From Bradyrhizobium sp. B097 (GTDB taxonomy: Bacteria; Pseudomonadota; Alphaproteobacteria; Rhizobiales; Xanthobacteraceae), in NCBI RefSeq assembly GCF_038957035.1, contig NZ_CP152412.1, positions 7,312,501 to 7,376,500 on the forward strand: a DNA stretch of 64,000 nt, in the 5' to 3' direction. The position numbers were made by a program, and so were the translations under genes. Below are positions 1-64,000 of this stretch, piece after piece. Position 1 is the stretch's first letter. The number at the start of each line of letters is the position of its first letter. The notes beneath the pieces are model-generated. The model saw nothing but the letters and a program-made list of their open reading frames with translations, was not told the DNA's origin and did no database searches.

Positions 1-2
1 CC

Positions 3-1421
3 GGGAGTTCCCTGAAGACCCTGGGTTCGGTCGTGGACGATCTGCGGCGGGCGAAGACCGCCGTGGACGGCAGCCGCCAGGAGTTGCAGAAGCTTCGCGG
101 GCAGCGTGATCCCCAAAAAGAGCAGCAAATCCGCGAGCTCGAGGCGGAGCGGAAGAAGCGCGATGAAGAATGGTCGCTCGCACGTGAGGCGGCAAGAAAA
201 GCACACGACGCGGTCACGCGCGCGGAGGCGGAGATCGATGTGGCACGACAGCAGTTCGCCGCCGCCGAACTCGATCGCCAGGCAAAGGCCCTCCGCGAAC
301 ACGACGCTGCCCACGAGGTGCGCCGGCGCGTCCTCGGCATACTGACCGAGGCCAAGGACTTCTGGCGCGAACACAAGCAGACGCTCGAAACTGCAGAGAC
401 CCGCGCCGAGGAGAGCCGCGCCGGGATCGCGCGTGGTCACGAATCGTGGGCGAAACACGCGGCGGACTTCCCGGAGGTGGCAATGCCGGTGCTGAGCGGG
501 GAGGCATGGCGCGAGCGGCTTGGCGAAACGCGGGCGATGCGCGACCTCCTGCAGAACTCGACGCTGCTGGACAAGACTGCCGAGGCCGAGGAAGCGGGCC
601 GCCAGCTCTCGGACGCATTCCGCAACGAGTTCGTCAGCCTGCTGGTGCACGCCTTCTCGAAGATCCGCGACACGCGCGACGACCTCAATCGCGAGATGGA
701 GCAGCACGAGTTCTACGGCGAGAAATACCTGTTCAGGATGAACCCGGTCGAGAAGTTCAGGGCGATCATCGATCTGGTCGAACGTGCGACGGAGGATCCG
801 AACTGGGCGATGCCCTCACTGCACGCGCTCGAGGTCGACACCGAGCAGGCCCGCGCCGTCCGCTCCATCGCCGACATGATCGAAAGCGACGATCAGAGCG
901 CGCTCAACGATCTGCGCGATCCGAAGGCGTACTGGACCTTCGACGTGCTGGTCAAGGACGCCGGCACCGGCGACGTCGTTTCGACGCTGCGCCAGCGCAT
1001 GAAGAAGGGGTCGATCGGAGAGGGCGTCGTTCCGCAGTATATCGCCATGGCGGCCGCGGTGTCGTCCAAATCGTCTTCGCCCGACCGCAGGAACGGATCG
1101 CTCGGCGTCATCCTGCTCGACGACGCACTCGACGGACTGGACACCGAGCACACGGTGAAGATGCTCAAGTTCATGAGCGGCACCAATCTGCAGATCGTCG
1201 CCGCGGCGCCCGACACGAAATCCCGCGTACTGGCGCACGCGATGGAGACGTTCATCAACGTCGCCCGCGACGGAGAGGACATCCACATCGTTCCGGAGAA
1301 AGTGTCCGACGCGCTGCGGGACGACCTCGCCGAGGAGGATCCGCGGGTCAAGGGCTACGAATCGTACCGCGAACGCGCCCTCGCCTCCGATGAGACCGAC
1401 GCGCTGGAGGCCGCGCAATGA
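3..1421 (+). CDS. jetC: JetC-like SMC ATPase of a Wadjet system, 5' end outside window
   Basis: The reading frame is open to the left edge, so this is the C-terminal part of a longer protein. It has a charged coiled-coil stretch (first ~130 residues) and ends in an ABC/SMC head: a signature-like GSIGEG about 100 residues before a Walker B region ILLDDALDGLD. The next gene, jetD, overlaps by 4 bases (ATGA), the arrangement expected for Wadjet (JetABCD), an SMC condensin that recognises and cleaves plasmid DNA. By inference it is the MukB/SMC-like motor subunit. jetA and jetB would lie left of the window. The signature differs from canonical SGGE, so the family call rests mainly on the partner gene. 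A generic SMC-like ATPase is the alternative. Confidence 0.72.
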   Translation, partial: GSSLKTLGSVVDDLRRAKTAVDGSRQELQKLRGQRDPQKEQQIRELEAERKKRDEEWSLAREAARKAHDAVTRAEAEIDVARQQFAAAELDRQAKALREHDAAHEVRRRVLGILTEAKDFWREHKQTLETAETRAEESRAGIARGHESWAKHAADFPEVAMPVLSGEAWRERLGETRAMRDLLQNSTLLDKTAEAEEAGRQLSDAFRNEFVSLLVHAFSKIRDTRDDLNREMEQHEFYGEKYLFRMNPVEKFRAIIDLVERATEDPNWAMPSLHALEVDTEQARAVRSIADMIESDDQSALNDLRDPKAYWTFDVLVKDAGTGDVVSTLRQRMKKGSIGEGVVPQYIAMAAAVSSKSSSPDRRNGSLGVILLDDALDGLDTEHTVKMLKFMSGTNLQIVAAAPDTKSRVLAHAMETFINVARDGEDIHIVPEKVSDALRDDLAEEDPRVKGYESYRERALASDETDALEAAQ

Positions 1422-2602
1422 CAATCTCCGGCGGTGAGGCCGCGCGCAGGGCTCTCATCAGGCTGCTCGAATCCGCCGACCGCAATGTGACGGCGACCCG
1501 CACGCTGTCGGTCGCCGCAACAGCGCCGAAGGATCCCTCGCCCGCCGTGCAGCGGGCATGGCGGGAAAGGCTCGAGGGTTCCGAACGTGCCGGCGCGGTC
1601 GCGCTTGTCCGCGCAAGCGGTAATCGGCGCGACGTCATCGAGCGCGTGCGGCTGCTCGATGCCGACCGCCTGGCGCGCGACCTCGGCATCACCCGCGCCG
1701 GAACGCTCGCCGCCGCCGCGGTGGCGGCGGCGCGGGACGCCGCCGCGGGCCGGGATGGGCTCGACGGAGCCATCGAGGATGCCGCCGACAAATGGACCAA
1801 GGGAGCCGAGTGGTATCGCCTGCCGGCCGAGGCCGAGCTGGTGCGCAGCGTCTTCGCCACCGCCGCCGGCCTGCTCGACGTCGCGTTCGGGACGCATTTC
1901 CGCGTCGCCTCCGCGCGGACCTCCGGGTCGTCGAAATTCCTTGAGCGACACGGTGCGGCGGTCGGCGCCATCCTGCGCCGCGCGCTGGCCCTGCCGGACG
2001 ACACGCGGCAGGACGAGATCTGGGAGATGTTGGGCCTTGTCAGGTTCGGCCATCCCGTCTGTCTGCGTGCCCCGGTGCGTTTTGCCGACGCAGCGGGAAC
2101 CGCGGTAAGCGGCTTCGCCCTGCCCTGGAGCGCAGTCAATCCCGACCTGGTGGCGAGCTGCGCGCCGTGCGGGGATGAGCCCGCGTTCATCATGACGGTG
2201 GAGAACTGGACAAGCTTCAACGGCCAGTGCCGCGACGTCGAACGGGGCGCGGTGGTCTACACGCACGGCTTCCCGCCACCGCCGGTCCGCATGCTGGTTG
2301 GCCAAATGGCGGCGTTCTGGCCGGACGCCCCGTTCTACCACTGGGGCGACGTCGATGCGGGGGGACTCCTGATCGCCGATTCGATCCGCGAGGCGGCCGG
2401 CCGGCCCGTCAATCTGCACCTCATGACGGCGTCATTGGCCGAGCAACACGGAGCGCGACGAAAACCGCTGGCGCGGGTGGCACCCCTGGCTGCGAGGAAC
2501 GACGATTTCGGCGAGCTTGCCCGCTATCTTTCGGGCGACTCCTGTCGCACCTTCGAGCAGGAGATGTTGCGGCCAGTGGACCCATTGGAGATGGCTCAGT
2601 GA
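1418..2602 (+). CDS. jetD: JetD, TOPRIM-like nuclease subunit of Wadjet
   Basis: 394 residues. The C-terminal half matches the DUF2220/JetD pattern: a VENWTSF motif near residue 255 (the 'vEN' element of the TOPRIM-like fold) and HWGDVDAGGLLI near residue 308, carrying the acidic residues expected to bind metal. The N-terminal half is helical and alanine-rich. In Wadjet, JetD is the endonuclease that cuts DNA after loop extrusion by JetABC. ATG overlaps the jetC stop by 4 bases, and the next gene starts on a GTG inside its own stop, so all three are probably translationally coupled. The frame is intact with normal codon use. Confidence 0.8.
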   Translation: MTISGGEAARRALIRLLESADRNVTATRTLSVAATAPKDPSPAVQRAWRERLEGSERAGAVALVRASGNRRDVIERVRLLDADRLARDLGITRAGTLAAAAVAAARDAAAGRDGLDGAIEDAADKWTKGAEWYRLPAEAELVRSVFATAAGLLDVAFGTHFRVASARTSGSSKFLERHGAAVGAILRRALALPDDTRQDEIWEMLGLVRFGHPVCLRAPVRFADAAGTAVSGFALPWSAVNPDLVASCAPCGDEPAFIMTVENWTSFNGQCRDVERGAVVYTHGFPPPPVRMLVGQMAAFWPDAPFYHWGDVDAGGLLIADSIREAAGRPVNLHLMTASLAEQHGARRKPLARVAPLAARNDDFGELARYLSGDSCRTFEQEMLRPVDPLEMAQ

Positions 2603-3150
2603 GTAGACAGTTCACTGACGGGGAGATCGTCGCGGCGATCAGGGCGATCGCCGCCGAAGGGAGGCCGCTGTCGCGCGCCACGGTGCGCAAGCGCCTCGGC
2701 GGCGGCGGCTCGACCCGGATTTCCGCGATCCTGAAGGAGTATGCCGCCGGCGCTCACGGTCCAGGTGCTCGGTCCGGACCGAACGGTCCAGTCCGGTCCG
2801 GAGCGGCCGGTCCGGCCTCCGCTGCAGCGGAGGGCAAGGCCGTGCGAGCCTCGGCGGATGTCCCCCCGCCGGCGGTGGCGGCGCCGGCCGCGACCTCAGC
2901 CCCGTCGGACGGACGCGAGAGCGAGGGCGGCATCGCCCAACTGCAGAGCGAGATACGGGTTCTAAAAATCCTCCTCGAGTCGGAACGCAACGCCCGCCGC
3001 GAGGACGAGGCCAGGCACGCCCGGACGATCGAGGCCCTGCAACGCGAGATCGAGATCGCCAGCGGTGGCTGGACGGACCGGGACGCCAGCGGTGCCCGGC
3101 CTTCGCGGACGCCCGGCGCGCCGGAACCGCGCTCCAGGACCAGGCCCTGA
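2599..3150 (+). CDS. KfrA-like N-terminal DNA-binding protein, coupled to jetD
   Basis: 183 residues from GTG 2599, which overlaps the jetD TGA. Residues 3-48 (FTDGEIVAAIRAI...RATVRKRLGGGGSTRISAILKEY) fit the KfrA_N plasmid-type DNA-binding domain, a helix-turn-helix followed in KfrA by a long coiled coil. A Gly/Pro/Ala-rich linker follows (about 55-105), then a helical coiled coil (about 115-155, 'LQSEIRVLKILLESERNARRE'-like). The end is Pro/Arg-rich. The longer upstream frame is only read-through of jetD in another frame. Likely role (inference): a regulator or DNA-recognition accessory of the Wadjet operon. A remnant of plasmid or ICE maintenance is also possible. Confidence 0.68.
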   Translation: MSRQFTDGEIVAAIRAIAAEGRPLSRATVRKRLGGGGSTRISAILKEYAAGAHGPGARSGPNGPVRSGAAGPASAAAEGKAVRASADVPPPAVAAPAATSAPSDGRESEGGIAQLQSEIRVLKILLESERNARREDEARHARTIEALQREIEIASGGWTDRDASGARPSRTPGAPEPRSRTRP

Positions 3151-4021
3151 TGGCCGCCGCCGACCGGTTTGGTCCGCCGGTGCGAAGGGTATTGAGGCCC
3201 GGCCGCAGACGATTTCGGGCGGAACGAAGGGTCCGGCGCTTGACGGTCCAATAGTTGAAACAGATCACGCCCGGCCTGCCGCGGCGTAGTTGGTATCGCC
3301 CGTGTCTGCCTGAAATGCACCGAAGAACTCGCCAAGGTGGGCCTGTCGTTCCATTGCAACGGGGCTTGGTTCGCGCGCCCGTGTCGGTACCCGACTTTGA
3401 TCCGGGCTGGCTTGCTGTGTTTTGCACAGGCTTTGCGCGCGGTGAACACGGAATTTCTGTTTGAGCTGGAGTTTGCCAGGCCAACCGGGAGCAGGCCGCG
3501 TTCCGTATGGACGTACGGTCGAAGGACCCGTCTGGCTCGCCGAGGCCTTGCGCTTCGGTGGCGGTACGTCCGCCGACAACGAGGTCAGAGCCGAGCAGTC
3601 GCTTGAGTGAAATGACAACGCTCTGCCAAGAGAATTCGCTGAGTGGGCGCTTGAAAGTTCCCCGCGTCGGCTGAACGAGTCAGCCGGCCGATACGTGTAT
3701 TGGTACTGGCCGAAAGTGGTCACTCGCCAGAACAAGACAGGCCACTGATTTAGAATCGAAAGGGGCCGCTCACGCGCGGCCCCTTGCCGGTTTAGTCTGA
3801 AAATTTGTTCGGGATGAAAAGCTAGCCCCGGCAAGAGTTAGATTAGAATTTTCAACAACCAAGTTGGATTCCGGGAAAATACGGTGTTTCGTCATCGGAA
3901 CGCGGCGGCCCCACTCGCAGATGCAAAATAGGCCGGTGATAATTCCGGCGCATCCCTAAACCATTCAATCGAATCCTGTCGCTTCAGTTGTTAGGCGAAA
4001 AACGAATTCGCGAAAATCGCA
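3151..4021. other. Intergenic, degenerate; one strong hairpin
   Basis: No ORF here has a recognisable product. The frames overlapping on both strands are Arg/Ser/Pro-rich shadows. At 3760-3785 there is a perfect 10-bp inverted repeat (AAGGGGCCGC / GCGGCCCCTT, 6-base loop), a likely transcript end or structured RNA element. Confidence 0.5.
3760..3785. terminator. GC-rich hairpin, possible terminator
   Basis: AAGGGGCCGC at 3760-3769 pairs perfectly with GCGGCCCCTT at 3776-3785 around the loop TCACGC. There is no long U-run, so it could be a stabilising or bidirectional stem rather than an intrinsic terminator. It lies about 600 bases past the KfrA-like gene. Confidence 0.4.
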
Positions 4022-4028
4022 AAAAAGA

Positions 4029-4046
4029 GGCCGCCAAGAGGCGGCC
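4029..4046 (+). promoter_or_regulatory. Leader hairpin before small zinc-motif gene
   Basis: GGCCGCC (4029-4035) pairs with GGCGGCC (4040-4046) around AAGA, after an A-rich tract and 13 bases before ATG 4060. It may be the end of an upstream transcript or a 5' leader structure of the small gene. Confidence 0.35.
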
Positions 4047-4059
4047 GGAGAGGTTCAAA

Positions 4060-4214
4060 ATGCAGCCGAAGATCAAAGAGCGTATCTGCCCGGCCTGACC
4101 TGCAATGGAACGGGCTTCCCGCCGGTTGAGCAGCCTGTTCGGCCGGGCCACAAAATCTATCCGATCAAATGCAAGACCTGCGACGGCAAGGGCAAGATCG
4201 CAGAAGACAACTGA
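4060..4214 (+). pseudogene. Small CxxC zinc-motif protein, frameshifted
   Basis: ATG 4060 opens MQPKIKERICPA and stops at TGA after 'CPA'. Five bases later the expected continuation resumes: CNGTGFPPV...GHKIYPIKCKTCDGKGKIAEDN, stop 4212-4214. Removing five inserted bases (ACCTG, a near-duplication of adjacent CCTG) near 4096 restores a ~50-residue protein with two CxxC-xGxG zinc motifs of the DnaJ-like type. I recognise this as a small protein common in bradyrhizobia, function unknown. It is either a true pseudogene or an assembly error. Confidence 0.65.
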
Positions 4215-4221
4215 GGCGGCC

Positions 4222-4422
4222 TTATTTCGGCGGCTGAAGCTCGGAGGATCGCAGCCACTCGCTCATGTGCGCGCCGGTCTCAGCCTGTCGGGCCTTCTTC
4301 AAAATGACTTCCCGATCAGGCCCAGGTGCGAGCACGTCAGCCTGTAGCCGAAGCCGCTGTGCCTCGTCAGCCAGACGTTCTTCCAATGACTGCGTTTGCT
4401 TGAAACGACGACGCTGTTGCAT
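4222..4422 (-). CDS. Conserved small protein, unknown function
   Basis: 66 residues, MQQRRRFKQTQSLEERLADEA... ending SEWLRSSELQPPK. Composition is helical and charged, without membrane segment or Cys. The C-terminal 'ARQAETGAHMSEWLRS' pattern is one I associate with a short family widespread in Bradyrhizobium and relatives. AGGGAG lies upstream of the ATG at good spacing. It runs convergently to the zinc-motif relic, 8 bases away. No function can be given. Confidence 0.62.
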   Translation of the reverse strand: MQQRRRFKQTQSLEERLADEAQRLRLQADVLAPGPDREVILKKARQAETGAHMSEWLRSSELQPPK

Positions 4423-5027
4423 GGCACTGCTCCCTGCTTGTTTGGGCGGGAGCGCAACCGGGCGTTCTCGTCACCGATAGTAGCCACGAGCGGGGGTGAT
4501 GGGGATATTTAAGCATCACTAATGCCTTAATGGGCCTAGAACATTTACTATACCGTCTCAGTAGTCCTACCGAGAACACCGGCTAAGCCTTGGTTGCCGC
4601 TCGCTTAAAGCAAATCAGGCCACTGCAAAAATTTCAGTTTAGGCCACTAGGGATAAAACAGGCCAGCCCCCAGCCGTACCGCCTTGGCGGAAGCGCGCGA
4701 CCAGTTCAGCGCACTCGCACTCCGGATGATCCGCAATTGCGCCGTTCAGCAGCACGCGCCGCCTCCCGGCCCAATCGTAGACATGTAGGCAGTTTTTCCC
4801 ATAATGGGCGTGTACTATTCATAGACGCGAGCTTTTCGCGCACACGCCACGCGTTTCTTGGCCTCTTTTTCCGACGACGTATTCAACGCAACCGTGAACA
4901 ACCTGGCGGGAGCACACGCGCTCCAATTTCCCGGAACGTATCCGGCGATACGCGTTTACGAAGACCGGCTCCGACAGGTGCCACGTGCGATGGCGCGCTC
5001 GAGAGGGTTCCCAATCGATCCGAGTAG
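4423..5027. other. Intergenic, no convincing gene
   Basis: Six-frame reading gives only short frames of basic, low-information composition. The 4500-4570 part is AT-richer than its surroundings (ATTTAAGCATCACTAATGCC), which could carry promoters for the minus-strand small gene. Nothing else recognised. Confidence 0.5.
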
Positions 5028-5055
5028 TTGACTTTTAGGAGATATTATATTATCT
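5028..5055 (+). promoter_or_regulatory. Putative hipBA promoter with palindromic operator
   Basis: TTGACT at 5028-5033 resembles a -35 box. Downstream is an AT-rich stretch with the inverted repeat AGATA (5040-5044) N6 TATCT (5051-5055), overlapping the expected -10 region. HipB antitoxins repress their own operon through short spaced palindromes, so this is the likely HipB site. It lies 30 bases before ATG 5085. Confidence 0.42.
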
Positions 5056-5084
5056 GCTGATTGTCATATTCACATTTTATAGCT

Positions 5085-5387
5085 ATGGAAATACCCCTTA
5101 AATTGAAGTCCCCGCACGATGTCTCTGCCGGAATCGCGGAGCGTGCAAAGCGGCGGCGGCTGGAGGCCAACCTGACGCAGGAAGGTTTGGCTGCGCGTGC
5201 CCAAGTGAGTCTCGGTACTCTCAAATTGTTCGAACGGACCGGCAAATCATCCGTCGAATTCCTCATAGCCATCGCATTCGCGCTCGGTGCCGAGCAGGAG
5301 TTCGAGGCCCTCTTTCCTTCCAAACCTCGAAAAACGATAGAAGACGTGATCGCCAAGCCACTGCGGCAGCGAGGACGACGAAAATGA
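5085..5387 (+). CDS. hipB: HipB-like HTH antitoxin/repressor
   Basis: 100 residues from ATG 5085 (MEIPLKLKSPHD...); a TTG 24 bases upstream is possible but starts an unlikely leader. Residues ~12-65 form an XRE-family helix-turn-helix (AERAKRRRLEANLTQEGLAARAQVSLGTLKLFERTGKSS). The C-terminal tail is basic (KPLRQRGRRK). The stop overlaps the hipA ATG by 4 bases (ATGA), the standard antitoxin-toxin coupling. Role by family: it binds HipA and represses the operon. Confidence 0.82.
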   Translation: MEIPLKLKSPHDVSAGIAERAKRRRLEANLTQEGLAARAQVSLGTLKLFERTGKSSVEFLIAIAFALGAEQEFEALFPSKPRKTIEDVIAKPLRQRGRRK

Positions 5388-6670
5388 CGAATGCCGGATC
5401 AAAGCCTTTCGAGAGCATCCAGAAGCTGTCGGTTCTGCTGGACTTCTACGGGGAGCAGATTGAGGTCGGAACACTGGCGTGGAGCAAGGAAGAACGTCGC
5501 GCTTACTTTCAGTATCATCCCGACTTCGCGGCAAAGAAACTTGCGATCTCTCCATTCAATTTGCCGTTCGTGGCAGAAGCGAAGGAAGCGCCTCATGCTC
5601 CGTTCGGTGGTCTGCACGGAACGTTTAACGATAGCTTGCCCGACGGCTGGGGAAAGCTTCTGCTGGATCGCCGGCTACAGAAGCTCGGACACGATTTCAG
5701 ACTGCTGACACCTCTCGACCGGTTGGCGTTCGTCGGCCAGAGCGGGATGGGCGCGCTGCGCTACGTTCCGGACAAGTCCTTGAGGAAGTCCGGCAACGGC
5801 GCCATAGACATCGATTGGCTCGCCGCTCAGGCTGCAGCGGTCCAGGGCGAGGTCGGCGAAGCCGACATCGACCGTCTGCTGGAAATCCAAGGCGGATCCG
5901 CGGGCGTTCGTCCGAAGATCATGATCGGTTTGAACGACAAGACCGGGACGATCGTTGCGGACAACGGAAGCGGCCTTCCGGACGGCTTCGATGGCTGGCT
6001 TGTGAAATTCAAGTCAACCGTTGATCCCGCGGAAATCGGACGGGAAGAATACGCCTACTCGCTTATGGCACGAGCCGCAGGCGTCGACATGCCGCCCACG
6101 AAGTTGATCAAGACCAATAAGGGCGTCTACTTCGCCGCCCGCAGGTTCGATCGCACGGAAAGCGGATGCGCTCACGTGGAAACCGTCAGCGGCCTCCTTG
6201 ATGCGGACCACCGAGCGCCATCCATCGATTACGATACGTTGTTGAAGGCGACGCGGGCTCTGACGCGCGACGAGCGCCATGTGCGCCAGATGTTCGTCCG
6301 GATGGTGTTTAACGTACTCGCGCGCAATCGGGACGACCACGCCAAAAACCACGCATTCCTCTTGGCCAAGGACGGGGTGTGGCATCCGACACCGGCTTAC
6401 GATCTCACACTCTCCGAAGGGCCCGGCGGCGAACACAATCTTGCCGTCGACGGTGAAGGAAAGAATCCGACCAACAAGCACATCATGAAGGTCGCCGAGC
6501 GCGCATCGATTCCGAAAGCCGAAGCCGAAAGGCTTTTCGAAATTGTTCGGAAAGCAGTCGACCGCTGGCCCGAGTTCGCGAAGCAAGCCGGACTGTCGGA
6601 AAAACACCTTCGAGAAGTCGACCTGCTTCTGAATAAACGCGGCTCCACCGCCGCAGCGTCCGTTCCCTAG
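5384..6670 (+). CDS. hipA: HipA-family serine/threonine kinase toxin
   Basis: 428 residues, usual length for the family. An N-terminal HipA_N domain precedes a kinase core. Visible motifs are a Gly/Ser loop GGSAGVRPK near residue 170, the catalytic loop NRDDHAKNHAFLL near 315, and the metal-binding AYDLTLSEG near 340. Known HipA toxins phosphorylate translation factors (GltX and others), causing growth arrest and persistence. It is coupled to hipB and sits in a block with Wadjet and a caspase-type system. The catalytic residues look complete, so it is probably active. Confidence 0.88.
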   Translation: MTNAGSKPFESIQKLSVLLDFYGEQIEVGTLAWSKEERRAYFQYHPDFAAKKLAISPFNLPFVAEAKEAPHAPFGGLHGTFNDSLPDGWGKLLLDRRLQKLGHDFRLLTPLDRLAFVGQSGMGALRYVPDKSLRKSGNGAIDIDWLAAQAAAVQGEVGEADIDRLLEIQGGSAGVRPKIMIGLNDKTGTIVADNGSGLPDGFDGWLVKFKSTVDPAEIGREEYAYSLMARAAGVDMPPTKLIKTNKGVYFAARRFDRTESGCAHVETVSGLLDADHRAPSIDYDTLLKATRALTRDERHVRQMFVRMVFNVLARNRDDHAKNHAFLLAKDGVWHPTPAYDLTLSEGPGGEHNLAVDGEGKNPTNKHIMKVAERASIPKAEAERLFEIVRKAVDRWPEFAKQAGLSEKHLREVDLLLNKRGSTAAASVP

Positions 6671-7192
6671 CCTCTGAGACGCTGTACCGACCTTGGTGTC
6701 GGCCCCAAATGACTCGATTGCAGGATGGAGTTAGGCTATTTTCTCGTCTGGGTAGTGCATTTGGATTATTGATATGAAAAATAGAATTTCTTTGCCTTCC
6801 GATCTTCGCTCTTGCCTTTGCGACCGACGCCGACGCGGCCGGAGTTTGAGCTCCCTGGGCAACCTGTTCGTCAATTCAAATGAACGGTGCGGCGGCACCG
6901 GGTCCCGATCCGATGATCGCCGGGAGTTCGGGACGCTTTCCCGATTACGTAATCGCCGATCGATATGCAGCCTTCCGTCGCGCGGTGGTTCAAGCTGGCA
7001 CAGGACTACCCCTCAACGCCACCGTTCCTCTCGATTTCTCACTTCAGGTAAGGGTGTCGGTTCAGTCGCTTCTTCGGTGTCACGACGTGAATCCCTGCGG
7101 TCCACCGGCGCCCGCGGCCTTGAACGTGCCGCCACTCGACGGATACGAAAATGCGCCAAGAGTGACGAGATAGCCCCTCCGAGCAACAACGA
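6671..7192. other. Intergenic; possible relic of an exported protein
   Basis: Frames from 6774 and 6880 are basic and unrecognised. One frame beginning at 6775 reads like a signal peptide (FLCLPIFALAFATDADAAG) but lacks a start codon and stops at once, which hints at a decayed secreted protein. No other element seen. Confidence 0.35.
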
Positions 7193-8041
7193 ATGATCGA
7201 AGAGCCGCCCCGCATCAAGAAATTCAGAGGCGAACTGGTGAAGGTCATTCCACGATTTCCGAACGATCGTGCCTCACTGAAACACATGCAGGAAAAGAGT
7301 CTCGGCGACCTGCTGATCGATTTCGTGAGCTGGCGATCACGTTACGTCGGCCGGCGCCCGCGAACCGTAAGCGTCGAGCTGGCCGCGCAGGCCGATCCGC
7401 GTTGGGCCGCCCATGCGGACGCGATAGAGATGTTCCTGGAAAAGGTACGAAGCGGCGAGGACCTGACGCCGCATCTTTCCATCGCGCCTCACACCAAGGG
7501 ATATGCACCAGCCGCTCGAGCCCGGAACGCTCCACCGGCTGACCGGTGGTCCGACAAGGACTTCGTGCTGAACGCGATGGGTTATCATCACTTCCATCTC
7601 GGCAAGACCATCCATCCGCGCGGTCATGTCGATCGGACGAACGATCTGATCTTCGCCGAGGTCCATCGTGACAAGTTTCACGTCATCGCGATCTTCGGCC
7701 ATGAAGTATTCGATCAAGATAGCGCCGAACGAATGCGACTTTGGTCGGCGCACGATCAAGTCGCCTTCCGCAGCGTGCCGCCCGGCTCGGTCGTGATATC
7801 GGCCCCGAATACGCAGTCCGGGCATACGCTTCAGTCGGTCCACTACGCCAGCCAATGCGCCAAGTTCATCCGGCGATTGGAGCCCCTGCTCGACGGCCCG
7901 ATCTTCGAGGCCGGACTCTATGCTCCGGATCATCAGGCGCCGCCTGAGCCGAAGTTCTCGTGGACCTTCTACCATCTCGACTTCATCGTCACCGAAGAGG
8001 TCGGGTCGACGAACTTCCTGCTCATGCGAGGCTGGAACTAG
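7193..8041 (+). CDS. Unrecognised protein with HHFHLG motif, first gene of hydrolase-caspase unit
   Basis: 282 residues, soluble, no signal peptide or membrane helix. The N-terminal ~120 residues are charged. The core (about 125-235) contains GYHHFHLG (131-137), then DLIFAEVHRDKFHVIAIFGHE (151-171), an alternating strand pattern with several His that could form a metal or nuclease-like site. I cannot assign a family. It lies 93 bases before the hydrolase gene on the same strand and is therefore probably part of one transcript with the hydrolase and caspase genes. It could be a sensor, effector or unrelated passenger. Confidence 0.7.
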   Translation: MIEEPPRIKKFRGELVKVIPRFPNDRASLKHMQEKSLGDLLIDFVSWRSRYVGRRPRTVSVELAAQADPRWAAHADAIEMFLEKVRSGEDLTPHLSIAPHTKGYAPAARARNAPPADRWSDKDFVLNAMGYHHFHLGKTIHPRGHVDRTNDLIFAEVHRDKFHVIAIFGHEVFDQDSAERMRLWSAHDQVAFRSVPPGSVVISAPNTQSGHTLQSVHYASQCAKFIRRLEPLLDGPIFEAGLYAPDHQAPPEPKFSWTFYHLDFIVTEEVGSTNFLLMRGWN

Positions 8042-8134
8042 GACGTAGGCGCGACCTGATTTCCCAAGCCGCGCGACTCGCCCCGAACGAAAGACTTCGA
8101 TGCGACGATAATTTTTGAGAATGCGGAGAGTGAC

Positions 8135-9370
8135 ATGCCGGATACCTTGCTCTTCATCCACGGAACGGGCGTTCGCAAGAGCGGCTTCGACCAAACAATG
8201 GCGCTCTTGCGTGAGGGGTTTCGCGACAAGCTGGCGATCGAGATCGAAGGTATTTGTTGGGGACCGGACCTCGGAGTCAACGTCGACGACAAGGCGATAG
8301 AGGACGTTCTACCGCTCGCCCTGGCGAAAGCCGACGAAATCGGTTCTGAGGAAATCGGCTACCGGGCGGCGCTTTGGGGGGAGCTGTTTCGCGATCCGCT
8401 TCTCGAATTGCGGATGGCCTCGATGAGACCGCCGGCCCAAAGCGATCAGGACGCCGCCAAGCCCGGAGTGCAGGCGGCGGACATCGCGATGACGGACATG
8501 GTCGCCGGGGTGGTTCAGAAAGTTTCGGATCCTCTACCGGGCGGTGTGCAGGCTCAAGCCGTGCGAGACGCTGCGCTGTGGTTGATGAAGGAGCCTCTTC
8601 TCAAGTCCGCCGCCGCAGCGACCGGCGACGCGTTGGACGAAGATCTCGTCAATGCGGTCGCACGCGCCATCGCGGCGACGGCTCTCATCGGTTACCGGAA
8701 CGAGCTCGGCACCGGTCCTAGCGCCCTCTACGTCGCTGCGGACCGCGACGCGCTCGTTAAATCCATCGTCGATCTGTTTCCGCAGACGAAAGGAATTGGC
8801 TCCTGGCTGTGGAATGGCGTAAAGGCGCTCGCCGAGGGGGTCGCCACCCATTATGGACGCGATCGGAGAACCGGGTTGATGAACGGCGTGTCTCCGGGCG
8901 TCGGCGACATCCTGCTCTACGAGCGCCGCGGTGACGACATTCTCGCAGCGATCGAGAGAAAGATCGTCGCTCTTGCCGAGCAGAACAAGCGCGTCGTCGT
9001 GCTCGGACATAGCCTCGGCGGCATCATGATGGTCGACTTGCTATCGCGCGCTCGGCAGCCCGGTCGGTTGCCGGTCGAGAAGCTGATCACGGTCGGATCG
9101 CAGGCGCCGGTGTTGTTCAAGTTCGACGCATTGGGCACGATGAGATTGAGGCAAGCGCTTCCCGCCGGAACACCCTATCGGCCATGGCTCAACATCTTTG
9201 ACCGGAACGATTTTCTTTCGTTCTGCGCGAGCCGCGCATTTCCGGGGGCGACCACGGGTATCGAGGACTTCGAAGTCGAATCGAACGTGTCCTTCCCGGA
9301 AGCGCATAGCGCCTACTTCCGTCAACCGTCATTCTACGCAAAAATTGTCGAAAGCTGGCCTAAACCGTGA
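8135..9370 (+). CDS. Alpha/beta-hydrolase (lipase/esterase-like) linked to caspase
   Basis: 411 residues from ATG 8135 with GGAGAG upstream. The start LLFIHGTG (5-12) is a typical oxyanion-hole strand. The nucleophile elbow is GHSLGG with Ser293. Candidate acid and base residues are in FDRNDF (about 350) and EAHSAYF (about 393). A long helical insertion (about 60-250) separates the two halves, suggesting a lid or regulatory domain. There is no signal peptide, so it is cytoplasmic. The next gene starts on a GTG inside this stop codon (GTGA), implying tight stoichiometric coupling to the caspase-like protein. The substrate (lipid, ester or peptide) is unknown. Confidence 0.85.
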   Translation: MPDTLLFIHGTGVRKSGFDQTMALLREGFRDKLAIEIEGICWGPDLGVNVDDKAIEDVLPLALAKADEIGSEEIGYRAALWGELFRDPLLELRMASMRPPAQSDQDAAKPGVQAADIAMTDMVAGVVQKVSDPLPGGVQAQAVRDAALWLMKEPLLKSAAAATGDALDEDLVNAVARAIAATALIGYRNELGTGPSALYVAADRDALVKSIVDLFPQTKGIGSWLWNGVKALAEGVATHYGRDRRTGLMNGVSPGVGDILLYERRGDDILAAIERKIVALAEQNKRVVVLGHSLGGIMMVDLLSRARQPGRLPVEKLITVGSQAPVLFKFDALGTMRLRQALPAGTPYRPWLNIFDRNDFLSFCASRAFPGATTGIEDFEVESNVSFPEAHSAYFRQPSFYAKIVESWPKP

Positions 9371-12051
9371 CCTTGAACGCTGACGCGATAATCATCGGTA
9401 TCGATAGATACGACCGCGCGGACTTTCCGGCATTGCCCGGCTGCGTCAATGATGCCGTCTCCGCGACGAAATGGCTGATCGCGATCGGCGTTCCGCCGGC
9501 TCGCATCATCGCCCATGTCGCGCCGCTGGACCCGACGGTATTTCCGACCGGCACCGTCCTGTTGCCAGCCAACATCGATGCCGTCTTGGCGTCGTTTGCC
9601 AAGCTTTCAAAGAGCGGAAAGGGCGACAAGCTTTTCATCTTCATGTCGGGCCATGGGAAGTCGGTGCCGGGCGCCGGCCCTGTCTTTCTCTGTCAGGACT
9701 ATCTCGTAAACGATATTACCCGTGCAAACCTCAAGATCGACGAGTACGCCGAGTGGTTTCAGAGTTGGCGCTACCGCGACCAGTTTTTGTTCTACGACGC
9801 GTGTCAGGATCCGACCGCCAGCCTGGGGCAACTCAGCAGCGTTCGTGCGATGGGTCCGGACGCTCAGCCCGGCACCTACAAACCGGATCCCGGCAACGCG
9901 TTGACCGTATGCTACGCCTGTTCTGCAGGCGAGCGGGCGTGGGCCGGTGACGGGCGCGGCGTTCTGATCCGATATTCCTTGGAGGAACTCGATCCGCAAC
10001 TATGGGCTGGCTTACAGGCCGACGATCCCGAGCAGGACGCCATCCAGTACGATTGGACGACCGGAGCGCGCATCATCGATCTGGACAGGCTCTTCACGAA
10101 CATCATCTCGCTAAAGATCTCTCAGGCGGCGAATAGCGCCCAAAAGTTTCAAACTCCGTTCTGCGAGCGCCACGGCAGAGCGCTGATCGATGGCTTCTCG
10201 CCCATCATGGAACTATCGCCCCTGCCTACAGCCGCGGTCAAGGTCGACGTCGACCCGGCCACCGCTGTCGGCGACGTACGCTCGATCAGACTGCAGTCCC
10301 ACCTGATCCCGCGCGATTGTTTCATGCCCTCGAAGAGCGCACCCTTGAAGATACCGGTCACGCTGCAGTTTCCCTTGCAGGATCTGATCAATGCCGGCTG
10401 CACGCTCGCTCGCGAAAGCGCTTGGAAGGCGGTGAACGTCCCTCTCCAGCAGAAACTCGGAACTCCGAATGTCGACATCATATTTCAATTGAGACAGCCG
10501 CCTCCCTTTTTTCCGAAGGGCACCGATGGATCGGACGAGATCAATATCGTGGTGGATCCCAGTCCGGGCGGCGGTCCAATGTCGGCGGAGATTGCCAAAC
10601 AACTCAGCCCCGCCGGCGAAATTGGCGGAGCGAAACTACCGCCGAGCCTGACATTCAGGAAGGATGCCAACGGCCCGTCACTGACCTTCAATCGCATCGA
10701 CGACAGTTCGATCCGAGATGCGCACGGTATCGCGATAGATTGGCTGAAGATCCTGAGGCGCGAGAGCCCGGGTAAAGGCGGGCACGTGGTCATGTCGCCG
10801 CTCGGACAACCCAAGAATGCCGAGCCGAACGTCCACTTCGATTTCGACAAGTCCAGCGCCACGCTGCTCGGCGGCTTTCTGAAGGATGACGAGTGCGTGA
10901 CCTTGGAGAGCTTCTCCAATGAGATGCCCTCCCGCAAGATATCGCTCCAAGACTTGGAAGACCATCCGATCGAATTGCTCGCTCCCGGCCAGCACCGGAT
11001 CACCATCGATCTACCCTGGGGCCGTTGGACGCGAAGACTGAGGGTCGACGCCAAGGTCAACACAGTGCAGTTGCCGCAGGAGATCGGACTCGAGCCACTC
11101 CGCAATCGCCACCGGCGCAACGACGTCTTCGGCCCGGAGTTGGTATGCGCCGACGAGCCCGACCTCACCGAGGCGACCGTGACACCGATAGCGGTTCGGA
11201 GAAAGGACCAATTCGACGTTTGGCTGCTTCCGGCTTTAGCGGCGCCGGTCGCGGTACTCGAGACTGAAAGCGGAATTCGCGCCGAGCCCTATTCGGAAAC
11301 TTCCCTGAGGGAGTGGGACGAGCTTCTGACGGTCGGACGATTGAACATCGTAGATCCCGCCGGCCTGATCAAAGGACTGGGCGGCAAGATCCCCGACGGA
11401 ACGGCCGAGGACTTTACTCTCCTCGCAATCGCGGCCGCATATGCAGAGTACGATCGGCGAAACTGGTCTGGTCTTCTGTCGATACTCGAGACGGTCGATG
11501 AACGCGCGCTTCGCTGTCACGATATCGGCCTGCTCAAGTTGGCGGCAGACATCGAGCGAGGAAGGATCGTAGGGAACGAGCGCGAGCACGCAATCTATGT
11601 CGGCCTCGGTCGTTTTTTCGCGAAACCGCCCGTCTTGCGCTGGGGCGTTATGTTGTTCGCCGAACTGGCCAGACAAGCGGAAATTCAACCGCCCCGGTGG
11701 ACCCTCGAGGTCGACCCGTCCTCGGTCATGACCTTGATCCGGTGGAAAAATCTCGGGCTGCCGACCTCTTGGTTCGCGGAGCCCCGCAGTCGTCGCATCC
11801 GCGTTCTGGCCGGCCACGACAAGCGATCCGCGTCGCCGCATTACCTAGAAGTCGGCTGGCTGCCGAATCTAGACCAAAGAGTGCAAGATTCAGAGGCGAG
11901 ACGGCGAGAGGTCCTAGGCGAGATCGAAGCAAACGAGGCGGAAGATCGAATCGACGCGCTCCAGAAGCAGAAACGGATGCTCGAGCAACTGGTCGAAGAC
12001 GAGGATACCGAACAGGTGCAGACACGCGATAACGACGACTCGACATGGTGA
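9367..12051 (+). CDS. Caspase-fold (peptidase C14-like) protease with long C-terminal extension
   Basis: 894 residues from GTG 9367. The N-terminal ~270 residues are a caspase/metacaspase domain: strand AIIIGIDRY (8-15), the catalytic His96 in FMSGHGKS, and Cys146 in FYDACQD, both in the canonical order and context. The remainder (about 280-894) is unrecognised. It includes a beta-rich middle and a helical part near 690-780 (LLAIAAAYAEYDRRNW...), perhaps repeat-like. The end is a charged coiled coil (about 845-885). Caspase-like proteins in bacteria act in abortive infection and regulated cell death. Fusion with recognition domains and the coupled hydrolase suggest that role here, by inference. 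Confidence 0.85.
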   Translation: MTLNADAIIIGIDRYDRADFPALPGCVNDAVSATKWLIAIGVPPARIIAHVAPLDPTVFPTGTVLLPANIDAVLASFAKLSKSGKGDKLFIFMSGHGKSVPGAGPVFLCQDYLVNDITRANLKIDEYAEWFQSWRYRDQFLFYDACQDPTASLGQLSSVRAMGPDAQPGTYKPDPGNALTVCYACSAGERAWAGDGRGVLIRYSLEELDPQLWAGLQADDPEQDAIQYDWTTGARIIDLDRLFTNIISLKISQAANSAQKFQTPFCERHGRALIDGFSPIMELSPLPTAAVKVDVDPATAVGDVRSIRLQSHLIPRDCFMPSKSAPLKIPVTLQFPLQDLINAGCTLARESAWKAVNVPLQQKLGTPNVDIIFQLRQPPPFFPKGTDGSDEINIVVDPSPGGGPMSAEIAKQLSPAGEIGGAKLPPSLTFRKDANGPSLTFNRIDDSSIRDAHGIAIDWLKILRRESPGKGGHVVMSPLGQPKNAEPNVHFDFDKSSATLLGGFLKDDECVTLESFSNEMPSRKISLQDLEDHPIELLAPGQHRITIDLPWGRWTRRLRVDAKVNTVQLPQEIGLEPLRNRHRRNDVFGPELVCADEPDLTEATVTPIAVRRKDQFDVWLLPALAAPVAVLETESGIRAEPYSETSLREWDELLTVGRLNIVDPAGLIKGLGGKIPDGTAEDFTLLAIAAAYAEYDRRNWSGLLSILETVDERALRCHDIGLLKLAADIERGRIVGNEREHAIYVGLGRFFAKPPVLRWGVMLFAELARQAEIQPPRWTLEVDPSSVMTLIRWKNLGLPTSWFAEPRSRRIRVLAGHDKRSASPHYLEVGWLPNLDQRVQDSEARRREVLGEIEANEAEDRIDALQKQKRMLEQLVEDEDTEQVQTRDNDDSTW

Positions 12052-12074
12052 TTGAAAACAGACGGCCAGGTCGG

Positions 12075-12981
12075 GGCATCCCGGTTGTCGCCTGTCGGTT
12101 TACGAAATTTACCGCAGAGGCAGCTTTCGAATTGATCAAGACCTGTCGAATACGCAACGTTTTTCTGCCCCCACCGCTTTGAAGATGATGAAGCTCCTGC
12201 CTGAGGCCGACACGCCTGAAGTGCGCCTTCGCTCGGTGGCAAGCGGCGGCGAACCACTGGGTGCAGAATTGATCGAATGGGGGCATGCGACGCTTGGGGG
12301 CGCGATCAACGAGTTTTACGGCCAAACGGAGTGCAACATGGTGGTTTCTTCCTGTGCCGTGCTAGAGCCCCCGTTGCCCGGCAGAATGGGCCGGCCTGTG
12401 CCTGGCCACGTTGTCGATGTCATCGATGCTGCGACCGGCATTCGCCAAGCTGACGAGACGGAAGGCGCCCTCGCGGTTTTATCCCCCGACCCCGTGATGT
12501 TCATCGGCTATTGGCAAAATCCCGAAGCGACGCGCGACAAGTTCGTAGAAGGCCCGGATGGGAAATGGCTTCTTACGGGTGACCAGGGGGTGCGCGATGC
12601 TGAGGGGCGGCTTCGCTTCGTGGGGCGCGCTGACGATGTCATTGGCTCCGCCGGCTACAGGATCGGCCCTGCAGAAGTCGAGGATTGCCTGCTTGCGCAC
12701 CAAGCTGTGCGTCTTGCCGGGGTCGTCGCCAAGCCGGATCCGCTGCGGGGTGCGGTTGTTGCCGCTTATGTCGTGCTTAAGGATGGATATGTTGGATCAG
12801 ACGCATTGGCCGACGACATTGCAAGTTTCGTTAAGTCACGGCTAGCAGCGCACGAATATCCGCGCGTGGTACGATTTATTAATGGGATGCCCTTAACAAC
12901 CACGGGCAAAATTATTCGCTCGCTCTACGGAAGATGGCCCAGGATGAGGCAGCAGCAGAGCATGTTGCAGCGAATGGATGA
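12075..12981 (+). pseudogene. Acyl-CoA synthetase (AMP-binding), truncated and frameshifted
   Basis: Homology begins abruptly near 12075 (GIPVVACRF...TAEAAFELIKTC), just past the caspase gene, so the N-terminal half is gone. The frame breaks at about 12167-12174 (one base missing between LPP and TALKMMK). It then continues with ASGGEPLG, NEFYGQTECN (adenylate-forming motif), LLTGDQGVRDAEGRLRFVGRADDVI, SAGYRIGPAEVED, and the catalytic-Lys region TTTGKI. A second shift near 12917 moves to the likely true end LRKMAQDEAAAEHVAANG, TGA 12979-12981. The intact family makes acyl-CoA from medium-chain acids. The open frame to 13147 is an artefact. Confidence 0.8.
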
Positions 12982-13675
12982 GAGCGCAGAGGCATTGATT
13001 TGCCCGAAAGGCGTTGGTGACTATCCCAGTCGCGAGAAACGACTTCCGCGAATCGAACCTTGGAATGCGTGGATGGTCTGGACGGGCGAACTCAGGCAAG
13101 TCCAGTTGAGCTCGGACGTTGCATCCCGCGCGTCCCAGCCGACTTGACTGCTTTCCTTGAGCGCTTCACAACAGCATATGGCAACGACAAAGTCCCCAAA
13201 ATCCACCGCATTATCGGCGCGGCGGCGTCACATCAAAACACTTCGATCGCTCAGAAGCGGATCGTTGCCGTCCCGAACTTCAGCCCGGTTGCAGCCCCTT
13301 GCAACGCGACGGTATCTGGCCTGGATCAGCTCGCTTCAAAAGGAGGGCCACCTCGCCGAACGGGCGATTGATAATGCCGAGCGCCTTGGAAGCCGGACAC
13401 ACGCGGTTACATGTGCGTCCAAACTCCATCGGATCGTCTGCCGATTTGAACCCCCGATCGCTCCAATTGCGGCCGCTGGTGCGATAGCGCACGTGGCGCT
13501 TGCGGCATCCCGCGAGCGCAAGCGAGAGCTGGGAATGTTGCGTAACTCTCATTGCCTAGCGCTGGCTTCGGCTTTGTAGTACGATGCGGCGGCGCACGCT
13601 ATTGCTTGCCTCTCCCGCCTACTTCATCGGCCCGTGATTGGTTGCGCAGATCGCTAAAACGGCGCTCGATGGATG
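12982..13675. other. Intergenic, nothing recognised
   Basis: Several overlapping frames of 60-140 codons on both strands are basic and mutually shadowing. None has a start with ribosome site and recognisable motif. It may contain old insertion debris, but no transposase motif or terminal repeat is visible. Confidence 0.45.
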
Positions 13676-13693
13676 GTCACCACTTCAAAGCAG
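13676..13693 (+). promoter_or_regulatory. Degenerate tts box candidate before nopJ-like gene
   Basis: GTCACCACTTCAAAGCAG keeps the GTCA start and a TTC-AAAGC core of the TtsI-binding consensus, but needs a one-base gap and several mismatches. Its position, 60 bases before the effector ATG, is right. Weak evidence. Confidence 0.25.
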
Positions 13694-13752
13694 CCCTTTC
13701 GGGTGAGCTCGTGGCGAGCCAGGTCGGGTGATCCTTTTGACAAGAGGTAAAA

Positions 13753-14877
13753 ATGGGCGGCTGCATTTCACGACTGAGCGCACGGCACGAGACCTCTCAG
13801 GACGATGGACAAGGCCAGGGAGCTGAGTTTGCTGCTCACCTTGATTCCGTGCGATCAAATCTGCCTCGATCCACTAATGAATGGGAGCATTCGGCCGGAC
13901 CATCTGGCGAGACCGATCGCGGAATCACACCTCAAAATATTCGTCCAGCCCGCGTTGACGAGAAGCTGCAGCTGCTTGGACAAACACTTGAGCGTGCCAA
14001 CCAAGCGGGAGTTTCGTCCGGCCTAATGGAATACGGTCAGCAAGTAGCTCGCTATCTGTCTGCCAACATCCAGCCCGACGAGGAATTGTTGTCCCTCGAT
14101 ATCGAAAATATTCATCGTTTGGCGGGCAGTTATAACAAGCGCTACCCGGACCTTAATCTCAGGTACATGGGCTCGCCCGCCAAGTTTCTCGAGGCGTTGG
14201 CGGACCGATCATCGAATAGTGCTTGGCGCGCTGTCGTGCGGTTGGCAGACGGCGAGATGCACCACTTTGTTGCTGATGTTCGAACCCGCACCACAGCAGC
14301 ACCGACGGTCATCGTAATGGAGCCGGCCGACCTTTACACCTTCATCACCCCATACTCCCGATTGCGAAGGGAAACGCGACAGCAGCTGGGAACGGAACCG
14401 AAGTGGGCCTTTGTCGGAGTTGGCGCACAGAAATCTTCCGGCGATTGCCTGATGTTCAGCATGCAATTTGCGCTAGCGGCACGCCACAGGTCATCAACCT
14501 TCGATGACTGGCATAACAACCTTCATCGGCATGGGACGATTGCCGACGAGGGGGATGTTTCAGGCAACTACATTCCTTCACCCGACGCCATGCTGGAATA
14601 TGCCGACATAAACCTGTTTCACGGGGAAAACTTCCTCCCCGCGCTGTTTTATAAGCACTCCCACTCGAGCAGGGTCATCGATGAGGCTGCAAGCAACCAA
14701 GCTGGTATCAGAGACGAAGATGTGAGCACCAGCAGTCGCGTCCCCAAAACGGAGTCGTTGGCCGAACGGCTCGAAGCTTTTGCTGTCCAGCGCGGCTCCC
14801 TAAAGTACAGCGCATCTATCGAGACATCGAGGGCGACCAAGATCCGCACGGCATTGGACGGAATGTTATCCGACTAA
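13753..14877 (+). CDS. nopJ: YopJ/NopJ-family type III effector (Ser/Thr/Lys acetyltransferase)
   Basis: 374 residues. The core fits the YopJ/AvrRxv (C55) fold: catalytic His at 170/171 in EMHHFVADVR, acidic residue Glu190 in VIVMEPA, and Cys232 in KSSGDCLMF, in the right order and spacing. The start MGGCIS is a textbook N-myristoylation sequence (Gly2, small residue 6) with Cys4 available for palmitoylation. This implies plasma-membrane targeting inside the plant cell. AGAGG precedes the ATG. It lies ~25 kb from the secretion genes and has only a weak tts box. YopJ proteins acetylate host kinases or defence proteins. The C-terminal ~60 residues are Ser-rich and less conserved. Confidence 0.85.
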   Translation: MGGCISRLSARHETSQDDGQGQGAEFAAHLDSVRSNLPRSTNEWEHSAGPSGETDRGITPQNIRPARVDEKLQLLGQTLERANQAGVSSGLMEYGQQVARYLSANIQPDEELLSLDIENIHRLAGSYNKRYPDLNLRYMGSPAKFLEALADRSSNSAWRAVVRLADGEMHHFVADVRTRTTAAPTVIVMEPADLYTFITPYSRLRRETRQQLGTEPKWAFVGVGAQKSSGDCLMFSMQFALAARHRSSTFDDWHNNLHRHGTIADEGDVSGNYIPSPDAMLEYADINLFHGENFLPALFYKHSHSSRVIDEAASNQAGIRDEDVSTSSRVPKTESLAERLEAFAVQRGSLKYSASIETSRATKIRTALDGMLSD

Positions 14878-15166
14878 TACGACTTTTCGTGTCAAGGCTC
14901 GGGTGGATGCACCGTTACTGATCTGGATGCGCTGAAGGGAAGGCCGCCGGCATGGCTTGTCGGTGCTCGTCCCGTAAGTTTATAGCTTCATCGACAGCGC
15001 CCCTGAAGCCTACACGCGTCATTGGTGATCCACCCGCGGTCGAAGCGGCGAACTTCTCCAACTGCCCCGCATTTACAAAGAAAGAGAGCGCCGAAGCCGC
15101 ATCCGAAACGTTGCCGGATTGCCCTCATCTCCTCTCCAGAAAATTTGTCATCTTCTCACTTGAAAA
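14878..15166. other. Intergenic, convergent; nothing recognised
   Basis: It lies between the end of the effector gene and the end of the minus-strand ATPase gene. Short plus-strand frames have no motif. No clear hairpin terminator found. Confidence 0.4.
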
Positions 15167-17842
15167 CTAGGCAACCGCTCTCTCCAAGAGGCGTAACGTC
15201 CGTCCCCCCAGCGGACCAAAGCTTCGCAACCGGCACGTCAACACGATGATCTGCTGCTTCTTCCCGGCGCGGCTAAGGGCGTCGAACATGCGCTGTATCC
15301 GATCATCGTCGCAGTAGACGAGCGCGTCATCGAGAATGATCGGGACCGCGGAGCCCTTTTCCGCGAGCATCGCTCCCATCGCCAGCCGAACCAGAACGGC
15401 GATCTGCTCCTGCGTGCCGTCGGACAGGCGGTCGAAGGCCTCAGCGCGTTCGCGCCGGATGCCCGTGACGGCGAAATCATCCCCAAGCTCAAGCTCTGCG
15501 CCCGGAAACAGGTCATTGAGGAACGGCTGCAGATTGCGCCGCACCGGCTCGTGGTAGCGATCGCGGCCTTCCGTCAAGCAGGCCGAGATCGTATCGCGCA
15601 AGAGCCTTAGAACCGCAACGCGCTCCTGGAGCTGCGCGCAGTACCGTTCCGCGATCGCGCGCTGTTCCTCCGCCGCAGCCGACGCTTCGCCAACCCCGTC
15701 ACCGCCGGCTGTTTGGATTTGCCCTGTGAGCCGCCCAATGTCGCGTTCGAGCTGCCGCAGCTCGTCGTTACGGTTGGTGGCGGCCTGCTCAAGCCGGTCG
15801 AAACGCGCCTGCCGGCGCTCGATCTCGTCGGCACCGGGCGCTGTTTGGCGCCGCGCCGTGAGCGTCCCTGCCGCAGTCTGGTGCACGGTCTCGGCATCCG
15901 CCACTTGGGTCACCAGCGCGGCGTCGCGCGCCGCGCGCTCATCATCCGGGCAAAGCGCGGCATCCTCGGCGATGCGGTTTCGCAAGCTTTCCAGCTTTGA
16001 TTCCGCGCCGCTCCGGGCGGCGAGAGCGGATTCCAGCGCATCGCGCTGCTGGCGTTGTGTTTCACCCAGACTTTCGCGACGAGCCTCGGCGGTCGTGCGG
16101 TCCTGCGCCAGAGACACCCGTTGCCTTTCTATCTCAGCGTTCGTCGGCAAGCGGCCGTCTTCTGCCTCCGCGATCACTGCGGCAATCGCAGCTTCCACAT
16201 CGTAAAGCGCATTCTTGAGTTTGACGATGGTAGCCTCGGGATCATCGGTCGCGTTGAGAGTCTTTAGTTGCGCGAGCGTGCCTTTACGGCTTGCTTCAAG
16301 GTCTCGGCGCTTCGCGAGAAGCGCATGCGCCTCGGTAACTGTGTCAACCCCAGCGGCTCTGAGTAGCGCAAGACGCTGCTCCTCCAGTTCGGCGCGCAGT
16401 TCCTGCCTTGGCTGGACAGCAGGCGTGATCTTGATGATGGCCAGATCAGCGACGGTGATCTTAGTGGGCGCCATGATCGCGGCGCTGTACGCCCCCTCGG
16501 CGCAAACGGAGCCGATGCGAACCTGTCCGGCTCCCTCGGGCTTCACTTCGATTGTGAGCTGGGCGGCGGCAGCTGACAATTGCGCGTCCAGCGCTGCGAT
16601 CTGCCGCTCAAGCTCATCGAGGCTTTCCACTGTCTTTGGATTGGCCTTGATTTGGGCAAACCGCGCATTCGTTTCGCGCAATTCCTCAACCGCCGTCTCA
16701 AGAGCCTTCAATTGGCGCTCTAGATCCTCCTTGCGTTGGTCACGAAGCACGGCCCCAGCAAGACGTTCAAGCTGGCGCTCGCGCGCCGAAAGCGTGTGCA
16801 GGGTCTTTTCGACGCCGACAATATCGAGCTGGGTGCCCGCAAGCACGACGCGCGCCTCCTGCTCCCTCGCTCCTTGTTCCAGTACCTCTCGCACCAGCGC
16901 GGCTTCGGTAACACGGTTGACGTCGACGCGCGCGGTGAGGTCGCGAAATTGCTTGAACCGCTGTGCGGCGACCTCAAGCCCGCGCTTGGCTCCGATCTCC
17001 TCAGCCTCGAAGCGTCGAAGCTCCTGCGCTGCAGACTGCGCTTCCGCAAGCGCTTCCTTCGCCGCGAGAAGCTCAGCGGAGGTTTGTCCCGTCGCCGCCG
17101 GATCAGTCAGGTCGCGGTGGCGGCGCCGATATTGCGCCAACTCCCGGAATTGGCTGTCGAGCGCGGCAAGCTTGCCGTGGTTCTCGGCTTCGGCGGCTTG
17201 CCAGCGCTCGACCTCCGCGATGGCTCGGTGTAACGGGCCATCGGTACGTGGCCGTTGTTCTGAGTCGGTGAGGTAGCGCTGCAGCTCCACGTTGATGTCG
17301 TCGAGCGCAAGCCTCGCCCGCTCGCCGCCGATGAGCGCTCCAACTTCGGATTCGATGGCCGCATTCATCATAGAGGACGCGCCGGTGCCGAGAACCGGAG
17401 TCGTAAAGGAAGCCCCCTGCCCAACCCATAACAAGCCGAAGGCACCATCATCAAGCGCTCGGCCGCTGCCGGGGCTCACGCCCAGAATATCCCACACCGC
17501 TTCGTCGGCCTGTTTGGACCTGGCAATTTCGCGGCCGTCTTCGGTGAGGCTCGCGCTGGGCGACCGCAGGAAAGCCTTGCGAATCACATACGCGCGTCCG
17601 TTTTGCTCAAAAGCGATCTGCACGGTGGCGGGCAATTGGCTGCCGTCCGAACCAATATCGCGAATCTCCTGCGTCCGGCTATCATGGCGGCAAAAGAGAC
17701 CGGTTCGGATGGCTTTGAACAATGTAGACTTGCCCATCTCATTGCCAGCGGCGAGAACGTTGACACCGTCGCCAAAGCCATCGACCTGCACCGGGCTCGA
17801 GAACCGTCCGAATCCCTCGACGGAAAGCGCCTTGATAAGCAT
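15167..17842 (-). CDS. YhaN/SbcC-like SMC-type ATPase
   Basis: 891 residues. The N-terminal FGRFSSP and AAGNEMGKSTLFKAI (Walker A of the Rad50/SbcC/YhaN type, about 32-46) precede long coiled-coil arms. The middle has a non-helical hinge-like segment (about 425-475). The C-terminal head has LSDGTQEQIAVLVRLA (signature, near 815) and PIILDDALVYCDDDR (Walker B, near 845). TAATG overlap with the upstream nuclease gene marks a two-gene operon. By family, the pair forms a Mre11-Rad50-like complex that processes DNA ends. YhaN-type proteins are smaller and more divergent than SbcC. A role in repair or in restriction of foreign DNA is plausible. Confidence 0.82.
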   Translation of the reverse strand: MLIKALSVEGFGRFSSPVQVDGFGDGVNVLAAGNEMGKSTLFKAIRTGLFCRHDSRTQEIRDIGSDGSQLPATVQIAFEQNGRAYVIRKAFLRSPSASLTEDGREIARSKQADEAVWDILGVSPGSGRALDDGAFGLLWVGQGASFTTPVLGTGASSMMNAAIESEVGALIGGERARLALDDINVELQRYLTDSEQRPRTDGPLHRAIAEVERWQAAEAENHGKLAALDSQFRELAQYRRRHRDLTDPAATGQTSAELLAAKEALAEAQSAAQELRRFEAEEIGAKRGLEVAAQRFKQFRDLTARVDVNRVTEAALVREVLEQGAREQEARVVLAGTQLDIVGVEKTLHTLSARERQLERLAGAVLRDQRKEDLERQLKALETAVEELRETNARFAQIKANPKTVESLDELERQIAALDAQLSAAAAQLTIEVKPEGAGQVRIGSVCAEGAYSAAIMAPTKITVADLAIIKITPAVQPRQELRAELEEQRLALLRAAGVDTVTEAHALLAKRRDLEASRKGTLAQLKTLNATDDPEATIVKLKNALYDVEAAIAAVIAEAEDGRLPTNAEIERQRVSLAQDRTTAEARRESLGETQRQQRDALESALAARSGAESKLESLRNRIAEDAALCPDDERAARDAALVTQVADAETVHQTAAGTLTARRQTAPGADEIERRQARFDRLEQAATNRNDELRQLERDIGRLTGQIQTAGGDGVGEASAAAEEQRAIAERYCAQLQERVAVLRLLRDTISACLTEGRDRYHEPVRRNLQPFLNDLFPGAELELGDDFAVTGIRRERAEAFDRLSDGTQEQIAVLVRLAMGAMLAEKGSAVPIILDDALVYCDDDRIQRMFDALSRAGKKQQIIVLTCRLRSFGPLGGRTLRLLERAVA

Positions 17843-18972
17843 TACGCAGCTTCCTTGCCGTTCTTGTTTGCGACGCGAAGAAAGAGTTCGACGAGAGCTT
17901 CCTCGGCGTGGCGCCGCTGGTCTGGCGATTGCGCGAGATCATCGCACGTGCCCTTCAGGCGATCGGCGGCTCGCGCAAGAACGCCGTCGAAGTCGATCGC
18001 TTCAAGGTCGGCCTGGGTCGGGCGCACGGCGAGTTCGGTTTGGTCGACGTCAAGGTGGAAGGCCGCCGCCTCGAGATCAACAAGACGGCGCTGCAGGTCC
18101 GCGGCTGCAGCAATGGACAACGCCCCTTCGAGCTTGAGGCGGACGATTGTGCGCGCGAGATCGGGTTCGGCGCGCAGGCGCTGGTCGAGACCGGCGCCCC
18201 CCTCAGCATCGGCCACCCGCTCGCTGCGGGTGATCCAGCGGTAGGTGCCGGTCGCGAGCGGCGTCACCGCAGGAGGGGCGCCGGCGCCAGCAATATCGAC
18301 CAGCAGCGCCGTGCCGGTCTCCTGTCGCCCGGCGCGGTCAGGCTCAGGCGTCCCGGAGTACCAAACGGAGGGGCCGACCTGCATGGTGCGGTGCCAATCG
18401 CCAAGCGCGAGATAGTCGAGGCCCGCTCGGCTCGGGCGGGCTGGATCGATCGGATTAGAGGCTTCGCCTTCCTGCCCAAAATTGACGATCGACCCGTGCG
18501 CGAGTCCGATCCGCACCGCACCTGCCGGCGTCGGCGCGGAATCCATCCACATCGTAACATCGTCATATTCGGTCTTACGGCAAAGAGGTGCCGGCATGAG
18601 GAACGCTCCGTCACCAAGAGGCGCCACAAAGGGCGAGAGATGGAGATGGACATGACCGGGCAATCCCAGCTTCGCGATGCGATCCCAAATGCCTTCTGGC
18701 CGGTGCGGATCGTGATTGCCCGGCAGCAGGTGCCACTGAATGTCCGGGAACAGCTTCATCCGCTCGATGGGGGCCCGCAGCGTGATCGGATTTGGCGCCT
18801 CACTATCGTAGACGTCCCCTGCCACGAGCACGTGGGCCACGCCGTGGGTGTGCGCGAGCTGCCCGAGCCGTTCGACCGCACCAAGACGTGCTTGCCGCAA
18901 AGCCTCCTCCTTGGCACCGAACTGCTTAAAGACTTTACCGATTTGCCAATCGGCTGAATGAATAAAACGCAT
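17842..18972 (-). CDS. YhaO/SbcD-like metallophosphoesterase nuclease
   Basis: 376 residues starting at ATG 18972, with GGGAGTGGGA just upstream. The longer start at 18984 would bury that ribosome site. Calcineurin-like motifs are visible in order: HSADWQIG (metal site I), VAGDVYD (II), LLPGNHDPH (III), GLAHGSI, and ALGDWHR (final His). This is the Mre11-type arrangement of manganese ligands. The C-terminal ~130 residues would hold the capping/dimerisation region. It overlaps the ATPase gene by one base. Expected activity is DNA exo/endonuclease working with the SMC-like partner. Confidence 0.84.
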   Translation of the reverse strand: MRFIHSADWQIGKVFKQFGAKEEALRQARLGAVERLGQLAHTHGVAHVLVAGDVYDSEAPNPITLRAPIERMKLFPDIQWHLLPGNHDPHRPEGIWDRIAKLGLPGHVHLHLSPFVAPLGDGAFLMPAPLCRKTEYDDVTMWMDSAPTPAGAVRIGLAHGSIVNFGQEGEASNPIDPARPSRAGLDYLALGDWHRTMQVGPSVWYSGTPEPDRAGRQETGTALLVDIAGAGAPPAVTPLATGTYRWITRSERVADAEGGAGLDQRLRAEPDLARTIVRLKLEGALSIAAAADLQRRLVDLEAAAFHLDVDQTELAVRPTQADLEAIDFDGVLARAADRLKGTCDDLAQSPDQRRHAEEALVELFLRVANKNGKEAA

Positions 18973-19507
18973 TCCCACTCCCAATCATGATGGTTGTAAT
19001 CTCAGTATCCAATCCACAGAGGGTGAGCGCTCCGAAAGGGCACCGGAACGGCGGACGCAGGGCCGGACCGACAATCCTCATTTCGAACTCCCGAAGGCCG
19101 CAATGGACGACCATTTGCGAGCGGTCGTCTGCAGCAACGCCTGTAAGCCGCTATTGAATAGCTAAACCCGGCCGACTCCCGGCTGCTACGCAGGGAAGGC
19201 ACAGCCTTAAGCCAGCGCATCAGCAGCACCCCTGATTGACGAGCGGCCGCAACAGCAGGTTTTGCCCCTTGAAAAACGCCCGTAGCTTCGGACCGATGTC
19301 GGCGAGGATGAAATGCGTTGGTTTCATCGAGATCTGCCTTTGTGATGCAATATGGAGGCATCATGATAGCCGCCATCGCCTACCTTCAGATCGAATGCGG
19401 CAATGGTGCCGGTTAAAGATGAACCCCATCACCGCGTACGACCCTTATCTCGTCCTTGAAGCGCGTGTTGCGTGCACGGAGCCGGGTCGACGATTTCTTC
19501 CTTCGCC
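18973..19507. other. Intergenic, nothing recognised
   Basis: It holds the probable promoter of the minus-strand nuclease operon and the end of bioD. Short frames on both strands (19002-19376, 19236-19688) are shadows without motif. Confidence 0.4.
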
Positions 19508-20143
19508 TCATGGCTTGAAATCATCGCGGCGGAAGGAGGCCTTGAAAGCGGCCTGCAGCGTGTCTGCCGACAAAGGAGCAATCCAGGGCAGTCGCCCCAA
19601 CCACCGCACCCGGCCGATTTCGCAAATCGCTCTCACAGCATCCGAATTCCTTTCGCCAACGAAGGCGATTCCGAGAATGTCGATCTGACGTCTTCGGAGC
19701 GCGTCTATGGAAAGCAGTGAATTATTGACCGTCCCCGGAGCAGAGCTCGCGCACAGCACGACGGGAAGCCGCCATCTCTCGAAGACGTCGATGTAAAGCG
19801 TGCCGCAATTCAGCGGCTCCATCAGTCCGCCGGCTCCCTCGATCACGAGCGGCTGTCCTGCGGTGTCCGGCACGTCGAGCGAATCCGTGCTGATGCGAAC
19901 CTCGTCAATCTCCGCGGAACAGTGGGGCGAAACCGCCGTTTGCAGTCGGTAGCGCTCGGGCACGATGCGATCGGATGGCAGACTGCCAAGCCGAACGACG
20001 CGCTCGGTGTCGGTCTCTCCTTCGAGGCCAACCTGGATCGGTTTCCAGAAATTCGCGCCGAGGAGATTGACGAGCCCGGCGCAGAAAACCGTCGTTCCGA
20101 TGCCGGCGCCTGTACCGGCAACCACAATCCGCTGCTGGCTCAT
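19508..20143 (-). CDS. bioD: Dethiobiotin synthetase homologue with altered P-loop
   Basis: 211 residues, full family length. It has the BioD landmarks NFWKPIQVGLEGETD, SPHCSAEID, PLVIEGAGGLMEPL and LGIAFVGERN. BioD normally closes the ureido ring of dethiobiotin using ATP and CO2. However, the P-loop, canonically GTDTGIGKT, reads GTGAGIGTT: the Asp/Thr pair and the catalytic Walker Lys are changed, and the usual 'ART.LGTIN' segment is ASSAPGTVN. The frame is intact, yet these substitutions would be expected to abolish catalysis. It is probably a decaying symbiosis-island copy. No other bio gene lies in the window. Confidence 0.85.
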   Translation of the reverse strand: MSQQRIVVAGTGAGIGTTVFCAGLVNLLGANFWKPIQVGLEGETDTERVVRLGSLPSDRIVPERYRLQTAVSPHCSAEIDEVRISTDSLDVPDTAGQPLVIEGAGGLMEPLNCGTLYIDVFERWRLPVVLCASSAPGTVNNSLLSIDALRRRQIDILGIAFVGERNSDAVRAICEIGRVRWLGRLPWIAPLSADTLQAAFKASFRRDDFKP

Positions 20144-20683
20144 CGAGCTTGACCTCTTGTCTCCTCGACCAGAGTATCGTGCATTGCACGCACGTCATCC
20201 TCCGCGACATTCAGCGTCAGTGAACTTCACAAATGGCGCGCCAGTCGAGGGGACCGCCTTACACTTGGGAAGATCGGCAGCCTGCGATCGGCGCACGGCG
20301 ATCGAGCAACAGCAGCTCAGCGCCCTTACAACCAATTTTCCACTCGCCTAACGCCAAACAGCGGCAATTTATGCAGGATACTCATCACGTTCGCAGCCGC
20401 ATCGCCCCTGGCCAAAAGAGCCCACCCCGCATACCAACTGACAGGTTGAACCATAGAAGTTTGTTGCGCATACCATCGCGCCCCTCTGAGTTGCGTCTCA
20501 TGGGTTTTGACAGGTTAAGATTGTTATCGGCGCACAAATATTGTCCGGATAGGACGAAGACATTCATGCCAGGCCGAATGTATCCCAATAGATACAGAAC
20601 GGTACGCTTCGAACAGCAGCTGCACGTTTCGTGACTGAGGTCGCTTGGTTTGCTGTCATTGAAATAACCCGGCGCTTTGCCTT
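20144..20683. other. Intergenic, nothing firmly recognised
   Basis: No ORF with recognisable motif. One AT-richer patch near 20510-20550 contains TTGACA, but no matching -10 at proper distance. The region separates the minus-strand bioD and panD genes. Confidence 0.4.
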
Positions 20684-21037
20684 TCAGGCAGATGAGATCC
20701 GATTTTTCCGATCAACCAGCACAACGCGCGGCTTGAACGCACTGGCTTCCGCCACGTCAAAGGAGGCGTATGCAACGATGATTACTTTGTCCCCGGTCAT
20801 TGCTAGTCGCGCGGCAGCACCATTTAGACCTATGATGCCCGACCCTTCCGGGGCCTCAATTACGTAGGTGGCGAACCGTGCTCCCGTTTCGATGTTGTAG
20901 ATTTCGACGCGTTCGTTGATCAGGAATCCCGCCGCATCCAGCAGCGTACGATCTATCGATATCGAGCCTTCATAGTGCAAATCGGCCTGGGTCACCGAGG
21001 CGCGATGGATTTTTCCCTTCATCAGTGTAACCTGCAT
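20684..21037 (-). CDS. panD: Aspartate 1-decarboxylase precursor
   Basis: 117 residues from ATG 21037 ([17 protein letters not shown]). An upstream GTG at 21196 would add a 53-residue non-family leader and is rejected. The self-cleavage site is visible as Tyr22-Glu-Gly24-Ser25; cleavage before Ser25 makes the pyruvoyl cofactor. Active-site Lys9 and the conserved [13 protein letters not shown] and [13 protein letters not shown] segments are present. The enzyme makes beta-alanine for pantothenate/CoA. Everything needed looks intact, unlike the neighbouring bioD. Confidence 0.93.
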
Positions 21038-21635
21038 GGATCGCCTATCCAGAAGTCTTTGCACAGTGCACTTGCTGCTCCGTTTAGCTCGATCAAGGTT
21101 GCGGACCTGATCGTATTCCTGCCCAACAACGAGTGGTGGTCGGCTTAGGGGATTTTGCGGGTCAAAAGCAAGTCGCCGACGAAGATAGCGCGGCACTTTC
21201 GTCGATCATGTACTGCCGAGCGGCGGGAGTGCCCGCCACGCTTTTCGGCACCTTGATCCGGGCTGTCGCGGCCAGCCGTGCGCAGCCGTGCCTTTCAGAA
21301 CGTCCATTCGGCGCCCTGTACGATGACGCGGCCGCTTGCGAACAAAGATCGACGACAGCTTGCGCATTATACAGTGGTATTCGCGATAGCGAATACCAGC
21401 GGCTGACGACCGCTTCCGATCACCATTCCTCTTCGTGCGCCACATTCAGACCATCGGGCGCCGGACAACTCCGACATCCAGTTCAAGTAGAAATTCTGCA
21501 AGCTTCTGGTGCAAGGCCGGGGCTTCGGACGAAGCGTCGAACACCCTCCTGCTGCCAACGCCTTTCCAGCATTGCGTTGGGCTTGATCCCGATATAAGAA
21601 CGCAACCAAGTTACGGCGTCACGTTTGCGGCCACC
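21038..21635. other. Intergenic with a perfect palindrome
   Basis: No gene is supported here. The plus frame entering from 21435 is only an upstream extension of the Dabb gene. The notable element is the 24-base palindrome at 21375-21398. Confidence 0.45.
21375..21398. promoter_or_regulatory. Perfect 10-bp inverted repeat, operator-like
   Basis: TGGTATTCGC (21375-21384), GATA spacer, GCGAATACCA (21389-21398). Perfect arms with a four-base spacer are typical of a dimeric repressor site. It lies 238 bases before the Dabb-pabB-pabA genes and 338 bases from panD, so the controlled gene is uncertain. Confidence 0.45.
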
Positions 21636-21995
21636 ATGATCCGTCACATCGTCTTCTTCACAGCCAAGGATAAGGCCGGTATCGACCAAATCATCGAAGG
21701 TCTATCGGTTCTCACCTCAATCCCATATGCACGCCGGCTCGAGATTGCGCGCAACCGCAAGAGCGATCAGCTCGGCAATGAGATCGACGTCGTGGTGTAC
21801 GGAGAGTTCGACAGCGAGACGGAACTCGCTGCGTACAAAACGCACGATTTGTATCGAGAAGCGATCCGGTGCGTCCGGCCACTTCGCGAGCTGCGGTTTG
21901 CCGCTGACTACGAGCTATCAACAGATGTAGATTTCGCTGGGACGGCAGGGTTAAACCAAGTGGCTCGACGCAGCCGACCAGATGGCCGCGGCTAG
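21636..21995 (+). CDS. Dabb (stress-responsive alpha/beta barrel) domain protein
   Basis: 119 residues from ATG 21636 (MIRHIVFFTAKDKAG). It carries the Dabb pattern: an N-terminal strand IRHIVFF, LEIARN, EIDVVVYGEFDSETELAAYKTHDLY, then RPLRELRFAADYE. Such small ferredoxin-like dimers often bind or cyclise small aromatic metabolites, or are of unknown role. It precedes pabB by about 115 bases on the same strand, so co-transcription is likely. The last ~25 residues run past the normal domain end. Confidence 0.8.
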   Translation: MIRHIVFFTAKDKAGIDQIIEGLSVLTSIPYARRLEIARNRKSDQLGNEIDVVVYGEFDSETELAAYKTHDLYREAIRCVRPLRELRFAADYELSTDVDFAGTAGLNQVARRSRPDGRG

Positions 21996-22111
21996 CTTGA
22001 TGATCAGCCTCGAGGCTTTGTACGTGTCGGACGGAAATAACCCTTGCTCGCGACAGGACCACGATCGGAACCGGCTTCGCAGCCTGCTGGTCGTCGGCAA
22101 CCGATAGCCCC

Positions 22112-23506
22112 ATGCACGTCCGCGAGTTGCAGTGGATTGAGCCTGTCAAGGCGCTGCGATGCCTTGCGCAGCGGCCGCAGCTTACCTTTCTCGATAGCGC
22201 GGCAGGGCATGAGCTGCTTGGGCGTTACTCATATCTGACCTGCGAACCGTTCGGCACCTATTTGATCGCCGATGGACAGGCAAGTTGGAATGCAGAGGCG
22301 CTTGCGGGCGATCCATGGGCGGTTCTTTGCGACCTCCTCGCCAGATACCGAGAAGCGCATCGTTCCGATCTCCCGCCGTTCCAGGGCGGCGCTGCCGGCT
22401 TCCTCGCTTACGATCTGAACCGAACACTGGAGCGGCTGCCGGCCCCGTCAATTCCTGGTCTCCGATTGCCTCAATCGATTCTACATTTCTATGACGTGGT
22501 AGTCAGCTTCGATCACCGGGACCACAGGTGCTGGATCGTCTCGACCGGATGGCCGGAGCAGGACCCCGCTCGACGAACCGAGCGTGCGCGTCGTCGCGCC
22601 GACGAGTTTGCAGCATTGCTTGCCAGGCCAAAGTTGCCGCGGATCATAATCCCGAGCACGGCAGGCACATGGCATTCCAACTTTAGCCGTGAGGGCTTCA
22701 TGGCGACGGTCCAGCGCGTCGTGGAGTTGATTCTGGCTGGGGAGATATTCCAGGCGAACATCGCGCAATGCTTCAGTGCCAGGGTATCGCCGCTGTTCGA
22801 TCCGCTCACCTTCTATTGCCAGCTCCGGTCATTGAACCCGGCGCCCTTTGCAGCCCTCTTGCGCTACGACAAGCTGACGATCGCATCGAGCTCTCCGGAG
22901 CGATTTCTGAAACTTGACGGACGACAGGTCGAAACGCGTCCCATCAAGGGCACAATCGCGCGTTCTGCTGATTCCGAGGAAGATCGGCGCCGCGCCAAAA
23001 TCCTTCTTGCGTCCGAAAAGGATCGTGCCGAGAACATTATGATCGTCGACCTGCTGCGCAACGACCTGTCACGCGTGTGTACAGACAATTCGGTCGAGGT
23101 TACGGCACTATGCAACCTCGAATCCTATGCCTCGGTACACCACCTCGTCTCGATCGTCAGAGGCGCACTTGCTGCAGATCAAGACGCAGTCAGTCTGCTT
23201 CGCGCCTGCTTTCCGGGCGGCTCCGTGACCGGGGTTCCAAAGGTGCGATCCATGGAAATCATTGCGGACGTCGAGAAAGTGGCGCGAGAGGTCTATTGCG
23301 GAGCGATCGGCTTCATCGGATTCAATGGACACATGGACACGAACATTGCGATCCGCACAGTGACGATCGACGACGACCTTGCTCGGTTTCATGCAGGCGG
23401 TGGAATAACGGCGATGTCGAACCCCGAGGCCGAATATGAGGAGACGCTTACCAAGGCACAGCGGCTCTTTGACGCGTTTGGTTCCGAGGTATCTGGTGCA
23501 TTTTGA
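22112..23506 (+). CDS. pabB: Aminodeoxychorismate synthase component I
   Basis: 464 residues, chorismate-binding family. The diagnostic motif is RPIKGTIAR near residue 275. The Lys in PIKGT forms the covalent intermediate in PabB, whereas anthranilate synthase TrpE has PIAGT, so this makes 4-amino-4-deoxychorismate for folate. Further family blocks: GEIFQANIAQ, SSSPERFLKLDG, ENIMIVDLLRNDLSRV, ACFPGGSVTGVPKVRSMEII, GIGFI-like GAIGFIGFNG, HAGGGITAMSNPEAEYEET. The stop overlaps the pabA start (TTGA). Confidence 0.92.
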   Translation: MHVRELQWIEPVKALRCLAQRPQLTFLDSAAGHELLGRYSYLTCEPFGTYLIADGQASWNAEALAGDPWAVLCDLLARYREAHRSDLPPFQGGAAGFLAYDLNRTLERLPAPSIPGLRLPQSILHFYDVVVSFDHRDHRCWIVSTGWPEQDPARRTERARRRADEFAALLARPKLPRIIIPSTAGTWHSNFSREGFMATVQRVVELILAGEIFQANIAQCFSARVSPLFDPLTFYCQLRSLNPAPFAALLRYDKLTIASSSPERFLKLDGRQVETRPIKGTIARSADSEEDRRRAKILLASEKDRAENIMIVDLLRNDLSRVCTDNSVEVTALCNLESYASVHHLVSIVRGALAADQDAVSLLRACFPGGSVTGVPKVRSMEIIADVEKVAREVYCGAIGFIGFNGHMDTNIAIRTVTIDDDLARFHAGGGITAMSNPEAEYEETLTKAQRLFDAFGSEVSGAF

Positions 23507-24114
23507 TCTTCATCATCGACAATTACGACTCCTTCGTGTTCAACATAGCTCGCTATTTCCGCAAGCTTGGTGCGGAGACGGCAGTGCTGCGGAATGACGC
23601 GGTCAGCTTCACCGACCTCGTTGCGCTCAAGCCGCGTGCAATCATCATTTCTCCCGGTCCCTGCACGCCAATGGAGGCCGGTATATCCACTGCCGTCGTC
23701 AGCAAGCTTTCGGGTCGTGTCCCAATTCTTGGCATCTGTCTCGGGCATCAGTGCATTGGCAGCGTTTTCGGCGGACGCGTGGCGCGTGCACGTCGTCCCA
23801 TGCACGGCCGGTCCTCGCACATAACGCATGACGGTCGAGGGTTGTTCAAGGAACTCCCGTCTCCACTTTCTGTTGGACGCTACCATTCTCTCGCGGTCGA
23901 ACTCGATCAATCAGACCCGACGCATCTCATGGTGACTGCCCGTTCTGATGAAGGCGAGATCATGGCTTTGGCACATCGGTCTCACCCGACCTATGGTGTA
24001 CAATTCCACCCGGAGTCAGTACTTACTCAGCAGGGTCACATGTTGTTTATGAATTTCTTGCAATTGGCAGAGAGTTTCCCAGCGTGGGGATCGGAGAGTT
24101 CGTCGCGCACGTAG
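23503..24114 (+). CDS. pabA: Aminodeoxychorismate synthase component II (glutamine amidotransferase)
   Basis: 203 residues from TTG 23503, overlapping the pabB stop. A class I glutamine amidotransferase: IIDNYDSFVFN at the start, ISPGPCTP oxyanion region, the nucleophile elbow GICLGHQ (Cys near 79), and the catalytic His/Glu in YGVQFHPES near 170. It supplies ammonia to PabB. A dedicated lyase gene (pabC) is not adjacent. Coupled start and stop imply equimolar synthesis. Confidence 0.92.
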   Translation: MIFIIDNYDSFVFNIARYFRKLGAETAVLRNDAVSFTDLVALKPRAIIISPGPCTPMEAGISTAVVSKLSGRVPILGICLGHQCIGSVFGGRVARARRPMHGRSSHITHDGRGLFKELPSPLSVGRYHSLAVELDQSDPTHLMVTARSDEGEIMALAHRSHPTYGVQFHPESVLTQQGHMLFMNFLQLAESFPAWGSESSSRT

Positions 24115-24325
24115 CAGCCTAATCCGCACGAGCGTATCGCAAGCTGTCCACTTGATGAATCTGGCTCGGCACAACATCGCGCAAAACAGCTCTGACCTGT
24201 TGAAGATGTAACGAGAAAGCGCTCAATTGGTACGCTGCGTACGCAACTTTTTCTTTTCGTGCCGTCTCAATTGAATTATCTGAGCCATCAATGCGTCGCT
24301 CACCGCCTCATCTCCATTCGACGAA

Positions 24326-24480
24326 TTGGCGGATCATCCTCCGGCCTTGTCGCAAACTTCTTATTCGAGATCCGCCAAGCGATTGGCGGTGCCTTGCGGT
24401 AGCCTCGCTACCGCTGCCCTAGCGGGCGTTTCCTCCCTTGACTTGGCCGCCGGTCCTATTGGATCGGCGGTTTTCTTGTT
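24326..24480 (+). ncRNA. Candidate structured small RNA with alternative stems
   Basis: TTGGCGGATC (24326-24335) is perfectly complementary to GATCCGCCAA (24369-24378). The same strand also pairs locally with TTGGCGG (24383-24389), so two folds exclude each other. A perfect hairpin GCGGTAGC-CTC-GCTACCGC follows (24396-24414), then TTTCCTCCC (24429-24437, anti-Shine-Dalgarno-like), then a terminator. Three stems, single-stranded CCTCC motifs (also 24338-24342) and a terminal U-run resemble alphaproteobacterial trans-acting sRNAs such as the alpha-r14 type (inference). The 5' end is unknown; it may start upstream of 24326. Confidence 0.5.
24447..24480 (+). terminator. Rho-independent terminator
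   Basis: CCGCCGGTCC (24447-24456), loop TATT, GGATCGGCGG (24461-24470; one G:U pair), followed by TTTTCTTGTT. A classical intrinsic terminator ending the candidate sRNA or the pab operon transcript. Confidence 0.8.
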
Positions 24481-24580
24481 ACGTTAAGGTTCTCATGATT
24501 GGGGAATCATAGATCAATCTGCGCCGAACCGACGCAGCGCCGAACAGAAACCACGTCTGTGATCGGGTTGACAAGAATTT

Positions 24581-24766
24581 ATGCAGCACAGAGGCGTACA
24601 ATTCAGCATTCATGAAGCGCTGCCAGGCGAGTGGCGCTACATTTTCAAGATTGGTAGTAAGACGATCAGCGGCAGGACCCGAACCAGATTGCAGCTTCTG
24701 GCGGTCCGTCGGGTCAAGGATCGCATTAATCGCGAGCTGAGTCGCAGCGCGGAAGGTGAGAATTGA
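24581..24766 (+). CDS. Small conserved-type protein, unknown
   Basis: 61 residues, MQHRGVQFSIHEALPGEWRY..., basic C-terminal helix (LLAVRRVKDRINREL). It looks like a short beta-strand unit (VQFSIHE / WRYIFKIGSKTISG) plus helix, a pattern I associate with small bradyrhizobial ORFs of unknown role. No strong ribosome site is seen. The start lies 100 bases after a terminator. Confidence 0.45.
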   Translation: MQHRGVQFSIHEALPGEWRYIFKIGSKTISGRTRTRLQLLAVRRVKDRINRELSRSAEGEN

Positions 24767-24950
24767 TATTGGAGTGCGCGCCTCTCCCAGGCGCCCAGTT
24801 CGACGAGACGATCGCGAGCTGCTTAATGTGCGAGGCAAGAAACGCGACGAACGTGCTTTGTCCTCGGAGCCGGACGTATTTTGGCGAACGAAAGTGGCAA
24901 CCGCTCCAGCTCGAACATACGTATGATCGAATCGTTAGGAGCCCAGCGCA

Positions 24951-25256
24951 GTGCCAAACTTCATAACCACGTACGACCTGGTAGAAACACGCCCAGACCC
25001 GCATGAAACCTTTCTGGAGAAGGCGATGGCACGGGGTTGGAGCGTTTGGAAAAAGGGAAGCGACGGCCGCTTGTATCGCCTGCCGAACACGACGTTGACC
25101 GGATCGTTCGCCAATCAAGATCTAGCTGTTGCCGCGCTTAAGGCGACACGCGCGGACACGCAAAGGGAGCTTGGGGTCAAGGTGTCCATGGAAAAGTGGA
25201 TCGTCGCTCAATACAGCGGATCGGTTTTCGCCTCCGATGAGAAGGAAAGACCGTAG
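24951..25256 (+). CDS. Hypothetical protein, unknown function
   Basis: 101 residues from GTG 24951 with AGGAG 7 bases upstream. Starts MPNFITTYDLVETRPDPHETFLEKA and contains a WSVWKKGSDGRLYRLPNTTL stretch. Soluble, alpha/beta composition, no Cys. The frame is clean and the ribosome site strong, so it is likely a real gene. The overall pattern (ATYDL, a 'GW..W' segment, then 'LPNTTL.G.F') suggests a small standalone protein of the CRISPR-Cas2-like or DUF type, but I do not claim a family. Confidence 0.62.
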   Translation: MPNFITTYDLVETRPDPHETFLEKAMARGWSVWKKGSDGRLYRLPNTTLTGSFANQDLAVAALKATRADTQRELGVKVSMEKWIVAQYSGSVFASDEKERP

Positions 25257-25302
25257 ACGGGCTAGCTAGCTGATGCTCGATTGCTTTTGTCGGCTCCCTC
25301 TC

Positions 25303-25470
25303 CTATTTCAGTGCGCCCACGGCAACATTTTGTGCGCGTGGTATTGCGCGATCGCGCTCGGCTTCACGCTCGCTGACCAATATCTGTAGATCGTAGGGCA
25401 GTGCGTAGAAGCGGTGCCGCACATGCCTGGGCCACGACCGCGGCGGATCGACCTTGGCAATGTCGTCAAG
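25303..25470 (-). pseudogene. 3' relic of an unidentified gene
   Basis: The minus strand reads DDIAKVDPPRSWPRHVRHRFYALPYDLQILVSE... to TAG at 25303-25305. Composition is protein-like, but there is no start or upstream continuation; plus-strand Fic sequences follow. Probably the tail of a truncated gene. Confidence 0.35.
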
Positions 25471-25630
25471 CGCCGATGACACCGATCGATCCGCCGTCGC
25501 CTTCTGCCAGCCGGCGCAAGCATAGGCCTCGAGGCATGGTCACTATTGGCCAAATCCTGCGGATGGGCGAGGCCGCCCACGCACCTGTCCTCAAGATTCG
25601 TGGTCGCTCTGATGCGGAGATTAGCCACGT

Positions 25631-25695
25631 TATTCTCCGCGCGATTTGCGGAGAATATCCTGACGGATTCGGGGAAAAAGCGCCATATTCTCCGC
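25631..25695. promoter_or_regulatory. Operator array before fic: three TATTCTCCGC half-sites
   Basis: TATTCTCCGC (25631-25640) and GCGGAGAATA (25648-25657) form a perfect 10-bp palindrome with a 7-base spacer. An identical third half-site lies at 25686-25695, 5 bases before ATG 25701. The layout suggests autorepression, since Fic proteins of this type end in a winged-helix domain (inference). Confidence 0.6.
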
Positions 25696-25700
25696 AAAGG

Positions 25701-26815
25701 ATGCCGAGAATGCCCGAATACATCCACCCACTAGGTGATTGGCCTCACTTTTCCTGGAATCCGGACGCCCTGGCAAGCCAGCTTGCATCCGTTCGCCTGC
25801 GCCAAGGGCAGCTCATAGGGCGGATGCAGGGGCTCGGCTTCCCCCAGCAGGAGGAGGCCGTCCTCACGACCCTGACCGAAGAAGTCCTCAAGTCCAGCGA
25901 AATCGAGGGAGAAAAACTCGACAAGGATGCGGTGCGCTCGTCGCTCGCCCGTCGCTTGGGGATTGACGCGGGTGCTTTGTCGTCCACGGATCGCAACGTC
26001 GAAGGCATTGTCGAGATGATGCTCGACGCCACTCAGAATTTCAAAGCCGAGCTCACGGCGGAACGACTCTTCGGCTGGCATGCGTCGCTCTTTCCGACTG
26101 GGCGCAGCAACATGAAGAAGATTGCTGAGGGGGCCTGGCGCGACGCCTCGGCAGGACCGATGCAGGTCGTCTCCGACGACCACGGGCGAGAGCGCGTTCA
26201 CTACGAGGCGCCGGCCGCCGAAAAACTTAACGCCGAAATGACCGCGTTTCTCGATTGGTACAACACCGAAGAGAAGATCGATCCGGTCATCAAGGCCGCA
26301 ATCGCGCATCTGTGTTCGTGACGATCCATCCCTTTGAAGACGGCAATGGACGTATCGCGCGAGCCATTGCCGACATGTCGCTTGCCCGCTCCGAAGGAAT
26401 TCCGCAGCGCTTCTACAGCATGTCCGCACAGATACGCGCGGAACGGAAGACCTACCACGACATGCTGGAGACCACCCAGCAGGGTGACCTCGACGTCACG
26501 CCGTGGCTTGAGTGGTTCCTGGGCTGCCTCGGCCGCGCCTTCAGCGGAGCCGAAATCATTGTGGCGGCCGTGCTTGAAAAAGCGGAGTTCTGGAAGCGGC
26601 ATGCCACAGCCGCAATCAACGAACGGCAGCGCGATATGCTGAACCGCCTGCTGGACGGCTTCGAGGGTAAACTGACGTCGAGCAGGTGGGCGACGATTGA
26701 GAAGTGCTCGCCTGATACCGCTCTGCGCGACATTCAGGGACTTGTCGACCAGGGTATTCTCGCCAAGGACCAAGGCGGGGGCCGCAGCACGAGCTACTCC
26801 CTCATCTCCTCGTGA
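25701..26815 (+). pseudogene. Fic-family AMP-transferase (DUF4172-Fic), frameshifted
   Basis: The N-terminal part (YIHPLGDWPHFSWN..., EVLKSSEIEGEKLDKDAVRSSLARRLG, the 'SSEIEG' inhibitory-helix-like element) is the DUF4172 module. The Fic core follows, with LFPTGRSNMKKIAEGAWR. A single missing base at about 26313 (CTGTG-TTC) stops the frame exactly before the catalytic motif. The motif itself, HPFEDGNGRIAR, is intact in the next frame, which ends at 26815 with a winged-helix-like C-terminus (DTALRDIQGLVDQGILAKDQGGGRSTSY). Restoring one base gives a normal ~370-residue protein. It could be a recent inactivation or an assembly error. Confidence 0.85.
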
Positions 26816-27069
26816 AGCTATCCGGGATACTGCAGGCGTTACCGCGCAAGCTGCGAAATCGTCGAGGGCCCTTAGTGCCGGCAATGAAGGGCACGACATT
26901 TCGGTACAACCAGTAGATAAATGTGAACTGGCTTACATTTCGCGACGCACCGCATCGATATGATCCTTGCTTCGAGCGCTGGAACGACATCCAGCCGTAA
27001 TTCCACATTGGAGCCTAGAAAGCCAAAAAGAGATCACAAAATTGGTCGGGCGTACCCAGGGAGTTGGCC

Positions 27070-28148
27070 ATGCACACGGTCGTAAATCATGGGTTATGCA
27101 TTGTATCCGGTCTCTTGTTATTTGTGGTTGCGCTAATACGCTTCAGTAGACCGCCGACAAACCGCACAGGAACGACTTTTCTCCTGTTCTACACGGGAGT
27201 GCTATTCTACTACGCGCTCCTGATCGAGCTCAGGCTCCTGGTCATCATTCTCGTGAGCGCGGGAGGGTATGGAATCGATGGCATTCCAATCGCCCAATCA
27301 CTAAAGGCAAATGAGTGGCTAAGCCTCTCGCTTGCCGTCGTAGGCTTTGTTTTGATCACGGTGGCTTCGCAGTTCAAGCTCGTCAGCAAAATGGACACGG
27401 CTGCGCGGCAGTTCTGCATCCAGCTCGCTGCAATCCCAGCCGAAGCTGAGCAACTCCTGTCGAATTGGCGCACAGCCAATTGCTGCTCTCTGATCGACCT
27501 CTCATCGAAAACGTTTCCAAAGAGATCACAAAGAACATTGGCGCGAACGCCCTTCGCCTCGCCAATGATGGGTCGCTGGAGACGCGCTTTACGCGGGCGG
27601 TGTCGCTCTATTGGCTGTTCATCATGCCCGACAATGCCGGCATCCCGCTTTCCTTTCCCACGAACGTCAGCGGGCGATCGACCTATACACGAATAATGCG
27701 GCTCAATGAGAAAGCCGTGGAGCGATCCATTGCTCTGTATGACAGCCTCATGGAGAACGCTCTAGCCTGCTCCACGTCGTCAAAGCCGACGCGAGCAATG
27801 GAGGAGGCCCTCAAGAAGAACATTCAGGATCTCTCATTGGCGATCTGCAGGCTTATCGCGAGATGGGTGCTCTATCTCGTGACGGAGAACCAGCGACGCA
27901 AGCGTCTATCAAACATGGGTCTCAATCCACGAGACCACTCTCCAGCGTTTGGACGCGACCAATGGGTTGCCTCGATTCTGGTCATAATCGTCTTGTTCCT
28001 GTTCATGTCGATCGTGATACCCGGACAGCAGCCGTTCAGCCAAACCTTCATGTACTCCGTGCTGATGGCAATCCAGTTGGGAATGGCTGTCATAGCGGGC
28101 ACGGCGGTAGCTCAACGGTTCATCCGTCGACAGGAAAAGAATGTTTGA
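27070..28148 (+). pseudogene. Polytopic membrane protein, frameshifted, unknown family
   Basis: ATG 27070 begins MHTVVNHGLCIVSGLLLFVVALIRF. Two or three more hydrophobic helices follow (about 32-100), then a soluble segment. One base is missing near 27461: the first frame degenerates into Arg/Ser-rich sequence while the second continues sensibly (SQLLLSDRPLIENVSKEITKNIG...) through a helical domain to two C-terminal membrane helices (VASILVIIVLFLFMSIVIP, VLMAIQLGMAVIAGTAV). Combined length ~360 residues. Function unknown; it may be related to membrane effectors of phage defence, but nothing specific shows this. Confidence 0.68.
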
Positions 28149-28477
28149 AAATTCCCGCCTCTCGCGATAGCGAGGAATGCAGAAAGTGAAAGAAGACCGA
28201 CGCACGGCAGACCCGGAAAAGCCGCGCGCTGACACATGGAATACGTTCGAGCGTTCGAGATTGTTCAGGATGGCTGGATCTACATCGAGAAGATCAACTG
28301 GCCATGAATGCCACGAGAGCGGGCCCAATGTGACAATCCCGCGAGCGGGGAACGAGCTGTTCGCCTACTTTAGGGGTGAAGAACGAAAAGCCCCAGCACC
28401 TTCTGGGGGCCGTGGGGGCCGGGATGCTGGGGCCATCGTGGCCTTATCCAAGGGTAGCAAATGGATAGGCAGCCTCA
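28149..28477. other. Intergenic, nothing recognised
   Basis: Short frames only. CTCGCGATAGCGAG near 28161-28174 is a small palindrome with the same GATA centre as the palindrome at 21375-21398. No gene is supported. Confidence 0.35.
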
Positions 28478-28736
28478 TTGTGCATCGCTGACTCGATTCG
28501 TCAAACCGGCCGGGATACTTATCTCCCGGGCACGCCAATCACCCGAAAGACGCTCGAGATCCCGCCGGAGGTTGCCCGCCAGTTCGCGCCGGACATGCGG
28601 GCCTATCACGCCGAGCAGGATGACGTCCGACGCGACGGGATCGCCGTCGGCAGTAGACCCATTCGCCCGGAGCACAGGCCGGCGGGAATGAAGCTGCGAT
28701 TGAACGGTTAAGGAGCTGTTCCAGCGATGCTGGTGA
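28478..28736 (+). pseudogene. Small conserved protein relic, frameshifted
   Basis: The segment RKTLEIPPEVARQFAPDMRAYHAEQDDVRRDGIA matches a short bradyrhizobial family I recognise by its 'PPxVAxxFxxDMRAY.AE' signature. The usual C-terminus (KLRL.DVKELFQRCW) is split across frames: KLRLNG-stop in one, KELFQRCW-stop (28734-28736) in the next, so a small indel lies near 28707. Unknown function. Confidence 0.5.
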
Positions 28737-29090
28737 GCAGAGCCCGCTGCACCGCCTGCGGCAAGGTCGCTTCGATTGACACGTGGTTGGACTAGGGCGA
28801 GGTGATCACCTTTTGCCAAGGCGCGGAATGAGTGGCATGCGATCGCAAATGGCGTGCGCGACGATATCGCGAGCGCGCATAGGGGACACTTGATGACGTG
28901 GACGCGGGGCTCCAGCGAGAACTACTCCTGCCCTCATGACGGAACAGTCTGCTCGTTCACGGTGGCCGGACTGCTGCCTGAGGCTGTCGACGACGGAGCC
29001 CCTGTGCGGGAACGAGATGGCGAGCTGGACTAGACCTAGAAGGTCCGTTTCATTTCCTTCCTCCGCGAATTGAGCAGAACCAGAATAAGC
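28737..29090. other. Intergenic, nothing recognised
   Basis: One very short frame at 28727 carries a CTACGK zinc-like motif but ends after 22 codons. No other feature seen before the end of the minus-strand membrane protein gene. Confidence 0.35.
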
Positions 29091-29444
29091 TCATAAAAAT
29101 ATCGCGGCCAGCGTGCCAAGCGCGCCGAGCGCCAGCCCGATCAGCGAACCGGCCGTCGGCACGTCTCGAAAGAGCAGAAGCGTGAGAATCGGTTCCACCA
29201 CTAGAATTGCTCCCACCGATATTGCGACAATTATCCAGATATTCTTGAGATGCATGTAGCCCAGCGCGTATCCGCAGACGAGCAGGATACCGCCGCAGGA
29301 TATCAGCAGGAACAGCGGCAGGAGCGCTGTCAGATGCCCGCCGCCCTTTCCAAACTGCCTTGAGGCAATCAATTCCGCGATTATCGAAAGGGATTCTCCA
29401 AAGAAGATCGCCCCCACCGCGACAAATTTCAATATTGAGCTCAT
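29091..29444 (-). CDS. Four-helix small membrane protein, SMR/EamA-like
   Basis: 117 residues with four predicted membrane helices (about 5-25, 37-58, 68-86, 95-115) and few charged residues. An acidic residue lies in helix 1 (GESLSIIAEL), as in small multidrug resistance proteins, where a helix-1 Glu is essential for proton-coupled export. Length also fits SMR or half-EamA. It is minus-strand, 290 bases downstream of the P450 gene, so it may be co-transcribed as an exporter for its product (inference). Confidence 0.65.
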   Translation of the reverse strand: MSSILKFVAVGAIFFGESLSIIAELIASRQFGKGGGHLTALLPLFLLISCGGILLVCGYALGYMHLKNIWIIVAISVGAILVVEPILTLLLFRDVPTAGSLIGLALGALGTLAAIFL

Positions 29445-29734
29445 CGCCTGACGCGCCGAAATCGCAAGATTAAAGGCCGCTCGCGATAATGAAATCCGTC
29501 TCCGGGCTGCCTTTGACAGCTGGAATCGTGAAGGGCCTCGGCGAGGTGCCGCCGTTCATGGCGTTCCGCGCAGGCGCTCCAACGCCTGCCCGATGGGCCA
29601 CCGGCCCCCGAGATGCAGCGGCTCCTTCGCACCGATCAAAGCCCCTTCGGTACTGTGCAGCGGTGAGACTGATCGAAAGAGGACAAAACCGTGCTGCTGG
29701 GTTTCGGCTTCCGCCCAAGCCGGAGTATCACAAC

Positions 29735-30976
29735 CTAGGCCGCAATCTGCACCGGAAGAGCGGAATAACCGTGCACAAAGTTAGACGCAATTCGCTCGGG
29801 CTCGCCGACAATCTTGACCTCCAGCCGCGCATTCAACATTTCTTCCCAAAGGATTTTCAACTGCAATTCTGCAAGATGTCGACCAACGCAGCGATGGATG
29901 CCAAATCCGAACGAGAGATGCTGCCGCACGTTCTTGCGGTCAATCGCGAATCTGTTTGCGTTCTCGATGACCTCGTCGTCCCGGTTACCGGAGATGTACC
30001 ACATGACGACCTTGTCACCTTGCCTGATTTGTTTCCCACCTACGATGATATCGGCTGCAGCGTTGCGGCGCATGTGTGCGATGGGCGTCTGATATCTAAT
30101 CATCTCGGACACGGCGCTCGACACCAGCCTGGGATCATCGCGTAGTTTTCGCTGCTCGGTGGGGTGCTGGTCCATGAACAGGAGGCCCCCGGTAATCGAA
30201 TTGCGCGTGGTGTCGTTCCCTCCCACGATCAGCAGAATCAGATTCCCGAGAAACTCACTCGGCTCCATTTGGCGAGTCGCAGGCGAGTGCGCCATCATTG
30301 AAATCAGGTCGACGCGTGGCTCGGCACTAATGCGCTCGTTCCAAAGACGAGTGAAATAGTCCAAGCACTCGGACAAGATTGCGCTTCGCTTGTCCCAGCT
30401 GTCGATCACATGGCCGATTTTCGGGGTTGCAACAGCCACGTCCGACCAGTAGGTCAAGAGCCGCCGATCCTCAAATGGAAAGTCGAATAGCGTGGCGAGC
30501 ATCTGCGTCGTCAACTCAATAGAGACCATGTCCACCCAATTGAAGGCATCGTTGCGCGGCAAGCCGTCCAGAATCGTCCTGACCCGGCTGCGGATTAAGC
30601 TTTCGAGCTTCGTCAGGTTTTCCGGTGCGACTATCGGACTTACAGTATCGCGCTGCTCGGCATGTTTGGGAGGACCCATTTTGATGAAACTCTGAGTCCA
30701 GTGCTTATCAGGCACGTCGACAATAGTGACACCGCGCTCAGACGAAAATGCCCTATGATTTGTATCCACCGCTACGATATCTCGGTATTTCGTTACGGAC
30801 CAATATGGACCATAAGGGCTATCTTGGCAGTAGTGAACGGGATCTTCCTTTCGCAGCCGCTCGAAGCAACCAAAGATGCTATCATCTTGAAAGCGCTTGG
30901 CTTCGCTTACATCCAGATTGCCCAGCGGGATGCGGCACGCATCATCGGCTCCATAGTTTGCCAATCGAGTTTTCAT
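29735..30976 (-). CDS. Cytochrome P450 monooxygenase
   Basis: 413 residues, typical soluble bacterial P450. Visible are the I-helix LLIVGGNDTTRN (oxygen-activating Thr), the K-helix ExxR in SEMIRYQTP, and the heme loop FGFGIHRCVGRHLAELQ with the Cys thiolate ligand near residue 358. There is no signal peptide. The sequence style (GGNDTTRNSITGG, MWYISGNRDDEV) resembles terpenoid/linalool-hydroxylating bacterial P450s, but the substrate cannot be fixed. Bradyrhizobial symbiosis regions often carry P450s for gibberellin or terpenoids. No ferredoxin gene is adjacent. Confidence 0.9.
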   Translation of the reverse strand: MKTRLANYGADDACRIPLGNLDVSEAKRFQDDSIFGCFERLRKEDPVHYCQDSPYGPYWSVTKYRDIVAVDTNHRAFSSERGVTIVDVPDKHWTQSFIKMGPPKHAEQRDTVSPIVAPENLTKLESLIRSRVRTILDGLPRNDAFNWVDMVSIELTTQMLATLFDFPFEDRRLLTYWSDVAVATPKIGHVIDSWDKRSAILSECLDYFTRLWNERISAEPRVDLISMMAHSPATRQMEPSEFLGNLILLIVGGNDTTRNSITGGLLFMDQHPTEQRKLRDDPRLVSSAVSEMIRYQTPIAHMRRNAAADIIVGGKQIRQGDKVVMWYISGNRDDEVIENANRFAIDRKNVRQHLSFGFGIHRCVGRHLAELQLKILWEEMLNARLEVKIVGEPERIASNFVHGYSALPVQIAA

Positions 30977-32206
30977 GATCGTCTCCGCAGATTTTTCTCT
31001 CTCGAGAGCTTACGGATCCACAGGTCACGATTTTATGGTTTCGAGCTGCCGTGGCGTTTGGTTGCGAGCGGGTGGTCGCTCGAACAGACTATCCCAAAGT
31101 GCAGCCAGTCCCCCCTACCATGTCTGACAGTGAGGACCGCATTGACTTTCTAAATCGATCTGCTCCAGTGGTCGATGAAATCAGAGCACTTGCCTAGATC
31201 TCCGCGTGCACGCAAGGCGTCAGTTTCGAGAAGCTGGCGAAATTTCATTCTCAGGAACGAAAGCGGTATTGATATTAGCCAAAGTCTGCGGCGTCAGTGA
31301 TGCACCGAAGCACAGCCCGCGATGGTTGTAAGGGGTCCTTGCCTTCAATAGCGTCAGTAGATGATTGACGGCCGCAAACTTGGGGGGCAGGAAAGTAAGC
31401 ACCTGAGATCGGCTCATGAGCAGACCTGCGCTTGCTTTTTTGGTTGTCTCAGCGACACGGCGAGCGAAGTCGTCGCACAGAACATCCTTCAAGATCGGCG
31501 CTGCGGGCGTTCGCAATGAGGCGCATACTTCCAAGCCCCCCGTCCAACGAGCTTGAATCGCACGCCGCGTCATATTGTACGATCTCAAAGTAGGCTACAA
31601 CCGCCGGCAAGCCAATGTAGGTCATTCCCGCGCACTGACAGCGACGGCGGCCCCCGGATCAACCTGGTTGTGGCAGTTCTCACGATCCCTCCACCTTGCT
31701 ATCAATCGACATTGCTCATGGACGATCCGTACTGTCAGAGGTAAGACCATGGCCGCTAATCGGGACGACGTATGTGGCCAGGAACAGTCCCAATGTGGCG
31801 ATCTCGACCACCCGATGACCCGAAACAGACTCCCGATGCGGCGCTTGAGGATCGAACGTTTCCCCGCAGCCCAACTAGCGCCTCTTCAACAAAGCAACCT
31901 AGCGAGGGTCACCGCCCGCAGCATCTGGCCCGTGCCGACACGCAACAAGGATGCCAGTGGCAGCCAATGGTGGTGCGGCAGTCTGCGCGTAGAGAGGCGT
32001 GTCGACACGCCAGACCGGTGCCATGTTCGGGAGCGAATTGTCGGCGCAGTGTTGGCGATGAGGTAGGAGTTTCGTCCAGGGCATTTCGTCAACGGCCCCA
32101 TCCTGGAAATTTCAATCCGTGGGGAGCAATGCAAGGCGCTGCGCGCTGAATGCTGAGCTCCTTCTCCTGCAATTTCTTGCTCTGGCAATTGAAAGGACCA
32201 GACAAA
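30977..32206. other. 1.2-kb stretch with only relic-like frames
   Basis: Frames at 31220-31588 (minus), 31575-32066 and 31772-32149 (plus) have mixed but unrecognised composition and overlap each other. No tts box or nod box fits: GTCAGTTTCGAGAAGCT at 31219 resembles a tts box only with both an insertion and a deletion. Probably decayed effector or insertion debris. Confidence 0.4.
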
Positions 32207-33091
32207 ATGACGGCCTACCCCATGGTGTTCCAAGACTTACGCGCGGTCAATCCCAGTGGCAGGGTATTGGAGATAACCACGACCGCAGGATGCATCGTCC
32301 GATGTTCTTATTGCCCCCAGGACAAGTTCGCCAATCGTCAAAGACCGGTATCCCAAGCGAAGCACCTAGGTCTTGGTGATTTCAAGCGATGTCTGGCACG
32401 CGTACCAACAAATATCGACATCAGTTTTGCAGGTTACTCCGAGCCTTGGCTTCACCCTGAGTGCACCAGGATGGTTGAGCACGCTTACGCTCGCGGCCAT
32501 GGCATTCGAATTTTCACGACCGTTGTCGGAATGAATGGAAGTGACGTTCGGCGACTGCAAATGCTGCGGTTCCAGGCTTTCGTCGTACACGTCCTGGATG
32601 ACGGTACCTACATGAATAGCCGTCTTGTCGGGAAGACGTATCTCAACGTCATGCGCCGACTGGTCGACGCGAACATTCCTTCAATTCGATTCGTCGTCTT
32701 TGGCAAAATCCATCCCGATCTCGCCGACATAATTCCTGCTCGAGCGCTAGCGCGCTTGCGCCCGCTTAGCAGCAGGCGAGGACGTATTGATCCAAGTATC
32801 ATCAAACCACGAGAGCCGATCATCGGAACTCTGACATGTACTGGCGAACGACAATTTCGGAATGTCCTTCTCCCAAACGGCGACATTACTCTGTGCTACA
32901 TGGATTTTGAGCGACGCCATATCTTGGGCAATCTTCTGCGCGTCGAATACGAAGATCTCTTCGAAGGACCAATATTTCACGAAATCGCCAATCGCATGCA
33001 CGGAACGGATGGCTTTCTGCTTTGCAGGACGTGCGAATTTGCCAAACCGCAGGCGTCAGAAGGCACGACGGACGCCGACCAAGCCTCTTGA
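32207..33091 (+). CDS. Radical SAM protein with SPASM-like C-terminus
   Basis: 294 residues from ATG 32207 (GAAAGGA upstream); an in-frame ATG at 32150 would add 19 residues. The [4Fe-4S]/SAM motif is CIVRCSYC (Cys29, 33, 36). The following DISFAGYSEPWLHPE carries the Gly-rich SAM strand. The C-terminal part has clustered Cys (LTCTG, TLCYMDF, LLCRTCEFAK), as in SPASM/Twitch domains that hold an auxiliary cluster. Such enzymes modify peptides or small molecules. No peptide substrate gene is evident beside it. Intact frame. Confidence 0.85.
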   Translation: MTAYPMVFQDLRAVNPSGRVLEITTTAGCIVRCSYCPQDKFANRQRPVSQAKHLGLGDFKRCLARVPTNIDISFAGYSEPWLHPECTRMVEHAYARGHGIRIFTTVVGMNGSDVRRLQMLRFQAFVVHVLDDGTYMNSRLVGKTYLNVMRRLVDANIPSIRFVVFGKIHPDLADIIPARALARLRPLSSRRGRIDPSIIKPREPIIGTLTCTGERQFRNVLLPNGDITLCYMDFERRHILGNLLRVEYEDLFEGPIFHEIANRMHGTDGFLLCRTCEFAKPQASEGTTDADQAS

Positions 33092-33675
33092 GCGGCTGGC
33101 CCGCGAATGCCGATGTTGTGGTTTGTGAGGAACTATGCTCCCAGGAGCGACATGTCGCCCTGCGCCGGTTTTGCACTGCGACCGATCGGAAACTCGCCCA
33201 CAGCATACTGGTCGCTGCGATCATAGCGCCATGATCACCGCCATCGAGATCGGGAGGTTAAGACGATCACGATCATCAGTGCAGCGGCATGCCGCAAATT
33301 GGAGCTCAAATCCTCAACTGATTGCTTTCTTTTGTCATCCGACGTTTCCTTGGTGGACAGGCCGATGGTGCAGCGTCTTTCGAGAAGGGTTTCGTGCCGG
33401 CCATCGTTCATTCTACCTCTCACTAGGCCACGTCGGGTTTCGGAGGGCCAACGTTATTGGTCCGCCATCAATCGCGCGGACATCGGGTCATCAGCAACTC
33501 CCACAGGCACCTGAACCCGGAGAGTTGTTTGGCGTCGACTGTAGGCGCGGCCCCCAAGAGGCTCGCCTGTGGTGATCGACATGCTCCCAAACCTGGTCGA
33601 AAGCGACAAGCTGAGGTCGTCGGTCGGAGTGGCTCAACGGCACAAGCGCAAATCGCCTCACTGCCCGCGCGATCT
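33092..33675. other. Intergenic, nothing recognised
   Basis: Only overlapping shadow frames on both strands; no promoter-type repeat or recognisable motif found. Confidence 0.4.
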
Positions 33676-34479
33676 TCACTTCGAGGTCACCGACCAGTTG
33701 TTGAAATTGAAGTTCATCCCTCCCGGGGACGCGGTAATCTCCACGCCATATTGAACTGCACCGACGTTGATGTCGCCAAAGTATCCCTTCGACTTGATCC
33801 ACTGCAGGATGCTCTTGATGTCCACTGTCCCGCTGTTGGTTTTCGAAGTGCGCAGCAATGAGATGACTTTGTGACCATTGAAGCCTTCAAACACGTTCCA
33901 AGTCGCCCCGCCTACATTGACATTGCTGTAGACCGGGATCGCCGCACCAGAAGGGGCATAATGATATGAAATGGGCTTAACGTTGCCGCTTCCGTCCGAG
34001 TTTCCGGTGTAGTTTGTCCAGAGCATTATCTCATGCTGGTTTGAGCTGTCCCAGATATCGTAGGCGACGTCCCAGGCTCCGCTAGAAGGAACATCCTGAT
34101 TGAAGCTCGAGGTCAGAGTGTTGATTGAACTGAGCCGTTTTCCGATATTGAAAGCCTCGTGCGGATAGCTCTTGATGCCAGCAGTATTAGGCTGGTTCGA
34201 CCAAACGCCCCACTGGGTGACTGCCCCCACCGAAATCGTTTGAGGCCCAGCGCCCGGTCCCCATACGTCGTTGTTCCAAGAGTAGCCATCGCGTGAAAAG
34301 TTCCCGTATGGAGCGCGCGAACTCCAAATCGGCGCCCTTGCCGATACAGGCGCGCCAAATGATGGTGACCCGGCTCCATTCAAGGCCTGCCTGAACAGAT
34401 TGTGATCCTCCTGTGTCCGGACGTATCCCGTTGGGGACGCCTCTGGCGAGCCGGCTCCGTCTATCCGACTGGAATCCAT
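33676..34479 (-). CDS. gunA2: GH12 endoglucanase, TtsI-controlled type III substrate (GunA2-like)
   Basis: 267 residues. The N-terminal ~50 residues are Ser/Gly/Pro-rich without a Sec signal, consistent with type III export. A glycoside hydrolase family 12 jelly-roll follows. The nucleophile region QHEIMLWTNY (Glu) and the acid/base candidate GVEITASPGGMNF near the C-terminus fit the family. A tts box sits 128 bases upstream on the minus strand. In soybean bradyrhizobia, GunA2 is a known TtsI-regulated secreted endo-beta-1,4-glucanase. The proposed role is local plant cell-wall loosening or glucan signalling. Confidence 0.85.
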   Translation of the reverse strand: MDSSRIDGAGSPEASPTGYVRTQEDHNLFRQALNGAGSPSFGAPVSARAPIWSSRAPYGNFSRDGYSWNNDVWGPGAGPQTISVGAVTQWGVWSNQPNTAGIKSYPHEAFNIGKRLSSINTLTSSFNQDVPSSGAWDVAYDIWDSSNQHEIMLWTNYTGNSDGSGNVKPISYHYAPSGAAIPVYSNVNVGGATWNVFEGFNGHKVISLLRTSKTNSGTVDIKSILQWIKSKGYFGDINVGAVQYGVEITASPGGMNFNFNNWSVTSK

Positions 34480-34606
34480 AAAGCTCTCTTTCTGGTTATG
34501 AGAACAACGTCTCTTGCAGATTCGCCGAGCGAGCCCCCGAGGTTCGTAACCAGTTCAGTTAGATGGCATCGGCATCTAGAGATCAGGTCCGAATGCTAGG
34601 AAGGTT

Positions 34607-34624
34607 GCCTTTCGAGGAGCTGAC
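34607..34624 (-). promoter_or_regulatory. tts box for GH12 gene
   Basis: The minus strand reads GTCAGCTCCTCGAAAGGC, three departures from GTCAGCTTnTCGAAAGCT. It lies 128 bases before the GH12 ATG and points the right way. Confidence 0.75.
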
Positions 34625-34734
34625 GAACTCGAGGAAAACGGAGGACCCGCGCCCGGAAGAGCTGTGATGGGGAAATGCGATCCGGCGGGCGACCCTCGCT
34701 CCACGCTCCAGCGCCTCTGTCACAACTTGCGCCT

Positions 34735-35175
34735 CTACCAGATGAACTTCGCGCCATCAGGCAGTTTGCAAATGAATTCGCCCTGGTTCATCAGTTCGGT
34801 CGTCCCGACGACAAGCTTGGACGCCCGCACCGTGAGCTTGCCTTGGCGGCTGAGGCTATGGCGAATGTATTCGGTCACGGCGTGTCCGGAGCCGTCCACC
34901 GTTTGGTGCGCATTGGCAAAGCTGATACCGTTCTGGGCGGTCACCCTGAAGGCATTGATGACCAGACCGCCCTGCGTCGCCGGGCCGGGCTTGCCACCCT
35001 CGGCGGTGGTGCAGTGATTCATGTCAAGTATGAGCTTCACATTCTTGCCGGTCTGCAGGGCATTGAGCACTTCGGCGTATTTCAGCGAGGGCTCATCGGC
35101 CCTGGCCATCGGGCTCATGCTTGGCGCCGAAAGCAAGGACAATAGGATCGACAGGCCTTTGCCAGTAAACCTCAT
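34735..35175 (-). CDS. virK: VirK-family secreted protein
   Basis: 146 residues from ATG 35175 with GGGAGAT upstream; the longer frame to 35316 is rejected. Residues 1-26 are a Sec signal peptide (RFTGKGLSILLSLLSAPSMSPMARA). The mature part has the VirK pattern: YAEVLNALQTGKNVKLILDMNHCTTAEGG, two Cys for a disulphide, and a C-terminal FICKLPDGAKF. VirK of Agrobacterium is a vir-induced periplasmic protein of unknown function. It has no tts box of its own; the box at 34607-34624 lies past its 3' end and serves the GH12 gene. Confidence 0.82.
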   Translation of the reverse strand: MRFTGKGLSILLSLLSAPSMSPMARADEPSLKYAEVLNALQTGKNVKLILDMNHCTTAEGGKPGPATQGGLVINAFRVTAQNGISFANAHQTVDGSGHAVTEYIRHSLSRQGKLTVRASKLVVGTTELMNQGEFICKLPDGAKFIW

Positions 35176-35830
35176 ATGTTGATCTCCCTCGATAAGAACC
35201 ACAGATCGTACAAGCGCAACATTGCAAGCCGTCGTGCTAGCAAGTCGTTTGGCGAATTCCAGACATCGAGCCCGGTCGCGCTTGCGACAAAGACAACCTG
35301 TCGCGACCAGGCGCAAGTGGTCGTGACGGCTATTCCAACGTCACAACCTCGTAGGTCAGGTTTGCAAACTCGTCTCCCCTCGTGTGAAGACGCTGAAACG
35401 ATTTGATCGGGAGGCGGCCACTTGGAAACCACGGACCGCAACGGTCGAGCTAATCCAATGGAGCGCGATATGATTGAGAGGGATGCGGCTCTCACATATG
35501 CGTAAGCGCGGGATTTCCGGAGATCACTTCGACCAGCCCGCATCTTGCCAGCTTGTTCACGTTGATACCTGGGGTGGACCCTCTGCCACCTAAACAATAG
35601 GTCCGGAATGAGGTTGGCGACGAACCTGACGCCGCGGCGCGAACAAGTCCTGCTCAGTCAAGGCACCTGATCTCGGCCTGGCCGAAACAAGAATGCCAGA
35701 TGGCGCAACGCAACGTCACCGACTTTTGATCTACCGCTTTGCGCGGCATCCGTCCGGCTGACCGCTCTCGCCGCACCGAACCGAATTCATCCGGCAACCC
35801 TCAAGCGGATTCAGGCTTCTTTCCTGGTCC
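35176..35830. other. Intergenic, nothing recognised
   Basis: No supported gene. Frames 35172-35597 (minus) and 35176-35406 (plus) are shadows. The region presumably carries the virK promoter and leads into a plus-strand tts box. Confidence 0.4.
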
Positions 35831-35848
35831 GTCAGCTTCTCGAAAGCT
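35831..35848 (+). promoter_or_regulatory. tts box (perfect consensus)
   Basis: GTCAGCTTCTCGAAAGCT matches the TtsI-binding consensus exactly. The nearest downstream start is ATG 35896 of the broken effector. Confidence 0.92.
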
Positions 35849-35895
35849 TTAGCTGCAAGAATGTGCACGAGCCACCCGTACTTGAGGGGCAGCAA

Positions 35896-36860
35896 ATGAA
35901 TATTGATCCACGGAATTCTGCAATAACCCCGGTTGACGTTCACGATGTCCTTCCGGCGCTGTACCGGGTGGACCGGCAGCCAGACGAGCTAGGCGCACAG
36001 ACCACCTCACCCGTCCGCGGATCCAGCAAGCTTTGAGCAGCAGCTAGATGACTTGCATTCGGTTCACCCAACGTCGGATTCAGTTGCCGCTGCAGCAGAT
36101 TCCGGGCCTGCCACGTCCTCGGCTGCGCCGAACGAGGCGGCCCCGGAAACCGGTCGCTATCCAGCCGCATCATTTGTGAGCGCGCGCGCAGCTTGCCGCA
36201 ACGCTGACAGGTGCCACTCTTGATGCGCTCAGAAACGAGATCGCACTGGCCGAGCGGCAATCAGCACGGTGGTCGCCAGCGACCGCGGCTCCCGACGCCA
36301 GTGTCGATCGGGGCCGCGTTTTCGACGACGTGGCAGGGTCGTCATATGTCAAACTGCGGCGCTTTCGGAACCATGACAGCGATTGCAAGCCGCGCACGGA
36401 AGACAACACGAGCGCAATATCGCATGTCCGTAACACGGCGCGAGATCATTCTTCCGTTGGAGATCCCCTAGAGCGATATCCTATGGACCGGGCCCGCCAA
36501 GCCGGATGGCACATGCGCGGCAAGACAACAGCATCTCCGTTCGTGTCGTTGGTTGCGGAACCCTCCAAACTGGTCGTCTCGCGCGACCACTGGGCGCGAG
36601 CGATCGCAAACGATACGAGCACGCTGCACACCTACACCGTACCGAAGTCTGCGGTGTGGACGCCCGACGACGTGCTGAGCAGTATCGGGCTGGGAATGAA
36701 TGTTGAGGATCAGGACAACATCGATGCGGATGTGGATCTTATGTGCTCGCTCGGCAGAACGCCAACCCGAGAGACCGAGCGCTTGTTTCTAGGCGGCAAC
36801 CTCGACGAATACCGGACCGCCAGCGAAGCAAATCCGTACAAGCGCGGTGGCAATGAGTAG
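35896..36860 (+). pseudogene. Type III effector gene, at least two frameshifts; C-terminal domain intact
   Basis: ATG 35896 reads MNIDPRNSAITPVDVHDVLPAL... to a TGA at 36034. In another frame the sequence continues SFEQQLDDLHSVHPTSDS... to about 36200. A third frame then gives TLDALRNEIALAERQ... through YVKLRRF, GWHMRGKTTASPFVSLV, LHTYTVPKSAVWTPDDVLSSIG, RETERLFLGGNLDEYR, TAG... end 36860. Reassembled length is ~320 residues. The 'SPFVSL ... ETERLFLGG' arrangement recalls mono-ADP-ribosyltransferases (STS and E-x-E regions), a guess only. The perfect tts box upstream and the FEQQL element mark it as a former TtsI-regulated effector. Confidence 0.65.
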
Positions 36861-38823
36861 ATAACCTGCCGACCGCCCCCATCTCGGAAAGTGCTTTCAC
36901 CTTCCAACACCAAGACATCTACCTAACGAAGAACCGCAGGATGTGCTATAAGCGCTGGCCTCACGAACAATAGCTCGAGCAGCCTGCGCATAGAGCTACC
37001 AGATAACGGCTGAAGCGGCGCCGGCATCCTAAGATGCGGATCCGACGTCTGGGGCCCGCTCGAACCGCTCTTCCCAATCGTTCGTTGGCGTTGCTCGTTC
37101 GGGCGCTTCGGGCATCCCGGCAAAGACCCGATCGCTGCAGTCACATTCGAAACCGGGCTCGGTGACGTGAGGCGTTGAAACCCTAGCTTCTACTCATGGC
37201 TGTCTCGGCCTGATACTGGACGCGCGTTCGACGAGAAGACCGTCAGACGCGATCGTACTACCAAGCGCGGTAAGAGCCGCATCAGCCATGGCAAACGGTA
37301 CATCGCGCTACGACCTATCCGCGGTCTGAATGCGTTTCATCAAAACAATCGATTTTGTCGATCTTGCCTGAAGGCCCATAGTCGGGGCCGGGCTTCGGAG
37401 CAGCGTCCAAGAATGTGGTGTGACAATCGATTCTCTCTTCAGTCTCTTGCCGGTCAACTTGACCTGGGCAATCGCATCTCTGGGTAATGCCCACGCGTCA
37501 AATCGACGCTTCTCCCGGTCGGCCATGGTTTGCTTGCTGACTGTCACGTGAGAGGCGATCGGGCAATCGCACGGTCCCGACGTCCAGGCTTGCCTTAGAG
37601 CGTAGCAAGAACGACTGACACTTCGCACACTGCCATCGACTGCGACTCAAGCTCCCGCACGTTTGAGGGTACTGCTGTGAGCAACTGTTAAAGGCACTTG
37701 AATCCCACCTAACGTCAGATTGTAGGATTTCCGACAGCCTCGCGGCATAGAACCCCGCTCGCGCGAAACACTTCCTGACAGGTAGCAAGAATTGCGAACG
37801 TCTCTAAATCTCAACGCCGCCCCACTCCGGCCCGTCACGCGGGTCGATCACTCCTCTCGAAGGTATGATCTCAACACCGCCTATGTGCAGGACGGAGGAA
37901 CCGGCACCGCCCGTGTTGCAGCCGGAGCGGGATGTAGCAGTCGAGTAAGCGGACTCGGTTTGCCTCGCCCTGTCCGCGCGCCACCCAACTCCAACTTCGA
38001 GCTTCGATCATTCCGCCCTCGTTTATCCCAAGTAATGAGATGCAACTGGCGTAACGACCTCAACCAGATACGGCATGGCCGCGGCGTGCAGCCCTATCCG
38101 GCCTTCGTTCGCTGCTTTCGATGGGGTGCAGCGTCCGGAACGTCGGACGCGGCCGAACGTCGGAATCGTTGGCGTCCTGCATGTCTATCACCGGCTAGCG
38201 AAAGGCTTTCTCCTTAGCCGCGAGGCGCATCGATTGTTTCGTCGCGCGTCGCGGCCTCAGGAGGCAATGGCCAGATGCGGGGCGTGAACTGTCTTCACGC
38301 GGAACAGTTGCTTTGTCATGACCTGGCGACGCTACAGGCTCCATAGCAGAGCAATGCTGACCGCGGGACTGAGGTAAGTGGCGAGGTATCCAAATGTCGG
38401 TTTCGCTAGACTATTCAGCCACAAATGTAGTCGCTCTCCCCTGCGCCTGGGCTTCGATTGCACGGCCTGGCGCTGTCGATACCGAACGCGGCGGCTCAAT
38501 GCGTGCGGACATGGCTACGATTGGCGCACAGCGGCGTCAGCCTGCTGCTACTGCTTTCGGCCTCATGAGGGATTTCGGGGTTCTTCCCGGCACAGGGGAT
38601 GTGTTGAGTATCGCTGATAACACATACAGTTCCCGGCAGGCCATTGCATCTACCCATCCGGTAACAAGGGAATCGCGGAGATTGACCGCGCGCCACCATG
38701 CTCGGCTTCGTCGCTCTCGGGCTTCGGCGTTCACGCCAGAGCGTCCGTCTCTGAGTTTCGTCGAACATCCTGGTCAACCGTGACGCGCTCAGGTCTTGGC
38801 GCGGGTGGACGAAAGGCGATGAA
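36861..38823. other. 2-kb leader region upstream of ttsI containing a nod box
   Basis: No frame here is convincing; those at 37308-37838 and 37792-38783 are mutually shadowing. The only firm element is the nod box at 37316-37364. The 1.46 kb from it to ttsI may be a long untranslated leader, or decayed genes that once stood between. Confidence 0.5.
37316..37364 (+). promoter_or_regulatory. nod box (NodD-binding site)
   Basis: Two ATC-N9-(G/A)AT units with the canonical 22-base offset: ATC at 37317 with N9 then AAT, and ATC at 37339 with N9 (AAAACAATC) then GAT at 37351. The core ATCAAAACAATCGATTTTG matches the nod box consensus ATCnAAACAATCRATTTTAC closely. Orientation is toward ttsI. In rhizobia, NodD plus flavonoid induces ttsI from such a site. 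Confidence 0.82.
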
Positions 38824-39513
38824 ATGCGAATTCTCCTGGTTGATCATCATGCGGACTTTGCCCGCGCTGTGAAGGAAGCGCTCCTGAATTGCGGGTTCGC
38901 CGTTGACGTGACACGCACCCTGGATGAGGCGGCGGCCGCGCTGGATTGCGCCAGCTACCACATTCTCTTGCTCGACTCGGTTTTGCCGGATGGAGACGGC
39001 TTGGACTGGCTGAAGCAATTGCGGCGCGAGGGGCGTTCAATGCCTGCCATGATGATGAGCAGTTTCAACGATCTCAGCCGGCGGATTGCGATTTTTAATG
39101 CGGGTGCGGATGATTTCCTGGCCAAGCCCGTCTCTATCGACGAACTCATTGCTCGCATGCGAGCCATTTTGCGACGGTCAACGCAAATGACAGCGCCGGT
39201 CGTGACGTTCGGCAATCTGCATTTCGACCCGATCGGGAGGCAAGTCTCGGTCGGCGGTCGAATACTGAGAATTGCGCGCCGGGAGGTGTGCATCCTTGAA
39301 CATCTGCTCAACCGCGCCGGCCGCACGGTGCCGCGCGCGTCACTGGAGGATAGCTTGTATGCGTTCGACGACGAGGTCTCGACCAATGCGCTGGAAGTGG
39401 GGATCTATCGCTTGCGCACGCATTTGAACCAGGCGGGTGCGACGCTAAGGATCAAGACCGCGCGTGGTGTCGGTTACACCCTAGAACTCATTGGCGCAGC
39501 ATCGGCCGCCTAG
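38824..39513 (+). CDS. ttsI: TtsI, response-regulator activator of type III genes
   Basis: 229 residues. The receiver domain (1-118) has Asp7, the phospho-acceptor position Asp51 (LLLDSVLPDGDG) and Lys in LAKPVS near 100. The second acidic pocket residue is His8 instead of Asp/Glu, fitting reports that TtsI-type regulators may act without a cognate kinase. An OmpR/PhoB winged helix (about 130-225) ends RTHLNQAGATLRIKTARGVGYTLEL. It binds tts boxes. It lies just upstream of rhcC2 on the same strand; the nod box at 37316 is the likely inducible element. Confidence 0.93.
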   Translation: MRILLVDHHADFARAVKEALLNCGFAVDVTRTLDEAAAALDCASYHILLLDSVLPDGDGLDWLKQLRREGRSMPAMMMSSFNDLSRRIAIFNAGADDFLAKPVSIDELIARMRAILRRSTQMTAPVVTFGNLHFDPIGRQVSVGGRILRIARREVCILEHLLNRAGRTVPRASLEDSLYAFDDEVSTNALEVGIYRLRTHLNQAGATLRIKTARGVGYTLELIGAASAA

Positions 39514-39582
39514 CCGATCGAACTTGAAAGCAACAATCCCTTGAAGGTCGTTAACAATGCTGCCGGCGCTGATGAGCCGTCG

Positions 39583-40995
39583 ATGGTCACCAGCGGGCCA
39601 CGCTCTGCCGTTCTGCCTCGTCTCTGCCACACCCTCTGCGCGCTCGCTCTGCTATTTCCACCTGCTGCCGCGGCCCAGACCAAGGGGGATGGCAAAGGAG
39701 AGCCGCCGCGCGCGGCGCCTGGCAGCACCAGCGGCACGCTGAACCTTACTTCCTCACAGGGCAAGACGGTTCATCTGACCGCGCCAGCGGCGAGCATCTT
39801 TGTTGCCGACCCGACGATCGCGGATTACCAGGCGCCGTCGAACACGACGATCTTTGTGTTTGGCAAAAAGTCCGGACGGACCAGTCTGTTCGCTTTGAAC
39901 GACAATGGCGAAGCTCTCGCCGAGCTGCGCGTGGTTGTCACGCAACCGATCGAGGATCTCCGTGCCACGCTGAAGGCCGAGGTCGGCGACTATCCGATCC
40001 AGGTCAGCTACACCCCGCGCGGTGCGATCCTTAGCGGGACGGCGCCCAATGCCGATGTCGTCGAAACCGCCAAGAAGGTCACGGAGCAGTTTCTCGGAGC
40101 GGGTGCGCTGGTCGTCAACAAGATCCAGGTGGCCGGCTCATTGCAGGTGAATCTCAGCGTGCGGGTGGCAGAAGTCTCCCGCAGCGCTGTCAAGGAGCTC
40201 AATATCAACTTCTCCGCCTCGGGCCAAAACGGCGCCTTCATTGTCACCGGCAAAGGTTCTGGTTCCGGCGCAGCGGGCGGCGGTGGCACGATCGGTATCG
40301 GGTTTAGCGCCGGCAATATCAACCTGAGCGCTGTTCTCGACGCGCTCGCCAGCGAACACCTCGCCTCGATCCTGGCTGAGCCGAATCTGACGGCGATGTC
40401 TGGCGAGTCCGCGAGCTTCCTGGCCGGCGGCGAATTTCCCATCCCGGTTATGCAGGACAATCGGCAGGTTTCGGTGCAATTCCGGCAGTTCGGAGTGAGC
40501 CTCGAGTTCGTCCCGACGGTTCTCAACAACAATCAGATCAACGTCCGCGTGAAGCCCGAAGTCAGCGAACTGTCGACAGAAGGTGAAGTCAAAATCAACG
40601 GCATGGCGGTCCCTGCCCTCTCGACGCGGCGGGCCAGCACCGTTGTCGAGCTGGCCAGCGGTCAGAGCTTTGCAATCGGCGGGCTCATCAGGCGCAACTT
40701 CAACACTGACATCGGCGAGTTTCCTTGGCTCGGCGACGTGCCGATCCTCGGTGCGCTTTTTCGCTCCTCATCGTTTCAAAAACGCGAAACCGAGCTGGTT
40801 ATTATTGTCACGCCTTACATCGTGCGACCGGGATCGAACCCGACCCGAATGAGTGCGCCGAGCGACCGCATCGCTCCGTCCTCAGACGCGGGGCGCATTT
40901 TGACGAACACGCTGGCACGGCCGCCCCGAGACCGCGATGCGCCCCATACGAGCGCACCAGGATTGACGGGCAGTGCCGGCTTTATCATCGAATGA
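39583..40995 (+). CDS. rhcC2: RhcC2, secretin core of the type III outer ring
   Basis: 470 residues from ATG 39583; an upstream TTG at 39541 has no better ribosome site. A Sec signal (about 1-32, LCHTLCALALLFPPAAAAQT) is followed by N-domains with an LTAPAASIFVADPTIADY stretch typical of pilus/T3 secretins. The secretin barrel follows (EPNLTAMSGESASFLAGGEFPIP, VELASGQSFAIGGLI, VPILGALFRS). Rhizobia split the secretin into RhcC1 and RhcC2, which matches the separate rhcC1 at 50351. It starts 70 bases after ttsI. Confidence 0.9.
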   Translation: MVTSGPRSAVLPRLCHTLCALALLFPPAAAAQTKGDGKGEPPRAAPGSTSGTLNLTSSQGKTVHLTAPAASIFVADPTIADYQAPSNTTIFVFGKKSGRTSLFALNDNGEALAELRVVVTQPIEDLRATLKAEVGDYPIQVSYTPRGAILSGTAPNADVVETAKKVTEQFLGAGALVVNKIQVAGSLQVNLSVRVAEVSRSAVKELNINFSASGQNGAFIVTGKGSGSGAAGGGGTIGIGFSAGNINLSAVLDALASEHLASILAEPNLTAMSGESASFLAGGEFPIPVMQDNRQVSVQFRQFGVSLEFVPTVLNNNQINVRVKPEVSELSTEGEVKINGMAVPALSTRRASTVVELASGQSFAIGGLIRRNFNTDIGEFPWLGDVPILGALFRSSSFQKRETELVIIVTPYIVRPGSNPTRMSAPSDRIAPSSDAGRILTNTLARPPRDRDAPHTSAPGLTGSAGFIIE

Positions 40996-41005
40996 GGATC
41001 GTCAA

Positions 41006-41671
41006 ATGACCTTGCTACATTTGCGCCATTTGATCGTTATTGCGGCAACATTAGGCGGATGTGCAAACAGTGCTTCGATCCATTCCGGGCCGGCTGAACA
41101 AGCGATCGAGGTGGAGCAGAAGAGCAGTGTCTTGTTCTTGCAGAACCTTCGTGGCTCCGAAAGGCATCGGCTCGTGAGTTTCATTGCGAGTGCGAGTGGC
41201 GGCCGGCGGGATGCGCTTCATGTGGATGTCACTGGCTCACCCCGGCTCATTGCCCAGGTGGCCCACGAGGCCCGTGCCATGGGCGTTGCCCCCTATAACA
41301 TCCGCCTGTCCGCCTCCCTCCTCGATTTGCCCGCTCGTTTCGGGGTGAGGATCGAGGCGATCACCTATGAAGCCCATCCTCCTGTCTGTCCGTCGCTTTC
41401 CGTGGTCGGGCCCGCAGTAAACGAGAATTCGTTCGACCCGACGATTGGCTGCTCGACCCGAAACAATCTGGCTGTCATGGTCAACGATCCGCTCGACTTG
41501 CTGGACAATCGAGCTGTCATGACAAGTAGTGGCGATCGTGCCGCCACTCCGGTTGCCAACTACGGGACCTTTGCCCGGCGCAACAAGAGCGACGGAGAAG
41601 ATGGAACGAGCAACAAGGCCGCGCCGGAAGCCCCCGCGGGGGCAACGAGGGACGTACAGCCGCCTCGATGA
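41006..41671 (+). CDS. y4xJ: Y4xJ, CpaD-like lipoprotein
   Basis: 221 residues from ATG 41006 with GAGGA upstream; a 33-base longer frame is rejected. Signal with lipobox TLGGC. The body fits CpaD pilus-assembly proteins (VNENSFDPTIGCSTRNNLAVMVNDPLDLL). In rhizobial T3 clusters the gene after rhcC2 encodes such a protein; it probably pilots or anchors the secretin in the outer membrane (inference). The C-terminal ~40 residues are Ala/Arg-rich. It converges with rhcU, 38 bases away. Confidence 0.82.
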   Translation: MTLLHLRHLIVIAATLGGCANSASIHSGPAEQAIEVEQKSSVLFLQNLRGSERHRLVSFIASASGGRRDALHVDVTGSPRLIAQVAHEARAMGVAPYNIRLSASLLDLPARFGVRIEAITYEAHPPVCPSLSVVGPAVNENSFDPTIGCSTRNNLAVMVNDPLDLLDNRAVMTSSGDRAATPVANYGTFARRNKSDGEDGTSNKAAPEAPAGATRDVQPPR

Positions 41672-41709
41672 TGGGCGTTCGCAATCGCGGCGCCACGGGC
41701 CAAGAAGAT

Positions 41710-42747
41710 CTAGACCAGCCCGGCGGCATAGAGCGCTTTTGCAACCGACTCGAAGTACTGCGAAGGAACCGGGTTGCCGAGCCTTGCTTTGCCCAGGAGC
41801 TGGCGCGCCAAGACGTCGTCATCCACAATACTGAGGCGGAGCGCGCGCGCCTCATGCAGAAGCCGTGAAGCAGCGTCGCCTTCGCCACGGCAGACCAAGA
41901 CCGGCACGCCGGTTTCGCCGCGAACATAGCGCAGCCCAATTAAGGTTGCGGGTCCCCTCAGTATCAATGTGGCGCGATGAACGCCGAGCGGAGCCTCGTT
42001 CGCGGACTCCTGCCGCAGACGCCGGTGTTCACGCTTCACCTGCGGATTGCCTTGCTGCTCCTTGTTCTCGCGCTTGGCCTCGGTTTCCGTCATGCGCATG
42101 TCCTGCATAAACATCCAGCGTTGGATCAGAAGGTCAGCCAATCCGCCGACCAGAAAGGCCCCAGCGGCAATCCCGGTCAGCAGTTTGACCTCGGTGAAGA
42201 CGAATCCGAGACAGCCCATGCCGCAGGCCGGCAAGTAAACCAGCGCTTTCCAGCTCGCGGTAACGGTGAAGAAAAAACACGCCCCGAGGAGCACCACCTT
42301 GACCAGCGTCTTGCCAAGCTCGATGAACGAACGTTTCGATGCGATCCGCTTCAAGCCTTTGATGGGATCCAGTTTCTCAAGCTTCGGTTTGAGCGGCTCC
42401 AAAGCAAACATGAAGCCGCCATTGACCAGAACATTGGCCAGAAGGGCGGCTGCCACGGCACTGGCGAGCAATGGCCCGACCGATGCAATCGAAAGTTCCA
42501 GCAAGCCGCTGAGTGCTTGCGAAACGGCGCTATTGAAGGGTTGCTCCTGCAGTTTGTCGATCAGTCGGATCGTTTCCTGCCACTTGTCTTCGATCGCCCC
42601 CGCTCTCCACCACAGACAGCCGAAACCGGCGCATGCGCTGACCCCGCTCACCAAATCGGAGCTGCGCGCGCTCTGCCCCTTTTTGCGCGCATCGCGTAAC
42701 TTCTTGGGAGTCGGAGGAAGCTTTTTCTCCTCGCTCGTACCGCTCAT
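41710..42747 (-). CDS. rhcU: RhcU, FlhB/YscU export switch without an NPTH motif
   Basis: 345 residues. Basic N-terminus ([20 protein letters not shown]), four membrane helices, and a cytoplasmic domain with SKEEVKRE-like [17 protein letters not shown]. It is the inner-membrane substrate-specificity switch. At the place of the self-cleavage NPTH motif it reads [17 protein letters not shown]: Asn and Pro are not in register, so canonical autocleavage looks impossible. The rest is full length and in frame. It is the last gene of the minus-strand operon and overlaps rhcT by 4 bases. Confidence 0.92.
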
Positions 42748-43565
42748 TTCAAGAGCTTCTTCAGATACTCAAGCACGTTGTTTGACGTGAGGATTTCAGT
42801 TCCCACGTACTCAAGGAGATAGACGGTGTAGCTGACCATGATGAGCCCGAAGGCGACATTTTTGATCGTCGGGGAGAGATCGTTCAGCTTGAGCTGCGAT
42901 GCAAAGCGGCCGAGCATCATGATCGATAGGTCGACCAGCAGCAGCAGGGCCAGCACCGGCCCGGCGACCAGCAGCGTCGTCCGCATGATATGATCGAGAA
43001 GGGTCAGACATTCCATTGCCCCTTGCGCCGTCACAGCAGGCAGGAACTGATACACGGGCCAGATCAGATAGCTGCCATAAAGGCTTCTCACCATGGTCTG
43101 GAGGCCGCCGGCCAGAACGAAGATCGTGACGGCAGTAATGCCAAGAAAAAGCCCGGTTCCCGACGCTTGGCTGTGCGTCGCAGGATCCTCCGCCGCGACC
43201 TGGCTCGATATTCCTCGCTGGGTGTCGATAGTGTCGCCGACCGCCTGGATACTCCATAGTGGGATACTGAGCAGGATGCCGAGCAGAAGACCGACGAACA
43301 CCTCCTTCAGACCGAGCATGGTGACGCTGACCAGACGTGTGTTCGGATCCAGCGCCTGCAGCCCGAGCTTGATCTGCGCCAGACACGGCAGGCCGATCGC
43401 AATCGTCAGGCTTCCCCGAATCAGGCCGCTGATGCGCGGCCGGGTAAAGACGGGAAGCACCAGCATGATGCCTAAGGCGCGGGCCGCACTCAGGCCGGTT
43501 GCGGCGACGAGTTCGATCGCGCTCCTGACGAGAGCTTGCGCATCTGTGGGGGACAGGCCGGCCAT
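42744..43565 (-). CDS. rhcT: RhcT, FliR/YscT export-gate membrane protein
   Basis: 273 residues with six or more hydrophobic helices. It has the YscT/FliR layout including [19 protein letters not shown] near 43-60 and [27 protein letters not shown] near 90-115. With RhcR and RhcS it forms the export gate in the inner membrane. It ends overlapping the rhcU start by 4 bases; rhcS lies 10 bases upstream. Confidence 0.93.
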
Positions 43566-43575
43566 CTAAGCTCTG

Positions 43576-43857
43576 CTAGTATCTCGCCGTGAGTGCGGGA
43601 AACTCGCTGAAGATGCGCTCGGCCTGTTCGATGAGCGGGGCACTAAGCACCGGAGAAAACCCAGCGAGCACGGCGACGACGACCAGAAGCTTCACCGTCA
43701 GGGGCAAGGTTTGATCCTGCAGCTGGGTTGCCGCCTGGATGAGGCCGATGATCAATCCGGAGACCAGAGCTGCGACGAGCGGTGGCAGAACCCAGATCAT
43801 GAAAAGGATGAGCGATTGGCTCAGGTGTGTGAGGATGCTGGCTTCGTTCATTGTCAA
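43576..43857 (-). CDS. rhcS: RhcS, FliQ/YscS export-gate protein
   Basis: 93 residues, two membrane helices separated by the conserved polar loop GLIQAATQLQDQTLPLTVKL, which is the FliQ/YscS signature. It overlaps the end of rhcR by 4 bases. Small gate subunit packing around RhcR and RhcT. Full length and intact. Confidence 0.94.
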   Translation of the reverse strand: MTMNEASILTHLSQSLILFMIWVLPPLVAALVSGLIIGLIQAATQLQDQTLPLTVKLLVVVAVLAGFSPVLSAPLIEQAERIFSEFPALTARY

Positions 43858-44519
43858 CCTCCCGGCGTCGTGTAGCTCAATACCAACCCGTGCATGAGAC
43901 GTGACCAGCCGTCGATGGTGACGAACAGAAAGAGCTTGAAGGGGACGGATATCACCGTCGGGGACACCATCGACATGCCCATGGCCATCAAAATCGTCGT
44001 TACGATCAGGTCGATGGTGATAAAGGGAAGATAGAGAAGAAAGCCGATTTCGAAGCCACGCTTGAGTTCCGAGATCAGGAAAGACGGCACAAGAATCACA
44101 AAATCATCCACCGTGGCGCTGCCGCGCATCTCCTCCGACCAGACATGTTCGGTCGAGGACAGGAAAAACCGGCGCTGCTCTTCATTGGTGAACTTCTTCA
44201 GATGGGCGCGCAGCGGCTCCTGCCCCTCCTTGGCGGCGGTCAGCCAATCATCGAAGGTTTGGTAGCGAAGTTGAGGATCGGTCAGGCGATTGTAGGTCTG
44301 CTCAAAGACCGGAGCGCTGATGAAGACGGTCAGGATCAATGCCGCGCCATACAGGACGATGTTCGGCGGTATCGATTGGGTCCCGAGTGCGTTGCGCACC
44401 AGAAACAGAACAACGGAGACTTTTATGAAGGCGGTGGTTGTGACGACGGCGAATGCCAGCAGGCCGAGGCCGACCGTCACCGCCAGGAGCGCGAGGATGC
44501 TGGGTTGAATCTCAGTCAT
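43854..44519 (-). CDS. rhcR: RhcR, FliP/YscR export-gate protein
   Basis: 221 residues from ATG 44519 (MTEIQPSILALLAV); the longer frame to 44714 only shadows rhcQ. It shows the FliP/YscR features: SVVLFLVRNALGTQSIPPNIVLYGAALILT, VPSFLISELKRGFEIGFLLYLPF, and a C-terminal ILMAMGMSMVSPTVISVPFKLFLFV. It overlaps rhcQ by 8 bases. Core of the export gate pore. Confidence 0.95.
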   Translation of the reverse strand: MTEIQPSILALLAVTVGLGLLAFAVVTTTAFIKVSVVLFLVRNALGTQSIPPNIVLYGAALILTVFISAPVFEQTYNRLTDPQLRYQTFDDWLTAAKEGQEPLRAHLKKFTNEEQRRFFLSSTEHVWSEEMRGSATVDDFVILVPSFLISELKRGFEIGFLLYLPFITIDLIVTTILMAMGMSMVSPTVISVPFKLFLFVTIDGWSRLMHGLVLSYTTPGG

Positions 44520-45627
44520 TGACCGCCAACCTGCCGCGTAACCTGACGGCCAGTTCCTCGCCAATCCGCACGATGTCGCCCCGTCCGATACGCTGGCCGT
44601 TGGCAAGGATATCCACCGGACCGTCGAGCGGCCTGCCAAGTTCGAACACATGGCCTTCGTTGATGCTTCGCAAGGTTCCCAGCGGCATCGGCCAGCGGCC
44701 GCATTCGAATACAAGCGTGATCTCGAGATTGTCGATATCGGCCTCAGAGGGGAGCTGCTGCGCTTCGGATTGTGTCGTCATATGTCCACTTTTCAGAGGG
44801 TGGGATTGCAAACGGAATGGCCCGCGCAGGATCAGCCTGTCGCCGGCAATCTCTGCAGGGGCCCACAATCGGTCCGCGGTGAGGATGACCTGACCGCGAG
44901 CAAAGGGAATTGCATCCGGGAGCAGCGCGTCGCCTTGCTGGGCCCGACGAACAAGACCTATTGTGATGCGCAGCGATCCAATCTGGCCTGCAACGATGAC
45001 AGGGAGTTCAGGACGAAGCTTGGGCGCCTGTCGCGGCAATCGGCCAAGCAGCTCGCCAAGGGCGCTGAACGCCGGCGGAACCGGACCGTCAAAAGACGAG
45101 AATAGAAGCAGGCGAGCCTTGCAGGTGAGCGGACCATAAGCGACGTCGAATTCAAGATATGGACCTGACCTCGCCGCTTCATCGGTGCGGATAAGCTGCA
45201 AATGTCGTTGGGTTAGCCTCTCCAGTGGAGCGAGCAACGGTTCAAGCGCGAGTTCGAGGATCAGCGAACGACTTGGCTCGGAAGGTAAGGTCAAAGCATT
45301 CTGCACGGTCGCAATCAGCGCTTCTGCCAGCGGGCCGGGCAAGGACAAGACGACCGTTTCGCCGCCGGCGTCAAAGACGCAGTCGAGCATCGATGTCGCA
45401 ACCGGCTCGGCCTGCCAGACCAGCCGGTTCATGCGCAACGATAACGGTCTATCGCCGAGACGGTTTTGCAGTGGGACGCGGAAAGCCGCGATCTCGTTGA
45501 GCCACGAGACCACAGCATGAGAGAGGGTCAACGCCGGCCTGAATGGCGCGGGTCCGCACGGCAACTGTGTCGCAGGCGTCGCTTTCACATCACCACCCCC
45601 TCGCGCTGGCGTAGGAAAAACGGCCAT
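44512..45627 (-). CDS. rhcQ: RhcQ, C-ring/sorting-platform protein
   Basis: 371 residues from ATG 45627, 5 bases after rhcZ. The N-terminal 280 residues are variable. The C-terminal ~70 form a SPOA domain (DIDNLEITLVFECGRWPMPLGTLRSINEGHVFEL...RIGRGDIVRIGEELAVRL), as in YscQ/FliN. It builds the cytoplasmic sorting platform with RhcK/L and the ATPase. A second internal start for a C-terminal form, as in YscQ, cannot be decided from the sequence. Confidence 0.92.
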   Translation of the reverse strand: MAVFPTPARGGGDVKATPATQLPCGPAPFRPALTLSHAVVSWLNEIAAFRVPLQNRLGDRPLSLRMNRLVWQAEPVATSMLDCVFDAGGETVVLSLPGPLAEALIATVQNALTLPSEPSRSLILELALEPLLAPLERLTQRHLQLIRTDEAARSGPYLEFDVAYGPLTCKARLLLFSSFDGPVPPAFSALGELLGRLPRQAPKLRPELPVIVAGQIGSLRITIGLVRRAQQGDALLPDAIPFARGQVILTADRLWAPAEIAGDRLILRGPFRLQSHPLKSGHMTTQSEAQQLPSEADIDNLEITLVFECGRWPMPLGTLRSINEGHVFELGRPLDGPVDILANGQRIGRGDIVRIGEELAVRLRGRLAVND

Positions 45628-45632
45628 CAGGT

Positions 45633-46163
45633 CTACTCGCCTCGCACTTGCGCGCCCAAGCCTCTCCGGTACCGAAGCAAGACTTCATCATCGGCTTCGA
45701 TTTCGGCGGCGGTTTCACAATGCGCGTTGGCGATGCGCTGAACGTCGCGCTCGATCTCTTGCCATTTGTGGCTCGCCGCCGAACGTTTGGCCCAGAGGGT
45801 TCGCGCCTCGAGAACCGCAGCCTCGGCATGGTCTTGAGCGGAACGTGCCTCCTCAAGCGTTCGCTGCGCCGCTGCGATCTCCTCCGTGAGCCGCCCAATG
45901 ATGAGATGGTAACGGCGCTCGAGTTCGGCGACCGATATCGCATCGGCCGATAACATTTCCCGATAAAGCTCGGCTTCGACGCCTGCGCGGTGTCTTTCGG
46001 CATTTGCACGATGCTCGGAAGCTTGTTCGACGGCTTGAACCGCGATGCGGCGCTTGGTTTCCATGTTGGACAGTTCACGAAGGGCGCTCCGCTCCCTCAT
46101 GTTCTTGACAAGCCGCAATTTCGACGCATGAACGGGATTCAGGCGGTCAGACGCGACATCCAT
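45633..46163 (-). CDS. rhcZ: RhcZ (Y4yJ), YscO-like ATPase stalk protein
   Basis: 176 residues, almost entirely charged helix (coiled coil about 20-150; RERSALRELSNMETKRRIAVQAVEQA). Its place between rhcN and rhcQ and its helical-hairpin character are those of YscO/FliJ, the rotor-like stalk activating the ATPase. The listed start overlaps the end of rhcN by 25 bases. An internal ATG at 46100 is a possible alternative. Confidence 0.82.
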   Translation of the reverse strand: MDVASDRLNPVHASKLRLVKNMRERSALRELSNMETKRRIAVQAVEQASEHRANAERHRAGVEAELYREMLSADAISVAELERRYHLIIGRLTEEIAAAQRTLEEARSAQDHAEAAVLEARTLWAKRSAASHKWQEIERDVQRIANAHCETAAEIEADDEVLLRYRRGLGAQVRGE

Positions 46164-47494
46164 GCGACCGTCTCCTCAAAACTGCATGCCTCGTCCTGCC
46201 TCTGGCGCAAAAATGCCCGCAACTCCTCGATCGAGGCGATCGCCCGGTCCGTCAACGGATCAGAGCCTTGCTTATATTCGCCGACCTTGATCAGAAACTC
46301 GGCCTCAGCGTAGCGCGAGAGCAGATCACGGAAGACGGATGCCGCCTTGCGATGCGGCACAGACACGATTGCATCCATGACGCGGCTTCGGCTCGACAGC
46401 ACATCGATAGCCGGAAAATGCTCTCGCGAGGCGAGCGCGCGTGAGAGAATGATATGGCCGTCAAGAATGCCGCGTGATTCTTCGGCGATTGGATCGCCCG
46501 CGCCGTCGCCTTCGACAAGCACGGTATAGAATGCCGTGATTGAACCATGCTCGCCCATGCCAGCACGCTCCAACAGGCCCGGCAACAGCGCAAAGACGGA
46601 AGGCGGAAAGCCGCGCCGGGTCGGAGGCTCTCCTGCGGCAAGACCGATTTCACGCATGGCGCGGCTAAAGCGCGTCAATGAATCCATCATCAGAACGACG
46701 CGCAGTCCTTGATCACGAAAATATTCGGCCAATGCCGTCGCCATATGAGCGCATTGCGTCCGCTCCATGGCCGAACGGTCGGAGGTCTCAACGACGACGA
46801 CCGAACGGCGCAGCGCCTCGCCAAGATGACGTTCGATGAATTCACGCACCTCTCGGCCACGTTCGCCGATCAGCGCGACGATAGTGACATCAGCGGCCGC
46901 GCCTTTGACGATCTGCGCCATCAGCGTCGACTTGCCACAACCAGCGTCGCCATAGATTCCGATCCGCTGGCCTTCTCCACATGTCAAAAGCCCATCCAGG
47001 ACACGAACGCCGAGCGGAAAAGGCTGTTCGATACCGCGTCGCTTCATGGGGTTGGGAGCCTTGCCGCGCAGCGGGCGAGCTTCGCCAGTCTTTATTGGGC
47101 CCCTACCATCGAGTGGACGGCCAAAACTGTCGATCACGCGGCCGAGCAAATCGGGACCGACCGGCACTTCCTGCATTCGCCCGGTCGTGACCACTTCCGC
47201 ACGGTTGGACAAGCCGACCATGTCACCGATCGGCGTGAGCAACACCCCGTCCGGCAATAGACCGATCACTTCGGCCTCGAGCGACCATCCGCTGCGCGGA
47301 TCTTGCAAGAGGCACAGTTCACCGACACGGGCCTCCGGCAAGACGGCATGGAGCAGCGTGCCGATCGCCCGCGTGATCCGACCGCGGACGGCGCGCGTGT
47401 CGATTTGCTTTGCGGACGATCTTAAGGATGAGAGTGCAGCGTGGACGGCCCCTTCCTCTGCCGCAGCATCATGGATTGGTCGTTGCGTGGTCAC
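46139..47494 (-). CDS. rhcN: RhcN, type III secretion ATPase
   Basis: 451 residues from GTG 47494, whose GTGA overlaps the nolV stop. The longer frame to 47596 is shadow. F1-like ATPase with Walker A GDAGCGKSTL, RERGREVREFIE, Walker B RVVLMMDSLTRFSRA, and the catalytic-Glu and arginine-finger segments (GERGREV, RYAEAEFLIKVGEYKQGSD). It forms the hexameric ATPase that detaches chaperones and unfolds substrates. Complete and intact. Confidence 0.95.
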   Translation of the reverse strand: MTTQRPIHDAAAEEGAVHAALSSLRSSAKQIDTRAVRGRITRAIGTLLHAVLPEARVGELCLLQDPRSGWSLEAEVIGLLPDGVLLTPIGDMVGLSNRAEVVTTGRMQEVPVGPDLLGRVIDSFGRPLDGRGPIKTGEARPLRGKAPNPMKRRGIEQPFPLGVRVLDGLLTCGEGQRIGIYGDAGCGKSTLMAQIVKGAAADVTIVALIGERGREVREFIERHLGEALRRSVVVVETSDRSAMERTQCAHMATALAEYFRDQGLRVVLMMDSLTRFSRAMREIGLAAGEPPTRRGFPPSVFALLPGLLERAGMGEHGSITAFYTVLVEGDGAGDPIAEESRGILDGHIILSRALASREHFPAIDVLSSRSRVMDAIVSVPHRKAASVFRDLLSRYAEAEFLIKVGEYKQGSDPLTDRAIASIEELRAFLRQRQDEACSFEETVAWMSRLTA

Positions 47495-48114
47495 GGCTCG
47501 CCTTCCTGCGAAGACAAGCCAAGGCCGAGACGAAGCGCGCGGAGCTGCGCGGCAAGTCCAAGGTCGACATTGCCAAACTCGCTCCACAAAACGCACTGGT
47601 CCGCCGTCAGCGCAGGATCCGGCTCAATCCGGACCTTGGGCCGACCGTCCCGTCCATCGCAGGCTGCGAACTCACTGGCCAGCAGATCGGCTTTCAGGGG
47701 GGATACGTGAAGGCAAACTTCCGTGTTGTTATACTTTTGCTCGATGGCATGACGGACACCCCGCACCAGCATCTCGCCAGGATCAAAGGCGCCCAGCAAA
47801 TCGCTCACGATCTCAATAATCAGTTGCGGCAATTCCTGCTCCAGAACCGCCTTTCGCTGCGCCAGTTCGCCAGCAGCCTGCCCAATCAGCTGCGCCATTT
47901 CCTCCGCGCCCGTCTTTACGCCCTCGGCATGGCCACGCGTCCGTTCTCGCTCGTAAGCTTTGCGCCCCCAGTGACGTACGCGTTGCAAATGCCGCTCGGC
48001 AGCGGCCCGCGCGTATACGGCATCATGCCAGATCTTGAGCTCGGCTGCCGGAATCAGGGGCCCGAGCGGGCGAATCTGCGGGGCCACAGGCAATGCTGGG
48101 ACATCGTCGGTCAT
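47491..48114 (-). CDS. nolV: NolV (RhcL), ATPase stator protein
   Basis: 207 residues of the YscL/FliH type. It is helical around 40-110 (RHLQRVRHWGRKAYERERTRGHAEGVKTGAEEMAQ) with a globular C-terminal domain. It links the ATPase to the sorting platform. Overlaps nolU by 4 bases and rhcN by 4 bases. Confidence 0.9.
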   Translation of the reverse strand: MTDDVPALPVAPQIRPLGPLIPAAELKIWHDAVYARAAAERHLQRVRHWGRKAYERERTRGHAEGVKTGAEEMAQLIGQAAGELAQRKAVLEQELPQLIIEIVSDLLGAFDPGEMLVRGVRHAIEQKYNNTEVCLHVSPLKADLLASEFAACDGRDGRPKVRIEPDPALTADQCVLWSEFGNVDLGLAAQLRALRLGLGLSSQEGEP

Positions 48115-48731
48115 CCCCTGGCAACCTCCGTCCCCAAATGGGCGATGACCAAGGAAAGCAGTGGACCTGCGGCACTACGGTATTCGACCGCCGGATTGTC
48201 TGCGGCGGTCCCAACGGGCAGGCGTAGAAGCACGCGGGTACGCTCAAGCGCTGGAGCCTCATCGAGCCAAGCGCCGAGACAGCCATGTCCATCGTGCTCA
48301 ATCTGTCGCGACAGTTGCTCCGGATCGGCAATCGGCGTCGTCGCGACCGCACCGGATAAATGCCGGATCCCAAAAGCATGCGCTTCAGCACCGATCATTT
48401 CGACCAAGATCGATAGATCGTGCTTTGAAACCAGCTTCAGGACCGAACGTGCATGCCAGATACTGCCCGCGAGCAGGGCAGCCCGACGCGGATCATGCCC
48501 GAGCAGAAGGTCATCATTCCAGCCAGCTCCGCTCACATCCACGTCGTTGCCAAGCAGCAGCTCGGCCAGTCTTGGCTGCAGTCTGGAGCTCTGCTGCAGC
48601 CGCAGCAATGTTGGAGGCGACAGCAGGGGATCGAGGCGCGTAGCGACGCGGCTCGGATGGATCGAGGCAGCAAGCTCGCGCAGCCGATCGGAAGCCAGCG
48701 TGAACGAACGATTGGGTTCGGTGGATGACAT
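48111..48731 (-). CDS. nolU: NolU (RhcK), sorting-platform protein
   Basis: 206 residues from ATG 48731 (MSSTEPNRSFTLASDRLRELA). An upstream ATG at 48776 is also in frame, overlaps rhcJ, and sits in a short tandem repeat (CAGGACACTCATG twice) that may have created extra starts. It belongs to the NolU/YscK family: SPPTLLRLQQSSRLQPRLAELLL..., W..DLLLGHDPRRAALLAG. Adapter between RhcQ and RhcL in the platform pods. Confidence 0.87.
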   Translation of the reverse strand: MSSTEPNRSFTLASDRLRELAASIHPSRVATRLDPLLSPPTLLRLQQSSRLQPRLAELLLGNDVDVSGAGWNDDLLLGHDPRRAALLAGSIWHARSVLKLVSKHDLSILVEMIGAEAHAFGIRHLSGAVATTPIADPEQLSRQIEHDGHGCLGAWLDEAPALERTRVLLRLPVGTAADNPAVEYRSAAGPLLSLVIAHLGTEVARG

Positions 48732-48765
48732 GCCGACATGAGTGTCCTGGCCATGAGTGTCCTGG

Positions 48766-49638
48766 TTATGTCGCATCGGAAATCATCTTTTTGCCGGCAG
48801 CATGGACAACCGGTGCGTTCGAACGTCTGCCAAACATGCTCAGTTTGCGCGATGATTGTCCGAATTGACGAATACGTGCACCCAGCAAGACGTAAGATAC
48901 GATGCCGAATGCGGCGCCGGCGCCCCCCACCCCGAGCGCAAGCAACGGCGTTGAAGCTGACTTTGCTGGTTGAGCCGAACCGGCTGTCCGCGCCTGGTCA
49001 AGTGGGGCACGCTCAACCGGCACGAAGACGACCGCCACCTTGTCGTAGGACAGCCCTTCGATGCTGTTGGCGACAAGCATCTTGATCTGCGGTAACAGCG
49101 CCGCGAGCTTCGCGTTGGTGCCATGTCGAATGAAGACCGATGCCGAGGATGGGGTCGCATCTTGCCGCAACAGATCGTTCTTCGGCAGCACAACGTGGAC
49201 ACGCGCCGAAAGGACGCCATCGATATCGCTAATCGTGCGCGACAATTCTTCGCTTAGCGCATAAACGTAACGGGCGCGCTCCTCGATCGGTGAGGCAACC
49301 AGGCCCGATCCTTTGAACACCTCGCCCAGATTCTTGAAAGATTGGCGCGGCAGCCCCTCGACATTCAACAGGTCAATGGAATACGCGAGCTGCTTTTCCT
49401 CGACCTGGATGGTGCTGGTTCCGTCCTTGGCAACAACACGGACGGCATCGACACCCCTGCCGAGGAGAAGCGCAAGCATCTCATTGGCCTCACGCTCCTG
49501 AATCTTGGTGTAGAGATCAGCCTTGCAGCCGATCAACGGAAGAAGAAGCGGCAAGGCAAGACAAATGCGAAGCCGCCGCCACGATTGACGGCCGCCACCG
49601 CCATCCCTCCGCAACACACCAGTCATCATCAGCCTCAC
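48766..49638 (-). CDS. rhcJ: RhcJ (NolT), inner-ring lipoprotein
   Basis: 290 residues. Basic start, hydrophobic stretch ICLALPLLLPLIGC (lipobox Cys38), then the mature YscJ/PrgK body KADLYTKIQEREANEMLALLLGRGVDAV..., SARVHVVLPKND, and a C-terminal membrane helix LLALGVGGAGAAFGIVSYVLL. It forms the inner membrane ring. A fragment of a second copy survives at the start of the methyltransferase gene at 57544. nolB ends at the base before its start. Confidence 0.94.
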   Translation of the reverse strand: MRLMMTGVLRRDGGGGRQSWRRLRICLALPLLLPLIGCKADLYTKIQEREANEMLALLLGRGVDAVRVVAKDGTSTIQVEEKQLAYSIDLLNVEGLPRQSFKNLGEVFKGSGLVASPIEERARYVYALSEELSRTISDIDGVLSARVHVVLPKNDLLRQDATPSSASVFIRHGTNAKLAALLPQIKMLVANSIEGLSYDKVAVVFVPVERAPLDQARTAGSAQPAKSASTPLLALGVGGAGAAFGIVSYVLLGARIRQFGQSSRKLSMFGRRSNAPVVHAAGKKMISDAT

Positions 49639-50157
49639 TCAGCCCGCCGACAGCAGCTTGTTCAACGACGAGCCGACGGCGCTGGTGCTCTTGGAGACGA
49701 GGGAAACCTGAACGACGTCTCTGTAGACATCCCGTAGATTCACCATCATCGAATCGAAATCCGCTCCCACCGGTTTAACCGCCGCATGCGCGCCGACGTC
49801 GTCCACCTGCAGGAGCGACTGCGCAGCCGGTCCAGGTTGCACGCCATTCGAAGCAGAAGGTGCGCTGCCGACCGCCGGAGGACCGGCATGGCCCCGGTAC
49901 ACGATGGAAAGGGTTTGAAGGACGCGATCGCCCGACGGACTCGCCAGCGCGCTCGCGCGCTGAACCTCCAGCACCGGCGGAACGACTACCGCTCCACCTG
50001 CGACTGAGGAGGCGGCGGCCTGATTGGAAGCCGCTTGCGCAAGGGACTGCTCAAAGTGCGCCTGCTCGCCAGGAGCTGCCGGCGAGCAGGCATTTGAAAG
50101 ACAGTCGACTGAATTCGGAGAGATCGGCGTTGCGCCTACCATCATAGAAGGAATCAT
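49639..50157 (-). CDS. nolB: NolB (NopB/RhcI), inner-rod/pilus-associated protein
   Basis: 172 residues, Ala/Ser-rich, no Sec signal. It has an amphipathic N-terminal element HFEQSLAQAASN and a C-terminal helix (VNLRDVYRDVVQVSLVSKSTSAVGSSLNKLL) typical of inner-rod (YscI-like) and NopB proteins, which are themselves secreted. First gene of the nolB-rhcU operon; a tts box lies 64 bases upstream on the same strand. Confidence 0.9.
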   Translation of the reverse strand: MIPSMMVGATPISPNSVDCLSNACSPAAPGEQAHFEQSLAQAASNQAAASSVAGGAVVVPPVLEVQRASALASPSGDRVLQTLSIVYRGHAGPPAVGSAPSASNGVQPGPAAQSLLQVDDVGAHAAVKPVGADFDSMMVNLRDVYRDVVQVSLVSKSTSAVGSSLNKLLSAG

Positions 50158-50220
50158 TGTGCTCGTGTGATGAGATCAGGCATTGTTGACCGATGAACCG
50201 ATCAAGAATGTAGATCGGCG

Positions 50221-50238
50221 AGCTGACGAAAACCTGAC
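50221..50238 (-). promoter_or_regulatory. tts box for nolB-rhcU operon
   Basis: The minus strand reads GTCAGGTTTTCGTCAGCT, which keeps GTCAG-TT-TCG-AGCT of the consensus. It lies between divergent nolB and rhcC1 and points to nolB. Confidence 0.8.
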
Positions 50239-50350
50239 GAAGATACCGCTGATTGCGCCATCTAAAGATCACGTTTGGCTTCCAAGTTGGAATGAAATTC
50301 TAGGTTTCTTCTCAGGCGGAAGAGCTTCGGGAATACTCGTCCGATCCACG

Positions 50351-51034
50351 ATGGCGCACATTTTGAAGAGAGTTCTCTGTGTCGGGGTTTTCATTTGTCT
50401 CGGAATGGTGCGGGCGCTTGGCGCATCCCTATCCCTGCCGTCGACCCCTTATAGCTATACGGTTCTGGATCAGGACCTTTCTGCCGCGTTGCAGGAGTTC
50501 GGCAACAATCTCAATATCAAGGTCAATGTCAGCGCCGAAGTAAAGGGCCGGATTCGGGGGCGAATGCCCGACCTGCCACCACGAGAGTTCCTCGAGCGTT
50601 TGACTAACCTGTACAATCTTCAATGGTATTACGACGGGCTCGTGCTCTACATATCCGCTGCCCATGAGGCGCAAAGCCGGCTCATTGTGTTGACCCCGAT
50701 CAGCTTCAACGCGTTCAAGACCGCGCTCGATGCGTTCAACATCTCCGATGAGCGCTATATCGTGCAGCCGGCCCCGGGAGATGGCCTCGTGCTGACTTCG
50801 GGCCCGCCACGCTTCATCGCGCTGGTGGACCAAACGCTCAAGGGCCTTGTGGCGGAGGCGCAGGCGCGGCGGAATCCCGCCGCCGCCGAAAAGCCGCCGC
50901 GGGAGTCGGTTTTGATGTTGTTTCGCGGCTCCTCGAGCATGGTCATTCGCGACGGACGACCGGAAAGCCATTATTCTTCCGAAGTGCCGCATCAGGACTG
51001 CATCGTGCGCGAAGCCGGTGCAGGCCAGAAGTGA
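50351..51034 (+). CDS. rhcC1: RhcC1, N-terminal secretin component
   Basis: 227 residues from ATG 50351 (MAHILKRVLCVGVFICLGMVRALGA, signal peptide). The body is the N0/N1 secretin region: YTVLDQDLSAALQEFGNNLNIKVNVSAEVKGRIRGRMPDLPPREFLERLTNLYNLQWYYDG, then PRFIALVDQTLKGLV. It is the separately encoded periplasmic half of the outer ring; RhcC2 supplies the barrel. It is divergent from nolB. A close but broken copy lies at 57798-58473. Confidence 0.93.
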   Translation: MAHILKRVLCVGVFICLGMVRALGASLSLPSTPYSYTVLDQDLSAALQEFGNNLNIKVNVSAEVKGRIRGRMPDLPPREFLERLTNLYNLQWYYDGLVLYISAAHEAQSRLIVLTPISFNAFKTALDAFNISDERYIVQPAPGDGLVLTSGPPRFIALVDQTLKGLVAEAQARRNPAAAEKPPRESVLMLFRGSSSMVIRDGRPESHYSSEVPHQDCIVREAGAGQK

Positions 51035-51100
51035 CTTAATGATGCGAGACGGCTCCAGCCGAAGTCGATCCGATCAGCATTGGCTTAGATCCATATGATC

Positions 51101-51118
51101 GTCAGCTTCTCGAAAGCT
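51101..51118 (+). promoter_or_regulatory. tts box (perfect consensus)
   Basis: GTCAGCTTCTCGAAAGCT, exact match. It precedes the repeat-rich effector (ATG 51355) by ~235 bases. Confidence 0.92.
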
Positions 51119-51354
51119 TATTCTCCCAGCATGAGCGCGCGGATGTTTTGACGGCGGTGCCGCCAGCGACCGCAATGGAAGTGCGCGTCCATGCACCGGA
51201 TGCTCGAGCGGAAGGTGGTTAGCGCCATCCTTGACGCTAGCTCGGGGGCTTAAAGATCAAGGCGAGCCTCCGAAAAACAACTGCTTCGGAGTTCGCAGGA
51301 CAGGAGCGTTCGCATCGCTCGATGGCGCTCCAACATTTTGAAAGGAGTAACAAG

Positions 51355-52224
51355 ATGGACTTCAATGCGATCGGCCCATCGAATACGAGCCCAGAGCCCG
51401 ACTCAGCGCGACCGGCCACGGACGCAACCGGCTTTGAGCAGCAGCTCAGCGGTGCGCAAGGCGGTGCTGCGCCGCATCGTGCCGCCTCCCCAGAGCTGCA
51501 GGGGGACGCCTATTCGCCATATTTGGACGTAGACCATCCCTATTCGCGGTACTTGGAGGCTGGACACCCCTATTCGCCGTACCTGGATTTAGCGCATCCC
51601 TATGCGCCAGACTTGGGTTGGGAGGGTGATCCACACACGCCGACTGCGGTCCACGCCGAACCGGCACCGGAAAGCTCCGCGCAGCACGTCTCGCAGCACA
51701 CGATCGCTCAGGCGATCGAGGCAGATCCGGGTTTCGACCAAGATCTGATATGGCAAAATGTGGATGTCGGCGCGCCGCACGCAGGGCCGTCGCATGCTGA
51801 GCCGCCGCACGTCGGGCCATCACAGGCTGGCCCATCGCATGCCGGGCCCTCCCACGCCCGGCCATTTCAGGCCGGACCATCTCAGGCTGGGCCTTCCGAA
51901 GCTGCACCGCCAGAACTTTCCGAGTTCCGTATGTTAAACGGACGTCGCGCCAAGGATTACTGGGTTTTCACCGGCCAAACAGCCACAGGCGCTCAGATCG
52001 ACATGCTGGAGCGCAGCGGAGTGAAGCCGAGCAAGGACCACCCGACAACAATGTTCACGCTCCTCGGAGTGCCTCACACGGCCGAATGGAGAGAAGAAGG
52101 CTTCATTCGTCTCACGCCGTCGCTGGACCAGATCCTTTGGCCTGCAGACCCCGATGAAGATCGACCGGCGGGACTTGGGGGAAGATCCCCCCACCCACTA
52201 GCAACCACAGCCGGGGCAGGGTGA
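51355..52224 (+). CDS. Putative type III effector with two internal repeat tracts
   Basis: 289 residues from ATG 51355, AAGGAG upstream. No Sec signal. Residues ~25-40 contain TGFEQQLSGAQGG, an element shared with other TtsI-controlled proteins here. Residues ~50-90 hold four ~11-residue repeats of the form HPYSPYLDL. Residues ~140-190 hold about ten GPSHA/GPSQA-type repeats. A unique C-terminal domain (about 190-270) contains RAKDYWVFTGQTATGAQIDMLERSG and GVPHTAEWREEGFIRLTPSLDQILWP. I do not recognise the family. A decayed copy of this domain lies near 58960-59140. A perfect tts box upstream indicates co-regulation with secretion. Confidence 0.8.
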   Translation: MDFNAIGPSNTSPEPDSARPATDATGFEQQLSGAQGGAAPHRAASPELQGDAYSPYLDVDHPYSRYLEAGHPYSPYLDLAHPYAPDLGWEGDPHTPTAVHAEPAPESSAQHVSQHTIAQAIEADPGFDQDLIWQNVDVGAPHAGPSHAEPPHVGPSQAGPSHAGPSHARPFQAGPSQAGPSEAAPPELSEFRMLNGRRAKDYWVFTGQTATGAQIDMLERSGVKPSKDHPTTMFTLLGVPHTAEWREEGFIRLTPSLDQILWPADPDEDRPAGLGGRSPHPLATTAGAG

Positions 52225-52717
52225 TGTCCGAAGGCGATAGATTGACCTTGCCAACGGCAGGGGAACTTGGTGACGGCCGCTCTGGCCGGCGGATATTGCG
52301 CCGGCCAAGCTCCTTCTTGAAGGGCCACTCGATAAGTGCAGAGACCTGATCGAGGCAGGATAGCTGTACGGATCGAGACGAGTGATCACCAGCTGACCCT
52401 CTTCACGCTACTCGCCTCTCCGCCGTCCGGTTTGCTGTACGTGGACACTGCCGCGCAAATCGACCACCTTCATCATGAAGCGCGATTGCCACATGCACGG
52501 TAACACTGAAACGAGCTCACGACATTCAGCTCAGGCTTTCGCCGCCCCTTTGGCCAACGGGTGCGTAAACCTGTCCATCGGTCCGAATGGACAAAATCGC
52601 GCTTCGAGCGACTTCGATCATGTCATTTGAGGTCCGCTGTGCCTCCGGAAGCAATAGCAGAGCGGACGTCCGCGAACGCCGATACGCACGGGCGCACTAA
52701 AACGCTTTGCCGATTGC
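52225..52717. other. Intergenic, nothing recognised
   Basis: Short frames on both strands without motif lie between convergent effector and nrdB genes. No hairpin followed by a U-run was found. Confidence 0.4.
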
Positions 52718-53791
52718 CTACATACGGCCGAAAGCCGCCCACACCCCGTCTTCGCCATCCCAGCTGCCGCGACTCGTCGCCTTGGAATACTTCGTGGCGC
52801 GCTGCTCGAAGAAATTGGCGTGCTCGACGCCGTTGAGAATCTCGACGAGCCACGGCAGCGGATGCGCCTTGACTTGGATGAGCTCGCCCTCCTTAGCCTC
52901 AAAGAAGCCGAAAATCGGGGAAATCCGGAGCTGGGTCAGTCGCCAGTCGGCGACATAGCGGACGTAGGCGTGGATCTGCTCCGGGCGCATGCCCTCGATC
53001 TTGCCTAGGCCAAAGGCGAGATCGACGAAGTTCTCTTCCAGCTTCACCATGGTCTTGGCGACGTCGACGATGTCGTCGCGGACGGAGCTCGTCACCGCGC
53101 CGGTTTCGCGGTGCCATTCGTGAAACAGCTTGATGACGCCCTCGCAATGGAGACTCTCGTCGCGCGCTGACCAGCTTACGATCTGTCCCATGCCGTTCAT
53201 CTTGTTGTGGCGTGGGAAGTTGAGCAGCATAGCGAAGCTCGCGAACAACGCCATGCCTTCGGTGAAGGCGCCGAACATAGCCAGAGTGCGAGCGACATCG
53301 GCCACCGTGTCAACGCCGAACGCATGCAAGTAGTCCGCCTTGGCGCGCATCTCCGCATAGCCGCGGAATGCCTCGAACTCGGTCTTGGGCATGCCGAGCG
53401 TCTTGAGCAGCAGCGCATAGGCGTCGATGTGGACCGTCTCCATGTTGGTGAAGGCCGCCATCATCATCTGGACGGTGAGCGGCTGGAAAATCGGGATGTA
53501 GCGCTTGAGATAGTTGTCACCGACCTCGATGTCCGATTGAGTGAAGAAACGGAAGATTTGGGTGAGCAGTGCGCGCTCGTTGGCGGTGACGCGGTCCGAC
53601 GCCCAGTCCTTAAGGTCGCTGCCGAGCGGTACTTCCTCGGCCATCCAGTGGGTCTGCTGCTGGCGCTTCCAGAACTCGTAAGCCCAGGCGTAGCGATCGA
53701 CGTCATAGCAGCCGGTCGAGTCAAGGAGGCCGACGCGCCCCTTGCCGATCAGCATGCGCGGATCGACGGACGAGAGATCGATCACTGACAT
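52718..53791 (-). CDS. nrdB: Class I ribonucleotide reductase small subunit
   Basis: 357 residues from ATG 53791, with GAGGAG 8 bases upstream. Ferritin-like iron ligands are in place: Asp/Glu in TQSDIEVGD-type helix, FTNMETVHIDAY (Glu, His and the radical Tyr region), and SARDESLHCEGV (Glu, His). It generates the tyrosyl radical for the NrdA partner. It overlaps the end of nrdA. The whole pair lies inside the TtsI regulon but is under a cobalamin riboswitch, not a tts box. Confidence 0.9.
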   Translation of the reverse strand: MSVIDLSSVDPRMLIGKGRVGLLDSTGCYDVDRYAWAYEFWKRQQQTHWMAEEVPLGSDLKDWASDRVTANERALLTQIFRFFTQSDIEVGDNYLKRYIPIFQPLTVQMMMAAFTNMETVHIDAYALLLKTLGMPKTEFEAFRGYAEMRAKADYLHAFGVDTVADVARTLAMFGAFTEGMALFASFAMLLNFPRHNKMNGMGQIVSWSARDESLHCEGVIKLFHEWHRETGAVTSSVRDDIVDVAKTMVKLEENFVDLAFGLGKIEGMRPEQIHAYVRYVADWRLTQLRISPIFGFFEAKEGELIQVKAHPLPWLVEILNGVEHANFFEQRATKYSKATSRGSWDGEDGVWAAFGRM

Positions 53792-55718
53792 GCGAGGCAC
53801 TCCTCATAGTCGGCGCGCTGCGGCTGCCCCGGCGCGGCCTCGTGGCCGTTGACGATCTTGCCGGCGAACGCGGCGCGCGAGATCGATTTTGAACGGCAGT
53901 AATAAAGGCTCTTCACCCCACGCTTCCATGCCGTCCAGTGCAGCATGTGGAGGTCCCACTTATCGACATCGGCCGGCAGATAGAGGTTGATTGACTGGCT
54001 CTGGCAAATGAACGCGGCGCGGTCGCCGGCAAGCTCGACGATCCAGCGCTGGTCGACCTCAAAGGCGGTACGAAAGATCGCTTTCTTGTGTTCCACAGGA
54101 TGTCGAGATGGGCGACCGAACCCTCGTGCGCGATGATCGACTGCCAGGTCGCCGAAGTGTTGGCGCCCTTGGCGGTCAGCACCTTGGCGAGATGAGGATT
54201 GCGCACCGAGATGGCGCCCGACAACGTCTTGTGGGTGTAGATGTTAGCCGGCATCGGCTCGATGCAGGCACTGGTGCCGCCGCAGATGATGCTGATCGAG
54301 GCGGTCGGCGCGATCGCGATCTTCTGGCTGAAGCGCGCCAACACGCCGCGTTCCAGGGCATCCGGGCACGGGCCACGCTCGCGAGCGAGCGCCACGGATG
54401 CCGCATCGGCCTCGCGACGGATTTTTCGGAACATCTTCAGATTGAACGACTTGGCCAAGACACTCTCCATCGGAATGCCCTTGGCCTGGAGGAACGAGTG
54501 GAAGCCCATGACGCCAAGTCCGACGGAGCGCTCGCGCAGGGCGGCGTAGCGGGCGCGCTTCATGCCGTCCGGCGCCACCGTGATGAAGTGGGTGAGCACG
54601 TTGTCGAGGAAGCGCATGACGTCCTCGATGAAGCCGGGCTCCTCATTCCACTGGTCCCAGGTCTCGAGGTTGAGCGACGACAGGCAGCACACCGCGGTGC
54701 GCTCCTCGCCGCGGTGGTCGATGCCGGTCGGAAGAGTAATCTCGCTGCACAGGTTGGAGGTCGAGACCTTGAGGCCGAGCTCGCGTTGGTGCTTGGGGAG
54801 CGCGCGGTTCACGGTGTCGATGAACAAGAGGTAAGGCTCGCCGGTCTGCAGCCGGTTCTCCAGGATGCGTTGCCACAACTGGCGGGCATCGATCTCGCGG
54901 ACGACCTCGTTAGTCTTCGGGCTGCGGAGAGCGAACGCGGTGCCGACGCCCACGGCACGCATGAACTCGTCGGTGACGTTGATACCGTGATGCAAGTTGA
55001 GGCTCTTGCGGTTGAAGTCGCCGGACGCCTTGCGGATCTCGAGGAACTCCTCGATCTCGGGATGGTGGATATCGAGATAGGCCGCCGCCGAGCCGCGCCG
55101 CAACGAGCCCTGGCTGATCGCCAGCGTCAGGCCGTCCATGACGTGGATGAACGGGAGGTTACCTGAGGTGACGCCGCCCTTCACTTTCTCGCCGATCGAG
55201 CGAACATTGCCCCAGTAGGTGCCGATGCCGCCGCCGTTGGCGGCAAGCCAGACGTTCTCGTTCCAGGTGCCTACGATGCCTTCGAGCGAGTCCGACACCG
55301 AGTTAAGGAAGCACGAGATCGGCAGGCCGCGCGTGGTGCCGCCGTTGGAGAGCACTGGTGCGGCCGGCATGAACCACAGCCGAGACATCGCGTCGCAGAG
55401 ACGTTGGGCATGCGCAACATCGTCCGCGAAGGCGCAAGACACCCGCGCGAACATGTCCTGGAAGGTTTCGCCGGCGAGCAGATAACGGTCGGTCAGCGTC
55501 AGCTTGCCGAACGACGTCAGCAGATCGTCGCGTGACCGATCGAGCGTGAGGTCGGACACCTTTGGCGATGGCGCGAGGGGCCACGGCAGCGGGGCCGGCG
55601 ACGGCGGCGGCACAAGACAAAGCTCAGGCGCGGTAGGCTTTGCCTGCGCTGGCCGCGGCCGCAAACTCGGCGACTCAACCAGATGACCATGTTGATCGAA
55701 ATCGTAAGACGGCGACAT
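53782..55718 (-). pseudogene. nrdA: Class I ribonucleotide reductase large subunit, one frameshift
   Basis: Most of the catalytic barrel is intact: GLPISCFLNS (first active Cys), STSNLCSEIT (Asn, radical Cys, Glu), TAVCCLSSLNL (second active Cys), PTASISIICGGTSACIEP. One base is missing near 54091-54100 (HLDIL then VEHKKAIF). The C-terminal ~100 residues, with the redox tail ECLACQ, continue in the next frame to 53782. The N-terminus lacks an ATP cone. Start uncertain (ATG 55718 or GTG 55805). If the shift is real, the enzyme would lose the Tyr/Tyr relay and reducing Cys pair. If it is an assembly error, the gene is complete. Confidence 0.82.
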
Positions 55719-55837
55719 CGGCAACCCCGCGATGTTTGGAGCTGAGGCCGCGCGGACGACTTGCGAGGAGACCGGGTAAATGTCCCTGTCTGCAAGCGAC
55801 CCCACGGGGCACCCCGCCCGAGGACGTTCTGTTCTGT

Positions 55838-55995
55838 CGCGGCAGGTCTCCTGGCTCGCGGGTCGCTGCGGCTGTCGGCCTTCCCGGCGCTATCGCGCCA
55901 GTGACCATCATGACAACCGCTCGCCGCTTACAGTTGCGGGGGCAGCCCCGGAGTAGCCGTTGCCGGCGCACCGGGTTCCCTCTTAGCTTCCGACC
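55838..55995 (-). ncRNA. Cobalamin riboswitch upstream of nrdAB
   Basis: On the minus strand the B12-box elements appear in order: GGGAACCCGGTGC, the core GCTGCCCCCGCAACTGTAA with GCGG after it, GGGAAGGC, and the 3' element GAGCCAGGAGACCTGCC. These are the invariant segments of the AdoCbl riboswitch. It sits 30-120 bases before the nrdA start. Known logic in bacteria with a B12-dependent class II enzyme: cobalamin shuts off the class I genes. Confidence 0.93.
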
Positions 55996-56189
55996 TACTA
56001 GGTGTGGGGAGCGAAAGACTGTGACTGGCTAGAGATAGGCACTACTCGCCGGGATTCGTCACCTGGAGAGATCAAGATTTAGAAGCAAAAACATACCGAC
56101 CGCCCGGACCACTCTATCGCCGCTGTCACTTCCGCTGCAGATGATTGGAGATGCCGTTGGGCTGCCTTTCCAGTTTCCGTTAAGTTTGC

Positions 56190-56455
56190 GCATAGTCGAG
56201 GAAATTCTGGCCCACGTGTCGCATTGATGCGATCTATGAAACCGCGCGTCAGTGGAGAGGGAATTCGGCAAGGCGCTCTCCGATCTGAATCGCAGCGCTC
56301 CCGCTCGCCGCGACAAATGGCATCTGGACGAAGTCGTTATCCATCGTCGGCGAACAACATCGGCTCTGGCGCGCCTTCGACCAGAACGGCCTTGTTTTTC
56401 GACGTCTTGATCCAGCGCCGAAGAGACTCGCGCGCTGCACAGTGGTCCTTAACTG
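56190..56455 (+). mobile_element. IS6-family (IS240-like) transposase relic
   Basis: Reading across frames gives FGKALSDLNRSAPARRDKWHLDEVVI, then IVGEQHRLWRAFDQNGL, then VLIQRRRDSRAAQW. The WHLDEVVI and W-R-A-D-Q-G motifs are those of the IS6 DDE domain (first Asp in LDE). At least two frameshifts and no inverted repeats remain. It separates nrdAB from the methyltransferase gene. Confidence 0.7.
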
Positions 56456-57544
56456 TCAGGGCTCCAGCGCAATCTGCAAGCCCTCGTTGCTTTCAACATG
56501 AACGTAACGGGGTCCAATCGGCCGTCCCCTGCCGCTGGCGACGGTGACAACGTCTTCCAGAGGCGTGGCCCGTGCATCCGCCTCTGGGCGAGACAAGATC
56601 AGATCGGCATGAAACAGCCCTTCTGATTCGAGGCCGGTCGCATCCACGCCAAGGGCCGCCAAGCTGGCCAAACAACTTTCAAACTCTTCAGCATCGCGAA
56701 AGCGACGCTGGATAAACGTCGCGCCGGTAAGACGCTCTGTCACAAGACCACGCTTTGCAAACGCCTCGGCCAACGATTCAAATGGGAACATTCGTAGCAC
56801 GAAGGAGATGATCCATGGTTGCTTCTCTGTCGCATCGAGAATCTCGCTGAACGTCTTCTCGGTAACGTAGCCGATGCATCCGGTTGACATGATAACATCC
56901 ACGGAGCGGAGAATGCGCGCGCTGTCGGTCGATAGCGCCTCCTTTTCAAGGTCAGCGACGATGCCCTGCTCCAAGAGGCCAACACTCTTTGCATAGCTGA
57001 TCGCCCGTGCCGACACATCGAGGCCGATAAAGCGCGCCAACCCGACATCAGGCCAGGCTGCATAAAAACTGCGATCGAGACTCACCAGTGTCTCAGAACT
57101 GATCGCCCTCATCTCACGCCGGGCGTAGCGGTGACGCAAGCCCCCGAAGGTCAGCGGAAAGCGATGCACCGCTGCGTTGATGCCGTATGAACATCCAACA
57201 TCGAGCACGACGGGCTTAAGGCCGGTCGCCGAAGCTTTCGCTGCCAGGATTTGGCGCACAACCGGCTCAGCCACGTCCGGGATCATATAATCCAGGTCTC
57301 CGAGGATCGAGAAATATGCCCTCGGATCATCAGAAGCATAAATATCATAGAATATAGCTTTAGACTGATTAATACGCGAAAAATCTATCCGCAACGCAAT
57401 TTCTCCCATCTCATTTGCAAGCGAGTCGACGGCAGGTGCCCTCGTACTCGCCCGCACTTTGGTATACAGGTCGGTCTTACACCCACCGATGCGACAGCAG
57501 AAGCGGCAAGCGGACAAGAGCATCCGCCTGCGTAAGACTATCAT
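56456..57544 (-). CDS. SAM-dependent methyltransferase fused to an RhcJ N-terminal remnant
   Basis: 362 residues from ATG 57544. Residues ~1-31 derive from rhcJ: GGCKTDLYTKVR matches the RhcJ lipobox/mature start IGCKADLYTKIQ, but indels have replaced the hydrophobic signal with Cys/Arg-rich sequence (LLSACRFCCRI), so lipidation is doubtful. The rest (about 50-360) is a class I methyltransferase: motif I VVLDVGCSYGINAA, acidic RFIGLDVSARAISYA, and a post-I LEKEALSTDSARILRSVDVIMSTGCIGYV. A tts box lies 159 bases upstream. The substrate is unknown; it could be an effector or a symbiosis-related enzyme. Confidence 0.78.
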   Translation of the reverse strand: MIVLRRRMLLSACRFCCRIGGCKTDLYTKVRASTRAPAVDSLANEMGEIALRIDFSRINQSKAIFYDIYASDDPRAYFSILGDLDYMIPDVAEPVVRQILAAKASATGLKPVVLDVGCSYGINAAVHRFPLTFGGLRHRYARREMRAISSETLVSLDRSFYAAWPDVGLARFIGLDVSARAISYAKSVGLLEQGIVADLEKEALSTDSARILRSVDVIMSTGCIGYVTEKTFSEILDATEKQPWIISFVLRMFPFESLAEAFAKRGLVTERLTGATFIQRRFRDAEEFESCLASLAALGVDATGLESEGLFHADLILSRPEADARATPLEDVVTVASGRGRPIGPRYVHVESNEGLQIALEP

Positions 57545-57702
57545 GAAACTGGTCCCGCACCGATGAACAGCCGCTGGAGATACATTCGGCCGAGTTGAGA
57601 GCGGTCGAGGCAACGGCAGGCAACATGAGAAGAACCGTTTCTCTCGCGTGATAAGATTGGCAGCATTCGTGAGCGCTAATGGGCCAGCACCTTAGGGAAG
57701 CG

Positions 57703-57720
57703 AGCTGACCGAAAGCTGAC
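57703..57720 (-). promoter_or_regulatory. tts box for the methyltransferase chimera
   Basis: The minus strand reads GTCAGCTTTCGGTCAGCT, with the same half-site design as the nolB box (GTCAG...TCAGCT). It lies at the equivalent position between the divergent rhcJ-derived gene and the rhcC1 copy. Confidence 0.72.
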
Positions 57721-57797
57721 GAGCGTTCGTTACCTGATGATCGCGGCTGGCTTCCATTTAGGAAGAAGCATCGGCCTCCAAATTTGGGACGAATTTT

Positions 57798-58473
57798 GGT
57801 GCTGTCATCTTGAAGAAAGTGCTATGTGTTACTGTTTTCACCTGCCTGACGTCGTCAGGACGCTCGGCGCGCCGCTGACGCTGCCATCGACGCCTTACAG
57901 TTACACGGTTCTGGATCAGGACCTCGCGACCGCACTGCAGGAATTCGGTCACAATCGGAATATCCGGGTCAATGTAAGTACTGAGGTGAAGGGGCGGATT
58001 CGCGGGCGGCTACCGGAACTCCCACCGGGAGAGTTTCTCGACCGCTTGATCAATCTCTATGATCTTCAATGGTACCACGATGGGCGGGTGCTTTACATAT
58101 CCGACGCGCACGAGGCGCAAAGCCGACTACTGATCTTGAATCCGATCAGCTTTGATGCATTCAAGCGGCACTCGATGCACTCAGCATCTCAGATGAGCGT
58201 TATATCGTGAGAGCTACACCGAGAGAAGGCCTGGTCTTCGCTTCATGGTCCCCCATCACACTTGTGGTGCAAACGCTGGAAGGACTGCTGGCGGAGACAC
58301 GGGCACGGCAGAGTACGGCCGGTGTCGACAAGTGGCCACACGCGTCCGCTCTGATGCTGTTTCGGGGATCCTCAAGCACGGTCATTCGCGACGGACGACC
58401 GGATGCCCCTGCTTCGCCGCAGGCACCGCATCAAGACAGCCCGGTCCATGCGACCAATTCTGGCCAACAATGA
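57798..58473 (+). pseudogene. Second rhcC1 copy, broken
   Basis: It aligns over its whole length with rhcC1 (LPSTPYSYTVLDQDL.TALQEFG.N.NI.VNVS.EVKGRIRGR.PELPPGEFLDRL). Damage: the ATG has become GGT (57798), one base is missing in the signal-peptide region (about 57845), and one near 58166 (AFKAALDA turned into AFKRHSMH). The C-terminal part ends in ALMLFRGSSSTVIRDGRPD..., TGA 58473. Non-functional as a secretin. Confidence 0.87.
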
Positions 58474-58527
58474 CTCGATCACAAAAAGTCGCTTGCGAAG
58501 AAATTCAGTGCGTCGTGCATACTCTTC

Positions 58528-58545
58528 GTCAGGTTCTCGAAAGCT
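58528..58545 (+). promoter_or_regulatory. tts box of the duplicated block
   Basis: GTCAGGTTCTCGAAAGCT, one change from consensus, at the same distance after rhcC1-copy as the 51101 box is after rhcC1. Only relic sequence follows. Confidence 0.85.
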
Positions 58546-58559
58546 GGTGCTGCCCGGCA

Positions 58560-59140
58560 TGAGCGGGCCGGTATTGAGACGGCGAAGCCGTCGCGTATCG
58601 CAACGATGCCACAGGCTTCGAGCAACAGCTGTCCGAGCTAGGAGGTAGCGGCATCCTACATCGCGGCTTGCGGACTTTTTTCTGATGCGAACCTTTGAAC
58701 TGCTCTAAAAGATTCGTCATACGGATGAAATTCGACGAGTAAGGATGAGAGACGATCCGCTGTCAGGAGTAAACGGACCTCAACCGCCAATAAGCAGACA
58801 TGCGCGGTCAATCCAAGGAGCTTTGAGCAGGAACTGACGGGACCGCATGAAGCGGACGAATCTAACTAACTAGCATCTGATTTGGTCGAAGCTGGGAGCC
58901 GCGCCGTCACGCGCCGAGCCATCATTGAATGGCGGCGAGCGGTCCAGTTCCCGGACGTGCCGCCAAGGACCACTGGTCTTCACTCGCCAAGCCGCCACAT
59001 TCCTTAGCTCGACATGCTGAGAAACTGCAATGTGATGTCAGGCTGGCACCTCCGGACAACAACTTTCGCCATCGCGGGTGTGCGGCACACGGCCGAATGG
59101 CGAGGAGAAGACTTATTCGTCTCACAAGTCGCTAAACCTG
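58560..59140 (+). pseudogene. Decayed copy of the repeat-rich effector
   Basis: Pieces in different frames match the gene at 51355: NDATGFEQQLSEL near 58598-58640, a further NPRSFEQELTGP near 58815-58850, VFTRQAATF near 58973-59005, and DMLRNCNVMSG...TTTFAIAGVRHTAEWRGEDLF near 59011-59110 (compare GVPHTAEWREEGF). Multiple stops and frame changes; both repeat tracts are gone. Confidence 0.65.
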
Positions 59141-59657
59141 CTCTTGGGCCAGTGCGTCCGCCCTTCGTAACCGCGTGATCCAACTGTTATCTGTTACTGA
59201 GCCCGCGACGTGGCTTCGATGCAGGGTCGAAGAGCGCGGCGGCCAAGGACGAATAAAAGGACAAAGGCCGGGGCGTCCGAGCTTTGATGTTTGTCAGTGC
59301 AACCTGGGTCCGCTCAACGCGTTTGACGATGGAGTTTTTCGAGGACTTAGTCGACGACCGGTATCTGAGCCGACCATGCTGGATGCGCAGCTCAGAAGGC
59401 GTCAGCACTTTTTTGGCGCGGGCGCGGGGTGGCTACTGCGAAATCAGCGCCCACCTTAAGATGTTCCGGAGCTCTTGCGAGATTGTTGGACCAAATCAAC
59501 GAATGCTCCGGATAGGCAGACGTAAAGCTTTAACTCGCTGACATGGCACCAGGCCAGGCGAACGCAACCAAACGAAGCTGGCACCGGCATTGAAATACGT
59601 CCAGGCCCCTTGCTGGCAAGGCTATTTCATCAATCACCTTGAAATCGTCTGAGCGCC
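59141..59657. other. Intergenic, nothing recognised
   Basis: Overlapping frames at 59175-59541 have no motif. It leads into the tts box of nopX. Confidence 0.4.
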
Positions 59658-59675
59658 GTCAGCTTCTCGAAAGGT
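59658..59675 (+). promoter_or_regulatory. tts box for nopX
   Basis: GTCAGCTTCTCGAAAGGT, one change from consensus, 205 bases before the nopX ATG. Confidence 0.88.
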
Positions 59676-59879
59676 TGTCCGTTTTACCATACGGCGTGAA
59701 TATCTAGACGGCGGTGTTCCCATGGATAGTCGCGGAACTGAGCGCTGAAGGCGCACTGAGCAACAGGACGCAAGTGGTAGGACCTGTTGAGCTCTGCCGA
59801 TCAACACTCCTTGCTCGTCGCGATCTCGGGCCGCGCCGGTGACCGTCTTGTGGTGCACTCTTATATCGGAGGACGTGTA

Positions 59880-61667
59880 ATGTCAGTCGACCTATCGCCA
59901 ACCGCCAACTCAAGTGTGGCCTTCTCCGGAATGCCCGCCCCGCCCTCTTCGGCGCAGGACTTTTCCAGCTTTCAGGCGATGCTGGCCAGCCTCTCGTCGA
60001 AAGACACGACCAGCGATCATTCAGCACCGCAGGAGCCGGCCCCCACAGAATCAACCAAGCAACTGACGGAGGAACTCACGCAGGAGGCGCGGAATATCCT
60101 GCCACCAGAGATAAGGGCAGCATTGGATGCATATCAGGATGACCCACAGCCGTCCTGTGCTGCCGGCAGCCCGATCATTGCGGAAGCGCCCGTACAAAGC
60201 TCAAGGATCACCTGGAACGGTGGCACGCTGACTAATGCGGAACTGCAGATTGTCTCTGTGCTGAACCGCCACAAGGACAAATGCCCGCTTGATTGGAAGT
60301 CTCTGGGAGATTTGGCCGACGATCCCTCGACACCGCCGGATCTAAAGGCGGCGATCGAGGCACTGCAACAGGACCCGGAGCTCTTCTATGCGATCGGTTC
60401 GCAAGGCGACGGCCGCTGTGGCGGCAGGATCAAAGGGGGCGATCTCTGCGGCTTTTCCGACCATCACCCTCAAGTTGCCGCGTTCCAGGAGCAGCGGGCG
60501 CGGACCTACGAGCAGAACTACATGCCATCCGACGGTACCGGGAACGGTGAGCCATCGGTCATGAACCTGACCGATGCCTTGCGCGAACTCTACCGCTATT
60601 CCGATAACCTGCCCAAGAACTTGAGCCTTGCGGATTTCAGGCACATCGTGGACGGCAACGCCGACATTGGCAAATGCCCCCCACAGGTCCTCGCGGCGGC
60701 TCAATATTTTCTCGACCACCCGAATCAATGGAAGCAGTTGTACGGCGGCTCGATAGATCAGGTCCACAAAGAGGACTTCCTGCAGGTCGCTTCGTCATCG
60801 ATGAGTCTCACTCGACCCGAGCTGGGCACACTAAACACGATCAACAAGAACCAGGACGCTTTCTTTGGGAATGGCGTTCTGACCCGGGAAAAGCTCGTGA
60901 GTATGGTGGACGACAAGAGCCTTTCCCCCGAGGTGCGAAGCGCGGCTTCCCAGCTGCTCTCGGATCCTGTGCTGTTCGGGTTGATGAACAACGCGATTAC
61001 TGGCTACAAAACCCACCACAAGTTTTTTGACTTCGGCGGCGGCCATACGGTTGATTCCGGAAACATCAGCAGAAACGATTTCAACCAGTTCTTCAACAAC
61101 ATGTCTGGTGCGAACCGCGCCGCTCCGCAATTGAAAACGCATGCCGCTCAAACGCCGGCCGAACAGGAGGCCACCGCGGACATGATGATTGGCGCGGCAG
61201 ACCAGCCCGACATCAAGTCTCCCAAGAAGAACGGTGGCGCCCTCATGCACGCACTTAATGACGTGCTCAAGGTAGGCTCGAAGGTACTCGACTGGACAGC
61301 GACGGCCGTTGGTGTACTCAGCTTCATTCCAGGGCTGGGCGAACTGGCCGATCTTGCTTCAATGGTGATCGAGGCCGAAGCGCAAGCTGCAAATCTTCTG
61401 CACACCGCGATCAGCGGCGGCAACATAAAGAAGGCGCTGGAGGAAGCCGGGCTCAGTCTTGCGGCGCAGGCCGTGGGCTGCATCGCCGGCCCCGAGGTCA
61501 AGATAGCGATTCGAGAAGGCTTGGTGAAGCATGCAATTCAAGAAGCGGCGACGGCCGGCATCAACCTGCCGGTGTCGATGGCCCAGTCCTACGTGGAGGA
61601 CTATCTGAATAACCTTAAGGCACGGATTGAATCCGAGCGCACGCAAGCTACAGGTGCCTACGCCTAG
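59880..61667 (+). CDS. nopX: NopX (NolX/HrpF family), translocon protein
   Basis: 595 residues from ATG 59880 with GGAGG upstream; the frame extends upstream but without a better start. Ser/Pro-rich N-terminus with DFSSFQAMLASL. Two related helical repeats follow, as in HrpF (DPELFYAIGSQGDGRCGGRIKGGDLCGFSD; DPVLFGLMNNAITGYK...GNISRNDFNQFF). A hydrophobic C-terminal region (about 475-560, VLSFIPGLGELADLASMVIEA) would insert into the host membrane. It is the secreted pore/translocator component. Confidence 0.94.
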   Translation: MSVDLSPTANSSVAFSGMPAPPSSAQDFSSFQAMLASLSSKDTTSDHSAPQEPAPTESTKQLTEELTQEARNILPPEIRAALDAYQDDPQPSCAAGSPIIAEAPVQSSRITWNGGTLTNAELQIVSVLNRHKDKCPLDWKSLGDLADDPSTPPDLKAAIEALQQDPELFYAIGSQGDGRCGGRIKGGDLCGFSDHHPQVAAFQEQRARTYEQNYMPSDGTGNGEPSVMNLTDALRELYRYSDNLPKNLSLADFRHIVDGNADIGKCPPQVLAAAQYFLDHPNQWKQLYGGSIDQVHKEDFLQVASSSMSLTRPELGTLNTINKNQDAFFGNGVLTREKLVSMVDDKSLSPEVRSAASQLLSDPVLFGLMNNAITGYKTHHKFFDFGGGHTVDSGNISRNDFNQFFNNMSGANRAAPQLKTHAAQTPAEQEATADMMIGAADQPDIKSPKKNGGALMHALNDVLKVGSKVLDWTATAVGVLSFIPGLGELADLASMVIEAEAQAANLLHTAISGGNIKKALEEAGLSLAAQAVGCIAGPEVKIAIREGLVKHAIQEAATAGINLPVSMAQSYVEDYLNNLKARIESERTQATGAYA

Positions 61668-62467
61668 TCGTAGCGCGCTATCGACGCAGGATAATGCTGG
61701 ATCGAAAGGCCAGCTTGCGAGGCCACCACGCGGTAGGGTCGTCCCCGCCGCGCAGGTCGCGCAAGCATGTTCGATGCTTACACCGACGAACGTGCTTGTC
61801 GCTAGCTAAACCAGCGCATTTGTCGGCTGCACTCGAGCGCCCGACGGGCGTTCTCACATCGCGTGCGCCACCGCGAAGATTTCGCCGGGCCGATTGCGCC
61901 ACCCGTCGCGGACGGTGAACTTGTCGATGCCTTCACCTCGCGACGGAACCGGACGGAGCGGCAAACCTAACCGGTTTACGTCGTCGGATCGAGAGCACAT
62001 TAGTGGACGTGACGCTCAAGGTCCTTGTCTCCAGCGCTTCCTGATCGCTGTCCACGAAAGTGGTCCATTTTTATGGGTCTGCTACGAGCGGGACTGGAGG
62101 ATCGCTCTTCGTCGCTGACTCGCATGAGCAACTTTAACCTGCCGCCCCGCCCGGGACAGGATCGAGACAAATCGCTGCCTGGTTCGAGGCAACTAAATTG
62201 CCGAACGAGCTGCGAGGGGTCCCGGCCGGGCGGGCCCCGAGATTGGGCCACGTCAAAGCTGAAGCCCATTTTATCCGTCCTGGCGCTCACATTCCGCTCA
62301 TCAAAGCTGCGCTTTGATGAACAACGGCTTGCCTGATCAAGTGCCACATAGGCGAGATCTTGTACCAACTCACTGATCTGCAGCTTTCGCCGGCACACTG
62401 CCGGAATATGAGGCGGCCTGTCCAGAGGCAACATCAAAGAGATTGGCTCACTGTATTTCTGAGGCTC
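61668..62467. other. 0.8-kb intergenic, nothing recognised
   Basis: Frames on both strands are basic and uninformative. No transposase or effector motif was identified. Ends at the tts box of nopC. Confidence 0.4.
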
Positions 62468-62485
62468 GTCAGCTTGTCGAAAGCT
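62468..62485 (+). promoter_or_regulatory. tts box for nopC-nopA-rhcD
   Basis: GTCAGCTTGTCGAAAGCT, full match to consensus, 72 bases before the nopC ATG. Confidence 0.93.
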
Positions 62486-62556
62486 AATGCTTCCATAGTA
62501 GACGTGACAGAGACTGCTTCCTCCGCACGAACGAAGTTTTGAAGTAGGAGAACCCG

Positions 62557-62844
62557 ATGCGCATTTCCAGCTCCAGCGCCGCTGGGCACCTTGATTCTGA
62601 CCTCCACGCGACTGGCGGGGCCAAAAAAGGATCTCGGGCGCCTGGCGAGCACGATGATCATGGCCAATCGCATGGTGCAGGAGCTCCCTTAAATGGCGGC
62701 GCGTCTGGTCCAGACGCTGGCTCGCAAGCCGCTGCTATGCAGCAAGCGTTCAACGTCGCTCTCGGCGCCGTCGCTATCCAGTTTGTAAGTAGTGCAATGG
62801 GTCGTTTCGACGATACCATGGCCGAGACAGAGGAGGATTCCTGA
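62557..62844 (+). CDS. nopC: NopC, secreted type III protein
   Basis: 95 residues, AGGAGAA upstream of the ATG. Ser/Gly/His-rich N-terminal 55 residues without Sec signal. The C-terminal helix (AAAMQQAFNVALGAVAIQFVSSAMGRFDD) matches the NopC pattern. In rhizobia NopC is a rhizobium-specific effector secreted in a TtsI-dependent way. It precedes nopA by 73 bases. Confidence 0.85.
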   Translation: MRISSSSAAGHLDSDLHATGGAKKGSRAPGEHDDHGQSHGAGAPLNGGASGPDAGSQAAAMQQAFNVALGAVAIQFVSSAMGRFDDTMAETEEDS

Positions 62845-62917
62845 CCTCGCATGTTGCGGCGTCAGGATAATCGGAGCCGCAAGGCGCGGCAATCTTCAAA
62901 TAAACAGGAGAAACAAT

Positions 62918-63151
62918 ATGGCTGATAAGGTTGGTGCTTCTCATGCCTCGACGGCGGGTGGCGCAGCTGGTACTGCTACTGCAGCCGCGGGTTCCGCCGC
63001 TGCTGAAGTTGCGGGAGAAGCGGCATTCAACAGGCAGCTCGCCGCCCTGACTGCCAGCAGCACGAAGGCTGCTGAAAGGGATGTAGAACTTCGCGTCGTC
63101 TCGACAGAGCTCTCGACCGTCAAGAAAGTGGCCGACGAGCGGGTGCAGTAA
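62918..63151 (+). CDS. nopA: NopA, type III pilus subunit
   Basis: 77 residues from ATG 62918, CAGGAGAAA upstream. Ala/Gly/Thr-rich N-terminal half (low complexity), then EAAFNRQLAALTASSTKAAERDVELRVVSTELSTVKKVADERVQ, the conserved amphipathic helix of NopA. It polymerises into the surface pilus. A strong hairpin follows at 63216-63242. Confidence 0.92.
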   Translation: MADKVGASHASTAGGAAGTATAAAGSAAAEVAGEAAFNRQLAALTASSTKAAERDVELRVVSTELSTVKKVADERVQ

Positions 63152-63215
63152 CGGATGAAGCGGGACGATTATATCCTCCCACTTTTGCCGGCCGCATGAT
63201 CTGTGAAGTCGCAAC

Positions 63216-63242
63216 AGACCGTACGGCTTTGCCGTACGGTCT
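63216..63242 (+). terminator. Strong hairpin between nopA and rhcD
   Basis: AGACCGTACGGC (63216-63227) pairs perfectly with GCCGTACGGTCT (63231-63242) around TTT, followed by CGTTCTTC. Twelve base pairs; likely a partial terminator or mRNA stabiliser that lets the pilin gene be expressed above the structural genes. Confidence 0.7.
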
Positions 63243-63265
63243 CGTTCTTCATTCAGGAGACGATC

Positions 63266-64000
63266 GTGAATGAACCAGCTTCCCCGGTATTCGAAGTGTT
63301 GTCGGGGTGTTATTCCGGGCTGACCGGCAAAGCGGGGAGCGGCTCCTGCTTGATTGGCAGCAGCCTCGATGCTGATTTGGTCTTCATCGAGCAGGGCCTC
63401 GAACCGCACCATCTTCGCGTCAGCTGGCATGTCAGCTCGATCGAGATCGAGGCCCTTGCCGCGGACGTCGCGATCGAGGGCCGCGCCCCTATTTCGCCAA
63501 ATGAGACCGTTGTTGTCCCTCTTCCTGCCGTCATCCATATGGGCGCCATGTCCATTCGCTGCTCGACCGAAGGCACTCAGCAAACCGGCTCTACCGGGCG
63601 CTGGCATCTACCGATTATCCCGCTCGCCTTGGTCCTCATCAGCTCTGCCGCAGCTGGCACCCTTTCAACGAGACTTGTCCAGTTCGACAGCGCCGCAGCG
63701 CTGAGCACTTCGTCCCGCGCCACGGACATTGCCCCCAAAATCGCGCTCGCGACCCCTGATGTTCCAGCCACCGACGCAGCGGCTCACCGGCTGCAAGGGG
63801 AAGTTGACGCAGCGGGCCTACTCGGTATCAAAGTCGGTTCTGGGCCGGGCGTTGTGACCGCCGATGGCACTATTACGCCTGCCTCGCTCGCTAAATGGCG
63901 GGAAGTCCAGCAGCGGTTCGATGTCCAAAGCAATGGTGCTTATACGCTCGTCAGCGCGGTCGCCCTCAAGGAGGAGAAGGCGCCCCCCGCAATTGCCGTC
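63266..64000 (+). CDS. rhcD: RhcD (Y4yQ), YscD-like inner-ring protein, 3' end outside window
   Basis: GTG 63266 with AGGAGA 6 bases upstream; open for all 245 codons to the window end. N-terminal FHA-like beta domain (VFEVLSGCYSGLTGKAGSGSCLIGSSLDADLVF), one membrane helix near 118-133 (LPIIPLALVLISSAAAG), then the start of the periplasmic part with DVPATDAAAHRLQGEVDAAGL. This is the YscD/PrgH layout. Its place after nopA fits the rhizobial order. Confidence 0.88.
   Translation, partial: MNEPASPVFEVLSGCYSGLTGKAGSGSCLIGSSLDADLVFIEQGLEPHHLRVSWHVSSIEIEALAADVAIEGRAPISPNETVVVPLPAVIHMGAMSIRCSTEGTQQTGSTGRWHLPIIPLALVLISSAAAGTLSTRLVQFDSAAALSTSSRATDIAPKIALATPDVPATDAAAHRLQGEVDAAGLLGIKVGSGPGVVTADGTITPASLAKWREVQQRFDVQSNGAYTLVSAVALKEEKAPPAIAV

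Follow-up and report, generated by a model that had tools for sequence, protein, structure and literature searches.

The locus and its first gene

Three open reading frames follow one another on the forward strand of the window, the 64,000-nucleotide stretch of Bradyrhizobium sp. B097 DNA that was analysed, at the coordinates given in an earlier note: the gene for an HHFHLG protein (7193-8041, 282 aa), a gene for a serine alpha/beta hydrolase (8135-9370, 411 aa), and a gene for a caspase-family (C14) protease (9367-12051, 894 aa). A gap of 93 bases separates the first two, and the GTG start of the caspase gene (9367-9369) overlaps the TGA stop of the hydrolase gene (9368-9370), which can be read directly as ACCGTGACC. 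The flanking Wadjet and hipBA genes named in that note were also found, with jetD and the C-terminal part of jetC at 33-2602 (the jetC ORF starts 33 bases in), and, by Pfam, hipA and, where hipB would be expected, an HTH gene at 5061-6670. Among the larger genes 3' of the caspase gene, an AMP-binding fragment comes first, followed by a YopJ-family gene; after these, genes resembling Rad50 and SbcD form a pair on the opposite strand. Lamassu, which has hydrolase and protease subtypes, was rejected as a candidate, given that the hydrolase and caspase have no LmuA match; an LmuB match (E 4.2e-11) belongs to the Rad50-like gene on the opposite strand, outside the hydrolase-caspase pair.

The three genes had been proposed to form one unit, in which the HHFHLG protein could act as the sensor or the toxin of a genuine three-gene system. 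The shared strand and short gap are in line with this reading, as is a weak, partial PADLOC match of HHFHLG residues 28-172 to the PD-T4-7 model (E 3.2e-6), a reported abortive, toxin-antitoxin-like system (Vassallo et al. 2022, PMC9519451); the likeness concerns the first gene only. The co-occurrence counts speak against it. Among 195 genomes of the genus, the HHFHLG protein is matched in five and a hydrolase with an adjoining caspase gene is present in nine, and the window's own genome is the only one in both sets. The HHFHLG protein was found at none of 80 loci of related hydrolases, counting up to 10 kb of flanking sequence, and the closest pair (genome G171) has a different upstream gene. 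The three-gene unit is therefore rejected, a system of this kind being very improbable, and the HHFHLG protein is an independent neighbour outside the hydrolase-caspase pair.

Conservation of the hydrolase-caspase pair

The hydrolase and caspase form a genuine pair that is inherited together across distant bacteria. A caspase domain lies directly 3' of the hydrolase in 68 of the 80 loci, and in 72 when a broader profile is used; these loci come from several phyla and include relatives in cyanobacteria, actinobacteria and chloroflexi. Hydrolase and caspase distances correlate at 0.968 over 67 pairs and at 0.83 in a 37-pair subset, against 0.271 and 0.228 for the best of 2000 permutations, a co-variation that partly mirrors the shared descent of the genomes. 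The association of the two enzymes assumed in the earlier note thus holds. Six loci have no adjoining caspase (L008, L016, L034, L061, L063 and L069), while L039 has a short, remnant-like match and the sequence of L038 stops about 400 bases past the hydrolase. Given that both genes are under purifying selection (dN/dS against the nearest relative of 0.08 for the hydrolase and 0.15 for the caspase), the locus is more than a chance arrangement.

Within the genus, a caspase ORF adjoins all six near-full-length hydrolases and three of 20 partial-match loci; most of the remaining 17 resemble generic hydrolases. A search of the window's own order gave two further hydrolase loci with an adjoining caspase ORF (L138 and L139). 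In the profile searches of this order, the caspase was matched at full length in the window's own genome only, and the hydrolase fully in the same genome and over about 240-250 positions in genomes G411 and G406, in both of which a caspase ORF adjoins; these searches scored few candidates per genome, so that absences in them are weak negatives. The caspase had no match in the plasmid collection, the hydrolase none in the phage collection, and a scan of viral contigs found no caspase.

The catalytic site of the hydrolase is intact. The protein matches Abhydrolase_6 (E 3.1e-6), carries an HGTG motif close to its N-terminus and has the full GHSLGG elbow described previously (Gly291-Gly296), with Ser293 as the nucleophile (codon 9011-9013). 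Asp359 (9209-9211) is the likely triad acid and His391 (9305-9307) the likely base, both assigned from conservation alone: His292, Ser293 and Asp359 are each kept in 118 of 118 aligned relatives and His391 in 117. A hydropathy scan gave no membrane segment (maximum 1.38). The enzyme is our candidate for the effector of the pair.

Four of 11 hydrolase segments tested (236-252, 304-316, 336-349 and 210-222) carry Lys/Arg clearly above expectation. Residues 236-252 (8840-8890) contain Lys/Arg in 118/118 sequences, with 97.8 expected, at a density of 0.215 versus 0.099 overall; Arg244 and Arg245 within this segment are kept in 91% and 97% of aligned hydrolases. The loop at residues 304-316 (9044-9082), which directly follows the nucleophile elbow and is 9-15 residues long across relatives, has Lys/Arg in 112/118 (81.2 expected) at a density of 0.205, and may be a second target. 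Loop 95-110 has no such excess (88/118, 92.4 expected). Judged by their composition, the segments at 236-252 and 304-316 may be targets of the caspase, or may be structural.

The caspase retains the His96/Cys146 dyad on which the earlier note relied. Peptidase_C14 covers residues 7-198 (E 2.8e-11, 44 bits with a cut-off of 21.4), and the catalytic part (residues 1-270, 9367-10176) is metacaspase-like, with weak matches to metacaspases in the PDB. His96 (codon 9652-9654) is kept in 67 of 67 aligned caspases, and within Asp144-Ala145-Cys146 (9796-9804) the aspartate is kept in 64 and the cysteine in 66. The aspartate of the MCA2 GCCND motif aligns with Asp29 of the window caspase; in MCA2 itself, Asp95 and Asp211 form the S1 pocket. 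We predict that the window caspase has Arg/Lys specificity, as in metacaspases.

The remainder of the caspase (residues 276-894, 10192-12051) is the roughly 600-residue unassigned region noted before, and Pfam indeed finds nothing beyond C14 in the protein up to E 1. A crude propensity plot depicts this tail as beta-rich, followed by a helical stretch at about 640-790. Its sole PDB match, a phage coat protein at E 0.14, was read as chance. PHROGs gave no match for the pair and NCBIfam gave only matches below the cut-off. The tail is kept in the window lineage, a single clade of 11 rows including the window (support 100/99), in which no third conserved gene was found. Relatives' caspases carry other fusions: among 67 scanned with Pfam, 28 have NB-ARC, 12 VMAP-C and seven EAD2 (two of 68 caspases were omitted from this tally, L003 as a near-copy and L013 since its sequence ends early). 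From these domain assignments, one effector pair appears to have been combined with several kinds of signal module, namely NB-ARC/STAND, VMAP-C and EAD2; the NB-ARC/STAND and VMAP modules are typical of predicted conflict systems.

A possible switch and its alternatives

The pair is probably a controlled self-damage switch. The mechanism that we propose, with slightly less than even confidence, builds on the observed conservation of the pair, its intact catalytic sites, the co-variation, the varied C-terminal modules and the purifying selection. Hydrolase and caspase would constitute a translationally coupled, cytosolic two-gene cassette, in which the tail would fill the place of the NB-ARC/STAND NTPase, or of VMAP-C with its partner genes, in relatives, and would most likely take in a signal or drive oligomerisation. 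The activated Arg/Lys protease would then act on the co-encoded serine hydrolase, and an esterase/lipase-type activity, possibly directed at lipids, would be released or activated. This activity would harm the cell in an abortive, conflict-type response that might be raised against phages or other invaders.

Control could also run in the reverse direction, with the hydrolase regulating the protease, for example by acyl or ester removal, and the caspase acting as the executioner that cuts many proteins. The hydrolase gene is upstream in the counted pairs, and the co-variation is compatible with either direction. However, the variable signal modules are on the caspase, which therefore stands early in the chain, and in Canu, the tested analogue, it is the caspase that acts on its partner (PMC12799240); we consider reverse control unlikely. 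Alternatively, the tail might bring both enzymes into one complex in which they serve as parallel effectors on separate cell targets, with no mutual cutting. None of the Lys/Arg-rich segments is proven as a gate, and the accessible text of Kaur et al. (PMC7159879) suggests only that hydrolase and caspase operate together. Close adjacency and strong co-variation, in turn, suggest contact between the two proteins, which would fit a complex without cleavage as well, and parallel action seems to us an improbable arrangement.

No enrichment of defence genes around the pair was visible in our comparison. At E <= 1e-15, PADLOC matched about seven of 116 neighbour ORFs and a similar number of 111 control ORFs, the latter from ten regions of one genome (G000) and thus a weak control. 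The neighbour set comprised ORFs near 19 of the 80 loci, on either side of the G171 pair and in the window's first 22 kb; ORFs of more than 900 aa and genes directly 3' of the caspase were omitted, and 116 of the remaining 148 ORFs were kept at random. Neighbour matches were to Cas12f/Cas12u models (two ORFs, perhaps TnpB-like), Csx1 (two), and JetD, IetA and DrmD (one each), the JetD match being the window's own; control matches were to DRT, mads and reverse-transcriptase models. In the window clade, the three Streptomyces loci have flanks in common, as do the near-identical L002 and L003, and one cluster of neighbour genes spans L004, L006 and L027, its two scanned members being GGDEF and EAL.

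An antiphage role is putative, and the two genes could instead encode a housekeeping pair of hydrolase and protease in stress or signalling, or a product of a symbiosis region that is delivered to the plant. NolX and a YopJ-family gene are present in the same window, the small PADLOC test with its one-genome control gave no enrichment of defence genes, and a sporadic distribution fits niche genes as well. Set against this are the relatives in cyanobacteria, actinobacteria and chloroflexi with their NB-ARC, VMAP-C and EAD2 fusions, and the presence of the pair in so few genomes of the genus (9/195); we regard a housekeeping or symbiotic function as distinctly unlikely.

A self-damage switch of the proposed kind might take a more specific form, which is possible but which we would not expect to hold in full: a minimal immune switch of just two genes, whose NTPase-free caspase, bearing a built-in sensor of unassigned fold, would turn on a co-encoded pro-lipase by cleavage after Arg/Lys, providing a caspase-to-membrane death pathway. 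Under the same specific form, and with the same reserve, the cassette could have been joined to signal input in at least three ways (STAND, VMAP and the stand-alone tail), in some cases with a chaperonin domain. With a caspase so closely tied to a serine hydrolase, a death effector that targets lipids or esters is predicted. Two genes and no NTPase seem to suffice in the stand-alone lineage, which is therefore the simplest place to ask which enzyme controls which.

Comparison with known systems

The earlier note saw in the two enzymes a new type of defence system. This novelty is unsupported, because the pairing has been published and a caspase-activated partner is known. Kaur et al. (2020, eLife, PMC7159879) described hydrolases paired with caspases in VMAP MoxR-vWA ternary systems and in GAP1-N1 systems, where the hydrolase gene adjoins the caspase gene as in the window. 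The hydrolases of the VMAP systems belong to the same family, VMAP-linked members are found among the 80 loci and in our tree, and the catalytic domain of their caspases is homologous to that of the window (hhalign probability 99.8%). The VMAP systems possess VMAP-C, MoxR and vWA, whereas none of these was found in the window, which has another tail of about 600 residues and its own clade. Membership was rejected given that Pfam detects no VMAP-C, that hhalign of the tail with 15 relatives (12 typed VMAP) gave a probability of 0.1%, and that MoxR followed by vWA was not found among the larger genes 3' of the caspase. In the caspase-NB-ARC relatives, the hydrolase likewise lies upstream, but the window caspase has no NB-ARC match and the P-loop pattern occurs in 0 of the 11 clade caspases, window included. 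The cyanobacterial relatives L010 and L017 have TPR genes 3', which the window lacks. New here is the stand-alone lineage: the caspase tail of some 600 residues matches no Pfam family and contains neither VMAP-C nor a P-loop, and a conserved third gene is absent.

That bacterial caspases can switch on a partner enzyme has been demonstrated for nucleases: the Canu paper (Science 2025, PMC12799240) describes trypsin-like and caspase proteases that activate a co-encoded pro-nuclease. A literature search for fusions of caspase and chaperonin domains led to that paper alone, with no such fusion in its accessible part. Like the window, Canu combines a caspase-family protease that has a C-terminal extension with a neighbouring gene for a second hydrolytic enzyme. 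The extension in Canu has an Ig-like fold; sequence searches identified no Ig-like domain in the window tail, which looks beta-rich in the crude propensity plot. No MBL-fold nuclease was found among nine proteins scanned between 5061 and 18984. The partner in Canu is an MBL-fold nuclease encoded downstream, while that in the window is an alpha/beta serine hydrolase encoded upstream. If the minimal switch were true, it would parallel both caspase-gasdermin and Canu, and an effector directed at lipids or esters would widen the parallel with animal cell-death pathways.

The hydrolase-caspase locus and its neighbours

The genes for the serine alpha/beta hydrolase (8135..9370) and the caspase-like protease (9367..12051) follow that of an HHFHLG protein (protein 1, 7193..8041); as the earlier note held, all three ORFs lie at these coordinates on the plus strand, and the GTG start codon of the caspase gene overlaps the TGA that ends the hydrolase gene. 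Pfam assigns the hydrolase gene to Abhydrolase_6 and caspase residues 7-198 to Peptidase_C14, and leaves both the first gene and the last ~600 caspase residues without a family. The Wadjet and hipBA neighbourhood noted earlier is also present upstream, as the C-terminal part of jetC with jetD (33-2602) and an HTH gene with hipA (5061-6670). Downstream, an acyl-CoA-ligase-like ORF (12179-13147) covers positions 286-384 of the AMP-binding profile followed by the C-terminal domain; it looks like a truncated remnant, because the match takes in just the C-terminal portion of acyl-CoA ligases. A YopJ-family gene also lies downstream, as do minus-strand genes, overlapping by one base, for a Rad50-like ATPase and an SbcD/Mre11-like nuclease (15167-18984), the ATPase giving an LmuB match (E 4.2e-11). 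The window further contains nolX and a DUF4172-Fic protein (25401-26321; PADLOC SoFic match, E 1.1e-15). PADLOC matches were about equally rare among 116 neighbours of such pairs and 111 control ORFs, the controls coming from one genome, and this speaks against a defence role.

A two-gene pair without the first gene

Among 195 genomes of the genus, the hydrolase was matched in 25, six of them near full length (at least 390 residues; the window's own genome, G171, G161, G055, G002, and G104) and the remaining 19 with a coverage of at most 284 residues. With a broad caspase profile, a caspase ORF adjoins the hydrolase in all six near-full-length loci and at three loci with a partial match (L088, L090, L093). 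Scanning a species-genome collection with the hydrolase alignment yielded 218 relatives, and in 68 of the best 80, which were kept as loci, a caspase domain begins 3 to 601 bases past the hydrolase stop. The broader profile places a caspase after the hydrolase in 72 of these 80, whereas the profile of protein 1 was found in none, and thus the hydrolase and caspase of the claimed trio stand and its first gene does not. The phyla represented among these loci are Cyanobacteriota, Actinomycetota, Chloroflexota, Pseudomonadota, Acidobacteriota, and Gemmatimonadota. Distances between hydrolases track those between their caspase domains, with a correlation of 0.968 across 67 pairs (the best of 2000 permutations gave 0.271) and of 0.83 (best permutation, 0.228) in a hand-picked subset of 37 pairs omitting most close cyanobacteria. 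Since shared genome ancestry contributes, this correlation shows co-inheritance of the two proteins rather than contact. The hydrolase-caspase pair is real and widespread.

Protein 1 was matched in five of the 195 genus genomes (own, G016, G035, G041, and G143), and the window's genome is the only one having both protein 1 and hydrolase-caspase neighbours; G041 carries a partial hydrolase match that no caspase adjoins. The first gene is no part of the unit. PADLOC matches protein 1 itself to PD-T4-7, weakly and over part of its length; PD-T4-7 is described as a toxin-antitoxin-like abortive system (PMC9519451). Its relatives occur on four plasmid records and two IMG/VR contigs (L168:7959-8840, 59% identical; L169:7989-8864, 41% identical), and because of the latter the family can be phage- or prophage-borne. 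Also against a defence role, a search of the plasmid collection found nothing matching the caspase, and one of the phage collection nothing matching the hydrolase, although 15 plasmid records carry distant hydrolases (29-39% identity).

The window's genome has at least 12 other C14 matches, the C14 listing being incomplete in that it omits the window's own caspase, yet a single hydrolase of this kind; none of eight fetched C14 loci contains the hydrolase. The nearest named relative of the caspase is from B. elkanii (83% identical), and the nearest relative of the pair is that of G171 (hydrolase 84%, caspase 82% identical), with dN/dS of 0.084 for the hydrolase and 0.151 for the caspase. Caspase dS against G171 is uneven, at 1.36 over residues 1-270 and 0.46 over the tail (residues 276-894), and this difference suggests a recombinant history. 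Upstream of the G171 pair (contig 1, L124:4545-12374) lies a large gene of SpvB/TcdB type, as named by Pfam.

Caspase tails, catalytic residues and a possible gate

Modules of signal type vary on the caspase, while the hydrolase is the constant partner. A Pfam tally of 67 caspases (that of the window and 66 of the 68 just mentioned in the hydrolase loci) counted NB-ARC on 28, VMAP-C on 12, EAD2 on seven, and TPR on five. Genes 3' of the caspase also encode TPR proteins at the two cyanobacterial loci that were scanned, while L044 and L050 have MoxR-like AAA proteins there. In a hydrolase tree of 71 rows, typed by our own profiles and a P-loop pattern that left 18 rows as "other", the 11 rows with a window-type tail form one clade (support 100/99; 100% of 200 bootstrap trees). 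It unites the window, G171, two Methylobacterium, and one Xanthobacteraceae MAG with a Nitriliruptorales MAG, a Chloroflexi MAG, three Streptomyces, and one Actinoplanes. None of the 11 has a P-loop pattern in the tail, and no conserved third gene was found across the clade. No alignment was obtained between the tail and the C-terminal regions of relatives of VMAP type, a phage coat protein (E 0.14) is the one PDB entry that it matches, and a crude propensity plot makes it beta-rich to ~600 and helical from ~640 to 790. The window holds a distinct, self-contained variant of the pair.

Two Methylobacterium relatives of the window caspase (L002:10860-15065 and L003:11227-15432; 1397/1401 identical) end in a nearly full Cpn60 chaperonin domain (L002 residues 873-1374, E 8.6e-78) that retains the DGTTT motif, at which position the metagenome relative P0016, also Cpn60-tailed, reads DSGRGANTA by eye. 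For P0018, P0019, and P0020, C14 is listed with PF04828 (source name S-(hydroxymethyl)glutathione synthase), and these relatives have a C-terminal extension that the window caspase lacks.

Conservation bears out the proposed caspase dyad (His96 in 67/67, Cys146 in 66/67), alongside Asp144 (64/67) and Asp29 (59/67). In the hydrolase, His292, Ser293, and Asp359 are invariant in 118 aligned sequences and His391 is kept in 117. Against solved structures, the caspase profiles match metacaspases weakly, the window family at E 0.03 and the broad family at E 1.2e-5, and in the MCA2 alignment the GCCND aspartate falls opposite Asp29. MCA2 Asp95 and Asp211 presumably form the S1 pocket that receives basic residues. 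A gate in the hydrolase was sought by comparing Lys/Arg presence in the 118 sequences with expectation: loop 95-110 shows no excess (88 against 92.4 expected), whereas segment 236-252, with a conserved Arg-Arg, has Lys/Arg in all 118 (97.8 expected), the length-variable loop 304-316 in 112 (81.2 expected), and segments 336-349 and 210-222 are likewise above expectation. These segments are candidates only, as their conservation would fit a structural role too, and control of the hydrolase by the caspase is correspondingly a candidate direction. Hydropathy, a crude test, predicts no membrane segment in either protein, which would fit a cytosolic location. The likeliest chain, by analogy with trypsin- and caspase-activated pro-nucleases (PMC12799240), is that a signal would act on the tail, the tail on the caspase, and the caspase on the hydrolase.

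Relation to known systems

The earlier note proposed that control of one enzyme by the other would be a new type of two-enzyme defence system; the pairing had in fact been published, Kaur et al. (2020) stating that a VMAP with a caspase domain always has an alpha/beta hydrolase gene as a neighbour, and mentioning a related hydrolase in GAP1-N1 systems (PMC7159879). A 2021 paper by the same authors lists alpha/beta hydrolases among predicted effectors, acting on membrane lipids (PMC8195603). We found no experimental test of the pair among open-licence PMC papers, and the portions of the literature consulted do not mention a stand-alone lineage with the window-type tail, which may still be published. 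One IMG/VR contig encodes hydrolase, caspase, and then two further ORFs in a row, of 329 and 1211 aa (L167:7995-15813), and by ORF lengths and order it resembles a VMAP ternary locus. The pairing is known, and the window has a distinct, stand-alone variant of it.
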